DNA from: Fastidiosipila sp.
GTDB taxonomy: Bacteria > Bacillota > Clostridia > Saccharofermentanales > DTU023
Reading direction: 5' to 3'
Length of the DNA: 60,180 bases
NCBI GenBank assembly: GCA_012511175.1
Contig: JAAZGO010000014.1
Span: 1 to 60,180, forward strand
In this document: piece by piece, positions 1 through 60,180 of the stretch
Layout: each line of letters opens with the position of its first letter
How positions within the stretch are numbered: the stretch's first letter is position 1
The notes under the pieces: generated by a model
Seen by the model: only the letters and a program-made list of their open reading frames with translations
Told to the model about the DNA's origin: nothing
Databases searched by the model: none
Made by a program: the position numbers and the translations under genes

Positions 1-567
1 ATGGGATTCCGTGTCCGGGCCTGTATCGCAAAACGCCCTCAAACCAAGGGCAAGGTGGAAAGCACCATGAAGATCCTCGATGATATCCAATGCTACCAGG
101 GACAGCTGGACTATGAGGGATTACAAGACCTGGTCAAAAAGCTGAACCATGAAACCAATATGAATATCCACCAGGGAACCGGGCAAGTTCCCCTAGCTTT
201 ATTCCAAAAAGAAAAAGAGTCACTCCTCGCGCTGCCCAGCGACCGAATCATGACTCTTTACAAGATCACCCAGGACCACGTCAAGGTGAGCAAGGATGGT
301 TTTGTAAGCTACAAGGGTTCAAAGTATTCCGTCCCCTCCGCCTACATTGGCCAAACACTCTTTTATGAGGTGATCGGGCAGCATCTGTATCTTTATGATA
401 GCACGCATGAGGTCGCCTGCCATCCGATCAGTCTCAAAAAACTCAATTACCTCCCGGAGCACTACCGCGAACATCTGGGGCGCACACAACCCTACATTGA
501 TGATATTGCCGTGCGTTCGGCGGAGAATCTGAAAAAGTTAGGAGACCTCTACCATGCAGCCATCTGA
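1..567 (+). CDS. istA: IS21-family transposase IstA, C-terminal fragment (cut by window edge)
   Basis: This is the C-terminal 188 residues of the IS21 transposase, the DDE recombinase that cuts and joins the element ends. The fragment opens near the last part of the catalytic core; the KGKVES stretch (about residues 16-21) fits the catalytic Glu context of the family. The rest is the C-terminal part that contacts IstB and DNA. The ATG at base 1 is probably an internal Met, since full IstA proteins are about 400-500 residues. The stop overlaps istB by 14 bases, the normal translational coupling in IS21 elements. Confidence 0.88.
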   Translation: MGFRVRACIAKRPQTKGKVESTMKILDDIQCYQGQLDYEGLQDLVKKLNHETNMNIHQGTGQVPLALFQKEKESLLALPSDRIMTLYKITQDHVKVSKDGFVSYKGSKYSVPSAYIGQTLFYEVIGQHLYLYDSTHEVACHPISLKKLNYLPEHYREHLGRTQPYIDDIAVRSAENLKKLGDLYHAAI

Positions 568-1330
568 CAGTACCAGTTACCAATCGCTGATTGAGAATTT
601 GCGCTACTTGAAACTTCCGAAATTTGAGGAGAAACTTTCCGAAACGCTGGATCGCGTGCAAAAGCGTGATCTGTCCGTGCTTGAAGCCCTGCATCTTTTG
701 AGTAATGCCGAAGTTGACAACAAAAAACAGCTGTCGATGCTGCGATCCATCCGGATGGCCGGTTTCCCGCACCATAAAGGCCTTAAGGATTTTGATTTTG
801 ATTTCCAGCCCACCGTCAATCGCGGGCAGCTATATGATCTGGCAACGCTCGGCTTCATCGAGAACAAGGAGAACATTGTGTTTTTGGGTTCCCCGGGAGT
901 CGGTAAAACGCACCTGGCAACCGCCTTGGGGATTGAGGCTGCCAGGCATCGGATCTCTTGCTATTTCATTAAGGCTAATATCCTGCTTGCCAGACTCCGC
1001 AAGGCGAAAGAAGAGAATCGTCTGGAGGCAAGCTTGCGTTACTACGTGCGCCACCGCTTGTTGATTATTGATGAGCTGGGCTTTCTGCCTATCCAAAAAG
1101 GCGATGAAAAACTTCTGTTTCAGGTGATTGACCAGCGCTATGAGAAAAAAAGCACGATCGTCACGACTAACGTTCAATTCTCGGATTGGGGAGATTTATT
1201 TGAGGACCCGACCATCGCGCATGCGATTCTCGACAGGCTTCTGCATCACTCACATGTCTTGGCCATTGTCGGCGACTCTTACCGGACAAAAGATCTTGTG
1301 GGGATGCGAGCCCAAACAAGGGAAGAATAA
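554..1330 (+). CDS. istB: IS21-family helper ATPase IstB
   Basis: IstB is the AAA+ ATPase (DnaA/DnaC-like) that assembles on target DNA and stimulates IstA. At 258 residues it is full length. A Walker A motif, GSPGVGKTHLA, lies near residue 113. A Walker B motif, LLIIDELGFLP, lies near residue 171, followed by the sensor region TTNVQFSDWGDLF. The N-terminal 70 residues match the usual IstB helical domain. The reading frame is intact, so with an intact istA upstream the element could still be active. Start ATG 554 lies inside the istA end. Confidence 0.95.
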   Translation: MQPSDSTSYQSLIENLRYLKLPKFEEKLSETLDRVQKRDLSVLEALHLLSNAEVDNKKQLSMLRSIRMAGFPHHKGLKDFDFDFQPTVNRGQLYDLATLGFIENKENIVFLGSPGVGKTHLATALGIEAARHRISCYFIKANILLARLRKAKEENRLEASLRYYVRHRLLIIDELGFLPIQKGDEKLLFQVIDQRYEKKSTIVTTNVQFSDWGDLFEDPTIAHAILDRLLHHSHVLAIVGDSYRTKDLVGMRAQTREE

Positions 1331-1332
1331 CC

Positions 1333-1430
1333 GTGAAAAATTTTCACCCCCTAGGGGGTGAACTCTCTCTCCTCCAAAACTGTACATTCTTATTTCGTCA
1401 ATTCTGGACATTCTTAACTTGACATTCACA
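1333..1430 (+). repeat. IS21 right-end region with repeated ACATTCTTA motifs and a palindrome
   Basis: Three related blocks occur: TGTACATTCTTA at 1381-1392, TGGACATTCTTA at 1405-1416 and TTGACATTCACA at 1419-1430. Multiple subterminal repeats that bind the transposase are typical of IS21 ends. Just after istB are an odd palindrome at 1333-1347 (GTGAAAA/TTTTCAC) and a perfect 16-base palindrome at 1345-1360 (CACCCCCT/AGGGGGTG). They could end istAB transcription, but no clear T run follows. Confidence 0.65.
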
Positions 1431-2112
1431 TGCTCGCAATCCCTCACAGGCTCCGATCACCTCCCGCTCACCCTCCTCGCTCACCGCCATGGCAATCAGG
1501 AGGGCCACATTCTCGAATTTCCCGGAAAGTCACTCTTGAGCCAGACGCCGTCAAGCAGACGTAAGAGTGGCTCATCTCGAGGGGGTGCTTTCGCCATTCA
1601 TCGATTTGATCATCGATCTTCAGATTCAGACAACTAACCATTCCTGCGCTGACTTTTGTGCCCCACAGGGCCTCTGTGACGTCTTCTGCGCGGCGCGCGG
1701 ATACAACCAGCCAGGTGCATTTCTGCCAAGGCTTCTCTTACGCAAATTTTTCGCTTCTGTCAGCGCTGGATAATGGCCGTTTCAAATAGTAAGGTCCGAG
1801 ACTTAGGCATTTTGAGATCTGCCTCACCTGCCCGGAGCAATCGTTTATTTACGCAATGACTGGCCCATATGCTCTTTCGCAGAGCGATTCTCACCTAGTG
1901 TTTGGCATTGGTTAGCCGGCCGGTTTCTTCTTCCGGCATCGCGTTCAAAGTATCTTCCACACTTTGACGCACCCTCTAGCCCAAATCTTCTTAGATGATT
2001 TCTTCGCTCAGTTGAAAAATTTTTTGGATATGGTTCTTCATTCCCCCAGTTCTCTTTTCCAAAATCAACTTTCCTGGTGAGGCGAAGTTCCATGTCCTCT
2101 TTTTTCAATTGC
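1431..2112 (-). pseudogene. IS256-family (mutator-type) transposase remnant, frameshifted and truncated
   Basis: Read on the minus strand through several frames, this segment gives recognisable IS256 transposase text in order. RQSVEDTLNAMPEEETGRL and TNAKH fall around 1900-1975, then LKMPKSRTLLFETAIIQR, then VTEALWGTKV and LKIDDQIDEWRKHPLE around 1590-1690, then LDGVWLKSDFPGNSR and ALLIAMAVSEEGEREVIG. The first catalytic Asp context (LDGVWLK) is present. At least three frameshifts and several stop codons break it. The 3' part is missing and the IS21 end begins exactly there, so IS21 insertion is the likely cause of truncation. The start is uncertain. Bases 2113-2323 hold nothing I recognise. 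Confidence 0.8.
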
Positions 2113-2274
2113 ACGAAGTTTGGCACATCTCATCTAAGTACAGTTATACCTCGAATTCGCATCGAAAAACAGTAGGTGCCCATCTGCGATCACCTGTTCA
2201 GGCTGAGAGGAATCCAAGTAAATTTTTTCATTTAAGTGAAGATGGGATGGTTAAACTCTGGGGAGTCACTCTAT

Positions 2275-2287
2275 GCCAGGCACCAAA
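2275..2287. repeat. short REP-like motif CCAGGCACCAAA
   Basis: The 12-mer CCAGGCACCAAA occurs here (2276-2287) and again at 6173-6184, with a weaker relative CCAGGCGCCCAA near 4570. GGTGCC/GGCACC palindromic cores of this kind are often scattered as small dispersed repeats in bacterial genomes. All copies lie inside the accessory zone. Function is unknown. Confidence 0.4.
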
Positions 2288-2323
2288 CATATTTAGTTTC
2301 AGACGCAACCGAATAAGAATTTT

Positions 2324-2638
2324 TTAAGGGCGGACGTAACAGTATCCTTCTTCTTGTTTATGTACGATTTCTACGACACCTGATGGAACAACCCGTACAT
2401 GTGCGGGCAGCCGTTCAGTCTCTATTTGCAAGGCCCTCAGAGCGTTGTTGCAGGCTACGAAGTCGACTCTACCAAGCAGATCCTCCGGCAGATCCCTGTC
2501 CCCGACATAGTAGCTGACGGCCTCGGCGTAGGCGACCACTTCAACCGTCGCATCCTTTTCCACCGCCAATAAGTTCTTGACGTTTGTCAAGGCCAGGGGC
2601 CATTTGTTCAGCTCATCAATATGAAAGACAACGCGCAT
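2324..2638 (-). CDS. DsrE/DsrF-like small protein
   Basis: A 104-residue protein of the DsrE-like alpha/beta fold, beginning MRVVFHIDELNKWPLAL. Members of this superfamily take part in sulfur relay, or act as small proteins of unknown role. The N-terminal strand, the NVKNLL helix and the hydrophobic strand VEVVAYAEAV fit the fold, as does the VACNNALRAL segment, whose Cys sits where sulfur-carrying members often have one. ATG 2638 is chosen over an upstream ATG nine codons earlier because it is preceded by AAAGGAG at good spacing. A TATACT-like -10 lies upstream near 2693-2698. It stands alone among IS remnants; the job is not clear from context. Confidence 0.72.
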   Translation of the reverse strand: MRVVFHIDELNKWPLALTNVKNLLAVEKDATVEVVAYAEAVSYYVGDRDLPEDLLGRVDFVACNNALRALQIETERLPAHVRVVPSGVVEIVHKQEEGYCYVRP

Positions 2639-2934
2639 GATGTTTTCTCCTTTATGGGTGCCCATTCAGTCAGGCTGCCAGCTTCTTGTTTGAGTATACA
2701 CGCTGCCAAGAGTGGAAGTCATGAAGCAAATCAAGAATCCACACCGTCTGATGCGGATCTCGCTTTGGCTTCCTGGGCTGAGATGAATGCAATCCTCAAA
2801 AAATGTATTGGGGTGCAAAGGTACCCTCTTTTTTTTCATCCAGTTTTGCTTATGTCTCTTCACACGCAGCCTGAATTAAAGCAACTTCGGTGCCAACTAC
2901 CCAACATATTATGGTTCGATCATGAAGGTCACAA

Positions 2935-3253
2935 AGGGTCCACACCACAGGCTATCGTGATCGTGGCGGCTACGATCGTTGGCTGGGATGGCTGGACATT
3001 TTGCATGAATACTGGCCCATACGTTCCATGTCCGCCAAGGGTTGCCCGCCCGATCATGCCGCATGTGAAGATTTCTTCGGGTGAATTTGGAATGAATTCT
3101 TTCACAGACGGGATTGGAAGGGTGTGTCGCAAGATGAGTTCATGCAACAGCTTGACCACCATTCGCGCTGACATAATCAGGAACAAATCAAGGAATCGCC
3201 CGGTTGGATGAGCCCTGTCCAATACCTTGAGAGCTGGGGCTTAGTTGCGTGAA
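2935..3253 (+). pseudogene. IS3-family (IS150-like) orfB transposase C-terminal remnant
   Basis: One forward frame reads YRDRGGYDRW, then WLDILHEYWPIRSMSAKG, DHAACEDFF, NEFFHRRDWKGVSQDEF and MQQLDHH, and ends WMSPVQYLESWGLVA before a stop near 3253. This is the familiar end of IS3/IS150 OrfB, including the last catalytic Glu region (ACEDFFG) and the final SPVQYR-like motif. Two in-frame stops interrupt it. No orfA or upstream half was found. The preceding 2639-2934 holds the probable dsrE-like promoter and otherwise nothing I can identify. Confidence 0.8.
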
Positions 3254-3617
3254 TCCTGACCAGGGTTTTGTCTGCACCTCTCAAACAGTAACCATTTTCA
3301 AAACAATCCTCTTTTTGAAAGGATTTTGCTTTTGATTTGAAGAGTGGCGGCAAATTTTAGTAAATAAAAGGCTTGACACGTCAATCGCCATAAGGGCTTG
3401 ATCTCTTTTTCCGAAGACCGAACCGTTGACAGTTGCTCCATGCGGCCCACCTCTTGCACCTTTCCATTTGAGCCCATATATTGAACAGGTAGATTTTTAT
3501 GTTTTAGGGGAGATGAGTGAGCGACCTGTTTCCATCTCTACCCTTAACCAGAAAATCATCTTATTAGGCAAGGCGGGCCTAGGAATCTCGGCTTATGCAC
3601 GTTAAGGCAATTGAAAT
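3254..3617. other. non-coding stretch between the IS3 remnant and the SGNH lipoprotein gene
   Basis: AT-rich, no convincing reading frame. A TTGACA hexamer at 3373-3378 could be a -35 element, but no good -10 follows at normal spacing. The ribosome site before 3618 is weak (AAGG ten bases upstream). No terminator or inverted repeat stands out. Confidence 0.4.
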
Positions 3618-4556
3618 ATGAAATGTAAAAAAGTAAGGTCTCCCTTAATGAGTTTGATCGTGCTGATAACCTTGTGCAGCATTTTGTTGTCTGTGGCCTG
3701 TTCTCCAACTTCAATTGAAGAAATGGCCGGGAAAACAAGTACCAGTGATCCCGACGGTGATGAAGCGCTCCCACCCCCCACCATGACGGCGATGGCTTCA
3801 ACGACTCCATCAACATCTGTTGCCACGACGACAACGACGACCACAGCACCTCCTCCCCAGGCCGATCGTTCGGCAGCCTACATTTATGAGTTAAATCCCA
3901 AACTGACTCCGGTCAATTATGATTCGCCGGCCCTGCTTCCCCCCAGTGAGGATATGGGCATGGAATACATTGACAGGATTACTTTTATCTGCGATTCACC
4001 CACTTATTGGATGTGGCCGCTTGGTCTTTTTAGTGATGGAAAAGATTCCAAGCAAATCTGGACCGGACCTGAAGGCACCATGACTTTGGCCTACCAGAGC
4101 ACCTATCATATTCTTGATCCTTACGATAAGAAGCAGCGTCCCATTCGCGATATGGTTTCCTTGCATCCTCCGGATATTCTGATCATTGCTTTGGGTATCA
4201 ATGGCATCTCTTTTATGGACGAGGCGTATTTTACCAAGGAATACAAGGATTTGGTGACGGATATCCAGGAAATCAGCCCGGATACCATCATCATCCTCCA
4301 ATCCATCTACCCCATTACCCGTAGGTATAAACATTACGGCAGCATTACCAATGCCAAGATTACAAAAGGCAATAGCTGGATTCTGGCCATGGCGGAAGAA
4401 CTCGGTTGCTCCTATCTGGATACCTTTTCCGTTCTATTGAACGATGAGGGCATGGCTAAGGATGAGCTGATGTTAAAGGACGGCCTCCATCCCAATCGTG
4501 AAGGATTGACCCTCATTTTGGATTACATCCGAACCCACGCCTATGTGGAGCGTTAA
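3618..4556 (+). CDS. lipoprotein with SGNH/GDSL-type hydrolase domain
   Basis: A 312-residue secreted lipoprotein. A lysine-rich N terminus and hydrophobic stretch lead to a lipobox LLSVAC (about residues 23-28), so it should be lipidated at Cys28 and face outward. Residues 30-85 form a Thr/Pro-rich tether including a run of seven Thr. From about residue 115 the fold looks like SGNH esterase: block I ITFICDSPTYW, block III ALGINGI and block V LKDGLHPN, with the catalytic Asp/His pair. In block I the usual Gly of GDS is replaced by Cys (CDS). Such enzymes deacylate sugars or polysaccharides; the substrate cannot be told. It is a lone gene among mobile debris, possibly acquired. Confidence 0.8.
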   Translation: MKCKKVRSPLMSLIVLITLCSILLSVACSPTSIEEMAGKTSTSDPDGDEALPPPTMTAMASTTPSTSVATTTTTTTAPPPQADRSAAYIYELNPKLTPVNYDSPALLPPSEDMGMEYIDRITFICDSPTYWMWPLGLFSDGKDSKQIWTGPEGTMTLAYQSTYHILDPYDKKQRPIRDMVSLHPPDILIIALGINGISFMDEAYFTKEYKDLVTDIQEISPDTIIILQSIYPITRRYKHYGSITNAKITKGNSWILAMAEELGCSYLDTFSVLLNDEGMAKDELMLKDGLHPNREGLTLILDYIRTHAYVER

Positions 4557-4620
4557 AGCTGATTGGATGCCAGGCGCCCAATCAATTAAGTTTCCGACCA
4601 AAGGATTTGAAAATGATACG

Positions 4621-4638
4621 CCCCATCCGGAGCGGACC
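4621..4638. repeat. 18-base dispersed repeat, copy 1
   Basis: CCCCATCCGGAGCGGACC occurs here, 64 bases past the lipoprotein gene, and identically at 7366-7383, 81 bases past the amidohydrolase gene. It contains a small inverted core TCCG/CGGA. Both copies lie just downstream of plus-strand accessory genes, so it may be a recombination scar or a mobile-element end. No other copies were noticed. Confidence 0.55.
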
Positions 4639-4759
4639 TTCAATTTTGGCTTCCTGCGCCAAAACGAATACAATCCTCACGAAAAGTTCAGAAGAAATAA
4701 AAGGTGCATCGGAGTTTTTGCACTTGTTTTGTGATGAAACATTGCCAGCTTGTGAAAAA

Positions 4760-6043
4760 TCACATTTTCAAGCAACCAACCGGTATCACCAATACATCGT
4801 CTTTTCTGCGGTAGCCGTACTCAGTACCCGTCAAAACAATCTTCAGGTCCGGGGTCTTCATGTGTATTCGTTCGTCTTTTCTGTTAAAAATATGAATTAA
4901 TTCTTCCACTTGGTTAAGATGTTTTGCTGCACTTTCAATCTCATTGGATCCCAATTTTATTTCGATCAAGGCATACCTTCCATCGTCGAGATGGAGAACA
5001 GCGTCTGCCTCTAGACCATACCGATCGTGATAATAGGATACCCGGCCACCCTGTAACGAAGAATATATCTTCAGATCCCGGATACAGAGAGATTCAAAAA
5101 GGAAACCCAGTGTCTTAAAATCCTCATTAAAGTAATCTGGGCTCAAACCAAGCGCTGCCACAGCGATCGACGGATCAATGAAATTTCTTTTTTTTGAAGA
5201 ACGAATGGCTGTCTTTGATCGAATGGCCGGGCTCCAAGCATCAATATCTTCAATGATGAACAAATGCTCCAGAACTGCGACGTAGTCGTGGAAACTGGCC
5301 TGGCTCATGGAAGTACTGGCAGTTATATCCTTGTATATCGTGTTTTTGCCTGCCAATGTCGCAATATTTCTTGCATAAGATCGGAGGATCAGTTCTGCCC
5401 AAACTGGATTACGAACTACGTCGTCGATACTCGAGATATCACGCCGGCTGACTTGCTGAGCCAGGTCTTTTGCCACCTCCAGTTTTGAGCGGTCAGTTAT
5501 ATTATTAATCGCTCTGGGCCAGCCTCCCTGACAAAGCAAGAAGATCAAGTGATCCATCGTCAGCTCTGATTGGCAGCCATCAAAAGATTGAGGATCATCA
5601 AAAAGCCTGCCGAGAGAGACACTTCCATTGGAATCGCCGCTCTCATAGAGACTCATCGGATACATTTTGAGAGTTGATATACGCTGCGTTCCCGTGTGAG
5701 GTGTTTTAACCGTTTGTGCCGTTGAGCCTGTTAAAATATAGCTCCCGTTGACTTGTTCATCATCAACTGCTTTCCGGATGGCACCCCAGATTTTCGGTGC
5801 ATCTTGCCACTCATCAAAGAGCCTTGGCTTTTCGCCCATCAGCAGTCTTGAAGGTTGAGTATTTGCCACAGCAAGATATTCATCCCGGCGGTCCTCATCT
5901 TGAAACTCAATTACACTTTTGGCTTTCTGTTTTGCCGTTGTCGTTTTCCCACAACCTTTGGGTCCTACAATCAGCGTCGCCCCAAAACTCTCAAGCTTTA
6001 GTTCCAAGATTGCATCTGCTACACGCTCTTTATACTTAAACAT
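4760..6043 (-). CDS. AAA-family ATPase with DUF4143 domain
   Basis: A 427-residue protein of the AAA_14/DUF4143 type. Walker A is VGPKGCGKTTTAK near residue 27 and Walker B is RLFDEWQDAP near residue 74, followed by an ILTGSTAQT sensor-like segment. The C-terminal half (about residues 205-400) is DUF4143, with LFESLCIRDL and the nuclease-like fold segment ADAVLHLDDGRYALIEIKLG. These proteins are widespread in Clostridia and often repeated per genome; their function is not established. ATG 6043 fits GAGGTGG five bases upstream better than the GTG three codons earlier. It is a single gene with no partner. Confidence 0.85.
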   Translation of the reverse strand: MFKYKERVADAILELKLESFGATLIVGPKGCGKTTTAKQKAKSVIEFQDEDRRDEYLAVANTQPSRLLMGEKPRLFDEWQDAPKIWGAIRKAVDDEQVNGSYILTGSTAQTVKTPHTGTQRISTLKMYPMSLYESGDSNGSVSLGRLFDDPQSFDGCQSELTMDHLIFLLCQGGWPRAINNITDRSKLEVAKDLAQQVSRRDISSIDDVVRNPVWAELILRSYARNIATLAGKNTIYKDITASTSMSQASFHDYVAVLEHLFIIEDIDAWSPAIRSKTAIRSSKKRNFIDPSIAVAALGLSPDYFNEDFKTLGFLFESLCIRDLKIYSSLQGGRVSYYHDRYGLEADAVLHLDDGRYALIEIKLGSNEIESAAKHLNQVEELIHIFNRKDERIHMKTPDLKIVLTGTEYGYRRKDDVLVIPVGCLKM

Positions 6044-6456
6044 AGCAACCACCTCGCTACAATCATACCATTACTGGAGTGATTTGTGGCTTTCCATTGG
6101 AGTATTTTGTGGCGTTTCACTGGAGAGATTTGAGCTCCTCCATAGGCTGTCTTTGTTAATATAACTTCGGTACCAGGCACCAAACCAATGATGGCACCTC
6201 GTCCGGCTTGCTCTGAGACCCTCCCAAAGCAATGCTTTCTCTTCATTGTTTTAAGAATCAATTTTTTTGGAGTATTGCGCATGGTTAACGAACATCGTTT
6301 AATCAATGATGATCTGGACGAAGTTAAATCATCAATAAAGTGTTATGTGTATGGCCAGAAGATAAGTTGCCTAAAGCAATCGTCTGACTCAGAAAACTTG
6401 GTGGATCAGGGCAGAACCGGCGCCTTGATAATGCAGATAGGATTGGAAGATTATAA
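6044..6456. other. intergenic stretch with tandem repeats and a REP-like motif
   Basis: Between the divergent ATPase and amidohydrolase genes. It contains the three 23-base repeats at 6073-6141, the CCAGGCACCAAA motif at 6173-6184, and a plus-strand frame running into the amidohydrolase start that resembles nothing known. GGAAG seven bases before 6457 is the amidohydrolase ribosome site. The promoter is not evident. Confidence 0.45.
6073..6141. repeat. three imperfect 23-base tandem repeats
   Basis: Three head-to-tail copies begin ACTGGAGTGATTTGTGGC, ATTGGAGTATTTTGTGGC and ACTGGAGAGATTTGAGCT, each followed by five more bases. Spaced subterminal repeats of this size are typical of IS21-family ends, so this may be the scar of a second, lost element. 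It could also be an operator for the ATPase gene that begins about 30 bases away on the minus strand. Confidence 0.55.
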
Positions 6457-7284
6457 ATGGATTGGAAAACAATACCTAAAATAGATTCGCACGTGCATGT
6501 CTTACCTGAAGAAAGCCGGCAGGGTTTCATAAAAAATCTAGGGGCTGACTGTATATGGGCTAAATCAGAATTAAGCTCCTACCTGCAGGAAATGGAAAGA
6601 AATAACATCAGGAGGGCAATATTACAGCCAACCAATGACCCCTACATGTATTTCCCTGCAAGAAAGACCAATGAATATTTGGCGAAAATCTTAGAGGAAT
6701 ATCCAGACAGGTTTTTGGCTTTTGCCGATATCAATTTGGATGGATCCTACATCCTGGACAAAACACCGGCTGAACTTGAATATGCAATCAGGGAATTAGG
6801 CTTGCATGGATTGAAAATCCATCCCAGCAACCTGAATATGGATGCTGATGACCTTAGACTCGTTCCTTTGTTGAGAAAGGCAGCTGAATTGAAGATTCCA
6901 GTTATCTACCACGGAAACCCTTGTATGACAGGTTTTCATGATAATTGCGCGCCAGATAAAATCAATAAGATGATAAAAGTATTTCCCGATATTCAGTTTA
7001 TTACTGCGCACATGGGTGGGGTCAAATACCTTGATGCATGGTCAGGATGCACCTGGGTAGACATTTCATTCGTTCTCCCGGAATTTTTGAAACTCTACGG
7101 TCTCGAGCAGACGAGGAGAATTCTTCACATGTTTGGGGCTGACCGGCTGATATTTGGAACAGATTATCCTGAAGGTAATTATGAGGAATACTTTACCCTA
7201 TTGGATCAAATGGATTTTACAAACGAAGAGATGAAAAAGATCGCCTATAAGAATATTGAATCAATTTTGAAAATAAGCCAATGA
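6457..7284 (+). CDS. amidohydrolase-family metal-dependent hydrolase
   Basis: A 275-residue TIM-barrel hydrolase of the amidohydrolase-2 group (the ACMSD-like side of the superfamily). Metal-site motifs are visible: KIDSHVHVLP at residue 8 with the HxH pair, GLKIHPSN near 125, IPVIYHGNP near 148, FITAHMGG near 182 and FGTDYPEG near 229 with the conserved Asp. Family members decarboxylate or hydrolyse small aromatic or cyclic acids; the substrate here is unknown. The start is set by GGAAG seven bases upstream. It stands as a single gene next to tRNA-Leu and may be cargo of the accessory zone. Confidence 0.85.
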   Translation: MDWKTIPKIDSHVHVLPEESRQGFIKNLGADCIWAKSELSSYLQEMERNNIRRAILQPTNDPYMYFPARKTNEYLAKILEEYPDRFLAFADINLDGSYILDKTPAELEYAIRELGLHGLKIHPSNLNMDADDLRLVPLLRKAAELKIPVIYHGNPCMTGFHDNCAPDKINKMIKVFPDIQFITAHMGGVKYLDAWSGCTWVDISFVLPEFLKLYGLEQTRRILHMFGADRLIFGTDYPEGNYEEYFTLLDQMDFTNEEMKKIAYKNIESILKISQ

Positions 7285-7365
7285 CCCAACAGAGGCACCT
7301 ACAAACTCCTGACTCGACTGAAACGACAATCATAGAGGCCATGAAACCATCATAATGAAGGTCCA

Positions 7366-7383
7366 CCCCATCCGGAGCGGACC
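7366..7383. repeat. 18-base dispersed repeat, copy 2
   Basis: Identical to 4621-4638. Here it is extended by GGTCC at 7360-7364, which can pair with the final GGACC (7379-7383). It lies ten bases before the 3' end of the tRNA-Leu gene, at the edge of the accessory zone, where an integration junction might be expected. Confidence 0.55.
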
Positions 7384-7393
7384 CTAGCCGGTT

Positions 7394-7476
7394 TGGTGCG
7401 GACAACAGGATTCGAACCTGCACGGTTTCCCATTGGAACCTAAATCCAACGTGTCTGCCAATTCCACCATGTCCGC
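7394..7476 (-). tRNA. tRNA-Leu (anticodon TAG), CCA encoded
   Basis: Read on the minus strand it begins GCGGACATGGTGGAATTGGC and ends in an encoded CCA at 7394-7396. The acceptor stem GCGGACA/TGTCCGC, the anticodon loop TTTAGGT closed by TTGGA/TCCAA, and the T-arm GGTTCGAATCC are all clear. The anticodon TAG reads CUA. A shortened variable arm (AATGGGAAACCGT) is present as in class II tRNAs. It sits downstream of lepA and forms the border of the IS-rich zone. Confidence 0.93.
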
Positions 7477-7541
7477 ATTTTCCCGGCTCTTGATGTTAAA
7501 TTCACCTTGTTGTTATAACACATGATATTGTATTGCATTTA

Positions 7542-9353
7542 TCAATCGCTCAGCCGGAGAACGCTCATGAAGGCTTCCTGCGGAACTTCGACACTGCCGA
7601 CCTGACGCATGCGTTTCTTGCCTTCCTTCTGCTTCTCCAGCAGCTTCTTCTTTCTTGTGATGTCACCGCCGTAACACTTGGCTGTAACATCCTTGCGATA
7701 AGCGCGGACAGTCTCCCGGGCAATGATCCGCCCGCCGACACTGGCCTGGATGGGGATCTCGAACTGCTGACGGGGGATGTTGTCCCGCAGCTTTTCCGCC
7801 ATGGCCCGACCCCGCTTGTAAGCATCGTCACGGTGCAGGATGAATGTCAGTGCATCCACCTGTTCACCATTGATCATCATATCAAGCTTGACCAGGTCCG
7901 ACACCTGCCAGCCCTTGAATTCGTAATCAAGCGACGCATAGCCCTTGGTATTGGATTTGAGCGCGTCAAAGAAATCATAGATGATTTCATTCAACGGCAT
8001 GTCGTAGTGAAGATTGACCCGGTTTTCATCGACGTATTCCGTATTGACGTAAACGCCCCGGTAATTGTGGCAAAGCTCCATGACGTTCCCAATGTACTCC
8101 TTGGGCAGCATGATCGAGGCTGAGACCACCGGCTCCTCGATGCTGGCGATTTGCTCAGGCCCGGGCATATTGGTCGGATTTTCCAGGGTCTTTTGACTGC
8201 CGTCAGTCATGTTCAGACGGTAGGCTACGGAAGGCGCCGTAGAGATCAGATCCAAATCGAATTCCCTTTCCAGCCGCTCCTGAATAATCTCGTAATGGAG
8301 CAGGCCCAGAAAACCGCAGCGAAATCCAAAGCCGAGTGCGGTCGATGTCTCCGGTTCAAAAGAAAGGGCCGCATCGTTTAGTTGGAGCCGTTCCAGCGCG
8401 TCGCGCAGGTCAGGGTAGTCAGCGCCGTCAACCGGATACATACCGCAAAAGACCATCTGGCGGACCGGTTGGTAACCAGGCAGCGGTTCAGGGGCGGGGC
8501 TTTCTGCCAGGGTGATGGTGTCACCCGGGGCTGTGTCCCTGACATTTTTGATGCTGGCGGTGATGTAGCCCACATCACCCGCGCAAAGGCTTTCGCCGGG
8601 CACCATGGCGGTGGGGCTGAAGGTGCCGAGCGAGGTCACGGTGAATTGTTTTTTAGAGTGCATCATCAGGATTTCATCGCCCAGGGATACTTGTCCCTCA
8701 CGGACATTGACATGGGCAATGACGCCCAGGTAGGCATCATAAAGTGAGTCGAAAATGAGGGCACGAAGCGGCTTTCCCCTGTCACCTGTCGGGGGCGGAA
8801 GATAATCCTTGACGGCTTCCAGCACCTGATCGATGTTGACATCGTTCTTGGCTGAAATCAGGGGGGCATGGGAAGCATCGAGGCCGATCACTTCCTCGAT
8901 CTCATGGCGGACCTCTTCAGGTCTTGCAGCCGGCAGATCAATTTTGTTGATGACCGGGAGCACTTCCAAACCCGCATCTATGGCCAGATAAGCATTGGCC
9001 AGGGTCTGGGCCTCAACCCCCTGTGACGCGTCAACAATCAGGATGGCGCCATCGCAGGCTGCCAGGGATCGTGACACCTCATAATTGAAATCGACATGTC
9101 CCGGTGTGTCAATCAGGTTGTACACGTAGCAGCTTCCGTCCGCCGCCTTGTATTCCATGCGGACGGCACGGGCCTTGATGGTGATGCCGCGCTCACGCTC
9201 GATGTCCATGTTATCGAGGACCTGATCCAGCTTTGACCGGGCTGAATATGCGCCGGTGTGCTCAATCAGGCGGTCGGCCAGCGTTGACTTGCCGTGGTCG
9301 ATGTGGGCAATCACGCAGAAATTTCGGATGTGATCTGAAGCTGTGCCTTGCAT
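7542..9353 (-). CDS. lepA: elongation factor 4 (back-translocating GTPase LepA)
   Basis: A 603-residue translational GTPase that remodels stalled or mistranslocated ribosomes. G1 [10 protein letters not shown] is near residue 16. The switch region [19 protein letters not shown], the NKID motif ([12 protein letters not shown]) and the SAK motif follow. Domains II, III and V are complete, and the LepA-specific C-terminal domain ends with [20 protein letters not shown] and [15 protein letters not shown]. Length equals the family norm. The start ATG has a GGAGG unusually far upstream (19 bases), and no better in-frame start was seen. It is first of a minus-strand group with the signal peptidase genes upstream. 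Confidence 0.97.
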
Positions 9354-9385
9354 GAGTCGTTTGATTCTATTTCCTCCCTGGAGAG

Positions 9386-9979
9386 TTATCTGGGCTTTCC
9401 GATCCGTTCAAGCGGAAGAAAGCGGAAAAACAACTTCCCCTCGATGTCGTCCCGGGAAACAGGGCCAACATCCCGGCTGTCGCGGCTGTTCATCCGGTTG
9501 TCGCCCAGCAGGTAATACTCCTTGTCTCCCAGCAGAAGGTCGGCGTATTCTTTGGCGTGCTCCGATGTCATGACCCCCTCTTCCAGATAGGGTTCATCCA
9601 GAAGCTGGCCATCCACATAAACAAAACCGCCCCGGATGGTAATACGTTCGCCGGGCAGGCCGACAATCCGTTTAATGATCATGATTTCATGGGGGTCATC
9701 AAATCCCCGAAAGGAGTCCGCTGTCACGATATCACCGCGTTTGAGCCCTGAAGGGAAAAGACGGGAGATTTTTTCAACGAAGACCTCATCCTTGTCCTCC
9801 AGGGTCGGGAACATGGAGGAGCCGATGACCGTATTGCGCTGCAAGACAAACTGCGTGAGAGCATAGACAAAAACAAAACAAAGAGCCAGTGTAATGGCAA
9901 ATCGAAGCAAGCGCCGCCAGAAGGGTTCCTTCTCCGGCGAAGGTCTTGTCCGATACTCCTGCTCCTGTTGTTGATTCAT
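9386..9979 (-). CDS. lepB: signal peptidase I, copy A
   Basis: A 197-residue membrane-anchored peptidase that cuts Sec signal peptides outside the membrane. One N-terminal transmembrane helix (about residues 24-46) is followed by the catalytic Ser in GSSMFPTL (Ser55) and the Lys general base in [11 protein letters not shown]. The box E signature [18 protein letters not shown] is intact. It lies 33 bases upstream of lepA and 60 bases downstream of a second signal peptidase gene. The two proteins share most of their motifs, suggesting a local duplication. Confidence 0.95.
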
Positions 9980-10039
9980 CTTCTTTTGATCCTCAACCCG
10001 CTTCCTGCGCGCCTGACCAAGACTGACCCTGCTTTTTCC

Positions 10040-10720
10040 CTATTTGGGTTTCCCCACCCTGTCGAAGGGGAAAAACCGCAAAATCAGGGAACCGATGATA
10101 TCTTTTTGAGAGAAAGGCCCTACATCCCGGCTGTCGCGGCTGTTCGGCCTGTTGTCCCCCATCAGGTAGAATTGATCCGGCCCCAGTATGAGATCCGCAT
10201 ACTCCGCCACTCGGGCATCGGTCAGGACCCAGTCATCGAGATAGGCTTCATCCAGCTTTTGACCATCGATCCATACAGCCCCCTCTTTGAGAGTCACCCG
10301 TTCGCCCGGCAAACCGATGATCCGCTTAATGATATACTCCCGGCCGCCGTTTGCCAGACGCTCACGTGTAGCGACGATGACAATGGATCCACGTTTCAGG
10401 CCGGACGGAAAAAGCCTGGAGATTTTTTCAACAAAGATCTCGTCCCTGTCTTCCAGGGTCGGGAGCATGGAAGTGCCAATCACGGTGTTATGCTGCAGGA
10501 CAAAATGCCTGATAAGCAAGACTATAAGGGCTGTCAATAGGAAAGTGTAAACCAGCGACAGCCATTTCCGCCCAACCGGTTTTGGACCAGCCCTTTTCAC
10601 TTTTTTGACTGGTTTGGCATCCAGGCCTGCAAAATAGGCTTCAAGACTGATGTGTTCGGCAGATTCAGCTGACCGCTCTTCGTCTTTCCGCTTCATCTCC
10701 CGGTTCAGGGCGCGGGTCAT
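10040..10720 (-). CDS. signal peptidase I, copy B
   Basis: A paralogue of the next gene downstream, with the same Ser (IGTSMLPTLEDRDE) and Lys (YIIKRIIGLPGE) motifs and the signature [18 protein letters not shown]. It differs by a longer cytosolic N terminus (about 60 residues, charged and Lys/Arg rich) before the single transmembrane helix. ATG 10720 is preferred because AAAGGA lies nine bases upstream. A GTG at 10738 overlapping the aspS stop is the alternative. Tight coupling to aspS suggests one transcript through copy A and lepA. Confidence 0.93.
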   Translation of the reverse strand: MTRALNREMKRKDEERSAESAEHISLEAYFAGLDAKPVKKVKRAGPKPVGRKWLSLVYTFLLTALIVLLIRHFVLQHNTVIGTSMLPTLEDRDEIFVEKISRLFPSGLKRGSIVIVATRERLANGGREYIIKRIIGLPGERVTLKEGAVWIDGQKLDEAYLDDWVLTDARVAEYADLILGPDQFYLMGDNRPNSRDSRDVGPFSQKDIIGSLILRFFPFDRVGKPK

Positions 10721-10734
10721 TTCGTCCGATCCTT

Positions 10735-12558
10735 TCACTCCGGTACAGCATCAGGCAATGCTTCACCTGTTTCAACCCCTGCTTGAAGGGCCAGCCCCAG
10801 TTCATCAAGCTGCTTTTGAGCGACGAAATAGGGGGCTCCGGTCATGAGGGAGGAGGAATTTTGAACTTTGGGGAATGCGATCACCTCCCGGATGCTTTCC
10901 TCTCCTGTCAGAAGCATGACGATCCGATCCAGCCCGTAGGCCAGTCCACCGTGCGGCGGTACCCCGTACTTGAAGGCCGACAGCAGAAATCCGAATTGGT
11001 TTTCAGCCTGCTCTTCAGTAAAACCGAGGATTTTGAAGATCTGTCTTTGCAGCCCCTGGTCGTGGATCCGGATGCTCCCTCCGCCCAATTCCGTTCCGTT
11101 TAATACCATGTCGTAGGCACGCGCCCTGGCTTCTTGCGGGCAGGTCTCGAGAAGTTCCAGATCTTCTTCCATAGGAGAAGTGAAGGGGTGGTGTTTGGCG
11201 ACGTATCGCCCCGCCTCCTCCGACCATTCAAGCAGGGGAAACTCCGTCACCCAACAAAACTCAAACTTTCCCGAAGGAATCAGACCGCGCCGTCCGGCCA
11301 CCTCCAAACGCAGAGCACCCAGCGCTTCAAGTGCCGTTACCCGGTCGGTGTCAGCCACCAATAGAAGCTGTGCCGATTCATCACTTCCCGCTTTGGCCAG
11401 AGCTTTTTTGACAAAATCCGCGTCAAGGAATTTGGCAAGCGAGCCGCGGCTCTTGCCATCTTCACCGATTGAAAGCCATGCCAGGCCTTTGGCCTTCGTG
11501 TCACGTTTAACAAAGAGCGCCAGATCATCGAGTTCCCGCCGCGACATGGAGGCACCGTCAGGAACGGCAATGGCTGCCACCAGACCGCCCTTGGCGACCG
11601 CCTCGGAAAAGACGCGAAAGGATGTTTTCCCGGCCAGATCTGACAAGTCGGCGATCTCCATGCCAAACCTGAAATCAGGCTTGTCAGTCCCGAACCGGGC
11701 CATGGCCTCCCGCCAGCTGATCCGCCTGATGGGCCGCGCAATCTCAATGCCCAGGAACTCACGCATCAAGGTCGCAAGGTAGCGCTCATTGGCATCCATA
11801 ACCTCATCTTCGGTGACAAAAGCCATTTCAATATCAATCTGGGTAAATTCCGGCTGACGGTCGGCGCGAAGATCCTCATCTCTGAAACAGCGGGCAATCT
11901 GCATGTATTTGTTATAGCCCGCCAGCATAAGGAGCTGCTTATAGAGCTGGGGCGACTGGGGCAGGGCGAAAAACCGTCCCGGAAATACACGCGAAGGAAC
12001 CAGGTAGTCGCGGGCACCCTCCGGCGTGCTCTTGATCAGCATGGGCGTTTCGACATCAATGAAACCCTCCCGGTCGAAAAAATCCCGGGTGATTTTGGTG
12101 ATCCGGTGGCGGGCCAGAAGTTTCCTCTGCATGTCGGGGCGGCGGAGATCAAGAAAGCGGTATTTCAGGCGCAGGCTTTCATTCACATCCAGATCTTCCT
12201 CGATATAAAAGGGCGTCGTCTCCGCCTCTGAAAGAATACGCAATTCTGTCGTATGAAGTTCAACCCTTCCCGTCTTCATGGCCGGGTTGACGGCGCTTCT
12301 TTCCCGCAGGACGCCCCGGGCAGCCAGGACATACTCGCTGCGGACACCGGCTGCTTTCGTCCGGGCTTCCGGTGGTGAATCGTCATCAATGACAATCTGA
12401 ACCTCACCCGCGATATCGCGCAGGGTGATGAACAAAAGGCCGCCCAAATCACGCTGCTTGTGGCACCATCCCATCAAGGTCAGCTCACGGCCGACCATGG
12501 ATTCCGTCACTTCACCGCAAAGGCAGCTGCGCCGCCATCCGCCCATCGATTCGCTCAT
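10735..12558 (-). CDS. aspS: aspartyl-tRNA synthetase
   Basis: A 607-residue class IIb synthetase charging tRNA-Asp. An N-terminal OB-fold anticodon domain (residues 1-110, LTLMGWCHKQRDLGG and LFITLRDIAGEVQIVID) precedes motif 2 (QIARCFRDEDLRADRQPEF) and the bacterial GAD insertion (about 300-400). Motif 3 is HGGLAYGLDRIVMLLTGE. Length is normal for bacterial AspRS. GGAGG sits four bases before the ATG. Whether it also charges tRNA-Asn cannot be read here; no gatCAB genes are in this window. Confidence 0.97.
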   Translation of the reverse strand: MSESMGGWRRSCLCGEVTESMVGRELTLMGWCHKQRDLGGLLFITLRDIAGEVQIVIDDDSPPEARTKAAGVRSEYVLAARGVLRERSAVNPAMKTGRVELHTTELRILSEAETTPFYIEEDLDVNESLRLKYRFLDLRRPDMQRKLLARHRITKITRDFFDREGFIDVETPMLIKSTPEGARDYLVPSRVFPGRFFALPQSPQLYKQLLMLAGYNKYMQIARCFRDEDLRADRQPEFTQIDIEMAFVTEDEVMDANERYLATLMREFLGIEIARPIRRISWREAMARFGTDKPDFRFGMEIADLSDLAGKTSFRVFSEAVAKGGLVAAIAVPDGASMSRRELDDLALFVKRDTKAKGLAWLSIGEDGKSRGSLAKFLDADFVKKALAKAGSDESAQLLLVADTDRVTALEALGALRLEVAGRRGLIPSGKFEFCWVTEFPLLEWSEEAGRYVAKHHPFTSPMEEDLELLETCPQEARARAYDMVLNGTELGGGSIRIHDQGLQRQIFKILGFTEEQAENQFGFLLSAFKYGVPPHGGLAYGLDRIVMLLTGEESIREVIAFPKVQNSSSLMTGAPYFVAQKQLDELGLALQAGVETGEALPDAVPE

Positions 12559-12595
12559 AGTCCTCCCCCTGTGGATTCCGGACCCGGAAACCCGC

Positions 12596-13852
12596 CTAAC
12601 TCCTGTCTTTCAAATACTGGCCAACTTCCGAAAGAGAAAGCCTTGTTTCACTTCCATCTGACATCTTGCGCAGGCTTGCCTGAGCCAGGGATACTTCCTC
12701 TTCGCCAAGCACCAGGATGTAAGCTGCCCCCATACGATCAGCCGCTTTCATCTGTGCGCGGATGCTCCGGTTCATCAGATCCGTCTCAACAGCCAGCCCC
12801 TCCCCGACCAGCGTCTTGGCCAGAGCCAGGGCATCAGCGGAGGTCGAAGGGAAGGAGGCAATGTAAAGGTCGGGTCCCGCAGGACTTCCCAAGACAAGCC
12901 CCTGGGCTTCCATTTCCAGCATGAGTCTTTCCACTCCCATGGCAAAACCCACCGCCGGCACGTCAGATCCGCCAATCTCCCGGACAAGGCCGTCGTAGCG
13001 GCCTCCTCCGCAGATAGAGCCCTGGCTGCCGACATTTTCCGAGATGAATTCGAAAACCGTTCGCGTATAGTAATCAAGGCCGCGGACAATCAAAGGGTTG
13101 ACCACAAATTTGATCGCCTGTTTTTCCAGCGCTGCCTGTACCCGGTCAAAGTGCAGCCGGCAGTCATCACAAAGGTAATCCAGCTGCACCGGGGCACCCG
13201 CTGCCAGGCTGCTGCAGTAGTCTTCCTTGCAATCAAGCATACGCAGGGGATTGCGGTCAAAGCGGATCTGACAGTCGTCACACATCCGGGGAAGTTCGGG
13301 CCGATAATAGTCACGGAGCGCCTTCTTGTAAGATTCGCGGCAAGCCGGACACCCGATGCTGTTGATTTCCAGCCGGACCTCCCCAAGACCAAGTTCGGCA
13401 AAATACGCATCGAGCAGGCCGATCACTTCCGCATCGGCCTCTGCTGCCCCTGCGCCGAAAATTTCACAGCCGAACTGCCAAAACTCCCGGTAGCGCCCTT
13501 TTTGCATCTTCTCGTAACGGAACATGCTCATGTTGTACCAAAGCTTGACCGGGGCAGGCCGGGAAGCCATCCCGTGTTCAACAAAGGCGCGCGCCACGCC
13601 GGCGGTGCCCTCGGGACGAAGCGTCAGGCTCCGGTCACTTTTGTCCAAAAATGTGTACATCTCCTTGCGGACAACATCACTTGAGTCCCCGACGCCACGG
13701 ACAAAGAGCTCGGTATACTCGAAAGCGGGCACCCGGATCTCACCATAGCCGTAGCGGCGGCAGATATCCGCGAACGCCCGCTCGAGGAACTGGCGCTTTG
13801 CTGCCTCTTCGGGCAGGATGTCCTGAGTCCCGCGGGGAGCTTTCAGGTCCAT
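12596..13852 (-). CDS. hisS: histidyl-tRNA synthetase
   Basis: A 418-residue class II enzyme that charges tRNA-His. It opens MDLKAPRGTQDILPEEA, the classical HisRS start. Motif 1, motif 2 (FRYEKMQKGRYREFWQFGCEIFG split over residues 110-132), the histidine-specific GLDYYTRTVFEF near residue 262, and motif 3 (AVGFAMGVERLML) are visible. The C-terminal anticodon-binding domain is complete. AAGGAGG lies five bases before the start. It precedes aspS by 37 bases, the common hisS-aspS pair of Firmicutes. Confidence 0.97.
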   Translation of the reverse strand: MDLKAPRGTQDILPEEAAKRQFLERAFADICRRYGYGEIRVPAFEYTELFVRGVGDSSDVVRKEMYTFLDKSDRSLTLRPEGTAGVARAFVEHGMASRPAPVKLWYNMSMFRYEKMQKGRYREFWQFGCEIFGAGAAEADAEVIGLLDAYFAELGLGEVRLEINSIGCPACRESYKKALRDYYRPELPRMCDDCQIRFDRNPLRMLDCKEDYCSSLAAGAPVQLDYLCDDCRLHFDRVQAALEKQAIKFVVNPLIVRGLDYYTRTVFEFISENVGSQGSICGGGRYDGLVREIGGSDVPAVGFAMGVERLMLEMEAQGLVLGSPAGPDLYIASFPSTSADALALAKTLVGEGLAVETDLMNRSIRAQMKAADRMGAAYILVLGEEEVSLAQASLRKMSDGSETRLSLSEVGQYLKDRS

Positions 13853-13928
13853 GACGGCCTCCTTGTGCTGTTTTTTGATTTTGATATATCAAGTCATTTT
13901 ATCACAGCGAGGCTGCCGGCAAGGGCCT

Positions 13929-14573
13929 TCAGCGGTGAAGGAGCGGACTTAGCTTCTTGTAAATCAAACCGACAATCACGGAAACCACGATCCCCTTCAT
14001 CAAGTTGAAAGGAATAAAGACCCAGAGGATCAGGGATGGCAGCCCGGTCACCAGGGTATTGCCGGCGGCATGGGTAGCCGCAACAATCCCTTCCATGGAA
14101 AAGCCCATGACTGAAATGTAAAAGGGGATGGTGAAAAAATAGTTGATCAGGGCTCCCGACGCGGTCAGCGCCAGGGTTCCGGCCGCCATGGAGAGGATGG
14201 CACCGCCCCGCGTTTTCTTGTGTTTGTAGATTAGGCCTGCCGTACCGACGAAGAAACTCCCCATGATGAAGTTGGCCAGCTCACCGACCATCAAGGTATG
14301 GGTTGCCGGCAGGTGGGCAATATTCTTGATCAGTTCAACGGCAATGCCGGCCAGCGGCCCCATGGCAAAGGTTGCCAGCAGAGCCGGTATCTCGGAAAAA
14401 TCGAATTTCAGAAAACCCGGAAACAGGGGAAGGGAAATCTCCAGGTACATGAGGGCGATGGCAGCTGCCGACAGGATGCCGGTCTTGGCCATCCAGGCGG
14501 TCTGCCTTCGCCGCCTCTGATTAGGCGGGACGATCGCCTTCGTTTGCTCCTGCGAATTCAAAGTCTCTTTCAT
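13929..14573 (-). CDS. ribU: ECF transporter riboflavin-binding S component RibU
   Basis: A 214-residue integral membrane protein with about six helices, the substrate-binding S unit of an ECF vitamin transporter that works with shared EcfA/EcfA'/EcfT (not in this window). Family signs include FLKFDFSEIPALLATFAMGP, IKNIAHLP and FIPFNLMKGIVVSVIVGLIY near the C terminus. An FMN riboswitch directly upstream makes riboflavin the likely substrate. ATG 14573 has GAGGTG eight bases upstream; the longer open frame runs back into the riboswitch and is not translated. Confidence 0.92.
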   Translation of the reverse strand: MKETLNSQEQTKAIVPPNQRRRRQTAWMAKTGILSAAAIALMYLEISLPLFPGFLKFDFSEIPALLATFAMGPLAGIAVELIKNIAHLPATHTLMVGELANFIMGSFFVGTAGLIYKHKKTRGGAILSMAAGTLALTASGALINYFFTIPFYISVMGFSMEGIVAATHAAGNTLVTGLPSLILWVFIPFNLMKGIVVSVIVGLIYKKLSPLLHR

Positions 14574-14630
14574 GTGTTTGCACCTCGCGGCCAATACCGC
14601 TCCCTTTCTCGGATTATCGGGCCTCCCGGG

Positions 14631-14660
14631 AAAATAAAAGTGCCCCGGTAATCCGGGGCA
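14631..14660 (-). terminator. rho-independent terminator of the FMN riboswitch
   Basis: On the minus strand TGCCCCGG and CCGGGGCA form an 8-bp stem with a four-base loop (14641-14660), followed by ACTTTTATTTT. It lies between aptamer and ribU start, so FMN binding should favour this terminator and lower ribU expression. Confidence 0.85.
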
Positions 14661-14677
14661 ACGATCAGCGATCTCGC

Positions 14678-14797
14678 TTCCTCCCATTCAGACTTTCACT
14701 GCCGGCCCGGGATTCCCACCCTGTCATGCATCCAGCTCGCGGGCTCGTCCCTTGATAAGGGCATCACCGCCGGTGGGAAATTGCACCCCGCCCCGGA
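14678..14797 (-). promoter_or_regulatory. FMN riboswitch (RFN element)
   Basis: The minus strand carries the conserved RFN segments in order: GGGGCGGGGTGCAATTTCCC and ACCGGCGGT at the 5' side, the AGCCCGCGAGC helix in the middle, then GGGTGGGAATCCCGGGCCGGC, AGTGAAAGTCTGAATGGGAG and a closing strand. Paralogous RFN elements bind flavin mononucleotide. With the terminator that follows, this is a transcriptional OFF switch for ribU. Confidence 0.95.
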
Positions 14798-14806
14798 AAC
14801 ATCCCT

Positions 14807-14812
14807 ATGATA
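14807..14812 (-). promoter_or_regulatory. probable -10 element for ribU
   Basis: TATCAT on the minus strand lies about ten bases upstream of the aptamer, placing transcription start right at the riboswitch 5' end. No strong -35 is visible at 17 bases (TTTCAT at best), so this rests mainly on position. Confidence 0.45.
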
Positions 14813-14840
14813 ACAAAAGACCGGGCTGAATGAAAGAGAC

Positions 14841-16397
14841 TCAGCAAAGCAAGGCTTCCCCCAGTGAATCAATCAGGTCTTCGGGCGTCACCGCGATCTC
14901 GGACAGACACCTTTCCGACGCAATATCAGCGGCCAGGCCGTGAAGGTAGACAGCCCGCCTGACAGCATTCTCCGTCGAATCACACTGGGCGGCCAGGCCG
15001 GCGATCATGCCCGTCAGCACATCTCCCGAACCGCCTTTGGCAAGCCCCACATTTCCCGTGGTATTTATATAGGCCTTGCCATCCGGCATGGCAATAACGG
15101 TCGCCATGCCCTTAAGCACAATAATGGAGGCCGTTTGTTCAGCAAGCCGGCGTGCAGCTTCCAGGCGGTCCTGATGCAAAAGCTTCTCGTTTTTCGGCGC
15201 CAGGCGCAAATATTCTCCCGGATGGGGCGTCAATACAGCAGGCGGAAATCCTTTCCGGCTCCGCTCCTTCAGGAGACTGGAGGCATTTTTCATCCGCGCA
15301 AGTGCGTTCAGGCCGTCTGCGTCAATAATGATCGGCATGGGCTGCCCAAGGAGATGTTGAATGGCTTTTTCCACCCAGGGATCCGACCCCGCTCCCGGTC
15401 CGACCGCAATGGCGTCTGGTTCGGGCAGCTCATGCTTTGTCTCTTCCCCCTCCTCGGGTACAGCGGAAAGGAGAGCAGATGGAACGGCTCCCGCTATGAT
15501 GGGCAGTGATTTCTCCGGCGCCCGGATCATGGTATAGCCCACACCCATCTTTTCGCCGGCACGGGCGGCCAGGATCAGGGCTCCCGTCATACCCTCGTGG
15601 CCGCCGATCAGCAAGAGACGGCCAAACTGCCCCTTGTGCCCGTCGGGCTGGCGTGCTTCAACCGGGCCGCCGGCTGTTTCCTCATTAAGTTCGGTGACGC
15701 GGCGGCGTCCTTCCAGGACTTTTTCAACAAAGCCATCGGTCATGCCGAGAGGAAACTCCAGGACTTCACCGGCATAAAGCAGGCCGGGATGTGTTATGAG
15801 ACCAATTTTCTTGCGCCCGAAAGTGCAGGTGAAATCAGCCTCCACCGTCTCCCTGATTGCCTGGCCGGTATTGGCATCTACACCGCTCGGGATGTCGCAG
15901 GCGATAATAAGGCTGCCAGCTTCCTTCAGTGCTGCCAGCGCTTTCAAGGCCGCGAGTGCTTCTTCGGGCAACTCCTTGTCCGTCTTGAAGCCTGTGCCAA
16001 AAAGAGCGTCGATCGTCACCAGGGGATATTTTTCTGAAAGCTCATCCAAGCTATTGATGACCCGCCCGCCCAGAATTCCGTAAGCCTGGCGGTTGACAGC
16101 CGCATCACCGGACATTTTTCGTCCGGGATGGGCCTCAAGGACAGCCACCCGGTATCCAGCTGCCTGCAGCTGACGTGCCGCCGCCCAGCCGTCCCCGCCA
16201 TTATTCCCTGTACCAGTAATGATGAGCACCTCGATTTCATCTGCCTCTGTGGTTTCAAAAGAGTCCAGCAGACTGCCGGTCAGCCCTGCCAAACCCGCTG
16301 CAGCCTGCTCCATCAGGACGGCAGAAGGGAGCCCGGTCAGCTTGCAAAACTCCCTGTCCAGTTCCTGCTGCTCTTCTCTAGTCAATAGCCTGTTCAC
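14841..16397 (-). CDS. nnr: bifunctional NAD(P)H-hydrate epimerase / ADP-dependent dehydratase
   Basis: A 518-residue fused repair enzyme that restores NAD(P)H from its hydrated form NAD(P)HX. The N-terminal YjeF_N epimerase domain (about 1-215) carries ITGTGNNGGDGWAAARQL and IDALFGTGF. The C-terminal dehydratase (about 235-515) is ribokinase-like, with LLIGGHEGMTGA, VLTPHPGEYLRL and the nucleotide motif GLAKGGSGDVLTGMIAGL. GTG 16397 is chosen: AAGGAG stands seven bases upstream, and the earlier ATG lies inside the trxA terminator. It sits in tandem below trxA. Confidence 0.94.
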   Translation of the reverse strand: MNRLLTREEQQELDREFCKLTGLPSAVLMEQAAAGLAGLTGSLLDSFETTEADEIEVLIITGTGNNGGDGWAAARQLQAAGYRVAVLEAHPGRKMSGDAAVNRQAYGILGGRVINSLDELSEKYPLVTIDALFGTGFKTDKELPEEALAALKALAALKEAGSLIIACDIPSGVDANTGQAIRETVEADFTCTFGRKKIGLITHPGLLYAGEVLEFPLGMTDGFVEKVLEGRRRVTELNEETAGGPVEARQPDGHKGQFGRLLLIGGHEGMTGALILAARAGEKMGVGYTMIRAPEKSLPIIAGAVPSALLSAVPEEGEETKHELPEPDAIAVGPGAGSDPWVEKAIQHLLGQPMPIIIDADGLNALARMKNASSLLKERSRKGFPPAVLTPHPGEYLRLAPKNEKLLHQDRLEAARRLAEQTASIIVLKGMATVIAMPDGKAYINTTGNVGLAKGGSGDVLTGMIAGLAAQCDSTENAVRRAVYLHGLAADIASERCLSEIAVTPEDLIDSLGEALLC

Positions 16398-16416
16398 GGG
16401 AAGTCTCCTTTTTACG

Positions 16417-16453
16417 AAAAAACCCACGCGCGATGTGTTTGATCACGCGTGGG
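16417..16453 (-). terminator. rho-independent terminator after trxA
   Basis: CCCACGCG and CGCGTGGG form an 8-bp stem on the minus strand, followed by six T residues at 16417-16422. It separates trxA from the downstream repair gene and rules out translation of that gene from the more upstream ATG. Confidence 0.85.
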
Positions 16454-16475
16454 CCCTCACATCAGTTATTTATAT

Positions 16476-16796
16476 CTAGCCGACGTGCTTGTCGAGCACC
16501 CTTGCCACATCGTCATAGGGCCTGGCCCCGACGAGCTGATCCACCACCTTGCCGCCCTTGAAAATGAAGAGGGTCGGAATGCTGAAGACACGGTATTTCT
16601 GCGCGAGACCCCGCTCCTCATCGACGTTGACCTTGCCGATGACAGCCTTTCCAGCGTAGTTTTTCGCCAGCTCCTCGACGACCGGGGCAACCATCCTGCA
16701 GGGACCGCACCATTCAGCCCAGAAATCAATCAAAACAGGAAGGTCACTTTTGATAACCTTCTCCTCAAAATTATCCTGTCTAAGAATCTCCATCAT
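16476..16796 (-). CDS. trxA: thioredoxin
   Basis: A 106-residue classical thioredoxin, the general disulfide reductase of the cytoplasm. It has [10 protein letters not shown] with the CGPC redox pair near residue 30, then the cis-Pro segment [12 protein letters not shown], and ends RVLDKHVG. Start ATG 16796 (the first of two adjacent Met codons) has GGGAG seven bases upstream. An extension to 16862 is open but lacks a ribosome site. A single transcript ended by the hairpin at 16417-16453 is likely. Confidence 0.95.
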
Positions 16797-16944
16797 CTTG
16801 TTTCTCCCATCCTTTTTTCTCGTTATGCCTGGACGGCGCAACCTGTTTCTCTTCCCGTCCATGATAAAACGACACTAGCGAAGACGATAGTGTCACCCGT
16901 TACCGCTGAACTTCAAAAAAGACCCCGTTCCGCTGACCTGAAAA

Positions 16945-17937
16945 TTACAAAAACTCCTGGAGGATGGAGTCAGCAGGCACGAAGGATGGGTCAACAGCCG
17001 GCAGCTGCTCACAAACCCCCGACAGGCGGACCGCCTCATTGATGGCCCGTTTCAAATCTGAATGCCCCGATGGATTATTGGTGTAGGAAGAAGGGGGCAG
17101 CTCGCCCTTAAAGAACCGGTCAAGGGAGCGCTCAATCTCGATCCGTGCCATGGGACCGATCACCATGAACTCATAGAGCAGGATGGAGTTGATGTAGAAG
17201 TCCGCTGCTTCAAGGTAGGCAGGAATGAAGTCGCTTTCTGCCCGGTCGATCATGGGCCAGTAGTCGAGGGTGTCGATGGCTGTCGCTCCCCGGTGCCGGA
17301 CGTCACGGCTGATTCGCCTTAAAATCCGTATATCGCTTCCTGACAGCATGCGGCGGTCCGACAGGACGCGGGCATACGGCAGGATAAAGTAGCTGATTCG
17401 CCTTTCTTCGGGGATTTTTTCCATGATCACGCTGGAAAGCCCATGCAGCCCTTCCACGAGCAGAACATCATCATCCGTCAATTTCAGTTTTTTTTCGGGC
17501 AGGTAAAGCCGTTTCCTGGTCCTGAAATCGAAGGTTGGAATGGCAACCTCTTCATTTTGGAAAAGGCGCTCCAGGTCATTTCCCACCAACTCCAGGTCGA
17601 TGGTATCGATGGTCTCAAAATCAGGCCGGCCCTCCTCATCGTAACGGAGTCTTTCGGGCCGATAGTAGTCATCCAATTCAAGGTGATAAGTACGGAGTCC
17701 TGCGCCGGTCAGTCTTTTTGACATCAGCATGGAAGAGGTCGTCTTGCCCGAAGAGGTGGGGCCGGATACAAATATGGCCCGAATCCCGCGATTCTTCAAT
17801 ATCTGATCTGCAACCGCATCGATCTGGTCGGTAAATTGCTTTTCTGAACGGGTGACGAACTCACGGAATTTTGACCTGCCCAGGTTGCGCTCCAGATCTT
17901 CAACGGTCAGGACGATCAGGTCGGAGAATTCAGCCAT
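16945..17937 (-). CDS. uridine kinase-like P-loop nucleoside kinase, short form
   Basis: A 330-residue kinase of the uridine kinase/phosphoribulokinase family. Walker A FVSGPTSSGKTTSSM is near residue 57; LELDDYYRPERL and PDFETIDTIDLELV give the substrate region; VLLVEGLHGL is Walker B-like; LRRISRDVRHRGATA is the lid. Many Firmicute relatives are about 550 residues with an N-terminal TGS/ThrRS-like half. Here that half is missing and only about 45 residues precede the kinase. It lies three bases below the TPM gene, so probably in the lemA-TPM transcript. The substrate is not certain. Confidence 0.85.
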   Translation of the reverse strand: MAEFSDLIVLTVEDLERNLGRSKFREFVTRSEKQFTDQIDAVADQILKNRGIRAIFVSGPTSSGKTTSSMLMSKRLTGAGLRTYHLELDDYYRPERLRYDEEGRPDFETIDTIDLELVGNDLERLFQNEEVAIPTFDFRTRKRLYLPEKKLKLTDDDVLLVEGLHGLSSVIMEKIPEERRISYFILPYARVLSDRRMLSGSDIRILRRISRDVRHRGATAIDTLDYWPMIDRAESDFIPAYLEAADFYINSILLYEFMVIGPMARIEIERSLDRFFKGELPPSSYTNNPSGHSDLKRAINEAVRLSGVCEQLPAVDPSFVPADSILQEFL

Positions 17938-17940
17938 CGG

Positions 17941-18717
17941 TTACCATCCTCCCGATGCGCCGCCGCCACCGGACGATCCCCCGCCAAAACCCCCTCCAGA
18001 GGACCCGCCGCCGCCGGACCATCCGCCGCCCACCCAGGGGCCCCTGCCACCTGCCCCCGTCCGGAAACGGAAAAAACGGGAGAAATAGGACAGGACAAAG
18101 AAAAGGATCATGATGGCCCAGACGATGTACTCGAGTGGGGAATGTTCGTCCGTGCCGGAACCTGCATCAACAGGTACATAACCGTCCGCATCGACTTCCA
18201 GGCCGTACTCTTCAGCCACCCGTGTCACAATGGCATTAAAACCCTTGAGCACGCCTCCGTCGTAATCTTCTTCACGAAAATCCGGGGCAATGACCTGGCG
18301 GATAATCCTGTCCGCCACGCTGTCGGGAATGGCCCCCTCCAAGCCGTAGCCCACCTCGATTCGCAGTTTGCGGTCTTCTTTGGCGATCAGCAGAAGCACG
18401 CCGTTGTTCTTTGACCGGTCGCCGATTCCCCAGCTGCGGAAGATATCAAGCGCGGCGTCCTCCAGGCTATCGTCTCCCAGGCTTGGAATCATGCAGACAA
18501 CGATCTGGGCACCTGTGCCCGCGATCTGAGCGTTGACCTGACGGATGGTTTGGCGCGTCTGTACTGAAAGCGTTCCGGTCGAATCGAAGGCAAAATCGGC
18601 GCCCGGATTGGGAGGTACCCGAAAAGCCGTCAAAAAAGGCAGGGCAAGCAGAAACATGAGCGCCACGGCCACAGGCCGCAAGACGCCGCTTCTTCCGGCG
18701 TGCCTTTGCACCTTCAA
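17941..18717 (-). CDS. TPM-domain (DUF477) membrane protein with Gly-rich tail
   Basis: A 258-residue exported membrane protein. A signal/anchor segment (VALMFLLALPFLTAFRV, about 17-33) precedes the TPM_phosphatase domain (about 40-175), which contains IVVCMIPSLGDDSLEDAA, NNGVLLLIAKEDRKLRIEVG and YGLEGAIPDSVADRII. A second helix (EYIVWAIMILFFVLSYF) follows, then a Gly/Ser/Trp-rich cytosolic tail. Relatives are often paired with LemA, as here (21 bases apart). Proposed roles are in membrane-protein quality or photosystem repair; none is shown in this group. The start is TTG 18717, seven bases after GGAGGG. Confidence 0.9.
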   Translation of the reverse strand: MKVQRHAGRSGVLRPVAVALMFLLALPFLTAFRVPPNPGADFAFDSTGTLSVQTRQTIRQVNAQIAGTGAQIVVCMIPSLGDDSLEDAALDIFRSWGIGDRSKNNGVLLLIAKEDRKLRIEVGYGLEGAIPDSVADRIIRQVIAPDFREEDYDGGVLKGFNAIVTRVAEEYGLEVDADGYVPVDAGSGTDEHSPLEYIVWAIMILFFVLSYFSRFFRFRTGAGGRGPWVGGGWSGGGGSSGGGFGGGSSGGGGASGGW

Positions 18718-18738
18718 GGGCCTTCCCTCCGCTGCTGC

Positions 18739-19314
18739 TTAAAAACTGATGGTCGGAACGGTTTCCGTCCCCGGTTGCGCCTCAAACATCCCGCGGGTGT
18801 CGAAGCCGAACAGTTTGGCAAAGAAACTTCCCGGGAAGGTGCGGACCGACCGGTTATAGGAGGCCACAACATCATTGAAGTCGCGCCTTGCGACTGCGAT
18901 CCGGTTCTCAGTTCCCGCCAGTTCTGCCTGCAGGGCGAGAAAGTTTTCATTGGCCTTCAAGTCGGGATAGGCTTCCACCACCACATTGATGGCACGCTGA
19001 AAATCCTGGTCCACTTGCTGGTACTCCTCGGGAGTTGCCGCCTCGTTATAACGGGATCGCATCCCGGTGATTTCCATTAAAACGCTTTCTTCATGCGCGG
19101 CATAACCCTTGACGGTCTCGACCAGATTGGGAATCAGATCACCCCTGCGCTGATACTGCGTCTGCACCTGGGCCCAGGCCTGGTTGATCGACTCATCGGC
19201 CCGGACAAAGCGGTTGTGGTAGGAGATGAAGACGGCCGCCACCGCGATGACAATCGCAAGGACAGCGATAAGGACTTTCATCCCTGTTTTCAGTCCGGTC
19301 TTTTTTTCTGGCAT
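18739..19314 (-). CDS. lemA: LemA-family protein
   Basis: A 191-residue LemA protein: one N-terminal transmembrane helix (MKVLIAVLAIVIAVAAVFI, about residues 12-30) then a long helical domain with the family signatures QAWAQVQTQYQRRGDLIPNL, VETVKGYAAHEE and NENFLALQAELAGTENRI, and ending FDTRGMFEAQPGTETVPTI. Its biochemical role is unknown. The TPM gene follows directly, a very common pairing that suggests a joint envelope function. AGGAGGG precedes the ATG. Confidence 0.93.
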   Translation of the reverse strand: MPEKKTGLKTGMKVLIAVLAIVIAVAAVFISYHNRFVRADESINQAWAQVQTQYQRRGDLIPNLVETVKGYAAHEESVLMEITGMRSRYNEAATPEEYQQVDQDFQRAINVVVEAYPDLKANENFLALQAELAGTENRIAVARRDFNDVVASYNRSVRTFPGSFFAKLFGFDTRGMFEAQPGTETVPTISF

Positions 19315-19379
19315 AAAACCCTCCTGTGAGATCGCCTCTCACTGGCTTATTGCTTGACGACACCCTGTCGATCAGCATC

Positions 19380-20024
19380 TTAACCCTGATCCTCTTCAGC
19401 ACTGCTTGTTGGCGTGACCGTGTCGCTGGTGGTCGTTTCGGTGCTGCTCTCAGCAGTCGCGGATGGGGCTTCAGTACTTTGCTCCGTTTCAGAGATCTGG
19501 ACGGTAGTCGTACTGGATGTTTCATCAACGGTAAGCATGGTGATGCTGGTTTCATTTTCCGTCACCGGCTCCGTTGCCGTCGTTTCCAAGGTGACATTGC
19601 CCGGCGCCTGTGGCGGGGGAGCAGGGACTCTGGGAACAGGCGGCAGGTCGCCGATATCCTCGAACTCGTCCTCCGGCAAGGCATCCCCGCCTTCTTCATT
19701 ATCTTTATCTTCGGCTTCGTTTTCCTCTTCCCCCGGGGCACCCGTCGGAAGTGAGTGGTAGGGAAAGATCTCGTAGTCCGGCCGGTCTCCCGTCTCATTC
19801 GTGCCCAGGATCTGACTGATACGGCCCTTGATCAGGAAGGCGAAAACAATGATAAAAATCAGGGCGAGTCCCACGGCCGACAGGTAGACTATCTTGAACC
19901 GTACAAGGATCGGAGCTTTCCTGGATTTGTGCCCCGGCCGTGGCTTCCGGTTCTTCCCTATCCTGTCATTTGCGGCCGCCCGCCGGGGGCGGAAGTCCTT
20001 TCCCGATCCATGGTTCCCGTCCAC
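19380..20024 (-). CDS. single-pass membrane protein with Thr/Ser/Glu-rich extracellular tail
   Basis: A 214-residue protein not recognised by family. A basic N terminus (about 1-40, rich in Arg/Lys) leads into one transmembrane helix (IVYLSAVGLALIFIIVFAFLI, split around residues 46-66). Then come an acidic stretch (EEENEAEDKDNEEGG), a Pro-rich turn and a long Thr/Ser/Glu-rich tail. Charge suggests an inside-N topology with the tail outside. It lacks enzymatic motifs and could be a wall-spanning or septal protein. GTG 20024 follows GGAGG by about eight bases. It lies upstream of lemA on the same strand. Confidence 0.65.
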   Translation of the reverse strand: MDGNHGSGKDFRPRRAAANDRIGKNRKPRPGHKSRKAPILVRFKIVYLSAVGLALIFIIVFAFLIKGRISQILGTNETGDRPDYEIFPYHSLPTGAPGEEENEAEDKDNEEGGDALPEDEFEDIGDLPPVPRVPAPPPQAPGNVTLETTATEPVTENETSITMLTVDETSSTTTVQISETEQSTEAPSATAESSTETTTSDTVTPTSSAEEDQG

Positions 20025-20076
20025 AATTCACTCCTCCAGGGTCGCAACGCCGGTATTTTGTACGCTTATGATGTTA

Positions 20077-20850
20077 TCACAATCCACCTCTTCCTGACGC
20101 CTTTGAGGGGGCTGTAAAAATCCGGCGCCGGATTTCCTGGTGCAGACTGTCACCTCCAGATCTCTGATGCAGGGAGTCCTTCCTTTCCCCCCGGCCTCCT
20201 GGGGAAGCAAGCTGGATCGGCGGCCACAGGGTCGAGGGCGGTCCAGGGGAAAGCACGTAGATCCTGTCGGACAAGGCCATGGCCTCCTCGATGTCGTGCG
20301 TGATCAGAAGAATTGAAAAGCCGAGCTTTTCCTTGTGTTCCAGCAGCCATTCATACAACTGGCCCCGTGTGATGGCGTCAAGGCCCGTAAAGGGTTCATC
20401 AAGGAGCATTAAAGCAGGTGAATACAGGTAGGTGCGCAAAAAGGCTGCCCGCCGGCGCTGGCCGCCCGACAGCCTGGCGGGATAGCGGAATTCCAGGCCT
20501 TTGAGCCCGAATATTCCAAAATAACCCGCGGCCTTCTCCCTTGCGGCCTGCTTGCCTTGGCCGGCAAGCACATAGGGCAGGGCGACATTATCGATCAGCC
20601 GCTTCCAGGGCAGCAGCATGTCTTTCTGAAGCATGTAGCCAATCCGAGTCCCGCGGACAATGCTTCCCCCCGCGTCCGGGTCAAGGCCGGTCAGGATGTT
20701 GAACAAGGTGGTTTTGCCGGTACCGCTTTGACCGAGAATGGAAACCAGTTCACCCTGGCGGAGCTCAAGGTCAATGTCGTAGAGAATCAGCTGGGAGCCG
20801 TAACGTTTTTCCAGATTCTCGCAGGAAAGGACGATGTCGCTCTTATTCAT
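20077..20850 (-). CDS. thiZ: ABC transporter ATP-binding protein, thiamine-precursor uptake
   Basis: A 257-residue ATPase of the SsuB/ThiZ group. Walker A ILGQSGTGKTTLFNIL is near residue 36, the Q-loop is GYMLQKDMLLPWK, the signature is RLSGGQRRRAAFLRTYL, Walker B is LMLLDEPFTGLD, and the switch His lies in LLITHDIEEAM. The C-terminal 50 residues are Ser/Arg/Gly-rich and look poorly conserved. ATG overlaps the thiY stop (ATGA). A TPP riboswitch controls the operon, so it probably powers uptake of a thiamine pyrimidine precursor. Confidence 0.88.
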   Translation of the reverse strand: MNKSDIVLSCENLEKRYGSQLILYDIDLELRQGELVSILGQSGTGKTTLFNILTGLDPDAGGSIVRGTRIGYMLQKDMLLPWKRLIDNVALPYVLAGQGKQAAREKAAGYFGIFGLKGLEFRYPARLSGGQRRRAAFLRTYLYSPALMLLDEPFTGLDAITRGQLYEWLLEHKEKLGFSILLITHDIEEAMALSDRIYVLSPGPPSTLWPPIQLASPGGRGERKDSLHQRSGGDSLHQEIRRRIFTAPSKASGRGGL

Positions 20851-21836
20851 GGCGTTTCGCCTGCCAGGAAAGAACAGTCAAAAGCCTGCTCTGCATCCGC
20901 GGCCTGCTCGAGCAGGCCCCGCTCTTTCATCCAGCTTGCGAACCGGATCCAGGTCTCGCTCCGCATGATGCCCCAGTAGGGCGCCTCATCAATGTAGCGT
21001 GGGTTCAGGTAGAGCTGGCTCGCCATCAGAAGATCCCGGTTCAGGCCCGGGGCCGCTTCCAGAAGACTGTCAACTGCCGCCTGTGGATCCTCCATGGCCT
21101 CCAGGTAACCCTGAGCCGTCGCTTTCAGGAAGCGGCGGATGAGGTCGGGCTTCTCCCGGATCATTTTCTCACTTGTGATGATGACAGGCGAATAGAAGTC
21201 GAGATCCGCTTCAATGGCCTGTAAAGGAATAAAATTGATGGGATAATCTTCCAGTTCGCAGTTGATCCCGTCCCAGCCGTAATAGATCCAGGCGAAGTCG
21301 GCCTCCAGCTCCATGCTGGCCATGAAGTTGCCTGCCGACTGGTTGATGATGGTCACCTTGTTAAAGTCAGCACCCTCTTTCTCCATCAGGGTTCGGATGA
21401 AGGCCAGTTCCAACTCCGTCCCCCAGCCGCTGTAACGCTTTCCTTCAAAATCCCCCGGTGATCGAATGCCCCGGTCAAGGGGAGAGGCAAAGCCTGATGT
21501 GTTGCGTTGAATGACGGCAGCAAGGGCGACGATGGGAATGCCGGCATCCGATGCGCGTGCCTGAAGCACCTGTTCCTGGGCAGCCATGCCAAATTCCGCC
21601 GACCCTCCCGCCACCATTTCAATGAAATCCATGTCCGATTCACGGAATTCGATTGCAATTCCTTCCCGGGCATAGAAGCCGCGGTCGCGTGCCAGAAACA
21701 GGCCCGAGTGGTTGGTGTTGGGCGTCCAGTCAAGAGCAAATGTAATTTGATCCCTTGCTCCCGGCTTGCCGGGCCGGCAGGCCGCCACAAGGATAAGGAG
21801 GCAGAGAAAGGGGATCAGCAGGACAGGCCTCTTCAT
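20847..21836 (-). CDS. thiY: ABC transporter substrate-binding lipoprotein, thiamine-precursor uptake
   Basis: A 329-residue lipoprotein of the NMT1/THI5-like binding family. The lipobox is LILVAAC with Cys20. The mature part begins with the ThiY hallmark ITFALDWTPNTNHSGLFLAR, followed by GFYAREGIAIEF and MVAGGSAEFGMAAQEQVLQA. These bind formyl-aminopyrimidine or HMP in known members; the exact ligand here is inferred from the riboswitch. Both ends overlap neighbours by ATGA. Confidence 0.9.
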   Translation of the reverse strand: MKRPVLLIPFLCLLILVAACRPGKPGARDQITFALDWTPNTNHSGLFLARDRGFYAREGIAIEFRESDMDFIEMVAGGSAEFGMAAQEQVLQARASDAGIPIVALAAVIQRNTSGFASPLDRGIRSPGDFEGKRYSGWGTELELAFIRTLMEKEGADFNKVTIINQSAGNFMASMELEADFAWIYYGWDGINCELEDYPINFIPLQAIEADLDFYSPVIITSEKMIREKPDLIRRFLKATAQGYLEAMEDPQAAVDSLLEAAPGLNRDLLMASQLYLNPRYIDEAPYWGIMRSETWIRFASWMKERGLLEQAADAEQAFDCSFLAGETP

Positions 21837-22663
21837 GAAATCGGCCGCCTTTCAGCCTTGCCGGCCGGGACTTCCCGCCAGGGCATGGCAAAGCGTTCAG
21901 CCAGGAGGGCCAGGCTGTAAAAGATCAAACTCAGGGCGACAATCCATAAAATGGAAGCAAACATGGCACTGTAGCGGAAGGATCGCTTCATCCGGAGCAT
22001 GTAGATTCCAATTCCTTCACCGCCGCCGGCCCACTCGGCCAGAACGGCCGCCATCACACAATAGGTTGACGAAATTCGGACACCGGAAAAAAAGGAGGGC
22101 AGACTGGCAGGAAATTTCACATGCTTCATGACCTCCGCCCTTGAGGCACCCATGGTATGCATCATGCGCAGAAGATCAACATCGACGCTCCTCAGACCTT
22201 GAAGCAGGCTGATGGTAATGGGGAAGAAACAGACCAGGATGACCACAAAAAGCCTGGCTGCGTCACCGTATCCAAAAATGAGGACAACGACCGGCGTGAT
22301 GACCAGGGTCGGAATGGTCTGTGAGATGACGATGAAGGGGTAGGCCGTATCGGACAGCAGTTTGAAACGATCCATCAGGAGTGCGAATGCTGTTCCCGTA
22401 AAAGCACTGAGCAAAAAGCCAAGTGATGCGATGCGAAGCGTGTGGATGGCCTGCCTGCTCATGATCGGAAAGTCTTCCACGAGTGACCGCCCGACTTGGC
22501 CCGGAGCAGGCAAAACATAGTGGCGGATCAGGCCTGCATCTGCTGACAGCTGGAAAACCCCGAGCAGGACGATCACCAGGAGAATGGGCGGCAGAAAGCG
22601 CCGCGCCAGCTGCTTGGCCGCTCTTCTACGATCGATGCGCTTGTCAGCCGGAAATAAAGGCAA
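21833..22663 (-). CDS. thiX: ABC transporter permease, thiamine-precursor uptake
   Basis: A 276-residue permease of the BPD_transp_1 type with about six helices. The coupling-helix EAA-type motif, LRMMHTMGASRAEVMKHVKF, precedes PASLPSFFSGVRIS. The start is TTG 22663, placed by GGAGGGAG six bases upstream; this ribosome site lies in the 3' edge of the TPP aptamer. It is first gene of thiX-thiY-thiZ. Confidence 0.9.
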   Translation of the reverse strand: MPLFPADKRIDRRRAAKQLARRFLPPILLVIVLLGVFQLSADAGLIRHYVLPAPGQVGRSLVEDFPIMSRQAIHTLRIASLGFLLSAFTGTAFALLMDRFKLLSDTAYPFIVISQTIPTLVITPVVVLIFGYGDAARLFVVILVCFFPITISLLQGLRSVDVDLLRMMHTMGASRAEVMKHVKFPASLPSFFSGVRISSTYCVMAAVLAEWAGGGEGIGIYMLRMKRSFRYSAMFASILWIVALSLIFYSLALLAERFAMPWREVPAGKAERRPIS

Positions 22664-22668
22664 ATCCC

Positions 22669-22750
22669 GCTCCCTCCGCCGGCATGATCCGGATCAGGTT
22701 CAAGGGTCGACTCTCGTCCTCTCAGCCGCCTGCGGGCGACTCCCCTGCTT
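22669..22750 (-). promoter_or_regulatory. TPP riboswitch (THI element)
   Basis: The minus strand shows GGGGAGTCG, GGCTGAGAGGA, ACCCTTGAACCTGATC, GGATCATGCCGGCGGAGGGA, the conserved thi-box segments in order. The ribosome site of thiX (22670-22677) is inside the conserved 3' strand, so thiamine pyrophosphate binding should hide it. No terminator hairpin separates aptamer and start. Control is therefore probably translational, unlike the ribU switch. Confidence 0.95.
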
Positions 22751-22755
22751 GTCTG

Positions 22756-22784
22756 ATTATAGTCGGCCCTCTTCCCATTGTCAA
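22756..22784 (-). promoter_or_regulatory. consensus sigma-A promoter of thiXYZ
   Basis: TTGACA (22779-22784) and TATAAT (22756-22761) are separated by exactly 17 bases on the minus strand, both perfect consensus. Transcription should begin near 22749, at the 5' edge of the TPP aptamer. Confidence 0.93.
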
Positions 22785-22804
22785 AAAAGAGCCGCGCTTT
22801 CCTT

Positions 22805-23431
22805 TTAAGTATTTTTCATGATGACATGCTCGATGGTCTGGCTGACGGCCTCAAAATCGTCGCAGCAGCCTTCAAGCCGCCTGAAAACCTCAGTCCAGGC
22901 GATGACCTGGACCGGGTCGCCGCCTTCCTCATAAAGGCGGCGGATGCAGCGGACATAGACGGCATCCCCCTCTTCTTCCAGGTCGTTAATTTCGATAATG
23001 AAATGCCGGATGTCATTGGATTTGCGAAAATCCCCAAATTCGCGCATTATTCCGGCCAGCGCCAGGGAACAGGCCATGATGATCCTGCTGAATTCCAGGG
23101 CCTCCTCACGCAGCCCGGTGACATTGAACATATAAAGCCGCATGAGAACATCTTCAATTGAGTCAGTGACATCATCAATCATATTGGCTATTTCGAAAAT
23201 ATCCTGGCGTTCGATTGGAGTGATGAACTCACGCGCCAGCTTCCTGTTGAGATCATGCAGAGCCAGGTCGGCCGAATGCTCGATATCATGCATCTTCTCA
23301 AGTGAAGATGCCAGCCCCTCCGGTTTGTAGTCTTCCAGGGAAGCCGCCAGGAAGTCTGCCGCCCTCTTTGTGTAGGCAGCCAGATCTTCCAGCAGTTCGA
23401 AATAGTTGCTTTTCTTTTTTTTCCCAAACAT
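22805..23431 (-). CDS. PhoU-like Pit accessory protein (DUF47)
   Basis: A 208-residue all-helical protein of the DUF47/TIGR00153 group. It has the duplicated metal-binding signatures EKMHDIEHSADLALHDL (E/D-rich) and EIANMIDDVTDSIED, and later EINDLEEEGDAVYVRCIRRL. These proteins sit next to Pit phosphate permeases and are thought to modulate them. It lies just downstream of pit (12 bases). ATG 23431 with GAGGTG six bases upstream is preferred over a GTG three codons earlier. Confidence 0.92.
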   Translation of the reverse strand: MFGKKKKSNYFELLEDLAAYTKRAADFLAASLEDYKPEGLASSLEKMHDIEHSADLALHDLNRKLAREFITPIERQDIFEIANMIDDVTDSIEDVLMRLYMFNVTGLREEALEFSRIIMACSLALAGIMREFGDFRKSNDIRHFIIEINDLEEEGDAVYVRCIRRLYEEGGDPVQVIAWTEVFRRLEGCCDDFEAVSQTIEHVIMKNT

Positions 23432-23443
23432 AGGATTCACCTC

Positions 23444-24496
23444 TCAAAAAATGGCCGTAAACAACTTGGTCATGCCGTAGCCGATCAGGCCGCAACAGGG
23501 GAAGGTCAAAATCCAGCTCATGACCATATCACCGACAATTCCCCATTTGACCGATGACAAGCGGCCGGAGGCACCTACCCCGATGATGGCGGTCGTCTTG
23601 GTGTGGGTTGTGCTGACAGGAAGCCCCAGCAGCTGCGCCGCCAAAAGGCTGGCGCTGGCCCCGAGATCTGCCGCAAAACCCTGGTAGGGTTCCAGTTTGA
23701 CCATGTCCATGCCGACCGACTTGATAATACGGTAACCGCCCACCGAAGTCCCCAGCGCCATGACAAGCGAACAGAGGATCATCATCCAGACAGGAACCAG
23801 AAATGTTTGGGCCTCTGTTTGACCTCGATTGAGAAAGATACCAATCATAAAGACTGCCATAAATTTCTGGCCGTCCTGGGCTCCGTGCATGAAGGCCATG
23901 CCCGCAGCCGCTCCGATCTGTGCCTTGCGGAAAACATGGGCCAGGTTGCGCCGGTCACGCCCGCCGAACAAGGCAGCTAGAAGGCGGGTGGTGACAAAAC
24001 CCGACATGAAACCCAGGACCGATGACAGGAGCAATCCGTAGATCACCTTGATCCATTCAGATCCGTTGATGCCTGAAAAGCTGTTGTGGAGGGCGATAGC
24101 CGCGCCCGACAAACCCGCGATCAGGGCATGGCTCTCGCTTGTCGGTATCCCCAATCGGGAGGCCGCCGTTGCCCAGACAACGATGGCGAACATACCGGCG
24201 CAAAGACCGACAATACTGGCGTGGGCGTCATGACCAAAGTCGACCATATTGAAAATGGTCTCAGCCACCGTGGCATTGAGCATGGTCATGAGGAAGACAC
24301 CTAGAAAATTCATGACGGCCGCAAGGACAATGGCCGCGCGCACAGAGATGGCCCGGGTCGATACGGCAGTCGCTATGGCGTTTGGCGCATCAGTCCAGCC
24401 ATTGACCAGAATCACGCCCAGGGTCAGCAGCGTGGTGACGGCAAGCAAGGGATTGGATGCGACATCGCGCACAAATGAAAGAAAATCAATCGCCAT
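23444..24496 (-). CDS. pit: inorganic phosphate transporter, Pit family
   Basis: A 350-residue low-affinity phosphate permease with about ten helices. The two PiT signatures are present: ILVNGWTDAPNAIATAVSTR near residue 29 and GLPVSTTHTKTTAIIGVGAS near residue 290, plus IPTSESHALIAGLSGAA. Followed by its DUF47 partner, so phosphate uptake is the expected role. Confidence 0.93.
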   Translation of the reverse strand: MAIDFLSFVRDVASNPLLAVTTLLTLGVILVNGWTDAPNAIATAVSTRAISVRAAIVLAAVMNFLGVFLMTMLNATVAETIFNMVDFGHDAHASIVGLCAGMFAIVVWATAASRLGIPTSESHALIAGLSGAAIALHNSFSGINGSEWIKVIYGLLLSSVLGFMSGFVTTRLLAALFGGRDRRNLAHVFRKAQIGAAAGMAFMHGAQDGQKFMAVFMIGIFLNRGQTEAQTFLVPVWMMILCSLVMALGTSVGGYRIIKSVGMDMVKLEPYQGFAADLGASASLLAAQLLGLPVSTTHTKTTAIIGVGASGRLSSVKWGIVGDMVMSWILTFPCCGLIGYGMTKLFTAIF

Positions 24497-24525
24497 CTTA
24501 CTCTGCCGTGCTGAAAGCCCCGCTC

Positions 24526-26109
24526 CTAGAGGGTGGAGTTATTGGCGTTGTCGCGCTTGGGCATTCCGCCCCGCATGGCATCGAAAAGCGATTTGTCAGC
24601 CATGGAAACATTGATGGACGAAATAAACTGATCGTTGCTTCGCGTCTTCATCAGGAGATTGAGCATGGTCTCTGTCACCGCCGCCGTCTCCAGCTGGGAG
24701 AATGTCTTCCTCAGGATCCAGATGGCGTCGAGCTCTTTTTCGGACAGCAGCAGTTCCTCGCGCCGGGTGCCCGATCGCGTGATATCGATGGCCGGGAAGA
24801 TCCGTTTGTCCGCCAGCTTGCGGTCTAAAATGACCTCCATGTTGCCCGTCCCCTTGAACTCCTCGAAAATCACCTCATCCATCCGCGAACCCGTCTCGAT
24901 CAGGGCAGTCGCGATGATGGTCAGACTCCCGCCGTGCTCGATGTTGCGGGCAGCGCCGAAAAAGCGTTTGGGGCCATAAAGGGCGCCGGGATCCAGACCG
25001 CCCGACAGTGTCCTGCCGGTCGGGTTGATGGTCAGGTTATAGGCGCGTCCCATCCGGGTAATACTGTCAAGGAGAATAACCACGTCGTGGCCAAGCTCAA
25101 CCAGGCGCATGGCCCGCTCCAGGACAAGCTCCGTGATCCTCACGTGATTTTCCGGCGTTTTGTCAAAAGTGGAATAGACAACTTCCCCCTCGATCGACCG
25201 CTGCATATCGGTCACTTCCTCGGGCCGTTCATCAATCAGGAGAACAATCAGTTTGGTCTCAGGGCTGTTGATGGTAATGGCGTTGGCGATCTTTTGCAAA
25301 AGGATGGTTTTGCCGGCCTTGGGCGGAGAAACGATCATGCCGCGCTGCCCTTTGCCGATGGGGCAGACCAGATCGATGACCCGTGTCGAAAGTTCCTCAC
25401 GGACGGTTTCAAGCGTATAGCGTTCCCTGGGATAAATGGGCGTCAGCCGGTCAAAATGGGGCCGGCGAATCATCTTCTCGGGTGCCTCCCCGTTGACTTC
25501 GCGGATGTAAAAAAGTGCCCGGTAGCGGTCATTGTCACGCTGCTGCCTGACCGGACCAGTCACCAGATCACCTGTCCGCAGCCCAAAGCGCCTGACATAT
25601 TGAGGAGGCACGTAAATATCCCTGCTGCTCTGAATGTAGTTTTCAATCCGCAAAAAGCCATAACCCTCCGGCATGACTTCAAGGACCCCGGTCATCAGTT
25701 CCTGCGTTTCGACTTGCTTTTCAGCCTCGCCTTCTTCCGGCGCCGCGGCGTCATCCATGACCGCTTCGTCCGGAGGAGGGGGGTCCACGAGCTCGGTATC
25801 TTCCTTTTCAGCCGGGGGAGCCGAAGCATTCTTCTTCCTGGGTGTCACTTTTGTCGCTTTCCGGGCCGGCGTTTTCCTGCCGGCAGGCGGAGACTCGACT
25901 GATTCTTTTTCTTCCCCCGCCTTCTGCGGTCCGCCCGGACCTGTATCTTCAGGCACCGCCAGTTCAGACTCTTCCTCCATGCGTGTCAGGAAGTCGATCA
26001 GCTGCTGCTTGGTCATCCTGCTTGTATCCGCCGGCGTCAAGAGGCCTGATATATGGGCAATTTCCGAAAGGTCTTTTTTTGTTTTCCCGCGAATATCAGG
26101 TAATGCCAT
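24526..26109 (-). CDS. rho: transcription termination factor Rho
   Basis: A 527-residue hexameric RNA helicase that ends transcription. Rho_N domain (residues 1-45, [17 protein letters not shown]) is followed by an insertion of roughly 85 residues rich in Glu, Pro, Ala and Lys. The cold-shock RNA-binding domain ([19 protein letters not shown]) follows at about 145. In the ATPase core, Walker [31 protein letters not shown] and the Q/R-loop region are intact. The insertion makes it longer than E. coli Rho (419), a known feature of several phyla. AGAGGA lies seven bases before the ATG. The preceding 245 bases to mreB show no feature. Confidence 0.96.
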
Positions 26110-26354
26110 AAATTTTCCTCTTCTTCTCTTTTCGATTAAACTTCACTTCCGAATACGGGTTACAGCCCGCCAAGCAACACACCCACGCCTCCCGCTTTCG
26201 CTCCTTCAATCATTTGAACCGGGGGGAACTTAAAATGGATCTTGGCTGCTATTCCCTGAAAATCGCTTTGCAGCTTCATCGTATCTCAAAGCCTGTCAGG
26301 GGGATCAGCGCAAGTATAAACAAGTCTCTCCTGCCCGTCAACACCTGGAACAAA

Positions 26355-27365
26355 TCAAAGCCCGGCTATATCGGCGAAGCGGTCCATGATGTTGAGAGCG
26401 ATGCCCGTACCGATGGCAACACAGGAAATGGGGTCTTCAGCGACAATGACCTCAATGCCGACCCGGGTCGCCAGCATCCTGTCAAGGCCGTAAAGCAGGG
26501 AGCCCCCGCCAGTCATGACGATCCCGCGCTGGCTCAGGTCGGCCATCAATTCGGGGGGCGTCTGCTCAAGGACGGAGTGAATGGCCTCGAAGATCAGGCT
26601 GACCGGTTCCTCCAGGGCCTCCAGCATCTCCGTTGAACTGATGGTCAGAATGGCCGGCATACCGGTCACGATGTTGCGGCCGCGGACCTCCATGGTCAGC
26701 TCTTCTTCGCGCGGATAGGCACAGCCGATATTGATCTTCAGCTCCTCTGCCGTCTGCTCCCCGATCAATACGTTGTGCCGGCGCCGGATGTAGCGGATGA
26801 TGGCCTCATCAAATTTGTCTCCGGCAACCTTGGTGGAGGCGTCGACCACGGGCCTGCAAAGGGAAATGACTGCAATGTCAGTCGTGCCGCCACCAATATC
26901 GATAATCATGCTGCCGGAAGCCTGGGTGATGTCAATCCCCGCGCCGATCGCCGAGGCGATGGGCTCGCGGATCAAAAAGACCTCGCGCGCACCTGCGTGG
27001 CGGCAGGCATCTTCAACCGCTTTTTGCTCGACCGGGGTAATCACTCCGGGAACTGACACGACGATGGTCGGTTTGAAATAGCGGCCGAGAAAACCGGTGT
27101 TGACGCGACCGATGAACTCCTTCAGCATGATCTCCGTCACCTGAAAATCGGAGATGACTCCTTCACGAAGCGGCCGGATCGCTTTGACAATATCAGGCGT
27201 ACGGCCCAGCATGAGACTGGCCCGTTCGCCGACGGCCAGCACCCGGCTGGTCCGCGTGTTAACTGCGACAACGGAAGGTTCCCTCAGGACGACTCCACGC
27301 CCCTCAACATAAATAAGAACGGTTGCCGTTCCCAAATCAATGCCTATATTCAGTCCAAGACCCAT
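26355..27365 (-). CDS. mreB: rod-shape protein MreB/Mbl (actin fold)
   Basis: A 336-residue bacterial actin that guides the elongation machinery at the membrane. Phosphate 1 loop NIGIDLGTATVLIYVEGRG, phosphate 2 IIDIGGGTTDIAVISL and the adenosine motif GIVMTGGGSLLYGLDRML are intact. Length is right for MreB. No mreC or mreD follow, so it may be the Mbl or MreBH-type copy. The start ATG has no clear ribosome site nearby. Confidence 0.92.
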   Translation of the reverse strand: MGLGLNIGIDLGTATVLIYVEGRGVVLREPSVVAVNTRTSRVLAVGERASLMLGRTPDIVKAIRPLREGVISDFQVTEIMLKEFIGRVNTGFLGRYFKPTIVVSVPGVITPVEQKAVEDACRHAGAREVFLIREPIASAIGAGIDITQASGSMIIDIGGGTTDIAVISLCRPVVDASTKVAGDKFDEAIIRYIRRRHNVLIGEQTAEELKINIGCAYPREEELTMEVRGRNIVTGMPAILTISSTEMLEALEEPVSLIFEAIHSVLEQTPPELMADLSQRGIVMTGGGSLLYGLDRMLATRVGIEVIVAEDPISCVAIGTGIALNIMDRFADIAGL

Positions 27366-27542
27366 CGATGATACCGATCAACTAAGTGATTGTCAGAAAT
27401 GGATGCCGCGATTGTCCGGCATACGGTGACATGATACAATAATTCGCGGACAGGGGCAAACATTCCCGTAGGCACAAGAGGGAAAAAGCGACCCCCTGTC
27501 TATTCGTTCAAACCTGCGTTTTATAGCTGACAGAGGCGGCCT

Positions 27543-28397
27543 GTGATTAAATTCGGCGGTTATATTTTCACCCTCATCCACCTGGCAGGTGCCTTCTTCC
27601 CCTCCGCGCTTTCCGCCACGGCCAGTTTCTTGACTCAGATCAGCGGTCACCTCGCTTTTGCACTTTTCGCCCTGCTGATCGCGCGTGGGGCCAGGCGGAC
27701 TTCCAACCATTTTTTATATTTTGTCCGGCTCCTGGTTTCTGCCCTTGTCACTGAAGTCATCCTCTATACCGCCAGCAAAGAACTCGGCCTTTATTTCGCC
27801 GGACGCAATGCTCTCTTTACTTACGCCGCGTCGATCGCCCTGATTGCCGGCCTTTCAATGGCCATCGGATGCTATCAGGATCTGGTGGCCCATGCGGTCC
27901 CCGCGGGAGGCGAGATCGACAGGAAAATTCTCTTCGGCGTGCCTGTTAACCCGGGAAACTACAGGATGGCACCCGCCATGGGAATCGTCCTGGGTTTGGC
28001 AACGGCAGGACTGGCTCTCTTCGTCACCCTCTTCTTCAACTTTTCCTATGGCCTTTTTGGACTTTTCTACATCCTGTTGGCCTTCATGGCCATGAGGGAA
28101 GCCGCTTCCCCGCAACGCCCCGTCATACGGAATTCCATTTTCAGCACAAGAGGTGAATGCGGGCGTGCGCTCCTCTACCTAACGGCCCTTGCCGCAGTGG
28201 CCATCCTGCTCTCATTTGTCTTCATCAGCCTGAGAGCAAAGATCCCGCTCAGCTACCTGGCGACCCTGACCGCCATCCCCCTCGCAGCCATTCTGCCCGA
28301 GGGCCGGCCACTGTCACCTGGCGTTCGCCGTTTACCCTACGCCGCCCTGCCAGCCCTGACGGGGATCTTTTTTCTGCTCCGCCTCATCATTCGATAA
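27543..28397 (+). CDS. multi-pass membrane protein, possibly TraX-like
   Basis: A 284-residue protein with about eight hydrophobic helices and no soluble domain. The early part ISGHLAFALFALLIARGARR, then NHFLYFVRLLVSALVTEVI, resembles the TraX family (membrane acyltransferase-like proteins first seen in F-pilin acetylation), which also occurs in many Firmicutes without conjugation genes. I saw no catalytic residue that decides this. The start GTG 27543 follows GAGGCGG. It is a lone plus-strand gene between mreB and tRNA-Ser. Confidence 0.6.
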   Translation: MIKFGGYIFTLIHLAGAFFPSALSATASFLTQISGHLAFALFALLIARGARRTSNHFLYFVRLLVSALVTEVILYTASKELGLYFAGRNALFTYAASIALIAGLSMAIGCYQDLVAHAVPAGGEIDRKILFGVPVNPGNYRMAPAMGIVLGLATAGLALFVTLFFNFSYGLFGLFYILLAFMAMREAASPQRPVIRNSIFSTRGECGRALLYLTALAAVAILLSFVFISLRAKIPLSYLATLTAIPLAAILPEGRPLSPGVRRLPYAALPALTGIFFLLRLIIR

Positions 28398-28432
28398 CAA
28401 GAAGAAACCTCCCGGTTCTTGCCAGGAGGTTC
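28396..28432 (-). terminator. probable terminator after tRNA-Ser
   Basis: AACCTCC and GGAGGTT (28406-28412 / 28425-28431) form a stem on the minus strand followed by TTCTTCTTGTT, a broken T run. It lies 20 bases past the tRNA 3' end and reaches the stop codon of the convergent membrane-protein gene. Confidence 0.6.
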
Positions 28433-28450
28433 CACCTCACAGGAAAGCCT

Positions 28451-28543
28451 TGGCGGAGGGCAAGAGATTCGAACTCTCGATACCCTTTGAGGGGTACACG
28501 CGATTTCCAGTCGCGCTCCTTCAACCAACTCGGACAACCCTCC
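28451..28543 (-). tRNA. tRNA-Ser (anticodon GGA), CCA encoded
   Basis: The minus strand begins GGAGGGTTGTCCGAGTTGG and ends GAATCTCTTGCCCTCCGCCA, with the long variable arm (GTACCCCTCAAAGGGTAT) of class II tRNA-Ser. The anticodon stem-loop CGCGACTGGAAATCGCG shows GGA, reading UCC and UCU. CCA is encoded at 28451-28453. Confidence 0.95.
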
Positions 28544-28850
28544 ACATTACAGGCCGGCGCTGGCACATTGGCATTTCCAAAGCAAGGGAATTGTATCATC
28601 GGTCTTGATTTCCTGTCAATGTAACAGACCCGGGGCACCGCCGGGTCTGTCCATCAATTGGAGGAGAAAAGTATGAAAACAGAGCTTCAACTCTTGTCTA
28701 TGGCAGCATTGTACGATGCATAGATTGCCAACCTGCTAATCAATTATGAATAAAGAGAGAACAATTGAGCGGAAATCCTCTTTAATGTCATATAAGAGCT
28801 CGCGTGTCACGAGTTCGTCATGTTACCGTGCTGCTTCCCATCCGGACTCC
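28544..28850. other. intergenic stretch with hairpin, tiny ORF and SRP-like motif
   Basis: Between tRNA-Ser and the zinc-ribbon gene. It holds a perfect 9-bp hairpin (CAGACCCGG/CCGGGTCTG, 28625-28649), then GGAGGAG and a 16-codon plus-strand ORF at 28673-28723, and on the minus strand at about 28829-28847 the string GTCCGGATGGGAAGCAGCA, close to the signal-recognition-particle RNA tip. The tRNA-Ser promoter should also be here; I do not see a convincing one. Confidence 0.4.
28673..28723 (+). CDS. possible 16-residue leader peptide or relic
   Basis: ATG is preceded by GGAGGAG at eight-base spacing, among the best ribosome sites in the window, and gives MKTELQLLSMAALYDA before TAG. No larger gene follows in the same direction, and the following 1 kb is antisense coding. 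It may be the start of a gene lost to a stop, or a genuine small peptide. The hairpin just upstream is also unexplained. Confidence 0.3.
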   Translation: MKTELQLLSMAALYDA

Positions 28851-29576
28851 CTAATCCAGGTGGGTGAGCGCATCGGGGTTAAGAGCCGCCTGGTCAGCCG
28901 GTCTGTCAATCAGGAAACCGCCGCCCGGTGTCGCAATGCGGAGCGTCACCGGTCTTTTTGATGATTCGAAGGAGGTGTCTTTGAGATCAACCACCTCTGC
29001 CCTGACCTGGCAGTACAGATCGAAGAGTTCAATGCTTTCCCGGGCTGAAACATCTTCCGGCAAAATGAGGACGACATCGGTACCGGTCATCCCCTGGACC
29101 CGGATGTCCTTTTCTTTATCGAGGGTATAGCTCAGCTTACTGACAAAGCTGTCGGTGATGGCCGCTTGCCGGTGGTTGCGTTTGGCGATCAGGGGGAAGG
29201 CCACCGCACTTAAGATGCCAAGGACTGCAACAGTCAGGGCTGAATACAGGACAATGACCTTGACCGGTATCTTCAAACTGGGAACTTTTGACTCCGGCAA
29301 CTGGTAGCCATCTTCTTTTTTTTCGGCTGTGACCGGCGCCGCGGGCTGCGCAGTGACGGCAGATCCACGCCGGGGCCGTCCGGCTGCAATTGGCGGTCCC
29401 TGGTATTCGGGTTGTTTTTCGTTGGGGAAAGTAAACAGTTCCGGGTTTTCCAGCGCCTTGAAAGCCTCTTCGCTGTCAAAAACACAGTCGCAAAAAAGGC
29501 AATGACCCTTGGGTGTATCCGGATCCAAAAAGAGGAGGGATCCGCAGTTGATGCAACGACCTTCTTTAAAAGCCAT
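28851..29576 (-). CDS. zinc-ribbon membrane protein, unknown
   Basis: A 241-residue protein. The N terminus carries two Cys pairs (CINCG near residue 8 and CLFCDC near residue 26), a zinc-ribbon. A Pro/Ala-rich linker (about 50-95) leads to one transmembrane helix (VIVLYSALTVAVLGILSAVAF, around 108-128). The rest is an extracytosolic domain of about 110 residues. Cys-ribbon/linker/helix proteins are common in Firmicutes and mostly uncharacterised. CTGGAG lies six bases before the ATG. Divergent from tadA. Confidence 0.65.
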   Translation of the reverse strand: MAFKEGRCINCGSLLFLDPDTPKGHCLFCDCVFDSEEAFKALENPELFTFPNEKQPEYQGPPIAAGRPRRGSAVTAQPAAPVTAEKKEDGYQLPESKVPSLKIPVKVIVLYSALTVAVLGILSAVAFPLIAKRNHRQAAITDSFVSKLSYTLDKEKDIRVQGMTGTDVVLILPEDVSARESIELFDLYCQVRAEVVDLKDTSFESSKRPVTLRIATPGGGFLIDRPADQAALNPDALTHLD

Positions 29577-29702
29577 GACAGACTCCAGTTCTCAAAAAAT
29601 CAGTCGCCTGGGGCCGGCAAAACAGCGTCCGGCAAATCAAGCTAGATTATTCTAACACACTGACCTGCCCCGTGATATATGATGAAGTCGAGGATCAGTG
29701 AC

Positions 29703-30188
29703 ATGGATGAGCGGAATTCACAGGCTTACACGGAAGACCAGCTTTCTTTTTTTATGGAGGAAGCCCTGGCACAGGCCCGGCTGGCGGAACTTGACGGGGA
29801 AGTACCGATTGGGGCCGTAATCGTTCAGCATGGTCAGATCATCGCACGGGGGAAAAACAGCCGGGAAGAGTCCCAGGATGCTACGGGCCACGCGGAGATC
29901 GACGCCATTCGGCAAGCCTGCCATCAAACCGGCAGCTGGCGCCTGAATGACTGTGATCTTTTTGTCACCCTGGAGCCCTGCCTTATGTGTGCCGGAGCTA
30001 TCATTCAGGCACGGATCCGCCATCTCTATTTCGGGGCCAGCGATCCCAAATCCGGCATGGCAGGATCAGCCGGCGACGCCTTTGCGCTTCCTGCCAACCA
30101 CACCGTCCGGATCACGGGCGGCCTCCTGGCTGGACCATGCGGGGATCTTCTTCGCTCTTTTTTTGAAAGGAAAAGAAATAAAATATGA
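29703..30188 (+). CDS. tadA: tRNA-specific adenosine deaminase
   Basis: A 161-residue zinc deaminase that makes inosine at the wobble position of tRNA-Arg(ACG). The zinc site is complete: GHAEIDAIRQA (His and the catalytic Glu) and EPCLMCAGAII (the two Cys). ATG 29703 is chosen because GAGGA lies eight bases upstream; an ATG at 29679 has none. It overlaps nothing and precedes plsC by 67 bases. Confidence 0.95.
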   Translation: MDERNSQAYTEDQLSFFMEEALAQARLAELDGEVPIGAVIVQHGQIIARGKNSREESQDATGHAEIDAIRQACHQTGSWRLNDCDLFVTLEPCLMCAGAIIQARIRHLYFGASDPKSGMAGSAGDAFALPANHTVRITGGLLAGPCGDLLRSFFERKRNKI

Positions 30189-30255
30189 TAAGCTTGTCTC
30201 CGGCGCCCCGAGACACAAGCGCCTGGTTATTCCATACCGGGACGGAGTTTGTTCA

Positions 30256-30960
30256 TTGAAGTGGAAACGAAAAGATAAACCAACAGACATTCAGCGGCGC
30301 GGCTGGCAGGGCCATTTCCTCTTTTTACTGGGTATGCTGCTGAGCCGTCTCTTTCTCCGCCTGCGTTACCTGGGCAGGGATCATATTCCCCGCCGGGGTT
30401 CCTACCTGGTCGTCGCCAACCACCAGTCCATGGTGGACGGCCTGTGGATTATGGGGGGCATCCCCTCCAGCCAGCTCCCGCGCTTCTCCGTGATCGGCGG
30501 ATCCGACCTTGAACAAAGCTTCGGCCTGACAGGCAGAATTCTTTTTCGTGTCGGCAAAGTCATCCCGATCGACCGCCACGGCAATCCACTCCGGGGACTG
30601 CTTCTTGCCAAGAAGGCCATCGAAAAAAACACCATCGTCATGATTCATCCTGAAGGAACCCGGACGTATGATGGCCGGATCGGTGAGATGAAAAACGGTG
30701 CGGCCTACCTGGCCAAAAAGACCGGAGTTCCTGTCATCCCCGTCTACATCAACGGCGCCTTTGATGTCTTTTCCAGGCACATGTCCATGCCCCGCCCGAT
30801 CGACTGGAAACGGTTCCGGCGCAAAAAGGTAACCATCGAGTTCTGTCCTCCCATCGATCCAGCTGTTTTCAAGGATGTCGATTCTCTGATGGAGGCCATC
30901 AGCCAGACACTTCTCCAAAAAGAAGAGGCAGCTTTGGCGTTGGGGGAAACAACCCGGTAA
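30256..30960 (+). CDS. plsC: 1-acyl-sn-glycerol-3-phosphate acyltransferase
   Basis: A 234-residue membrane-associated acyltransferase that makes phosphatidic acid. The HX4D motif is ANHQSMVDGLW near residue 54, and the binding motif HPEGTRTYDGRIGE is near residue 136, with GVPVIPVYINGA after it. The start is likely TTG 30256, in frame with GGACGGAG eight bases upstream; the open frame runs back through tadA without a credible start. Its stop faces the hflX stop six bases away. Confidence 0.9.
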   Translation: MKWKRKDKPTDIQRRGWQGHFLFLLGMLLSRLFLRLRYLGRDHIPRRGSYLVVANHQSMVDGLWIMGGIPSSQLPRFSVIGGSDLEQSFGLTGRILFRVGKVIPIDRHGNPLRGLLLAKKAIEKNTIVMIHPEGTRTYDGRIGEMKNGAAYLAKKTGVPVIPVYINGAFDVFSRHMSMPRPIDWKRFRRKKVTIEFCPPIDPAVFKDVDSLMEAISQTLLQKEEAALALGETTR

Positions 30961-30966
30961 ACCCGC

Positions 30967-32274
30967 TTAACTTTTCTTGATCCATGGCAGGATCGGCCCG
31001 ATTCTGCTTCTGCGGATGCGTCCCGAAAGAAGGATATATTCCGGCTCATAACGCTCCTCTGTCACACTGCCATACTCCCGGGCATGGGCGACAATGCCCG
31101 CCTGAGCATAAGGAAGGGCGGCACAGAATTCAACCAGTGTCTCATCAACAAAGCGGGCCAGTCTTTCCTTTAACTGCACCAGGCCCTCTCCCGTCAAAGC
31201 TGAAACCTGCACGATCCTGTCTGCATCTTCGTGCCGGAGGGCTACCATCACGTCGTGATAAGCATCGGGTCTGACCTGATCCATCTTATTCAACACATAG
31301 ATCAGGGGCAGCATGCCGGCGCCCAGATCGTTGAGCTGATGCTGGACCACTTCAATCTGCGAAGCCGCGTCGGGGTCCGACATATCACAGACCAGCAGAA
31401 TCAGGTCGGCGCTTGCGGCTTCCTCGAAAGTCGCCCGGAAGGCCTGGAGCAAAAAATCAGGCAGATCCCGGATAAAACCGACTGTATCTACAAGGATAAG
31501 CGACAAGCCGTCATGGATTTCAATCCGCCTGGCTGTCGGGTCAAGCGTCATGAACAACTGGTCACCTGTTGCCAGTTCGGCATCACTCAGCTTGTTCAGC
31601 AGTGTTGATTTGCCCGCATTGGTATAACCAACAATGGCTGCGGTAATCATTTCACGGCGATGGCGCAAAGCTCTGGATCGCTCACGCCGCCCTTCCATTC
31701 TCCTAAGCTGGCTCCGGAGGACGCCCATCCGCTTGCGGATGACGCGCCGGTCCTGCTCCAGTTTGGTTTCGCCCGGTCCCCGTGTTCCGATACCCCCGCC
31801 AAGACGTGACAGCTCCACGCCCCGGCCTGTCAATTGAGTCAAACGATAACGGAGCCAGGCCAGCTCGACTTGGATTTTTCCTTCGTCAGTCCGTGCCCTG
31901 TCGGCGAAAATGGACAAAATCACATTGACCCGGTCACTGATCCTGATCTTGACCGCATCAGTGATCCCCCGGGTTTGTGCAGGCGTCAGCTCGCCGTCAA
32001 AGATCAGATAAGTTGCCTCTTTCTCCCGCGCTAATTCAGCGATTTCAAGCAACTTGCCCGACCCGACAAAGGTCAGGCCGTCCGGCTGCTCAAGGCGCTG
32101 AATGACGCGGCCTTTCACAGCAAATCCATTGGTCCCCGCCAGATCCTCCAGCTCGTCCAGCGACCGGACGACAGCGTCCTGGGAGCGTTTCCCCGTGTCC
32201 ACGGCCACAAGCAGGGCACCTGCGGCTTCTTCTCCTGTGCCAGACATGGGGGATCGGTTCTTGTCTGTTTGCAT
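30967..32274 (-). CDS. hflX: ribosome-associated GTPase HflX
   Basis: A 435-residue GTPase that splits or rescues stalled ribosomes. N-terminal HflX domain (DGELTPAQTRGI, GKIQVELAWLRYRL, then GGGIGTRGPGETKLE) and linker helices precede the G domain: G1 VGYTNAGKSTLLNKL, G3 VDTVGFIRDLP, G4 LNKMD, G5 VSALTGEG. C-terminal domain present. A typical bacterial length. Confidence 0.96.
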   Translation of the reverse strand: MQTDKNRSPMSGTGEEAAGALLVAVDTGKRSQDAVVRSLDELEDLAGTNGFAVKGRVIQRLEQPDGLTFVGSGKLLEIAELAREKEATYLIFDGELTPAQTRGITDAVKIRISDRVNVILSIFADRARTDEGKIQVELAWLRYRLTQLTGRGVELSRLGGGIGTRGPGETKLEQDRRVIRKRMGVLRSQLRRMEGRRERSRALRHRREMITAAIVGYTNAGKSTLLNKLSDAELATGDQLFMTLDPTARRIEIHDGLSLILVDTVGFIRDLPDFLLQAFRATFEEAASADLILLVCDMSDPDAASQIEVVQHQLNDLGAGMLPLIYVLNKMDQVRPDAYHDVMVALRHEDADRIVQVSALTGEGLVQLKERLARFVDETLVEFCAALPYAQAGIVAHAREYGSVTEERYEPEYILLSGRIRRSRIGPILPWIKKS

Positions 32275-32412
32275 CTTTTCTATTTCTCAAGCTTCTTTTT
32301 TGATTGATCTTTCCGCAGCTTTTTGACGGCTCCGAAAAATCGATTCAGCGCTTATGCTATCTTCAATAAGAGGAACAACAACGCGACAGACATTCCCCGT
32401 GAGGTAGCTGCC

Positions 32413-32961
32413 ATGCATCCTGTCCCCCACCCAAACACTCCCTGCTTCAAAAGGCAACTCAAGCCGGAACCGGCCACCTTTCCGCCTTTATCCCGCCATC
32501 CCGGACCCGACAATTGTCGTATTACCGACGGCATCTGGGTCGGTTATATGATCCGGCGGGAAAGGCAGCGCCGCCACGTGACTCAGCAGATCATCGCCGG
32601 TGAGCTCGGTTATGGCATGAGCGCCATCTCCACCATTGAGTCCGGAGGGAGTTTCTCAAACATTCGGCGGACCCGGAGCGTGCTGGGTCTGCTCGGCATC
32701 GAAACCAGCCTGTGTCTGGCGGCAATCAGCGCTCATGAGTCGATTCACCGTCTTCTTGAGGCTCATAAGCGTCAAAAGGAGGAATCAAGGCCCGCGCTGT
32801 ATCGTCCTTCAAAGACTCCGCCGCAACCTCCATATCTGCCAACCGTTGCGGATAGAGCTTGCGGCAAGCCTGGTCAAGTGCCCGGATCATGGCCGGCCCT
32901 TGGGGCAAATCAGAAAGCGCGGCCAACAGGGGAATCATGGCCAGATAAACATCCGAAATGA
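32413..32961 (+). CDS. helix-turn-helix (XRE-like) DNA-binding protein
   Basis: A 182-residue protein. A helix-turn-helix of Cro/C1 type is visible at about residues 46-85: MIRRERQRRHVTQQIIAGEL followed by GMSAISTIESGG. The first 40 residues are Pro-rich with no known domain. The last 65 residues are Pro/Arg/Lys-rich and lie opposite the next gene, which probably shapes their sequence. ATG 32413 has GAGGT seven bases upstream; a TTG at 32323 lacks one. It is divergent from hflX (139 bases). Target unknown. Confidence 0.65.
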   Translation: MHPVPHPNTPCFKRQLKPEPATFPPLSRHPGPDNCRITDGIWVGYMIRRERQRRHVTQQIIAGELGYGMSAISTIESGGSFSNIRRTRSVLGLLGIETSLCLAAISAHESIHRLLEAHKRQKEESRPALYRPSKTPPQPPYLPTVADRACGKPGQVPGSWPALGANQKARPTGESWPDKHPK

Positions 32962-33340
32962 TTTTGTTCTCTTTTTCCTTGGCTTTCATCCGCATCAGGC
33001 CAAATAGTTTTCGGCCGAATCCATCGTCGTCGCGGCAGATGGTGAGGTATTTGGCCGCCGAATCAAATAAATGCAATTCCAGCAGGGCTTGACTTTCATC
33101 GCCCGCATCTTGCAGGACCTCTGTCAAATCTTTTTGTGAAAAAAACCGCTTTAACTCCTTGCTGGCACGTTTTCGCTCGCTCCGGCCTCTTGTTCCAGCT
33201 GCGAAAACATGGCAGTAGAGCCAGGGTTGCAGGAAGCGGTCGCCCTTTTCCCTTTTCCCCGAAAGCTCAAAAAATCTGAATGCTTCCATCCGCTCATCGA
33301 TCAGTTCTTTTTCGGGGCCGGCCTCTCTGGGATCTTCCAC
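32726..33340 (-). CDS. protein of unknown function, DUF6553-like
   Basis: A 204-residue mostly helical, charged protein with no enzymatic motif. I link it to the clostridial DUF6553 group with modest certainty, from overall make-up (segments AFRFFELSGKREKGDRFLQP and KTLG-free core). The C-terminal 78 residues overlap the helix-turn-helix gene on the other strand. GTG 33340 follows GGGAGG by eight bases; an earlier GTG lies inside the ribosome site. It lies 59 bases upstream of nothing on its strand except the MATE gene further right. Confidence 0.6.
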   Translation of the reverse strand: MEDPREAGPEKELIDERMEAFRFFELSGKREKGDRFLQPWLYCHVFAAGTRGRSERKRASKELKRFFSQKDLTEVLQDAGDESQALLELHLFDSAAKYLTICRDDDGFGRKLFGLMRMKAKEKENKIISDVYLAMIPLLAALSDLPQGPAMIRALDQACRKLYPQRLADMEVAAESLKDDTARALIPPFDAYEPQEDGESTHER

Positions 33341-33399
33341 TGGAATCACCTCCCGCTCTGTTTGCTTGCTGCTGCTTCGCCCTTGACCATTCTATGGTA

Positions 33400-34794
33400 T
33401 CAGATCATGTCCGCAGGCGCTTCATCAGGCAGTTCTTGTTTGCCATCCTTTTCCCCCCTCCCAAGAAGCTTGCCGCCTTTAAGCCTGAAATAAATGACGT
33501 AAGCCAGCAGAAGGATGGTCCAGGAAACCGGATAGGCCATGATAATGGCATCAAAACTCTGCCAGACAGGGAGCACGGCAAACATCCAGATGACCCGGAC
33601 ACCTGCCATGCAAACAAGGCTCGCGGTCATGGGGAAAATGGCATGACCCAGGCCGCGGAGCGTCGCGCCCATGACCTCTGTCAGGGCAAAGATCCAGTAG
33701 AAGGACAAAATCACCATCATGATATGAGTCGTATAGTCCATGACCAGCGGATCCGGATTGAAGGCTGCTGCAATAAGTCGGCGGAAAAGGATGAAGAGCC
33801 CGGACAGGGATGCAACCAGGATCAGCATGAGCAGGAGACCCTGCCGCAGTCCCTGCCTGATCCGGTCATGGCGGCCGGCGCCCAGGTTGGCGCCCACGAA
33901 GGTCATGACCGACAGCGCCAGGGCGCTGATCAGGACAAAAACGAAGCTGTCACTCCTTGAAGCCGCTGAAAACCCTGCCACGGCGTGCTTGCCGAAGCCG
34001 TTGATGAAGGTCTGAACGAAGACATTTGAAAGCGCAACAATGAAAGCCTGGAGTCCTGCCGGCACACCCACCCCGAGCGATCGGAACAAGATGGCCGGGT
34101 GAAAGGAGATGTCGCGCAGAAAAAGGCGGAAAGGGGTCATGCTGGATGCCAGGCTGAAAGTCACCATCAAGGCGGTAATGGTCTGGGCAATGACATAAGC
34201 CCAGGCGGCACCGGCCACCCCCCACCTGAAAAGCCCCACAAAGAGGAGATCGAGCCCGATATTCAGAAGGACGCCAAGCGACAGGAAAACGAAAGGATGG
34301 CGGGTATCACCGACACCCCTCAAAATTCCCGCCCCGATGTTGTAAACGGTGACCGGCAAAGTTCCCAGGAAATAGATGCGGAGATAAGTTATTGAGTAAG
34401 GGAGAATTTCTCCTGGCGTACCCATCACGCGAAGGAGAGCCGGTGAAAGGAAGAAGCCGGCTGCCGTGAGGAGCAGACCGCTTGCCAGGGCAAGCGCGTA
34501 GCCGGTGTGGACAACCTTGTAAAGACCGTCAAAATCCTCCGAGCCGTTGACCTGAACCGTGACGACCGAGATTCCGGTCGCAAGACCTACCGCCAGCCCG
34601 ATCAGCATGTTGATGACTGAGGTGGTCGCGCCAATACCCGCCATGGCATCTACGCCGCTGAAGTTGCCGATGATCATCAGATCAGCGACACTGTACAGTT
34701 GCTGCATGAGGTTGATCAAAACCAGGGGCAGGGCAAAAACCAGGATCTGCTTCCAGACAATCCCCTGGGTCAAATTGATGTTTCGCACCCTCAT
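33400..34794 (-). CDS. MATE-family efflux transporter
   Basis: A 464-residue membrane protein with about twelve helices, an Na+- or H+-coupled exporter of cationic drugs or metabolites. Family signs: FALPLVLINLMQQLYSVADL at the start, IIGNFSGVDAMAGIGATTS, ILRGVGDTRHPF and, in the second half, AVAGFSAASRSDSF and ATLRGLGHAIFP. The substrate is unknown. GAGG lies nine bases before the ATG. The polyamine operon ends 65 bases upstream, so polyamine or drug export is conceivable but unproven. Confidence 0.92.
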   Translation of the reverse strand: MRVRNINLTQGIVWKQILVFALPLVLINLMQQLYSVADLMIIGNFSGVDAMAGIGATTSVINMLIGLAVGLATGISVVTVQVNGSEDFDGLYKVVHTGYALALASGLLLTAAGFFLSPALLRVMGTPGEILPYSITYLRIYFLGTLPVTVYNIGAGILRGVGDTRHPFVFLSLGVLLNIGLDLLFVGLFRWGVAGAAWAYVIAQTITALMVTFSLASSMTPFRLFLRDISFHPAILFRSLGVGVPAGLQAFIVALSNVFVQTFINGFGKHAVAGFSAASRSDSFVFVLISALALSVMTFVGANLGAGRHDRIRQGLRQGLLLMLILVASLSGLFILFRRLIAAAFNPDPLVMDYTTHIMMVILSFYWIFALTEVMGATLRGLGHAIFPMTASLVCMAGVRVIWMFAVLPVWQSFDAIIMAYPVSWTILLLAYVIYFRLKGGKLLGRGEKDGKQELPDEAPADMI

Positions 34795-34859
34795 CGAACA
34801 ATTCCTCTATGGCAAGCAGCTCCCAGCCGGAGGGGTCCGGCATTCATCCGGGCCAGGGC

Positions 34860-35732
34860 TCAGGCCCGCTCCGGCCGGGAGAGGAGCAGAAGCCACTCGC
34901 GAAGCAGCTTGCAGGCGACAGCAGTCGAAGCGCCTGAGGGGTCCAGCAGGGGAGCCAGCTCCATCAGATCTGTTCCGACCACATTGAGATCCGCCAGAAG
35001 CGTCAGAGCCTTGAGCAGTTCGCTGAAGGTCGCGCCGCCCGGTTCCGGCGTGCCCGTGCCGGGCAAAAAAGACGGATCAAGGACATCCAGATCCAAGGTG
35101 ACGTACACAGGCGCATCCTTGACGGTTTCAAAAAGTGAAGGAATCTCCTCGAGCGAAAAAGGATGGAGATCCCCATATTCCCTTGCATAGTCAAATTCTT
35201 CACGCAGGCCCGACCGGATCCCGAAAGAATGGATCCTTCCGGATCCGAGAAGCTCATGGCAGCGGCGCATAACGGAGGCATGCGACCATCGGCTGCCCAG
35301 ATAATGGTCGCGAAGATCCGTGTGCGCATCAAGCTGAACCAGATGAAGGCCGGGATAGCACCCGGATGCGGCCCCGACAGCACCGAATGTCAGGGAATGG
35401 TCGCCTCCGATCATGACCGGGATTTTTTCTTCACCGGCAATGGACCGGCACAGGGCCCGCACACGGGCAAGGGCCAGCTCCGCATCACCAGAAGGCAATT
35501 CCAGGTCCCCCAGGTCACAGACCTTGCTCTCTTCAAGATCACGGTCCAGGGCGGGGCTGTAAGTTTCCAGCCCCCATGAATCGCGGCGCATGGCGGAAGG
35601 GCCGAAGCGGGCACCCGGCCGGAAGGAGGTGGAGCTGTCGTAGGGCGCGCCAAAGAGCACCAGCTGGCTTTCCTCATAGGGCCGGTCGCAGCCGCAGAAG
35701 GACCGGCCTTCAAAAGCGAGTGATTCATTCAT
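34860..35732 (-). CDS. speB: agmatinase
   Basis: A 290-residue ureohydrolase turning agmatine into putrescine and urea. The binuclear manganese site is complete: MIGGDHSLTFG, QLDAHTDLRDHYLG (DxHxD) and VTLDLDVLDPSFLPGTGTPE (DxD). The open frame extends far upstream through speE, but ATG 35732 (or 35738) fits, with GAGG about nine bases before and an eight-base overlap with speE. It is last gene of the polyamine operon. Confidence 0.95.
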   Translation of the reverse strand: MNESLAFEGRSFCGCDRPYEESQLVLFGAPYDSSTSFRPGARFGPSAMRRDSWGLETYSPALDRDLEESKVCDLGDLELPSGDAELALARVRALCRSIAGEEKIPVMIGGDHSLTFGAVGAASGCYPGLHLVQLDAHTDLRDHYLGSRWSHASVMRRCHELLGSGRIHSFGIRSGLREEFDYAREYGDLHPFSLEEIPSLFETVKDAPVYVTLDLDVLDPSFLPGTGTPEPGGATFSELLKALTLLADLNVVGTDLMELAPLLDPSGASTAVACKLLREWLLLLSRPERA

Positions 35733-36627
35733 CGCCATTGTCCTCAATGGCAGCCTGCCTGAAAACGGTATCAAGAATTTCACCTTTTTCCAGCAGACGG
35801 CGGACGTAGGTGGGAAGGGCGAAGGCCCCGGCGTGGAGGGCCGTATTGTAATAGCGTGTTTCGATTCCCAGCTTCTCCCAGCGCTCAGGATCCAGATCCC
35901 GGACAGGGTGATAGCGGCTGGACATAAAGCCAAACAGCCAGTGACCTGCAGGGTAGGTGGGAATATGGGCCTGGTAGACCGCAGCAATGGGGAAGATGGC
36001 GGATGTTTTCCTGTAGATCGCTGCCGCCTCCTCGGCATCTTCCCTGAAATAGGGTCCTTCATGCTGGTTGACCAGGATGCCGTCCTCCTTCAAGGCATGG
36101 CGGCAGTTGCTGTAAAACTCCCGGGTGAAGAGGCTCTCGCCCGGGCCGAAGGGGTCGGTCGAATCAACAATAATCAGGTCGAAAACGTCATGATAGCGCC
36201 GGACATAGCGAAGCCCGTCTTCATGGATGAGCGTGAGCCGCGGATCATCAAATGACAGGGAAACGGTGGGAAGGTACCGTCGGGAGACTTCAACGGCCAT
36301 CGGATCAATTTCCACCATGACAATATCCTCAATCTCAGGATACCTGCAAAGCTCGCGGACCGTGCCTCCATCGCCTCCTCCGATTACCAGCGCTTTCCGG
36401 ACCGCCGGGTGCACAGCCATAGGGACGTGAGTAATCATCTCATGATAAATGAATTCATCCTTTTCCGTCAGCATGATGAAGCCATCCATGACCAGAACGC
36501 GGCCATACTCCTCCGTGTCCAATACCTGGATCTCCTGAAACCCCGAATGCCGGGAGAAGAGCTGCCGCCTCACACGAAAACTGATCTTCATATCCGCCGA
36601 GTGATACTCACTGAACCAAAGCTCCAT
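35725..36627 (-). CDS. speE: spermidine synthase
   Basis: A 300-residue aminopropyltransferase making spermidine from putrescine and decarboxylated AdoMet. Signatures: MDGFIMLTEKDEFIYHEM, ALVIGGGDGGTVRELCRYPE, VEIDPMAVEVSRRYLP and the catalytic Asp in IIVDSTDPFGPGESLF. AGGAGGG seven bases upstream sets ATG 36627 rather than a TTG two codons earlier. It sits between speA (12 bases) and speB (overlap). Confidence 0.97.
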   Translation of the reverse strand: MELWFSEYHSADMKISFRVRRQLFSRHSGFQEIQVLDTEEYGRVLVMDGFIMLTEKDEFIYHEMITHVPMAVHPAVRKALVIGGGDGGTVRELCRYPEIEDIVMVEIDPMAVEVSRRYLPTVSLSFDDPRLTLIHEDGLRYVRRYHDVFDLIIVDSTDPFGPGESLFTREFYSNCRHALKEDGILVNQHEGPYFREDAEEAAAIYRKTSAIFPIAAVYQAHIPTYPAGHWLFGFMSSRYHPVRDLDPERWEKLGIETRYYNTALHAGAFALPTYVRRLLEKGEILDTVFRQAAIEDNGDE

Positions 36628-36639
36628 GGTCAATCCCTC

Positions 36640-38118
36640 CTATTCAATAACGACTTGCAGGTGCTCGACGGCAGGATCCTCTGTCCCCGTCATCCTGCTG
36701 CCCATTTCCCTGGCGTAGCGAATGTATTCAAGTGCTTCCTGCGTCACGCATTCGCCTGGCGCCAGGATGGGGATACCGGGCGGATAGCACATGACCGACT
36801 CCGCTGCAATCCGGCCCAGGCTGGTCTCGAAAGGCAGGCTTTCAGACGATGAATAGAAAGCTTCAGCCGGCGTCATGGCAACACAGGGTGTTATGTATTC
36901 ACTGACCAGGTCGCTTGCCGGCTCACAGCCATGCGTAAAACGGATGTCAGCCAGGGCAGCAATCAGGCGTTCAATCCCAACTGGCCTGTCACCGACAGAC
37001 AAGATGGCCAGAAAGTTGTGAAGATCGCCAAACTCGATCTGGATGTCGTAGTCGTCGCGAAGCAGGTCGTAGACTTCCACACCCGACAGTCCCATAGCCC
37101 TTGTATGAACGGGAAGCTTGCAGGTATCAAAAGCGAAAAAGGCCCGGCCATCGCACTTTTCCGCCCCGAAGGCGTCGAATCCGCCGATTGCATTGATCTC
37201 ATTTCTTGCGTAATCGGCATAGTCAATGACACGCCGGTAAATCGACCGGCCGCGCAGCGCAAGATTCCGGCGGGTAATATCAAGCGAAGCCAAAAGTAGG
37301 TAGGATGCGCTGGTCGTCTGGGTCAGATTGATGATCTGGCCTATGTAGCCGCGCTCGTTTCTCACACCCTGACCCAGCAGCAAAAGGGAGCTTTGTGTCA
37401 GCGAGCCGCCTGTTTTGTGCAGGGAAACGGCGCTCATGTCAGCCCCGGCTTCCATGCCTGACAGGGGCAGCTCTTCTGAGAAATAGAAGTGGGTGCCGTG
37501 GGCTTCGTCCACCAGGACCCGCATGCCTGAAGCGTGCCCCAGCTCGACCAGGGTCTTGAGATCGGCACACACACCGTAATAGGTCGGGTTGTTGACCAGG
37601 ATGGCTTTGGCATCCGGATGCGCTCCAATGGCGGACGCGACATCCTCGACGGCCATGCCCAGGGGAATGCCCAGTTTCTGGTTGACCGAGGGGTTGACAT
37701 AGACCGGAACAGCCCGCGACAAGATCAGGGCATTGATGGCGCTCCGATGGACATTTCGCGGCATGATGATCTTGTCGCCCGGTGAACAGGAGGAAAGGAT
37801 CATGGCTTGGACCGCCGAGGTGGTTCCGTTGACTAAAAAAAAGCAGCTGTCCGCGCCAAAGGCATCTGCGGCCAATTGCTGTGCGTCCGCAATGACACCG
37901 GACGGGTGGATAAGGGAATCCAGCATTTTCATGGCGTTGACATCAACTGACAGGCATTGTTTGCCCAAAAATGCCGTCAACTCTTCGTTGCCCCGCCCCT
38001 GCTTGTGACCGGGCACATCAAAAGAAACCATGCGCCGCTTGCGAAATTCGACAAGAGCCTCGTAAAGCGGAGCCTGTTTTTGGTCAAGGGCGTAGCGGCC
38101 TCGGATGGGTTTACTCAA
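36640..38118 (-). CDS. speA: arginine decarboxylase, fold type I PLP enzyme
   Basis: A 492-residue member of the Orn/Lys/Arg decarboxylase family. The PLP lysine lies in SAVSLHKTGGSLTQSS near residue 236. DVPGHKQGRGN opens the enzyme, and VDEAHGTHFYFS carries the PLP-binding Asp and His. The C-terminal decarboxylase domain follows. Substrate specificity is inferred: speB next door needs agmatine, so arginine is likely. Its start overlaps the speD stop by eight bases. Confidence 0.93.
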   Translation of the reverse strand: MSKPIRGRYALDQKQAPLYEALVEFRKRRMVSFDVPGHKQGRGNEELTAFLGKQCLSVDVNAMKMLDSLIHPSGVIADAQQLAADAFGADSCFFLVNGTTSAVQAMILSSCSPGDKIIMPRNVHRSAINALILSRAVPVYVNPSVNQKLGIPLGMAVEDVASAIGAHPDAKAILVNNPTYYGVCADLKTLVELGHASGMRVLVDEAHGTHFYFSEELPLSGMEAGADMSAVSLHKTGGSLTQSSLLLLGQGVRNERGYIGQIINLTQTTSASYLLLASLDITRRNLALRGRSIYRRVIDYADYARNEINAIGGFDAFGAEKCDGRAFFAFDTCKLPVHTRAMGLSGVEVYDLLRDDYDIQIEFGDLHNFLAILSVGDRPVGIERLIAALADIRFTHGCEPASDLVSEYITPCVAMTPAEAFYSSSESLPFETSLGRIAAESVMCYPPGIPILAPGECVTQEALEYIRYAREMGSRMTGTEDPAVEHLQVVIE

Positions 38119-38914
38119 AGATGTTGCTCCCGTTATAGATCTCGAGCATCTCGCGCTCCAGGGCGAAACGGATCTCGTCCCGCTCCCCTTCCGTCAGCTG
38201 GTCAAGATCAAAGCTGAAGATGTAGTCGTCCAGATCAATGTCGCGGACCATCATCCGGGTATGAAACAAATTGGAGTGATAGACGTTGACGTCCATGGCA
38301 TTGTAGCGGCTGAGAGTCTCCGGGCCGATGAAGTCCTGGATGGAACGGACGGGATAATCGAGAAAGTACTTCCTGCCGGCGGTGTCCCGGGTGAACCCCC
38401 TCACCCGGTAGTCGACCGAGATAATGTCTGAATCGAAGCTGGCGATCAGGTAGTCGAGAGCGGCCAGCGGGGTGACCCGGCCGCAGGTCGATACGTCGAT
38501 GTCCACCCTGAAAGTGGAGACCGGGCGGCTGGGGTGCGACTCGGGAAAGGTATGGACTGATACATGGCTGGTGTCCAGGTGGGCCGTGATGCTGGCCGGG
38601 GGAACTTCCAGGATCCCCCGGTTGTTGGTCGGGTCAATCTCTGTTTCCAGAAGCGGGCCGTCTGCGATCAGGATATTGACCGAGGCGCCTTGGGGTTCAT
38701 AATCCTGCTTGGACAGATTAAGGATATGGGCCCCGATAATTTCAGTCAGATTGCGCAGAATCCTTGTCAACCGCTCTGAGTTGTATTGCTCGTCAATGTA
38801 TTCAATGTACTCCGCCTTCTCACGATCCGTGCGGGCGTACGATATATCATAGATATTGAAGCTCAGTGACTTGGTCAGGTTGTTAAACCCGTATAGCTGC
38901 AAATTTTTTTCCAC
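38111..38914 (-). CDS. speD: S-adenosylmethionine decarboxylase proenzyme, long bacterial type
   Basis: A 267-residue pyruvoyl enzyme of the E. coli type (class 1A), also found in Clostridia. The self-cleavage Ser lies in LDTSHVSVHTFPESHP, after which the chains alpha and beta separate, the Ser becoming pyruvoyl. STCGRVTPLAALDYLI and the VDYRVRGFTRD stretch match the family. GTG 38914 is chosen, with GGAGG six bases upstream; an earlier TTG lacks a site. It is first gene of the operon speD-speA-speE-speB. Confidence 0.96.
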   Translation of the reverse strand: MEKNLQLYGFNNLTKSLSFNIYDISYARTDREKAEYIEYIDEQYNSERLTRILRNLTEIIGAHILNLSKQDYEPQGASVNILIADGPLLETEIDPTNNRGILEVPPASITAHLDTSHVSVHTFPESHPSRPVSTFRVDIDVSTCGRVTPLAALDYLIASFDSDIISVDYRVRGFTRDTAGRKYFLDYPVRSIQDFIGPETLSRYNAMDVNVYHSNLFHTRMMVRDIDLDDYIFSFDLDQLTEGERDEIRFALEREMLEIYNGSNIFE

Positions 38915-38978
38915 TCTTTGCCTCCACAAAACAAGCGAATTTTCGCTTTCTATCTTATCACGGCAAAGGAGAAAAGGG

Positions 38979-39509
38979 TTAGGCCAGGGCGGCGATAAAC
39001 TCGTCCATTCCCCGCTTCAGGTATTTCTCTGTCGTCGGATCGAGGCAGTCGCCCTCGGGCGAGAATTTTTCATGGACCCGGCCGATCTGCAGCTGTCTTG
39101 TAAACAGGATGGCCTCCACTCCCGGTGCGGCCAGGATCTGGGTCAGATGCATCTGGGCGCGTATGGTCCCGAAACGGCCTGTGCTGCCTCCCAGCATGAA
39201 GATCAATTTGCCCTTGATGGCCTGTCTGCTGCGCGATGCCCAGTCAATCAGATTTTTTAAGACACCTGGAACCGAATGGTTGTACTCCGGCGTGATCATG
39301 ACAATTCCGTCCGCTTCCTGGAAATGACGGCGCATTTCGACGATCTCCGCCGGCGGATCCAATTCGATATCCATGTTATACATGGGGATTGTTTCAAGCG
39401 GAAAATGCGTGATTTCGACGGTGTCGCCGTAGTTTTTGTCAAACCAGCGCGCGATGCGCTTGTTGTTGGATTGCTGGCTGATGCTGCCCGTCACGATTAA
39501 GATTTTCAT
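38979..39509 (-). CDS. NADPH-dependent FMN reductase-like flavoprotein
   Basis: A 176-residue flavodoxin-like protein. FMN phosphate loop VTGSISQQSNNKRIA is at the start. The second FMN segment ITPEYNHSVPGVLKNLIDW is near residue 95, and FMLGGSTGRFGTIRAQ follows. Members reduce FMN, quinones or chromate. GGAGG lies nine bases before the ATG. It is transcribed separately, 64 bases upstream of speD on the same strand. Confidence 0.9.
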   Translation of the reverse strand: MKILIVTGSISQQSNNKRIARWFDKNYGDTVEITHFPLETIPMYNMDIELDPPAEIVEMRRHFQEADGIVMITPEYNHSVPGVLKNLIDWASRSRQAIKGKLIFMLGGSTGRFGTIRAQMHLTQILAAPGVEAILFTRQLQIGRVHEKFSPEGDCLDPTTEKYLKRGMDEFIAALA

Positions 39510-39606
39510 GGCTTCTCCTCCTTGCTGGAAACTTGCTGTTCAGTACACACTGTGTGCATATCTTAGTGGGTAAGGAGACAAAAAGCCGTTTCAAAGGTCC
39601 CGGTTT

Positions 39607-39635
39607 AAAAAACCCCGGTCATGGAGCCGGGGTTT
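39607..39635 (-). terminator. rho-independent terminator after tRNA-Arg
   Basis: AAACCCCGG and CCGGGGTTT (39610-39618 / 39627-39635) form a 9-bp stem with an eight-base loop on the minus strand, continued by TTT. It ends tRNA-Arg transcription just before the flavin reductase gene. Confidence 0.85.
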
Positions 39636-39640
39636 CAGGC

Positions 39641-39715
39641 TGGCGTCCCAGGCAGGAATTGAACCCGCATCCGCAGCTCCGGAGGCTACTGCCTTATCCA
39701 TTAGGCCACTGGGAC
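39641..39715 (-). tRNA. tRNA-Arg (anticodon CCG), CCA encoded
   Basis: The minus strand starts GTCCCAGTGGCCTAATGG and ends CCTGGGACGCCA. Acceptor stem GTCCCAG/CTGGGAC, anticodon stem GTAGC/GCTGC around CTCCGGA and the T-arm GGGTTCAATTCC are clear. CCG reads CGG. CCA is encoded at 39641-39643. Confidence 0.95.
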
Positions 39716-39750
39716 GTGCTCCGCCATTTTAGTACAGAAAGGGGGAAACT

Positions 39751-42700
39751 TCAAGAATTCCGTTCCGCCTCTTCAAAGAGAGAGCGCAGGATACCTGCGG
39801 TCAGCCGTGGTTTTTCCGCTGCCCTTGATACCAGAATGAGGGGCCGGTAACCCGCCTTGAATATCAGCGGGTATTCTTCGCGGCTGCAGGTCAGCAGACT
39901 GGCAATCAGATCCATGGCGTCCGAAGCACCTTCCGACAAGAGCAACTCCACATCCTTGCCGTCCGTCCGGATACGGGAAAAACCAGCTCTTTCGCCGAAA
40001 GCCCGAAGGTAGGAGATATCGAGAAGTGACACCGCCACCCGCGGCGGATCTCCGTAGCGGTCTATCAATTCATCCAGCACATCCCGGTAGTCGTCGATCC
40101 CGCGGATGGAGGCAATACGCCGGTAAATCTCCAGCCTTTCCCCGCTCTCACGGACATAGGAAGGGGGCAGGATAGCGTCGGTCGGTAAATCGACCACGGT
40201 GGCCGGCTTTTTCTCCGGGGCCGGGCCGCCTTTCTCTTCCATGACCGCCTCTTCCAGCATTTTGGTGTAAAGATCGTATCCGATGGCCTCCATGTGCCCG
40301 CTCTGCTCAGCACCAAGCAGGCTTCCCGCCCCGCGCACCTCCAAGTCGCGGAGGGCAATCTGAAAACCCGACCCCAGCTCCGTGAAGTCACGGATGGCAG
40401 TCAGCCTCTTTTGCGCGGCCTCGCTCATAACCCGGCCGGGCCGGTAGGTGATCAGGGCGTAGGCCTGCCGTTCGGATCTCCCCACCCGCCCCCGCAGCTG
40501 ATAAAGCTGCGCCAGGCCGAACCGGTCGGCATCCTCGACGATCAAGGTGTTGACATGGGGCATGTCGATCCCTGACTCAATGATGGTTGTACAGACCAGA
40601 ACATCGAATTCCCCCTTGATAAACTGACCGATGACCTCTTCCAGCTGCCGTTCCGGCATCTTGCCATGTGCAATACCGAAGCGGACCCCGGGAAGCCTGG
40701 CCTCCAGTTCAGCCGCCCGTCCGTTGATGCGATGGGTGTTGTTGTAAAGATAAAAAACCTGGCCATGGCGGGCCTGTTCTCGAAGAATGGCATCCAGGAT
40801 GAGATCCTCTGAATATTCAATGACACTGGTGTGCACCGGCAGCCGGTCTTCGGGACCCTCCTCCAGAAGTGAGATGTCCCGGATACCTGAAAGCGACAGA
40901 TGCAGGGTTCTGGGGATGGGGGTTGCGGACAGAGACAGGACCTCCACCGAGGGGGACAGGGCCTTGAGCATTTCCTTGTGATCGACCCCGAACCGCTGTT
41001 CCTCATCGATAGCCAGGAGGCCCAGGTCCCGGAAGACGACATCTTTTGAAAGCAGCCTGTGGGTCCCGATCACGATATCGATTTCCCCCCTGGCCAGGCC
41101 GCCGATGGTATCCTTTTGTTCAGCGGGGGGGGCGAAGCGGGACAACTGTCTGACCTTGATGGGAAAACCCTGAATTCTTTCCAGCAGGTTGTTGTAGTGC
41201 TGGCTGACCAGGACGGTGGTGGGAGCCAGCAGGGCAGCCTGCTTGCCCTCCATGACACACTTGAACAGCGCCCTGAAGCAGACTTCGGTTTTCCCAAAAC
41301 CGACATCCCCGCAAACAAGACGATCCATGACCTTGTCGCTCTCCATGTCTTCCTTGATCTCCGCAGTCACCCGCAGCTGATCTTCCGTTTCCTCGTAGGG
41401 AAAAGAGGACTCAAATTCACCTTGCCATGGGGTATCGGTGGCATAGACATGACCCTTGATGGATTGGCGTTCGGCATAGAGTGCGATGATATCGGTCACC
41501 AGGCGCCGGATGGAACTGCGGGCCCGATCCTTCTGTTTTTGCCAGTCGGTACCGCCAAGTTTCGACAGTTTCGGCTTGGATTCACCGACGTGAAGATAGG
41601 GGGTCAGAAGTTCGATCCGGTCAACCGGCAAGTGCAGCAAGCCGTCGCGGTAACTGACCGTCAGGTAGTCGCGTTCGCCGTCACTGGTGGAGATGGTTTC
41701 AGTTCCCCGGTATTGACCGACTCCATAGTCTTCATGAACGACCAGGGAGCCCGGTGCCAAATCGGTGAAAAAAATCTCCCGCCTGGACCGCCGTCTGGTC
41801 CGGCGCTTTTTTCTGCTGAGACCGAAGAGGTCATGGGTCCCCGCAAGCAGGATTGATTCCCCGGGGAAAACACAGCCCCGGGGCAGTGACCCCGGCAGGA
41901 CCGCCGCGGACAAGAGATCGTGTTCCGCCAAATAAAGAGAGAGCTGACTGGCCCGGTCATCTGTGCCGGCATAAAGCAAAGCGGTTCCCTTGTTGGACAA
42001 GACTTCTTTCAAGTGTGACGCCAGCCGTTCGGGCTGATTACGATAACTGTCGGACGGACGGGTCCGCCAGGCGATTTCCGCTGCACCCGGCAACCCGTTC
42101 CCGGAGGCCGGCAGGTCGATCAGCGCCAGGAAGGATTTGGCGGAATCGATGACCCGCAGCAGTTCAGACGGCTGGAGCTGGCAATCCTTCGAACTGGCGA
42201 AGGTTTCGCCCCGTTCCATGTAACCTGAAACGCGCAGGGCAAAGCCCGCGTGCGCGGCATCCAGTCGACGGGAAAAAGTCAGGGGTTCATCCAGGAAATA
42301 AAGCGTCTTTCCCTCTGCCACGTAATCGAGCACCGTGTAGGGATCAGGTTCAATAGCCGGAATCCAGCGGTCCAAGGCAGGAAAGAAGATCCGCTCCCTG
42401 AGCCGGTCGATATCGTGCTCCCCCGACTGTTTCAGGCGTTCGGCTGCCTGACTTTGAAGGCCTCTTTGACGTGCCGACAGGACCTGCTCCCCGATAAGTT
42501 CCGCCGCAAGCCTGGCTGTCTGCTCCCATTCTCCATCCAGGAGGGGAAATTCACGCGCCGGCGACACGATAAAGGAGTCAATCACCCTAACCGAGCGCTG
42601 GGAATCGGGGTCCAGTATTTTCAGCTCATCAATTTCGACGTCAAAAAAAGAAATACGGGCTGCCTGGGAAGGCAGCCCTGAAGGGGCCGGCGCCCAGATA

Positions 42701-43290
42701 TCCAGGATGTCGCCTCTCCTGGCAAACTGTCCGGGGTTTTCCACTTGGGGAACACGTTCGTAGCCAGCCTTGACAAGCCTTGCTTCGAGAACCTCGGGGT
42801 CAATGCGCTGGCCCGTTGTCAGCCGGATAACAAAGGACTTGAAAGTCCCGGGGGATCTAAGCCTTTGCAAAGCCGCGTCAGCCGGCAGGATCAGGGCGCG
42901 GAAGTTCCCTTCCGAAAGGCGGGTCAGAATGGAGGCCCGTTCCAGCTCGGTCTCCCGGCTGACCGCCCGCGCGTCATAAAGGCATAATTCGCGGCCATGA
43001 AAGGTCAGCACCTCCTCCTGGCCAAGAAAAGCCGACAGCTCCTCCCCCAAGGTCCGCGCCCTGGCCTCATCGGGAACCAGCACCAGGGCCGGTCTTCCCT
43101 TTTCTTCGATCAACGAGGCGATTAGGAAAGATTTGGCCGGATCGGTCAGCCCCGATACATTGGCGGGTTTGTCTTCCTCGACCAGGCGGCCGAGTTCCCT
43201 GCCGGTTTTCGAGGTCAACAAAAGACGGGAGGCCTGTGCCCAGACCCTCCCGGGGCCAGCTTGCCGTGTGCCGTCCTGTGCGGTCATCAT
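39751..43290 (-). CDS. mfd: transcription-repair coupling factor Mfd
   Basis: A 1179-residue DNA translocase that pushes stalled RNA polymerase off lesions and recruits UvrA. UvrB-like homology part (about 20-400) and RNA polymerase-interaction domain (about 500-580; DLAPGSLVVHEDYGVGQYRG) lead into the helicase: motif I DRLVCGDVGFGKTEVCFRAL, DEEQRFG, SATPIPRTL, VCTTIIESGIDMPHVN, QLRGRVGRSERQAYALI. The C-terminal TRCF domain is complete. Length and domain order are standard. Its ATG overlaps the pth stop by four bases. Confidence 0.97.
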   Translation of the reverse strand: MMTAQDGTRQAGPGRVWAQASRLLLTSKTGRELGRLVEEDKPANVSGLTDPAKSFLIASLIEEKGRPALVLVPDEARARTLGEELSAFLGQEEVLTFHGRELCLYDARAVSRETELERASILTRLSEGNFRALILPADAALQRLRSPGTFKSFVIRLTTGQRIDPEVLEARLVKAGYERVPQVENPGQFARRGDILDIWAPAPSGLPSQAARISFFDVEIDELKILDPDSQRSVRVIDSFIVSPAREFPLLDGEWEQTARLAAELIGEQVLSARQRGLQSQAAERLKQSGEHDIDRLRERIFFPALDRWIPAIEPDPYTVLDYVAEGKTLYFLDEPLTFSRRLDAAHAGFALRVSGYMERGETFASSKDCQLQPSELLRVIDSAKSFLALIDLPASGNGLPGAAEIAWRTRPSDSYRNQPERLASHLKEVLSNKGTALLYAGTDDRASQLSLYLAEHDLLSAAVLPGSLPRGCVFPGESILLAGTHDLFGLSRKKRRTRRRSRREIFFTDLAPGSLVVHEDYGVGQYRGTETISTSDGERDYLTVSYRDGLLHLPVDRIELLTPYLHVGESKPKLSKLGGTDWQKQKDRARSSIRRLVTDIIALYAERQSIKGHVYATDTPWQGEFESSFPYEETEDQLRVTAEIKEDMESDKVMDRLVCGDVGFGKTEVCFRALFKCVMEGKQAALLAPTTVLVSQHYNNLLERIQGFPIKVRQLSRFAPPAEQKDTIGGLARGEIDIVIGTHRLLSKDVVFRDLGLLAIDEEQRFGVDHKEMLKALSPSVEVLSLSATPIPRTLHLSLSGIRDISLLEEGPEDRLPVHTSVIEYSEDLILDAILREQARHGQVFYLYNNTHRINGRAAELEARLPGVRFGIAHGKMPERQLEEVIGQFIKGEFDVLVCTTIIESGIDMPHVNTLIVEDADRFGLAQLYQLRGRVGRSERQAYALITYRPGRVMSEAAQKRLTAIRDFTELGSGFQIALRDLEVRGAGSLLGAEQSGHMEAIGYDLYTKMLEEAVMEEKGGPAPEKKPATVVDLPTDAILPPSYVRESGERLEIYRRIASIRGIDDYRDVLDELIDRYGDPPRVAVSLLDISYLRAFGERAGFSRIRTDGKDVELLLSEGASDAMDLIASLLTCSREEYPLIFKAGYRPLILVSRAAEKPRLTAGILRSLFEEAERNS

Positions 43291-43862
43291 GCTTTTTTGT
43301 TGTACTGCTCCTGGGCTTTTTGCTGCTGTCCTCTCACGATGAGTTCAACTGCGTCGCAGGCGTCAGCAAGAGCCGCCTCCAATTGAGCCCTGGCTGAAGA
43401 GGGAATTTTGGATAATACAAAGGCTGCGGCGTCCTGGCCCTGGATGGGGCCAATCCCGATGCGGATGCGGATAAAAGAACTGTTTGGCAAGTAAGAAAGA
43501 ATCGATTTCATCCCCTTATGGCTGCCGGCGCTTCCCTGATCGCGGATCCGGATCCGGCCAAGCGGAAGGTCGAAGTCGTCATAGAGGACAATGAGCCGGT
43601 CAGGGCAAATCCCTTCATAAGCCATCGCTCGTGAAAGACTGTCTCCCGACAGGTTCATAAAGGTGTTGGGCAAAAGGACGCGGACCTTGTGGCCATCGAT
43701 GAAACCCTCGCCCGTCAAACCCCGGAAACGTCTTCTTTTGATCCTGATCCCATGCCGCAGCGCCAGCATTTCGCCCGCCATGCGGCCTGCATTGTGCCAG
43801 GTCCCATCGTAGTGCTTCCCCGGGTTGCCCAATCCGGCGACAAGCCAGCCATCCCCGCTCAT
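43287..43862 (-). CDS. pth: peptidyl-tRNA hydrolase
   Basis: A 191-residue enzyme that frees tRNA from dropped-off peptidyl-tRNA. It has VAGLGNPGKHYDGTWHNAGR near the start with the catalytic His, then LLPNTFMNLSGDSLSRA, and VLYDDFDLPLGRIRIRDQGS and AGSHKGMKSILSYL. Its ATG overlaps the walJ-type gene stop (ATGA). It is followed by mfd, the usual pth-mfd pair. Confidence 0.97.
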   Translation of the reverse strand: MSGDGWLVAGLGNPGKHYDGTWHNAGRMAGEMLALRHGIRIKRRRFRGLTGEGFIDGHKVRVLLPNTFMNLSGDSLSRAMAYEGICPDRLIVLYDDFDLPLGRIRIRDQGSAGSHKGMKSILSYLPNSSFIRIRIGIGPIQGQDAAAFVLSKIPSSARAQLEAALADACDAVELIVRGQQQKAQEQYNKKA

Positions 43863-44761
43863 CGGAGTGCCCCTTCCGCCTCATCTTCCTGTTTGCCGGT
43901 AAAGAGGGACAGCTGTTCGCCCCGCCATGGCGAAAAAGTGCTGGGGATTTCACTATAAAAAGGGTCGCTGCAGAAAAAGGGGCGGGAGCAGGCATAGCGG
44001 GGCGAAACATGAAGGACATAGTCATGTCCCGCCTTTGCTCCTTCACTGGCCAGGTAGTCCCTGACGGTGCTCAGGGCAAGTTCCGGCAGGTTGTTTTCTT
44101 CTGAAAGATGGGAGAGCACGATGGCTTCTGTGCCATGGCGGACCAACCAGGAGGCAGCCCGTGCCGACTCCTGGTTTGAGAGATGGCCCGCAGGACCTGC
44201 GATCCTTCTTTTCAGGAAGTGCGGATAGGAGCCCGATTCCAGCATATGGGGGTCGTAGTTGGATTCCAGATGAATGATCCGGCAGCCGGTCAGGGCCTCT
44301 CGGACCGTTTCCGAAAAATGCCCCAGGTCTGTTGCGATTCCGATATCCCCAAGAGCTGTCCCGATCCGGAAGCCAACCGGATCGGCCGCATCATGCGGGA
44401 TTGAAAAAGGGGTGATGACTGTCCCTTTAACAACAAATGGACGGCCCGGCTCAATCAAATGGAGCAGGGAATCCGCAACCCGCCCCAGTTCGCCCCTGAC
44501 GGCCTGGTAGGTCTTCCCGGTCAGGTAAAGCGGGATCTGGTGACGGCGCATGACAACACCGATGCCCGCGCAATGGTCAGTGTGTTCATGAGTCAGTAAG
44601 AGGGCGTCCAGGGTGTGCGGCGATTCGTCAATGGAATGGAGCGCCCGGTCAAACTGGCGGCCGTTGATCCCGCAATCGACAGCGAGTCCTGCTGACTCCG
44701 TGCGGATGAAGGTCGCATTGCCGCTCGAGCCCGACCGAAGTGATACAGAAAATACTTCCAT
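43859..44761 (-). CDS. walJ: metallo-beta-lactamase-fold hydrolase, WalJ/YycJ-like
   Basis: A 300-residue metal hydrolase; related YycJ/WalJ proteins act on nucleic acid (5'-exonuclease-like) and sit by walRK in Firmicutes. Signatures: SLRSGSSGNATFIRT, LLTHEHTDHCAGIGV (HxHxDH), IPHDAADPVGFRI and IVLSHLSEENNLPELA. ATG 44761 lies just past the murA stop. An alternative TTG lies nine bases earlier. Confidence 0.85.
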   Translation of the reverse strand: MEVFSVSLRSGSSGNATFIRTESAGLAVDCGINGRQFDRALHSIDESPHTLDALLLTHEHTDHCAGIGVVMRRHQIPLYLTGKTYQAVRGELGRVADSLLHLIEPGRPFVVKGTVITPFSIPHDAADPVGFRIGTALGDIGIATDLGHFSETVREALTGCRIIHLESNYDPHMLESGSYPHFLKRRIAGPAGHLSNQESARAASWLVRHGTEAIVLSHLSEENNLPELALSTVRDYLASEGAKAGHDYVLHVSPRYACSRPFFCSDPFYSEIPSTFSPWRGEQLSLFTGKQEDEAEGALR

Positions 44762-44766
44762 GAAAG

Positions 44767-46032
44767 TCAAGTTTCGCGGCGGTCAATCTCTGCGCCAAGC
44801 CGGGTCAGTTTCTCCACAAAGTGCTCATAGCCGCGTTCAATCCGATCGATGTCGAGTACCTCCGTGGTCCCCTTTGCCGCCAGCCCCGCCATGGCCAGTG
44901 CGGCGCCGGCACGCAGGTCGCGGGCCTCCACCTGGGCTCCGGTCAGACTGGAGTTGCCCTGGACAATGGCCAGCCTCCCCGATGTGATAATGTTGGCGCC
45001 CATCATGCGCAGAGCGTCAATGTATTGGAAGCGGTTCTCCCAGACGTTTTCGATCATGCGGCCTGTCCCTTCAGCCACACAAAGAAGAACCGTGGCCTGG
45101 GGCTGCATATCCGTCGGGAAACCGGGATAGGGCATGGTCTTAAAGCTGGCGGCCCGGAGAGTATCACCATCCTTCATGTAGCAGCGGATGGAATCCTCCC
45201 CTTCCTCAACGGTCACACCCATCTCCACCAGTTTGGCCGTCAGCGGCTCCATGTGCTTGGGAATGACCCCTTCAACCGTAATGTCGCCTCCGGTTAGCGG
45301 CGCCAGAATCATGTAGGTGCCGGCTTCAATCTGGTCCGGGATCACGGTGTACTCCTGGTTGGCAGGCAAAGTCGGACGGCCGTTGATCCGGATCACATCG
45401 GTTCCCGCACCCCGCACATCGGCGCCCATGGCATTGAGGAAATTGGCTACGTCAACGATATGCGGTTCGCGGGCCGCATTATCAATGACCGTCTTGCCCT
45501 TGGCCTTGACAGCGGCGAGCATGATGTTAATGGTCGCTCCGACGCTGACCGTATCGAGGAAAATGCCCCCGCCCCGGAGCTCCTCGGCCTGGCAGAAAAC
45601 AATCCCGTGGGCGACGTCAGTTTTTGCCCCCAGAGACTGGAAACCTTTCAGGTGCAGGTCAATGGGGCGGACACCAAAATCACAGCCTCCGGGCATGCGG
45701 AGGGCCACCCGGCCAAAACGGCCGAGCAGGGTGCCAAGCAGGTAATAGGAACCCCTCAGCTTGGCGACGCGATCGTGCAAAACTTCATGGGTATTGATCG
45801 TCCTGGCATCCAGCCGTACCTTGCCGGGCCCCAGCCGCTCGACAGTTGCGCCGATATCACTGAAAATCTGCAATAAAGTATCAATATCGCTGATGGCCGG
45901 GAGATTATCGATGACACAAGGCCCGTCGACTGCCATGGCGGCAGCCAGAACCGCCAGCGAGGCATTCTTTGAGCCTCCGATCTTCACACGACCGTTCAAG
46001 GGTTTCCCACCTTTAATCAAGTAACTGCGCAA
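44767..46032 (-). CDS. murA: UDP-N-acetylglucosamine 1-carboxyvinyltransferase
   Basis: A 421-residue enzyme of the first committed step of peptidoglycan synthesis, phosphoenolpyruvate plus UDP-GlcNAc. The PEP-binding Cys117 is present in LRMPGGCDFGVRPIDLHLKG, so the enzyme should be fosfomycin-sensitive. IGGSKNASLAVLAAAMAVDG near the start is typical. TTG 46032 has AGAGG five bases upstream. It lies between walK and walJ, placing wall synthesis in the wal transcript. Confidence 0.97.
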   Translation of the reverse strand: MRSYLIKGGKPLNGRVKIGGSKNASLAVLAAAMAVDGPCVIDNLPAISDIDTLLQIFSDIGATVERLGPGKVRLDARTINTHEVLHDRVAKLRGSYYLLGTLLGRFGRVALRMPGGCDFGVRPIDLHLKGFQSLGAKTDVAHGIVFCQAEELRGGGIFLDTVSVGATINIMLAAVKAKGKTVIDNAAREPHIVDVANFLNAMGADVRGAGTDVIRINGRPTLPANQEYTVIPDQIEAGTYMILAPLTGGDITVEGVIPKHMEPLTAKLVEMGVTVEEGEDSIRCYMKDGDTLRAASFKTMPYPGFPTDMQPQATVLLCVAEGTGRMIENVWENRFQYIDALRMMGANIITSGRLAIVQGNSSLTGAQVEARDLRAGAALAMAGLAAKGTTEVLDIDRIERGYEHFVEKLTRLGAEIDRRET

Positions 46033-46044
46033 GTGAACCTCTTT

Positions 46045-47400
46045 TCAGTTTGAAGGAGTGATATTGATACCATTGTTAACTTTTTTATCGATTATTTCAA
46101 GAAGAGAGCGCACATCGATTGACCCCTCTTCCCTGCCCGGCTGACCTGCCCAATCCCGGATCGCCGAGGCCGCCTCCTTGGTAATTGCGTCAACAGGCTG
46201 GACCTTGCGCTGCAGGTCAACCAGGGTCAACCGCAGCAAATGCGACGCCTTGGGCAGATAGAGGGTAAACTGGCTGCCTTCGGCCAGCACGCTTTCCGCG
46301 TCGATTCTCCCACGGTGCATTCTGGCCAGCTCAAGGGCAATCGGCAGACCCAGGCCGGTACCGCCAAACTGCCTCGATCCCGTTTTGTCCACCCGGTAGA
46401 AGCGCTGAAAGATCAGATCCAGCGCTGACTTGGGAATCCCAATTCCGTTGTCTTTGACCTTGACATAAAGATCATCAGCCACCGTGCCAACATAAATCTG
46501 CACCTGTCCGCCCTCATCCGTGTAGCGGATGGCATTCATGATCAGGTTGGACAGGATCCGCTCGATGGCATTCTTATCCGCGAAAACAGCCGGTTCGCGT
46601 GTCATGGCATAGAAGTCAATCTCTACTTGCCGGGCAGCCGCCTGATCCTTCAGGCGCTCGCTGAGCTGGCGCGCGCATTCGACCAAATCAAAGACCGATG
46701 CTTGCAGGGGCATGCCGCTGCTGTCCAGGCTGGACAGGAGCAGAAGGTCGGCAATCAACCGCTCCATCCGGATGGAATCGTCGTAAATCCGGCTGATATC
46801 AGCCCTGACCTCCTCATCTTCTTTTTCACTGATACCCCAGTCGAGCAGGGTTTCCGTGTAAGATTTAATGGTCGTCAGGGGTGTCTTCAACTCATGCGAA
46901 ACGTTGGCGACAAAGGCCTTTCTCCGCTCTTCCTGCAGCATGATGTCCGTGAAATCCTGAACGGTCACCAGATGTCCGCCAAAGCGGTGCTTGCTGCCAC
47001 GTACGGGATGGTGCTGACAGACCAGCCGGAGGTAGCGGTCGTTCAGCATGATCTCACCCGTGACGGCCTCACTGCCCAGATAGAGGGCGGCCCGCATGCC
47101 GTTCTCCGTCCCGTATTGGTCAAGAAAACCGGAGAGTGTGTCGGGGACCACCGGAAGCCACTCGGAGGCAACCGGGTTTGACGCGATCAGACGGTCATCA
47201 CTGCCGTAGGCGACAATTCCGATGTCGAGCGAAGCAAGGATGGCCTGCGATTCTGTCCGTTCGTTGGCGATCCGGTGGACCGTGCGCATCATATCCTGAC
47301 CCTTGCGCCGCTGCTCCCGCCTGCTGTTCCACAACATGGCCGGAATAAGAAGGGCGGCTGTCACGGCAGATGACAACAATACAAGTTGAAAAGGTGTCAT
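46045..47400 (-). CDS. walK: sensor histidine kinase, WalK-like, single-helix form
   Basis: A 451-residue kinase. A single helix (about residues 5-24) is followed by a PAS-like region (about 50-150) and then the kinase core: H-box FVANVSHELKTPLTTIKSYT with His169, N-box RILSNLIMNAIRYTDEGG, G1 VKDNGIGIPKSAL, F-box FQRFYRVD, G2 GGTGLGLPIALE. A C-terminal tail of about 65 residues follows the ATPase. No extracytosolic sensor domain or HAMP is evident, unlike B. subtilis WalK, but like the streptococcal VicK. It follows walR by six bases. Confidence 0.9.
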   Translation of the reverse strand: MTPFQLVLLSSAVTAALLIPAMLWNSRREQRRKGQDMMRTVHRIANERTESQAILASLDIGIVAYGSDDRLIASNPVASEWLPVVPDTLSGFLDQYGTENGMRAALYLGSEAVTGEIMLNDRYLRLVCQHHPVRGSKHRFGGHLVTVQDFTDIMLQEERRKAFVANVSHELKTPLTTIKSYTETLLDWGISEKEDEEVRADISRIYDDSIRMERLIADLLLLSSLDSSGMPLQASVFDLVECARQLSERLKDQAAARQVEIDFYAMTREPAVFADKNAIERILSNLIMNAIRYTDEGGQVQIYVGTVADDLYVKVKDNGIGIPKSALDLIFQRFYRVDKTGSRQFGGTGLGLPIALELARMHRGRIDAESVLAEGSQFTLYLPKASHLLRLTLVDLQRKVQPVDAITKEAASAIRDWAGQPGREEGSIDVRSLLEIIDKKVNNGINITPSN

Positions 47401-47406
47401 TGAAGT

Positions 47407-48120
47407 TTAGTCGATCCCGCTTTCATCAGGATTACGGCTGAAATAATACCCTACTCCGCGCTTGGTCAGCAGATAGCGGAATTTCTCCGGATCCGGCTCA
47501 ATTTTCTCCCTGGCCCGCCGGACAGTTACGTCAACCGTACGGACATCGCCGTAATACTCGTACTCCCAGACATTCTCCAGGAGTTCCTCCCGAGTAAAAA
47601 CCTGACCTGCATGGCTGGCCAGAAAACGGACCAGCTCGTATTCCCGCAGCGTCAGTTCGGCAGGTTCCCCTCCCACTGTGACCTGGTAGGCATTCTGGTC
47701 GATCACGATTTCGCCGATCCGGATGGCAGACACCTGCTCCGCGCGATCTTCCTGCAAACTGACCCGCCTCAGCTGAGCTTTGACCCTGGCCAGCACCTCC
47801 CGAACACTGAAAGGTTTGGTGATGTAATCATCGGCGCCCAGTTCCAGACCCAGAATTTTGTCAATTTCCTCGCTTTTCGCCGTCAGCATAATAATGGGCA
47901 CCGTCGAATCCCGGCGTATGGTTTTGCAGACATCGAAGCCGTCGACCCCGGGCAGCATACAGTCAAGGAGAATCAGGTGGGGATCCCTTGTTGCGGCGAG
48001 CTTGAGTGCTTCTTCCCCGTCGTAGGCCGCCAGTACCTTGTAGCCTTCCCTTTCGAGATTTGAGCGCAGGATATTGACAATATTCGGCTCGTCATCTACA
48101 ACCAGTATCCGAAAACTCAT
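47407..48120 (-). CDS. walR: response regulator, WalR-like (OmpR family)
   Basis: A 237-residue regulator. Receiver domain (1-120) with the acidic pocket VVDDEP, phosphoryl Asp53 (LLDCMLPGVDGF), Thr in MLTAKSEE and Lys in DYITKPFS. Winged helix (about 135-230) with FTREELLENVWEYEYYGD and RTVDVTVRRAREKIE, typical WalR/YycF text. GGAGG lies seven bases upstream. It heads walR-walK-murA-walJ-pth-mfd. In Firmicutes, WalR is often essential and controls autolysins. Confidence 0.93.
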   Translation of the reverse strand: MSFRILVVDDEPNIVNILRSNLEREGYKVLAAYDGEEALKLAATRDPHLILLDCMLPGVDGFDVCKTIRRDSTVPIIMLTAKSEEIDKILGLELGADDYITKPFSVREVLARVKAQLRRVSLQEDRAEQVSAIRIGEIVIDQNAYQVTVGGEPAELTLREYELVRFLASHAGQVFTREELLENVWEYEYYGDVRTVDVTVRRAREKIEPDPEKFRYLLTKRGVGYYFSRNPDESGID

Positions 48121-48160
48121 CCGTCATCCTCCTTTCAATCCATGCTGCCGGGAGCAGCGG

Positions 48161-48907
48161 TCAATCAGCTTCTTCAAACAGTCCGGTTTTTGACAGCGCG
48201 TCCAGATCGGCGATCACCGTCACCTCATGGTGAAGCTGGATAATCGACCCGGGCACGCGGGGGCTTACTGGACCAAAACAGGCCGCCGCCACTGCTTCAG
48301 CCTTCTTCTTTCCTGACGCAAGAAGCAAGAGCCGGCGGGAACTCATGATGCCCCGCATTCCCATCGTGATGGCCCGGGTCGGAACATCTTCACCTTCGGC
48401 AAAAAAACGCCGATTCGCTTCAATGGTTTCATGGGTCAGATCGACGCAATGGCAGTGTGCTGTGAAATAGTCATCCGGTTCATTGAAGGCGATATGCCCA
48501 TTGCTTCCGATCCCCAGAAGCTGCAGATCGGTGAAGTTAAGCTGCTCCAGCAGTTGATCGTACTCGAGGCATTCCCGCTCAAGATCTTCGGCCATGCCGT
48601 TCGGCACAAAGGTGTTGGCCGGGGAGATATTGACGCGGTCAAAAAGATACCCGTTCATAAAAGCCCGGTAACTTTGCGGGTGGTTGCCGTCCAGGCCGAT
48701 GTATTCATCCAGGTTGACGGTCCGGACGCGTGAAAAATCCAGATTCTCCTCGCCGTGCATCCGGACAAGTTCCTCGTAAGTGCCAAGAGGCGTTGAGCCG
48801 GTCGCCAGTCCCAGGACCGCATCAGGCTTAATCCTGACCAGGGCTGCAATCAGACGTGAAGCCTCCAGGCTCATTTCCTCTTCGTTTGAAACACAGATCA
48901 GCTTCAT
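48161..48907 (-). CDS. nagB: glucosamine-6-phosphate deaminase
   Basis: A 248-residue enzyme converting glucosamine-6-phosphate to fructose-6-phosphate and ammonia. LGLATGSTPLGTYEELVRMH, VRTVNLDEYIGLDGNHPQSY (catalytic Asp), LLGIGSNGHIAFNEP (active-site His) and the ending loop are intact. ATG 48907 is preceded by GGAAG. The longer open frame to 49156 overlaps the next gene and is not used. It could feed wall sugars into glycolysis. Confidence 0.96.
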   Translation of the reverse strand: MKLICVSNEEEMSLEASRLIAALVRIKPDAVLGLATGSTPLGTYEELVRMHGEENLDFSRVRTVNLDEYIGLDGNHPQSYRAFMNGYLFDRVNISPANTFVPNGMAEDLERECLEYDQLLEQLNFTDLQLLGIGSNGHIAFNEPDDYFTAHCHCVDLTHETIEANRRFFAEGEDVPTRAITMGMRGIMSSRRLLLLASGKKKAEAVAAACFGPVSPRVPGSIIQLHHEVTVIADLDALSKTGLFEEAD

Positions 48908-48965
48908 TATCTTCCGCCCTCTTTTTCCGGTTTGATCAATTCCCGATTGACACGGGTTTTCCCGT

Positions 48966-50255
48966 TCAATCGAATACCGGTTCCTCCAAGACCCGGCCAG
49001 CCCGGTAACGGATCTTGATATTTCGATCATCGCCCGTAAAGATAAACTTCTGCAAACGCTCAAAAACGCTGAGCGGCCGATATTTCCTGACCTTGCTGTC
49101 ATCAATGACCAGGGCGTCGAAAGAAAAACCCGGCAGGAACGCCCCCGTCTGCCCAAAGAAGGATCCGCCGCCTGCGGTTGCCATATGGAAGGCTTCCGTA
49201 AAAGTCAAAGTCCGGTAAGCGTGATCAGATTGCGCCCACAAAAGACGTGACGCTCTCATGGCAGATTCGACTGCGTGTCCAATAAACAAGCGGTTGCCGC
49301 CCCCAATATCGGACCCAAGGCCGACCCGCAGTCCGGAGTCAAGCATCTCGCCCGCGGGCATAATCCCTGAAGCAAGATTGCCGTTGGAATCGGGGCAATG
49401 GGCAATCAGGACGTCCTTGTCTGCGAACATCTTCATTTCTGCTTCGGTGTTATGGATGCAATGTGCCATGATGGTCCGGCTCTTGGGCAGAAGATTGAAG
49501 TCCTGGTAGACGGAGAGATAATCCCGCGATTTGGGGAATAGTTCTTTCACCCAGGCCACCTCACCCAGATTCTCGTTGACGTGCGACTGAACGGGCAAGC
49601 CGTGCTCATGCGCCTGCTCGCCCAGCCAGTGGAGAAGTTCATCCGTGCAGGAGGGGGCAAAACGCGGTGTCAGGATAGGCCTGACATCGTCAGCTGCGTA
49701 TTTTTCCGATCCCCTCAAATAACGCATGGTCTCCCGGATGGATTCTTCGGTCGTCTCCTGAAGTACCGCAACGCTGTTGCGATCCATGTTGACCTTGCCG
49801 ACATAGGCGGACAGACCCGCCTTGGCGAACAGGTCCATCAATAAAAGGGCGGCGTCGGTGTGAAGGCTGGAATAGATAGCGCAGTGAAGCGTCCCTGCTG
49901 ACCAGAGGTCCTGAACCAGGTCGCGGAAAACGGTTTCACCATAGGCGTGCTTCTTGAAGTTCGATTCTTCAGGAAAGGTATAGTCTTCCAGCCAGGGGAG
50001 CAGTTCCTTGTCATAACCCAGTCCCCGGGTCACATATTGGACAGCGTGGAGATGAACATCCGAGAAACCCGGAATAATCAATTTCCCTGCGTAATCTGCG
50101 TAATCCACGTCAGGGCCGATCTGGGGGCATTTGTCGCTGACAGCCTCCACACGCCCTCCTTCAACACTCATATAAGCGTCCTCGTGGACAAGAACTTCAC
50201 CCGGATTGGGAGTGAAGACAAAATCACCATGAACGAGCAGTCTTTCTTTAGCCAT
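48966..50255 (-). CDS. guaD: guanine deaminase
   Basis: A 429-residue zinc amidohydrolase converting guanine to xanthine. The metal site is IIPGFSDVHLHAVQYV (HxH), LPVQSHVNENLGE, MAHCIHNTEAEM and VGLGSDIGGGNRLFIGHA. Family length is normal. ATG 50255, the second of two Met codons, lies seven bases after AGGAGG. It is followed at 58 bases by nagB. Confidence 0.93.
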   Translation of the reverse strand: MAKERLLVHGDFVFTPNPGEVLVHEDAYMSVEGGRVEAVSDKCPQIGPDVDYADYAGKLIIPGFSDVHLHAVQYVTRGLGYDKELLPWLEDYTFPEESNFKKHAYGETVFRDLVQDLWSAGTLHCAIYSSLHTDAALLLMDLFAKAGLSAYVGKVNMDRNSVAVLQETTEESIRETMRYLRGSEKYAADDVRPILTPRFAPSCTDELLHWLGEQAHEHGLPVQSHVNENLGEVAWVKELFPKSRDYLSVYQDFNLLPKSRTIMAHCIHNTEAEMKMFADKDVLIAHCPDSNGNLASGIMPAGEMLDSGLRVGLGSDIGGGNRLFIGHAVESAMRASRLLWAQSDHAYRTLTFTEAFHMATAGGGSFFGQTGAFLPGFSFDALVIDDSKVRKYRPLSVFERLQKFIFTGDDRNIKIRYRAGRVLEEPVFD

Positions 50256-50289
50256 CATCCAGCCTCCTGTCTGCAGTAACCTATCCATC

Positions 50290-50330
50290 ATCCGCCCCTG
50301 CCGATGGCTCCGGCGGGCGGATTCCTTTTT
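50290..50330 (+). terminator. terminator-like hairpin ahead of the chromate transporter genes
   Basis: ATCCGCCC and GGGCGGAT (50290-50297 / 50315-50322) form an 8-bp stem, followed by TCCTTTTT. On the plus strand this has the form of a terminator, yet no plus-strand gene lies to its left. It lies in the divergent region between guaD and the chromate genes, so it may be a leader attenuator or end a short antisense RNA. Confidence 0.5.
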
Positions 50331-50377
50331 AATCAGTATACAAGATTTGCCCCTGAGGGGAGTGCTAGAATAGCTAC

Positions 50378-50929
50378 ATGACTTTATGGCAGTTCTTTCT
50401 TGCGATTTTCAAGATCAGCAGCATCACTTTTGGCGGGGGCTACACCATTGTCCCTGTCATCCGTGAAGAATTTGTCTGCAAAAAGCAACTGCTGGATGAT
50501 GAGGAGATGTATGACCTGATCGCCCTGGCCCAATCCGCTCCGGGCCCCATTGCCGTCAGTACCGCGCTTTTGACCGGATACAAATTGAAGGGCAGGGCAG
50601 GCGCCGTCTTGGGTGTTCTTGCCGCTATCCTGCCGCCTTTAATCATCATCTCTGCTTTATTTTACGCCTATGAGGCCTTCGCCTCCAATTTCTGGGTGCG
50701 TGCGGCCCTCCGCGGCATGAGTGGTGCCATTTCCGCTGTCATGCTCCACGCCGTCTATCAGATGGCCAAGCCCTGTCTTTGCCAACACAAATATTTCTCC
50801 GCCGCCTTGATGACTGCTGCCTTCCTGGCCGGTCTTTTCACCTCAATTAACACGGGGCTGATCATTCTGGCACTGGGGGCAACCGGTCTCCTGGCCTTCA
50901 CTTTTCTCCCGGAGGACCGGATTCCATGA
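50378..50929 (+). CDS. chromate transporter family protein, N-terminal-type half
   Basis: A 183-residue membrane protein forming half of a split ChrA-type transporter. ISSITFGGGYTIVPVIREEFV is the family start, and IALAQSAPGPIAVSTALLTG carries the conserved PGP motif. About five helices. No strong ribosome site is seen before the ATG; a TAGAAT hexamer seven bases upstream could even be a -10. Chromate export is shown for some members, but physiological substrates in anaerobes are unclear. Confidence 0.9.
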   Translation: MTLWQFFLAIFKISSITFGGGYTIVPVIREEFVCKKQLLDDEEMYDLIALAQSAPGPIAVSTALLTGYKLKGRAGAVLGVLAAILPPLIIISALFYAYEAFASNFWVRAALRGMSGAISAVMLHAVYQMAKPCLCQHKYFSAALMTAAFLAGLFTSINTGLIILALGATGLLAFTFLPEDRIP

Positions 50930-51489
50930 TCTTCTGGCAGCTCTTCATCGCCTTCCTGGAAGTCGGCGCCCTGGCCTTTGGCGGAGGTTACGCAGCCCTC
51001 CCCCTGATTGAAAATGTGGTGGTCAACCGCTATCACTGGCTCACACTAAAGGAAATGACCGACATCATCGCGCTCTCCCAGGTCACCCCGGGCCCCATCG
51101 CCCTGAATGCTGCCACTTTCGTGGGAACCCGTGTGGCCGGTGTTCCCGGTGCCCTTATCGCTTCGGTGGCAGCCGTCTTGCCGCAGACGCTCTTTCTCCT
51201 TTTCCTCGGATGGTTTTTGTTTTACGGCGGCCGGATCACCTGGATCAACCGGGCCCTTCAGGGACTTCGCCCGGGCGTGGCGGGCCTGATCGGTGTCGCG
51301 GCGGTTTCCATGTTCATTTCCTCGCTCTTTGTTTCCACTTCGCCCATCCGGGCCGACTGGGTCGCCGTCTGCGCTTTTGTTCTCGTCTTCCTTCTTCACT
51401 ATAGGAAGATTGATCTCCTCAAGCTGATCATGCTGGGCGGAGGGATCGGCCTGATCGGGGGTTTAGTGGAACACCTGGCTGGTTTTTGA
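50926..51489 (+). CDS. chromate transporter family protein, C-terminal-type half
   Basis: A 187-residue partner of the previous gene with the same motifs: VGALAFGGGYAALPLIENVV and IIALSQVTPGPIALNAATF. Its ATG overlaps the previous stop by four bases, so the halves are translated as a pair. Both short forms together equal one full-length ChrA. Ends 30 bases before a convergent permease gene. Confidence 0.9.
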   Translation: MIFWQLFIAFLEVGALAFGGGYAALPLIENVVVNRYHWLTLKEMTDIIALSQVTPGPIALNAATFVGTRVAGVPGALIASVAAVLPQTLFLLFLGWFLFYGGRITWINRALQGLRPGVAGLIGVAAVSMFISSLFVSTSPIRADWVAVCAFVLVFLLHYRKIDLLKLIMLGGGIGLIGGLVEHLAGF

Positions 51490-51519
51490 GGAAGAAAGGC
51501 CAAGCTGCATCTTGTACCA

Positions 51520-52716
51520 TCATTCAGCTTGAGGATGGCCCCGGAAAATCTCGAAGAACTTGGCTTTTGCGTAACCGGCTGCGGATGCAAGCAGCACAAG
51601 CAGGCCGGTATATGCGATAAAACGTTGCAATTCCCTGCGGCCTCCCGTAACAGCCCTCAAATAATGAGTCACGGGGATAAGGTCCGACAGCCAGCGGATT
51701 TCCCGGATCCACTGGCCCGCATCAAATAAGATGGGAGACAGGAGCAGACACAGGATCAAGAAGAAAGGGAGAATGGCCAACAGATAATCGCGGTTGGGCA
51801 AGATAAGGGTCAAGACAAAGCAGAGGCATACCAGACTGAGAATATAGGCGGCAAGTAAAAAGACCTCACCCACAAGACCTGCCCCTTTCGCCGGAAATAT
51901 CAACCTTTCGGCCGCTACAGCGAGCCCCCCTCCTGCAATCATGAGCAGGCCTGCCGCCGTCAAAGAACCAGCCAGTCGCTTGATTGCCGGTTCAAAGGGC
52001 ATGATGCGTTGGAAAAAACCAGTCATCGTGTCGTCCAGATACTGAACCGCCCACAAATAGGCGAAAACAAAGAGCAGGAGTGCCGTCAAGCCCCGCGTAA
52101 TTCCGGACATGCCAATCCCCGAAACCCCCGTACGGTCAAAGATCTCGCCGCCATCCGACTGCCTTTCGAGGCGAAGCTTGACTGGACCGGCACCACCTTC
52201 TTCCCATTCGAGGAGAAAAGCTCCGGCCTCAGTCTGGGTCAGCAGTTCACGGCTCATAAGAAAATCCATGGCAAGTTGGGGTGCGCATACCTCGAACAGG
52301 GCGGATACGACCGTCCAGCTTGTGAACAGGGTCATGGAGGCCGGGCTCATGACGCGCGTGATGATCCCCTTGTAGTCTCCTCTGTCTATCCTGTCGTCAA
52401 AATTTTGGGCAAACAGATAACCGCATTCCCAGACACGCGCGGCCACCTGTTCACGTACCTGATTCTCGCTGTCCGCTCTGATAAATTCGGTTTGTTCATC
52501 GGAGTAGGTGAGCAGCCGTCTCCATATCTGCTCACTCTTCCCTGAATCGGCCGGCAGCAAAATTCCAACCTTAAGCGTGTTCACTGATGAAGACGCGGGA
52601 AACAGGATACCCATGAAGATGCCTAACAGAGGCATTAAAAAGAGGCAGATCAGAAATGCCTTCTGACGCAGGAAACGTTTGAGCTGAAGGTTTACAAGCG
52701 CCTGAAAATAACTCAT
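51520..52716 (-). CDS. ABC-2 type transporter permease
   Basis: A 398-residue ABC-2 permease. One helix near the N terminus (FLICLFLMPLLGIFMGILF) precedes a large extracytosolic domain (about 45-215), followed by five helices (LTALLLFVFAYLWAVQYL to AILPFFLILCLLLSPILFD) and a C-terminal helix. ATG 52716 overlaps the preceding gene stop (ATGA). The open frame to 53208 runs into the other gene and is not used. Exports an unknown substrate with its partners. Confidence 0.85.
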   Translation of the reverse strand: MSYFQALVNLQLKRFLRQKAFLICLFLMPLLGIFMGILFPASSSVNTLKVGILLPADSGKSEQIWRRLLTYSDEQTEFIRADSENQVREQVAARVWECGYLFAQNFDDRIDRGDYKGIITRVMSPASMTLFTSWTVVSALFEVCAPQLAMDFLMSRELLTQTEAGAFLLEWEEGGAGPVKLRLERQSDGGEIFDRTGVSGIGMSGITRGLTALLLFVFAYLWAVQYLDDTMTGFFQRIMPFEPAIKRLAGSLTAAGLLMIAGGGLAVAAERLIFPAKGAGLVGEVFLLAAYILSLVCLCFVLTLILPNRDYLLAILPFFLILCLLLSPILFDAGQWIREIRWLSDLIPVTHYLRAVTGGRRELQRFIAYTGLLVLLASAAGYAKAKFFEIFRGHPQAE

Positions 52717-53924
52717 GCCGTCCCCTTCTTCTCCATGTGGGCAGCTCTGCAGGCGCTCCAGGCCGCAAGTATAACGACGGAAATAGTCAATCGAAGAAGT
52801 GACTCGGTATTCCCGCTGACACCATACAGGCCGCTCAGACAATCCCTCATCCAGGTGAAGGGCGAGAAGGGCAGAAGAGCTCTGACGGATCGGGGTAAAA
52901 GAAGGGGAGGAACAATACCGCCCGAAAAAATGAGAAAGAGGGACGCCACCGCTGTATTGATGGTGATTGCGGGTACAATGCCTCCGGCATTGCAGCAAAG
53001 GAAAGCAACCAGAACCGTTAGCAACATTGAGAGGATCAGGCCCGCCATGGACTGAAAGAAAAGAGGAGGTGCTTTGCTTCCGTCCAGCAAACGAAGTCCG
53101 AGCAGGGTCGCAATCAAGGGCCCGGCCAGGACGGCAGAGATGCCCAGCAACCTCACCGCTGCATAGGAAAGAAGCCTGACGCCGGCACTTCGGAGCCTGG
53201 CTGCCCATCCCTGATCATTACGAATGGATAAGTCGCGGTAATAAAGCGGCATGGTCAGAAAGAAGAAGAATAGAAGCGCGCTCAGCATGTAATGCTGTGA
53301 GATGGAAAGGAAGCCCGTACTGTTGACCGTGACCCGGTGAAGCATCTGCTTATAGCCCATCAGCCATCGGACATAGTGTTCTGTAATGCCCCTCGCCAGC
53401 TCTTTTGCCCTGGTCGGATCTTCAACTTTTTCCCTGATGACATCTTCCGAGCGGCCGACGCCCTGACGGAATGCTGCGAACATCCGGATGCTGCTGTCGG
53501 CCATCTTGTCAAGAATGACTGTCTCCAGTTGCTGGGAGGTGCGAATAATAAGCCGGGGCGGAACACTTCGGGCCGGCTTGTCAAAAAAACCGGCAGAAAG
53601 GACAAGCGCTCCCTCAGCGGATCCACTTTCGACCAGCCCCTCCATTTGGCCGGGCTGTCCCTCATGGATAACCAGGAATTCATTCACTTCGGGGTTCCCG
53701 TTAAGTGATCGGACGAGATCTGTCAGCCTTGGATCAGCATCTTCCGAGGCGACCGCCAGTGTGACTTTCGAATAACGCCGGTTTGACAGAAGCATGACGG
53801 CGACCGACCCGGCGATCAAACTTAGCGTAAGCAATACAGCCGTCATGCCTAGCAAAAAAGGCAGCTTTTTCAGTGATTGCCTGATCTGAAAGCGCAGACC
53901 GGAGACAAAGAGATTCCTATCCAT
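52713..53924 (-). CDS. ABC-2 type transporter permease
   Basis: A 403-residue permease with the same layout as its neighbour: an N-terminal helix (LPFLLGMTAVLLTLSLIAGS), a large outside domain (about 45-210) and five helices in the last 200 residues, including LFLIFSGGIVPPLLLP. The two form a heterodimer in a typical bacterial export cassette. It overlaps the ATPase gene by eight bases. Confidence 0.85.
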   Translation of the reverse strand: MDRNLFVSGLRFQIRQSLKKLPFLLGMTAVLLTLSLIAGSVAVMLLSNRRYSKVTLAVASEDADPRLTDLVRSLNGNPEVNEFLVIHEGQPGQMEGLVESGSAEGALVLSAGFFDKPARSVPPRLIIRTSQQLETVILDKMADSSIRMFAAFRQGVGRSEDVIREKVEDPTRAKELARGITEHYVRWLMGYKQMLHRVTVNSTGFLSISQHYMLSALLFFFFLTMPLYYRDLSIRNDQGWAARLRSAGVRLLSYAAVRLLGISAVLAGPLIATLLGLRLLDGSKAPPLFFQSMAGLILSMLLTVLVAFLCCNAGGIVPAITINTAVASLFLIFSGGIVPPLLLPRSVRALLPFSPFTWMRDCLSGLYGVSGNTESLLRLTISVVILAAWSACRAAHMEKKGTA

Positions 53925-54630
53925 CCGTCATGCTTTCCTGCGGGTTAAGCAAGGCATCCAGCGTTTCGCCGTCTGTTGGGAAATCCCCTGTGCTCACGCA
54001 TAAAACTACTTTCCCTCCACGCAGAACAAGAATCCGGTCACAGAAAGCACGTACATCATCAAGCCTGTGGCTGCTGTACAGAACCGCGCCGCCCTGGTCA
54101 CGAAAATCGGCTAATCTTTCAAGCACGGCAAACCGGTAACCCCGGTCAAGAGCGGGCAAAGCTTCATCAATGAGCAAATAGCGGGGGCGATGAAGAAAGG
54201 CCAGGGCAATGCTGAGCCGCTTTTGCATTCCGCCCGACAGCGTGCCAACTTTTTTCCCGGCCAGCAAATCCAACCCCAGCCGGCTGGCGATCGAATCTGC
54301 CGCGAAGACGGGACCTTTCATCCTGTGGATGCTCTGCCAAAAATCCAAAGTTTCCTTTACAGTCAGATCTGACAGGAGCCAGTCGTTTTGAGGGATGTAA
54401 CCGATATGTTCCCGGACATAGGACCGGTCACCCAAAACGGAACGGTCATCATCATGGATCTCACCGGCATCAGGGCGGACAACCTGGGCGATGATTGAAA
54501 GAAATGTTGATTTGCCGGATCCGTTATGCCCAACAAGACCCACCACCTCGCCTGCCTGAAGTGACAGTGAGATGTCTTCCAGGACGGCCTTCTTGCCATA
54601 ACACTTCTTGATCCCACTTACGGTCAGCAT
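53917..54630 (-). CDS. ABC transporter ATP-binding protein
   Basis: A 237-residue ATPase. Walker A VGHNGSGKSTFLSII is near residue 40, the Q-loop is GYIPQNDWLLSDLTV, the signature is TLSGGMQKRLSIALAFL, Walker B is YLLIDEALPALD, and the switch His is YSSHRLDDV. The D-loop Glu after Walker B is in the EALPALD stretch. ATG 54630 follows GAAAGG by seven bases, with one base separating it from the YwaF-like stop. Confidence 0.9.
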   Translation of the reverse strand: MLTVSGIKKCYGKKAVLEDISLSLQAGEVVGLVGHNGSGKSTFLSIIAQVVRPDAGEIHDDDRSVLGDRSYVREHIGYIPQNDWLLSDLTVKETLDFWQSIHRMKGPVFAADSIASRLGLDLLAGKKVGTLSGGMQKRLSIALAFLHRPRYLLIDEALPALDRGYRFAVLERLADFRDQGGAVLYSSHRLDDVRAFCDRILVLRGGKVVLCVSTGDFPTDGETLDALLNPQESMTDG

Positions 54631-54631
54631 C

Positions 54632-55366
54632 TCACGCCCTTTCACAGGCCTCGCCGCCGGTTTTTGTCCTTCGTTCTGCGACTCTGAGAAAGAGGCGGTG
54701 GACAAGATACATCAGATCCAGGCAAAGCCAGTAGAGGACAATGATTACAGCCAGATACCAGATGGGCCCCAGGGCATCGTACATGGTTTCCAGAACCGTG
54801 CCGGGGTTGCCCCCCATCAGGTAGAGCGCATTGGCTCCAAAAACTGAATTGATAAAATACAGGGGCGGGAAAACGACGAGGGGGAGCGCGTGAAGATACA
54901 GGACCGTTCTCCATGGAATGCGGAACCGGTGGACCAGCTGCAGGTGAAGGGCTCCCATCACCAGCAGAACGTGACTGGCGATAAAAAAGGCAGCCCGGGC
55001 AGTCGCGGGAGGCCGGTGCACAGTCCCGGGGAAGAGGACAACAGCCAGGGCAGTTGGGATACCGGCAATAAAATTGAAAGCGAACAGCCCCCGGTTTGGC
55101 CTGACCAGGCAAAAAGCCAGCAAAAACATATTGACGTGGCAGATCTGCACCGAAAGCAACTGGGCGATGTGAAAGGTTCCGAGCGCCATATCCATGCCAT
55201 AGCGCGCGAAACGGACGGTGAGAATGAGGACAGCATAGCTAATGCCGATTGCCTTTTGAAAATCAGGTTTCTTAAGCGCGAAAAAGGTGAAAAGAAGCCC
55301 GGAAAAAACCGGGACAAGCAAAGCTGCCGCGTGAACAGTGCCGTATGGCGTAAATTCCTGGAACAT
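54632..55366 (-). CDS. YwaF-family integral membrane protein
   Basis: A 244-residue membrane protein with six or seven helices, of the YwaF/TIGR02206 family. It has HAAALLVPVFSGLLFTFFAL, ILTVRFARYGMDMALG, QLLSVQICHVNMFLLAF, the family PLYFINSVFGANALYLMGG and a C-terminal helix. Role unknown. GGGAG lies eight bases before the ATG. It heads a probable transcript with the ABC-2 cassette and may work with it. Confidence 0.82.
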   Translation of the reverse strand: MFQEFTPYGTVHAAALLVPVFSGLLFTFFALKKPDFQKAIGISYAVLILTVRFARYGMDMALGTFHIAQLLSVQICHVNMFLLAFCLVRPNRGLFAFNFIAGIPTALAVVLFPGTVHRPPATARAAFFIASHVLLVMGALHLQLVHRFRIPWRTVLYLHALPLVVFPPLYFINSVFGANALYLMGGNPGTVLETMYDALGPIWYLAVIIVLYWLCLDLMYLVHRLFLRVAERRTKTGGEACERA

Positions 55367-56008
55367 AGCTGGGTCTCCCGTTCATCTCCCCGAGCGTACT
55401 TGGCTGGTCGGATTGCCGGCGGGGATGATTTGGATATTTGGAAAGCAACACTGTCCGCCCCGATTATGAAACAGTTTTATGAAGGAAGCAACAGGAAAAA
55501 GGCAATATTTTCAGACATAAGATTCGGGGATTGCCTCCCTTTCCGGAGCATCTCCCGCTGTCTTCGCACTCTTAAAGACACAAAGCACCTTGTCGTGGTA
55601 GTCATGAAACAAAAGGTCATGTTTTGCAGAAAGAAAAGAAGAAGTACCCAAGATTATCGGAACATTATCCTGGCGGTCGGAAACGGGCGGAAAACTCGAC
55701 CGTCAAACCATGTGACTTTGCAATATCTGCCAAGAGCAGACCACATCCCGCCTTATTTCCAACAACACTCGCACATGACACGGGACGATCAAGAACATTA
55801 TGGATTTCGCGGCATGTGATTAAGCTTTAACGCTAACCTATTTCCCTTGAAGGCTGGTATGTACAATCCCATTTCAACCCTCCAACGTCCCGGCCGGTTG
55901 CAGAGCGCAATGCCCTGCAATCCACCCGTTTGTTTAAGATCCATCCGGTCAGTATGCTATGATCTACGAGGTGAACAGGAAGCATTTATTTTTCGGAGGA
56001 TCCCCGTC
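55367..56008. other. 642-base intergenic stretch
   Basis: Divergent region between the YwaF-like and YgeY-like genes. A 309-codon plus-strand frame runs into it from the antisense of the YwaF gene but lacks a ribosome site and looks like chance. The only signals seen are the -10 of the YgeY gene and its GGAGG site. The rest carries nothing I recognise. Confidence 0.45.
55955..55963 (+). promoter_or_regulatory. extended -10 promoter for the YgeY-like gene
   Basis: TGCTATGAT, an extended -10 (TGn plus TATGAT), lies 46 bases before the start ATG, giving a leader of about 39 bases. The -35 region is weak (TTTAAG-like), which an extended -10 can compensate. Confidence 0.5.
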
Positions 56009-57181
56009 ATGCCGCATGGTCAACAGGATGAAACCGTCATCGATCTCTGCCGTCGCCTAATCGAGACACCCAGTGAATCGGGAAAGGAAGAGGCTGCCAT
56101 TGGTCTCCTGTACGATTATTTGGGCCAAAACGGCGTTCAGGACCTTTACATCGACCCTTTTGGCAGCCTGATCGCGTCAGCCGGGGGCGGCCGGCCGGGA
56201 CCGGTTCTCCTGTTCGATGGCCACATCGACACAGTCCCCGTCCCCGACCCCGGCGCCTGGACCCGGCCGCCCTATGGCGGACTGGTTGACGGGAACCGGA
56301 TCTTTGGCCGGGGCAGCTCAGATATGAAAGGCGCCCTGGCCGCCATGGCAGCGGCCGCCACCCAGTTCATCAAAGCCAACGGAGGTGATTTTAAAGGTAC
56401 CCTGGTTTTAGCCGCGACCGTTCAGGAGGAGATTTTCGAGGGGGTAGCCGCCCGCGCTGTCTCCGAATACTGCAAACCGGACGTGGTCGTGATTGGCGAA
56501 GCAACCGCCCTCAATCTGAACATTGGCCAGCGGGGCAGGGCGGAAATCAAAATTGAGACCTTCGGTATTCCCGCCCACTCCTCCAACCCTGAAAAAGGGC
56601 GGAATGCTGTCTACCTGATGGCCGATGCCATCGGCAGGCTGAGGAATCTTCCGCCTCCCCGGCACCCGCTCCTCGGGGCAGGCATTATGGAGCTGACCGA
56701 CATCAAGTCGGAACCTTACCCGGGCGCCTCGGTCGTCCCCTCCTACTGTGCCGCCACCTATGACCGCCGCCTGCTTCCCGGTGAACAGCCTGACCAGGTG
56801 CTGGCGCCGGTCCAAGCCCTTCTCGCTGAATTGGGGGAGGCAGTTCAAGCTTCTTACGCATCCGGGAGGCAAGTCTGCTATACGGGGAAGATCATGGAAG
56901 CCGAGCGGTTTTTCCCCGGCTGGCTTTTTGATGAGCAAGAATGGTTCGTCCAAAAAGCCTTTCATGACCTGAAAAGGACCGGGCTTGACATCCATTTGTC
57001 TCATTACAGCTTTTGCACCAACGGCAGTCATTACGCCGGCGAAAAGAAGATCCCCACCCTGGGTTTCGGACCATCATATGAAGAACTGGCCCACACCGTT
57101 GATGAGTACATCGAGCTGGACCAACTCGTTGGGGCTGTTCGGGGCTACCGGGCTCTCATGGAGGCTTTTCTGACAGATTAA
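56009..57181 (+). CDS. ygeY: YgeY-type M20-family metallohydrolase
   Basis: A 390-residue zinc hydrolase of the M20 peptidase/deacylase family, of the kind named YgeY (linked to selenium-dependent purine metabolism in some gut anaerobes). Metal motifs: LLFDGHIDTVPVPDPG, GRGSSDMKGALAAMAAA, AATVQEEIFEGVAAR (catalytic Glu) and PTLGFGPSYEELAHTVDEYI with the last His. ATG 56009 with GGAGG eight bases upstream is used; the open frame to 55847 lacks a ribosome site. Substrate unknown; guanine deaminase nearby fits a purine theme loosely. Confidence 0.82.
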   Translation: MPHGQQDETVIDLCRRLIETPSESGKEEAAIGLLYDYLGQNGVQDLYIDPFGSLIASAGGGRPGPVLLFDGHIDTVPVPDPGAWTRPPYGGLVDGNRIFGRGSSDMKGALAAMAAAATQFIKANGGDFKGTLVLAATVQEEIFEGVAARAVSEYCKPDVVVIGEATALNLNIGQRGRAEIKIETFGIPAHSSNPEKGRNAVYLMADAIGRLRNLPPPRHPLLGAGIMELTDIKSEPYPGASVVPSYCAATYDRRLLPGEQPDQVLAPVQALLAELGEAVQASYASGRQVCYTGKIMEAERFFPGWLFDEQEWFVQKAFHDLKRTGLDIHLSHYSFCTNGSHYAGEKKIPTLGFGPSYEELAHTVDEYIELDQLVGAVRGYRALMEAFLTD

Positions 57182-57186
57182 ACGCT

Positions 57187-57246
57187 GCCTGCCCCTAGCT
57201 GATAAACAAGATGAACTGCGACTTATCGGCATCATTCAGCATGGCC
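57187..57246 (-). pseudogene. duplicated 3' tail of the persulfide oxidoreductase gene
   Basis: The minus strand reads MLNDADKSQFILFIS and a stop, nearly identical (one residue changed) to the last residues MLNDADKSQFTLFIS of the gene that ends at 57453. Only about 60 bases are kept, with five or so base changes. It appears to be the end of a second copy whose body was deleted. Confidence 0.75.
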
Positions 57247-57293
57247 CTTGCTCATTCCATCGTTCTTCACTTAACGGAAAAATTCAGGTAAAT

Positions 57294-57365
57294 CCGAAGT
57301 TTTTACGATGAACCCGAAAAACTTTGGAATTTCTGAAGTTTTTACGATGGATCGGAAAAACTTCC
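57294..57365. repeat. two tandem 39-base hairpin repeats
   Basis: Each unit has GAAGTTTTTACGATG then a partner AAAAACTT. Stem 1 is AAGTTTTT/AAAAACTT (57297-57304 / 57317-57324). Stem 2 is GAAGTTTTT/AAAAACTTC (57335-57343 / 57356-57364). Both have 12-base loops starting ACGATG. A weaker third unit may lie at 57265-57290. Confidence 0.7.
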
Positions 57366-57402
57366 AAAAACATCTGCACGGCCAAATCCGTCAGAGAAGG
57401 AT

Positions 57403-57428
57403 GAAAAAGAGCCGGCTGAACCGGCTCC
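57403..57428 (-). terminator. rho-independent terminator after the persulfide oxidoreductase gene
   Basis: GAGCCGG and CCGGCTC (57409-57415 / 57421-57427) form a 7-bp stem with a five-base loop on the minus strand, followed by five T residues (57404-57408). It is 25 bases past the stop codon. Confidence 0.88.
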
Positions 57429-57452
57429 CTTCAAATCTGCTTCTCTCTGCCC

Positions 57453-59924
57453 CTAGCTTATAAACAAGGTGAACTGCGACTTGTCGGCATCGTTCAGCAT
57501 GGAAGCAACCCCGCCGATCTTGACGCCTTCAATCAATTCTTCCTCTTTCAGACCCATGACGTCCATGGTCATCTGGCAGGCCGTCATCTCGATGGCGGGG
57601 TTGGAGGCCGCCTCGCGGACCAGATCCTCCAGAGAGGTGATGCCCTTGTCCTTCATGACTTTTCTCATCATTTTCGGCGCCACACCCAGCATATTCATCT
57701 GGGAGAGTCCCATGCCCCGGGTGCCGCGCGGAATCATGCCGGTAAACATCTTGTCCATGAAGGCCTTCTTAATGGGGACACGCAGGTCTTTTCGCAGGGT
57801 GCTTAGCCCCCAGAAGGTGAAGAACATGTGGACCTTGTCGCCCATGGCTACGGCGCCGAGTGCGATGATAAAGGCAGCCATTACTTTATCGAAACTGCCC
57901 GAAAAGACAATGATGGTCTTGTCCTGGCTTTTGGGGTCGCCGCTTGTGACCAAAGCCGCGGACTGTTTTTTTCCGGTGCCCTTGCGGATGGATGCAGAGT
58001 AATAACCGCCGCCTGATGAAATTTCAAGGAGAGTATTGCCCGTGTTCTCACACCAGCTGGCGACATCCCGGGAAAAACCCGGGTCAGTGGCGCGGACATT
58101 GACAACCTCGCCTTCTTCCAGGTCCTTGATGTATTTGCCGACTTCAACAATGGGTCCGGGGCAGCTCAGCCCGCAGACATCAAGGTCATGAATGATTTCC
58201 GGTTCAGCCGTCAGTTCCTCGTGAGCTGTATCCATGACTCTTGTCCTCTCTTCTTTATCATTTTCTTCCTGTTCCGGCCCGGACAAGATCTCCAGGGTAC
58301 GAAGGCCGCCGAGCAGATTGTATGCCGAATAGCCGCGTTGCTTCAGAATCCTTTCGGCAACATAGCCGCGAAGGCCGACCGCGCAAAAGACCAGATACCT
58401 TTTATCCCGGTCCAGTTCGTCCAGCCGCTGCCGAAGCTGACTGAGCGGGATGGCGGCAGCCCCTTTGACCGGACTTGCCATGGTTTCCGCTTCCTCCCGG
58501 ATGTCAAGAAGAACGTAATTGTGGGGATTCTCAAGGTACTGGGCTGCGGTGACGGGGTCGGTCAGGCCTTCCAGGATATTTTCAGCAACAAAGCCCGCGA
58601 AGTTGACCGGGTCCTTGGCTGCGCCATAAGGCGGGGCATAGGCAAGTTCCAGTTCAGCCAAATCCCTGACCGTTCCCCTGAAGTGGATGGCGGTCGCGAT
58701 GACATCGATCCGTTTGTCCACCCCCTCATAGCCGACGATCTGGGCCCCCAGCACGCGACCGTCTTTGGCGAAAAGGAGTTTGAGTGTCATGGGCAGGGCC
58801 CCTGGATAATAACTGACATGGTGCATGGGATGGATCAAAGAGTAAAAATAATCCTGGCCATAGACCAGGCCTGCCCGCTTCAGCTGTTTTTCATTCATTC
58901 CTGTCGAAGCGGCAGTCAGATCAAAGACTTTGGCCACACTGGTTCCGATGGACCCCCGGTAGACTTCGACCGTCTCATCGGAGAGGATGTTGGCGCAGAC
59001 AAAACGGCCCTGGCGGTTGGCGGGACCCGCCAGCGGAATGGCCGTGCGGCCACCCAGGAGCGGCTCATCCACCTCGATTACATCGCCTACGGCATAGATA
59101 TCAGGGTCGGAAGTCCGAAGCCCCCGGTCGACCGTAACGTGACCGCGCGGTCCCAACTCCAAGCCCGCCTCCCCGGCCAGTTCACTGTTGGGCCGTACGC
59201 CCATGCAAAGAAGATTCATATCCGAGAAGATGACCGTCCCGTCGCTTAAACGGACCTCTTTGCCATCTTTGGCGAGAGACTCCAGTCCCCTGCCCAGCAT
59301 CAGCCTGACCCCCTTCTCCCGCATATGATCTTCGAGAATGATGCTCATATCCGGGTCAAAGGGAGGCATAATCTGGTCGGTCAGCTCGACCAGGGTGCAG
59401 TCGATGCCCCGTTCGACCAGGTTTTCAGCCAGCTCCACCCCGATAAATCCCGCCCCGATTACCACCGCTTTTGGGGGCCGTTCTTTTTCGATGAAAGACC
59501 AGATTCGGTCAGTGTCAGCCAGAGTCCATAAAGTGAAGGTATTGGACGCGTCGACGCCTCGGACAGGCGGTACAAAGGGTGAGGACCCGGTTGACAAAAT
59601 CAGCTTGTCATAGGACTCTTCATAAACCTTCCCCGTCTCCAGGTCTTTGACCTGGACCTTCTTCTTCTCCCGGTCAATTTTTGTCACTTCCGACCGGGTC
59701 CGGATATCGAGGCCGTACTTGGCCTTGATGGTCTCCAGGGTTGATACGAAGAGCGCTTCCCTGCGGGCGATGACACCCCCGATGTAATAGGGAAGGCCAC
59801 AGTTGGCAAAAGAAACGTGCCGGCCCCGCTCCAGGACCAGAATCTCCGCCTCTTCCGAAAGACGCCTCATCCGGGCCGCGGCCGTTGCGCCGCCGGCAAC
59901 ACCGCCGACAATAATGATTTTCAT
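57453..59924 (-). CDS. CoA-disulfide reductase/NADH oxidase fused to rhodanese, TusA and DsrE-like domains
   Basis: An 823-residue flavoprotein of four parts. Residues 1-450: pyridine nucleotide-disulfide oxidoreductase, FAD loop IIIVGGVAGGATAAARMRR, redox Cys42 in FANCGLPYYIGG, NAD loop VIGAGFIGVELAENL. About 465-555: rhodanese with VFCAVGLRGYVAE (active Cys). About 590-660: TusA/SirA with DVCGLSCPGPIVEVGKYI. About 675-823: DsrE-like, ending NDADKSQFTLFIS, with VHMFFTFWGLSTL and MTACQMTMDVMGL. Such fusions reduce persulfides or CoA disulfides and pass sulfane sulfur between domains. ATG 59924 follows GGAG by eight bases. It is a lone gene beside an rRNA operon. Confidence 0.92.
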   Translation of the reverse strand: MKIIIVGGVAGGATAAARMRRLSEEAEILVLERGRHVSFANCGLPYYIGGVIARREALFVSTLETIKAKYGLDIRTRSEVTKIDREKKKVQVKDLETGKVYEESYDKLILSTGSSPFVPPVRGVDASNTFTLWTLADTDRIWSFIEKERPPKAVVIGAGFIGVELAENLVERGIDCTLVELTDQIMPPFDPDMSIILEDHMREKGVRLMLGRGLESLAKDGKEVRLSDGTVIFSDMNLLCMGVRPNSELAGEAGLELGPRGHVTVDRGLRTSDPDIYAVGDVIEVDEPLLGGRTAIPLAGPANRQGRFVCANILSDETVEVYRGSIGTSVAKVFDLTAASTGMNEKQLKRAGLVYGQDYFYSLIHPMHHVSYYPGALPMTLKLLFAKDGRVLGAQIVGYEGVDKRIDVIATAIHFRGTVRDLAELELAYAPPYGAAKDPVNFAGFVAENILEGLTDPVTAAQYLENPHNYVLLDIREEAETMASPVKGAAAIPLSQLRQRLDELDRDKRYLVFCAVGLRGYVAERILKQRGYSAYNLLGGLRTLEILSGPEQEENDKEERTRVMDTAHEELTAEPEIIHDLDVCGLSCPGPIVEVGKYIKDLEEGEVVNVRATDPGFSRDVASWCENTGNTLLEISSGGGYYSASIRKGTGKKQSAALVTSGDPKSQDKTIIVFSGSFDKVMAAFIIALGAVAMGDKVHMFFTFWGLSTLRKDLRVPIKKAFMDKMFTGMIPRGTRGMGLSQMNMLGVAPKMMRKVMKDKGITSLEDLVREAASNPAIEMTACQMTMDVMGLKEEELIEGVKIGGVASMLNDADKSQFTLFIS

Positions 59925-60055
59925 GGGCCTGACTCCATTCTTCGAACTCATGGCTTGATTACGGGAAAAATCATAGCACAGGATGTTGGCAAAAGAGGGC
60001 TCAGCTGTACCCTGTGAACTCTTCCTGCCGGGAAGCTAAAAAAGGACAAAAAAAT

Positions 60056-60169
60056 CCGGCGAGGACCTACCTTTCCGGGCCGTCTCCAGCCAGGTATTCT
60101 CGGCACGGGAGAGCTTAACTTCTGTGTTCGGGATGGGAACAGGTGTGGCCTCTCCGTTAAACTCACCGG
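60056..60169 (-). rRNA. rrf: 5S ribosomal RNA
   Basis: On the minus strand the sequence GGCCACACCTGTTCCCATCC then GAACACAGAAGTTAAGCTC and TGCCGAGAATACC is classical 5S rRNA. Terminal helix CCGGTG/CGCCGG closes at 60164-60169 and 60056-60061. Two T runs just after the 3' end (60038-60054) probably end the rRNA operon. 23S and 16S would lie beyond the right edge. Confidence 0.95.
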
Positions 60170-60180
60170 AATGGTTGAAA

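Follow-up and report, generated by a model that had tools for sequence, protein, structure and literature searches.

A 56-bp relic of the end of a sulfur-transfer fusion gene lies beside a convergent YgeY-like gene in a Fastidiosipila sp. genome

The spacer between a gene for an 832-residue fusion protein and a convergent gene for a YgeY-family hydrolase holds a second, slightly diverged copy of the end of the fusion gene. This relic is an ordinary gene remnant of a known kind. Most likely a local duplication in the past left it behind as an ordinary scar, and it shows no sign of function. All positions given below refer to the window, the whole stretch of DNA analyzed, which is one entire contig of 60,180 bp (Table 1).

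Table 1. Positions of the genes, tail copies, and other features discussed in the text
Feature	Position	Strand	Remarks
YgeY-family M20 hydrolase, convergent	55847..57181	+	NF009555; start coordinate as predicted
Relic tail copy	57189..57244	-	56 bp; 15 codons and stop at 57195-57242; 52/56 to 57447-57502
Insert	57245..57446		202 bp; no overlapping ORF of at least 60 aa
Two tandem 39-bp units and inverted repeat, GAAGTTTTTACGATG...GAAAAACTT hairpins	57277..57364		Inside the insert
Terminator-like hairpin, 7-bp stem and five T	57404..57427	-	Just past the working stop; by eye and fold
Working gene's own tail	57447..57502	-	Stop codon 57453-57455, with 6 bp downstream
Intact 832-aa fusion gene	57453..59951	-	ORF, Pfam, NCBIfam; "persulfide oxidoreductase" of the preliminary description
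5S rRNA	60054..60170	-	RF00001, 91.6 bits; upstream of the fusion gene, at the contig end

Results

The end of the fusion gene is repeated in the spacer

The preliminary description of this DNA had reported a 60-base segment repeated 206 bases beyond the gene end. The repeat is real and lies in that place, but it is 56 bases long and 93% identical (52 of 56 bases), not exact, and 208 bases (57245-57452) separate the gene end from the relic, the two repeat units themselves being 202 bases apart. Both copies code on the minus strand in direct orientation, with a start-to-start offset of 258 bases. As had been proposed, each encodes the last 15 residues and the stop codon (MLNDADKSQFTLFIS in the working gene and MLNDADKSQFILFIS in the relic), the peptide being MLNDADKSQF(I/T)LFIS-stop, with T in the working tail and I in the relic. 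The relic further takes in 2 bp ahead of its first codon and 6 bp past its stop codon (57195-57197), the same 6 bases following the stop in the working gene, and the similarity breaks off sharply at either edge.

A chance match is excluded, since ungapped 56-base comparisons with the working tail peaked at 52 between 55447 and 57446, whereas 200 shuffles of that search in two-base blocks reached at most 32, with a mean of 25.8. A direct-repeat scan of the 60-kb window (40 bases, at least 85% identity, spacing below 3 kb) gave three matches. Two of them belong to one pair of signal-peptidase-like genes, and the tail repeat alone has a copy outside intact genes. The pair is a tandem of genes resembling signal peptidase I (named by eye) at 9386-10738, partly alike in their DNA. 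No further copy of the tail was found elsewhere in the 1.7-Mb draft genome.

The relic has the properties of a gene remnant. It lies in a noncoding spacer with significant similarity to a known gene, it is incomplete and with 15 codons cannot be expressed as the original product, and the intact parent, the 832-aa ORF, is present in the same genome. An in-frame TGA, read by eye, stands four codons upstream of its first codon. In agreement with the preliminary description, the segment is not part of a different gene but a relic of the fusion gene's own tail.

The parent gene and its neighbors

Pfam domains in the fusion protein correspond to a pyridine nucleotide-disulfide oxidoreductase (CoA-disulfide-reductase-like), rhodanese, TusA, and DsrE_2. 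The NCBIfam model for CoA-disulfide reductase, TIGR03385, scores 467.7 bits, under its cut-off of 578.8; NF007123, NF010037, and the DsrE2 model are likewise under their own cut-offs. Judged from these scores, the protein appears to stand near the CoA-disulfide reductases, below the cut-off for membership. A protein search with the fusion gave some match in 53 of 59 genomes (own genome included), many of them covering the reductase part only. The closest homologs among the matches listed, nearly full length and from the same genus, are those of G013 (Mageeibacillus sp. UBA5438; DIRK01000057.1), with 75% identity, and G006, with 72%.

The YgeY-like protein scores 420.2 bits with NF009555, above the cut-off of 321, and 237.2 bits with TIGR03526, below the cut-off of 321.5. 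Its stop codon lies at 57179-57181, 271 bp from the fusion gene but only 13 bp from the stop codon of the relic. In G013 the same two genes are convergent and 3 bp apart, with end coordinates of 4095 for the fusion gene and 4099 for the YgeY ortholog. The place of the living gene at a G013-type border is therefore occupied in the window by the relic, which probably marks the ancestral junction, as far as gene order in this one relative can tell.

The G013 contig is broadly collinear, in reverse order, with the window from ∼22 to 60 kb (about 38 kb). Identities of the genes across that stretch are about 52 to 95%, with the exception of a 41% match at the contig end, and the 75% of the fusion gene falls within the range of its neighbors and thus gives no sign of replacement by a foreign copy. 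The collinearity is imperfect: the G013 contig lacks any match to the window ORFs at 51520-55366 and carries another M20 gene beside YgeY. By eye, this block of ORFs adjoining YgeY resembles an ABC transporter.

A YgeY match of at least 44% identity occurs in seven relatives (G004, G007, G013, G015, G021, G044, and G047), and among the matches listed G013 is the only one of these in which it shares a contig with the fusion gene. The fusion gene of G006 sits beside a tRNA (by eye) and an ortholog of the window gene at 38982-39539 (59% identity). When the DNA of 57150-57520 was searched against the 59 genomes, four matched, namely, the own genome, G013, G006, and G029. The matches in G013 and G006 correspond to the working tail alone, and that in G029 is a 26-bp stretch overlapping the terminator-like hairpin.

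The own genome has two 5S rRNA genes, one of them at the contig end of the window. The start of the G013 contig, a stretch that is partly N and has no Rfam match, resembles by eye the end of a 5S gene, so that the fusion gene may sit behind an rRNA operon in both genomes.

Differences between the two tails

The working tail and the relic differ at four sites, AAC/AAT, GAC/GAT, ACC/ATC (Thr to Ile), and ATA/ATC, all in the coding part and three of them synonymous. Random changes would be expected to give a synonymous fraction of 0.22, and three or more of four has a P of ∼0.035 for these very few, unpolarized sites, a hint that the relic still coded for a time after it was copied. Threonine is kept at its position in the working gene, G013, and G006 and isoleucine is peculiar to the relic, as expected of decay. 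In comparison with G013 and G006, AAT is also peculiar to the relic and ATA is peculiar to the working gene.

Over the last 48 nucleotides, the working tail has 4 differences from the relic, 12 from G013, and 14 from G006, and the relic has 13 from G013 and 16 from G006. The two tails have TTG, AGC, and TAG in common where G013 and G006 have other codons, which indicates that the copy arose in the own lineage after the splits from those genomes.

The insert between the tails

Searched against the own genome, the 202-bp insert matched nothing else significantly (best E value, 0.3). Its two tandem 39-bp units form AT-rich hairpins with GAAGTTTTTACGATG. This hairpin pattern, with up to two mismatches allowed, is confined to the own genome among the 188 of the order that were searched, and in exact form it is absent from viral contigs. 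A repeated hairpin element of the own genome was ruled out, the searches there having turned up no further copy. Plasmids gave no match to the spacer with the relic, and phages gave five weak ones (E values, 0.3 to 0.9). By blastn against the homologous loci, the insert matched itself, its own inverted repeat, and the 26 bp of G029 (E value, 1.6e-4); the remaining matches, to a part of the insert, had an E value of 0.75.

The plus-strand fold of the spacer including the relic has a z score of -4.8, helped by the two tandem hairpins, and the minus-strand fold is less remarkable at -2.5. A structured RNA was considered and rejected: three Rfam matches are weak and fall well short of their gathering scores, with sroD highest at 26.3 of 50 bits (E value, 0.007). 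Each of them overlaps the terminator-like hairpin, and we attribute them to chance. A scanner for consensus terminators reported none in the spacer.

Tail copies and repeats in other genomes

We compared gene tails with the DNA downstream of them at 23 distinct loci, the window included, chosen among the matches listed as having more than 45% identity and reaching residue 831. Up to 1 kb was compared at each locus (84 bp in G034 and 493 to 582 bp at three others), and only the window and G034 beat all 100 plain shuffles. G034 belongs to a different genus of the family; at the end of its contig C102, a repeat with a period of 48 bp takes in the last four codons of the ortholog, the stop, and 20 bp of the spacer, 37 aligned bases showing two mismatches and two one-base gaps.

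The G034 tail repeat adjoins a sequence like GTGCATAGATTCGTGCCTGGCACC, a 24-nt repeat dispersed in genus g3 that also occurs downstream of the gene at locus L017. With up to three mismatches on both strands, GTGCATAGATTCGTGCCTGGCACC gives 53 matches in G021, 29 in G034, 26 in G015, 19 in G027, and 1 in G031, some of them overlapping, as its end is near-palindromic. It has no match in the own genome, G006, or G013, and a reversed-pattern control gave 0 in all 8 genomes. From its sequence and distribution, it looks like a REP-type family. A literature text search with its 12-base core returned, by title and abstract, medical papers only. At the left end of the window contig (1-1330), two ORFs resemble by eye what we take to be the tail of an IS21-type transposase and its ATPase.

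Discussion

Gene remnants and duplicated pseudogene fragments are a general kind of sequence in bacterial intergenic DNA. Established in the present case are the repeat, its orientation, the gene border in G013, and the codons common to both tails. We consider it rather probable that the 56-bp segment is a decaying, nonfunctional remnant of the fusion gene 3′ end, resulting from a local duplication and then the near-complete loss of the YgeY-proximal copy. The duplication, after the split from G013 and G006, would have included the 3′ end of the fusion gene and placed a second copy beside the first, the duplicated unit perhaps being the whole gene or most of it. A deletion would then have removed nearly all of the YgeY-proximal copy, leaving the last 15 codons, the stop, and 6 bp next to YgeY and the distal copy intact. 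The G013-type border would be ancestral, judging from that single relative, and the relic would be without function.

Duplication and deletion account for the place, orientation, divergence, and coding-like differences of the relic, and the tandem pair of signal-peptidase-like genes on the same contig indicates that local duplication does happen there. Several results count against them. The two-copy state in relatives, suggested as a check in the preliminary description, did not appear, there being no tandem pair among the matches listed in 59 genomes (one per species); the nearest case among these matches is G043, with a full copy and a match to residues 673 to 831 on different contigs. In addition, the insert does not match the 229 bp that the contig has on the upstream side of the fusion gene, though a tandem duplication predicts upstream-derived DNA. 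The lack of a further tail copy in the searches of the own genome, a junction seen in G013 alone of the seven relatives with YgeY, and the imperfect collinearity with G013 also weigh against them. The preliminary description had proposed a past tandem duplication or recombination in which the second copy was deleted. A relic at a G013-type gene end in the same orientation matches what a deleted second copy predicts, and to that extent the proposal stands. A whole second gene is not demanded, since an insertion that displaced the old tail would give the same layout.

Such an insertion is the basis of an alternative that we regard as unlikely, in which an element entered the 3′ end of the gene, supplied its own last codons, and later shrank to 202 bp, the original tail being displaced to the far end beside YgeY. 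Integration into gene 3′ ends leaves imperfect direct repeats over the gene end and stop, with the old tail on the side of the ancestral neighbor. The layout here is the same, with direct repeats at both ends of the insert and at the 3′ end of a gene; the insert is without a significant second match in the genome, and spacer and relic have the strong plus-strand fold described above. Nevertheless, 202 bp with no ORF of at least 60 aa hold no integrase, and no significantly related element turned up in the own genome, the order (as a pattern), plasmids, or viral contigs (as a pattern), with only weak matches to phages. Moreover, derived bases are present on both sides, at least one on each, and not on the working tail only. 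It is doubtful indeed that an integrative element specific for the 3′ end of the sulfur-transfer gene, whose coding end it would restore, has all but disappeared here and left the 56-bp copies as its two attachment sites. A smaller rearrangement, in which repair or template switching copied the tail alone into the junction together with ∼200 bp of other DNA, would suit the fact that no gene sequence remains beyond the 56 bp, and the G034 ortholog with its short tandem tail copy shows that such copies do arise. This too seems improbable, since it needs a source for the 202 bp and none was found in the assembled genome, and since the synonymous excess, though weak, points to a copy that once coded.

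The synonymous differences would be differences between strains if DNA of another strain, carrying YgeY and the tail of the donor gene, had been joined downstream of the resident gene, and the ORFs at 51520-55366 without a G013 counterpart indicate that change has occurred next to YgeY. However, gene order with G013 resumes farther on and YgeY abuts the fusion gene there as well, so YgeY looks resident, and the two tails are closer to each other than either is to G013 or G006, which makes a recombination of this kind very unlikely. Least credible of all is an assembly artifact. Although the draft genome comprises 42 contigs, the longest exact run common to the two copies is 13 bases and four sites differ; usual assembly word lengths exceed 13 bases. 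The repeat should therefore not misjoin contigs, and exact runs this short also make frequent recombination through it unlikely. A regulatory use of the relic, in which read-through from YgeY would give a 56-nt antisense of the fusion gene 3′ end, was set aside because convergent read-through yields antisense without any relic.

Duplication with loss of the YgeY-proximal copy thus remains the reading that we prefer, and the relic is a clean small case in which the origin of a remnant can be read from gene order: the ancestral border seems to be held by the relic and not by the living gene. This changes no view of function and is of use for annotation, in that there is no gene to call at the relic. 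It also carries a caution, as a direct repeat of a gene tail need not imply a mobile element.

Among known systems, the scars that integrative elements leave at gene 3′ ends are alike in having an imperfect direct repeat of the gene end with the old tail on the neighbor side, whereas here there is no integrase, element, or demonstrated crossover core; a literature search on gene-3′-end integration returned a Klebsiella paper only, and one on bacterial gene remnants gave, among others, PMC522871 and PMC9336565. The tail duplication in G034 is similar in that the last four codons and the stop recur downstream of the orthologous gene, but it is a tandem with a 48-bp period beside a relative of a dispersed repeat, and it is taken as an independent event. 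With bacterial gene remnants as a general kind, the relic has in common that it is a short, slightly diverged copy in a spacer near the intact gene. It differs from them in having been reduced to the last 15 codons and in probably marking an ancestral gene border.
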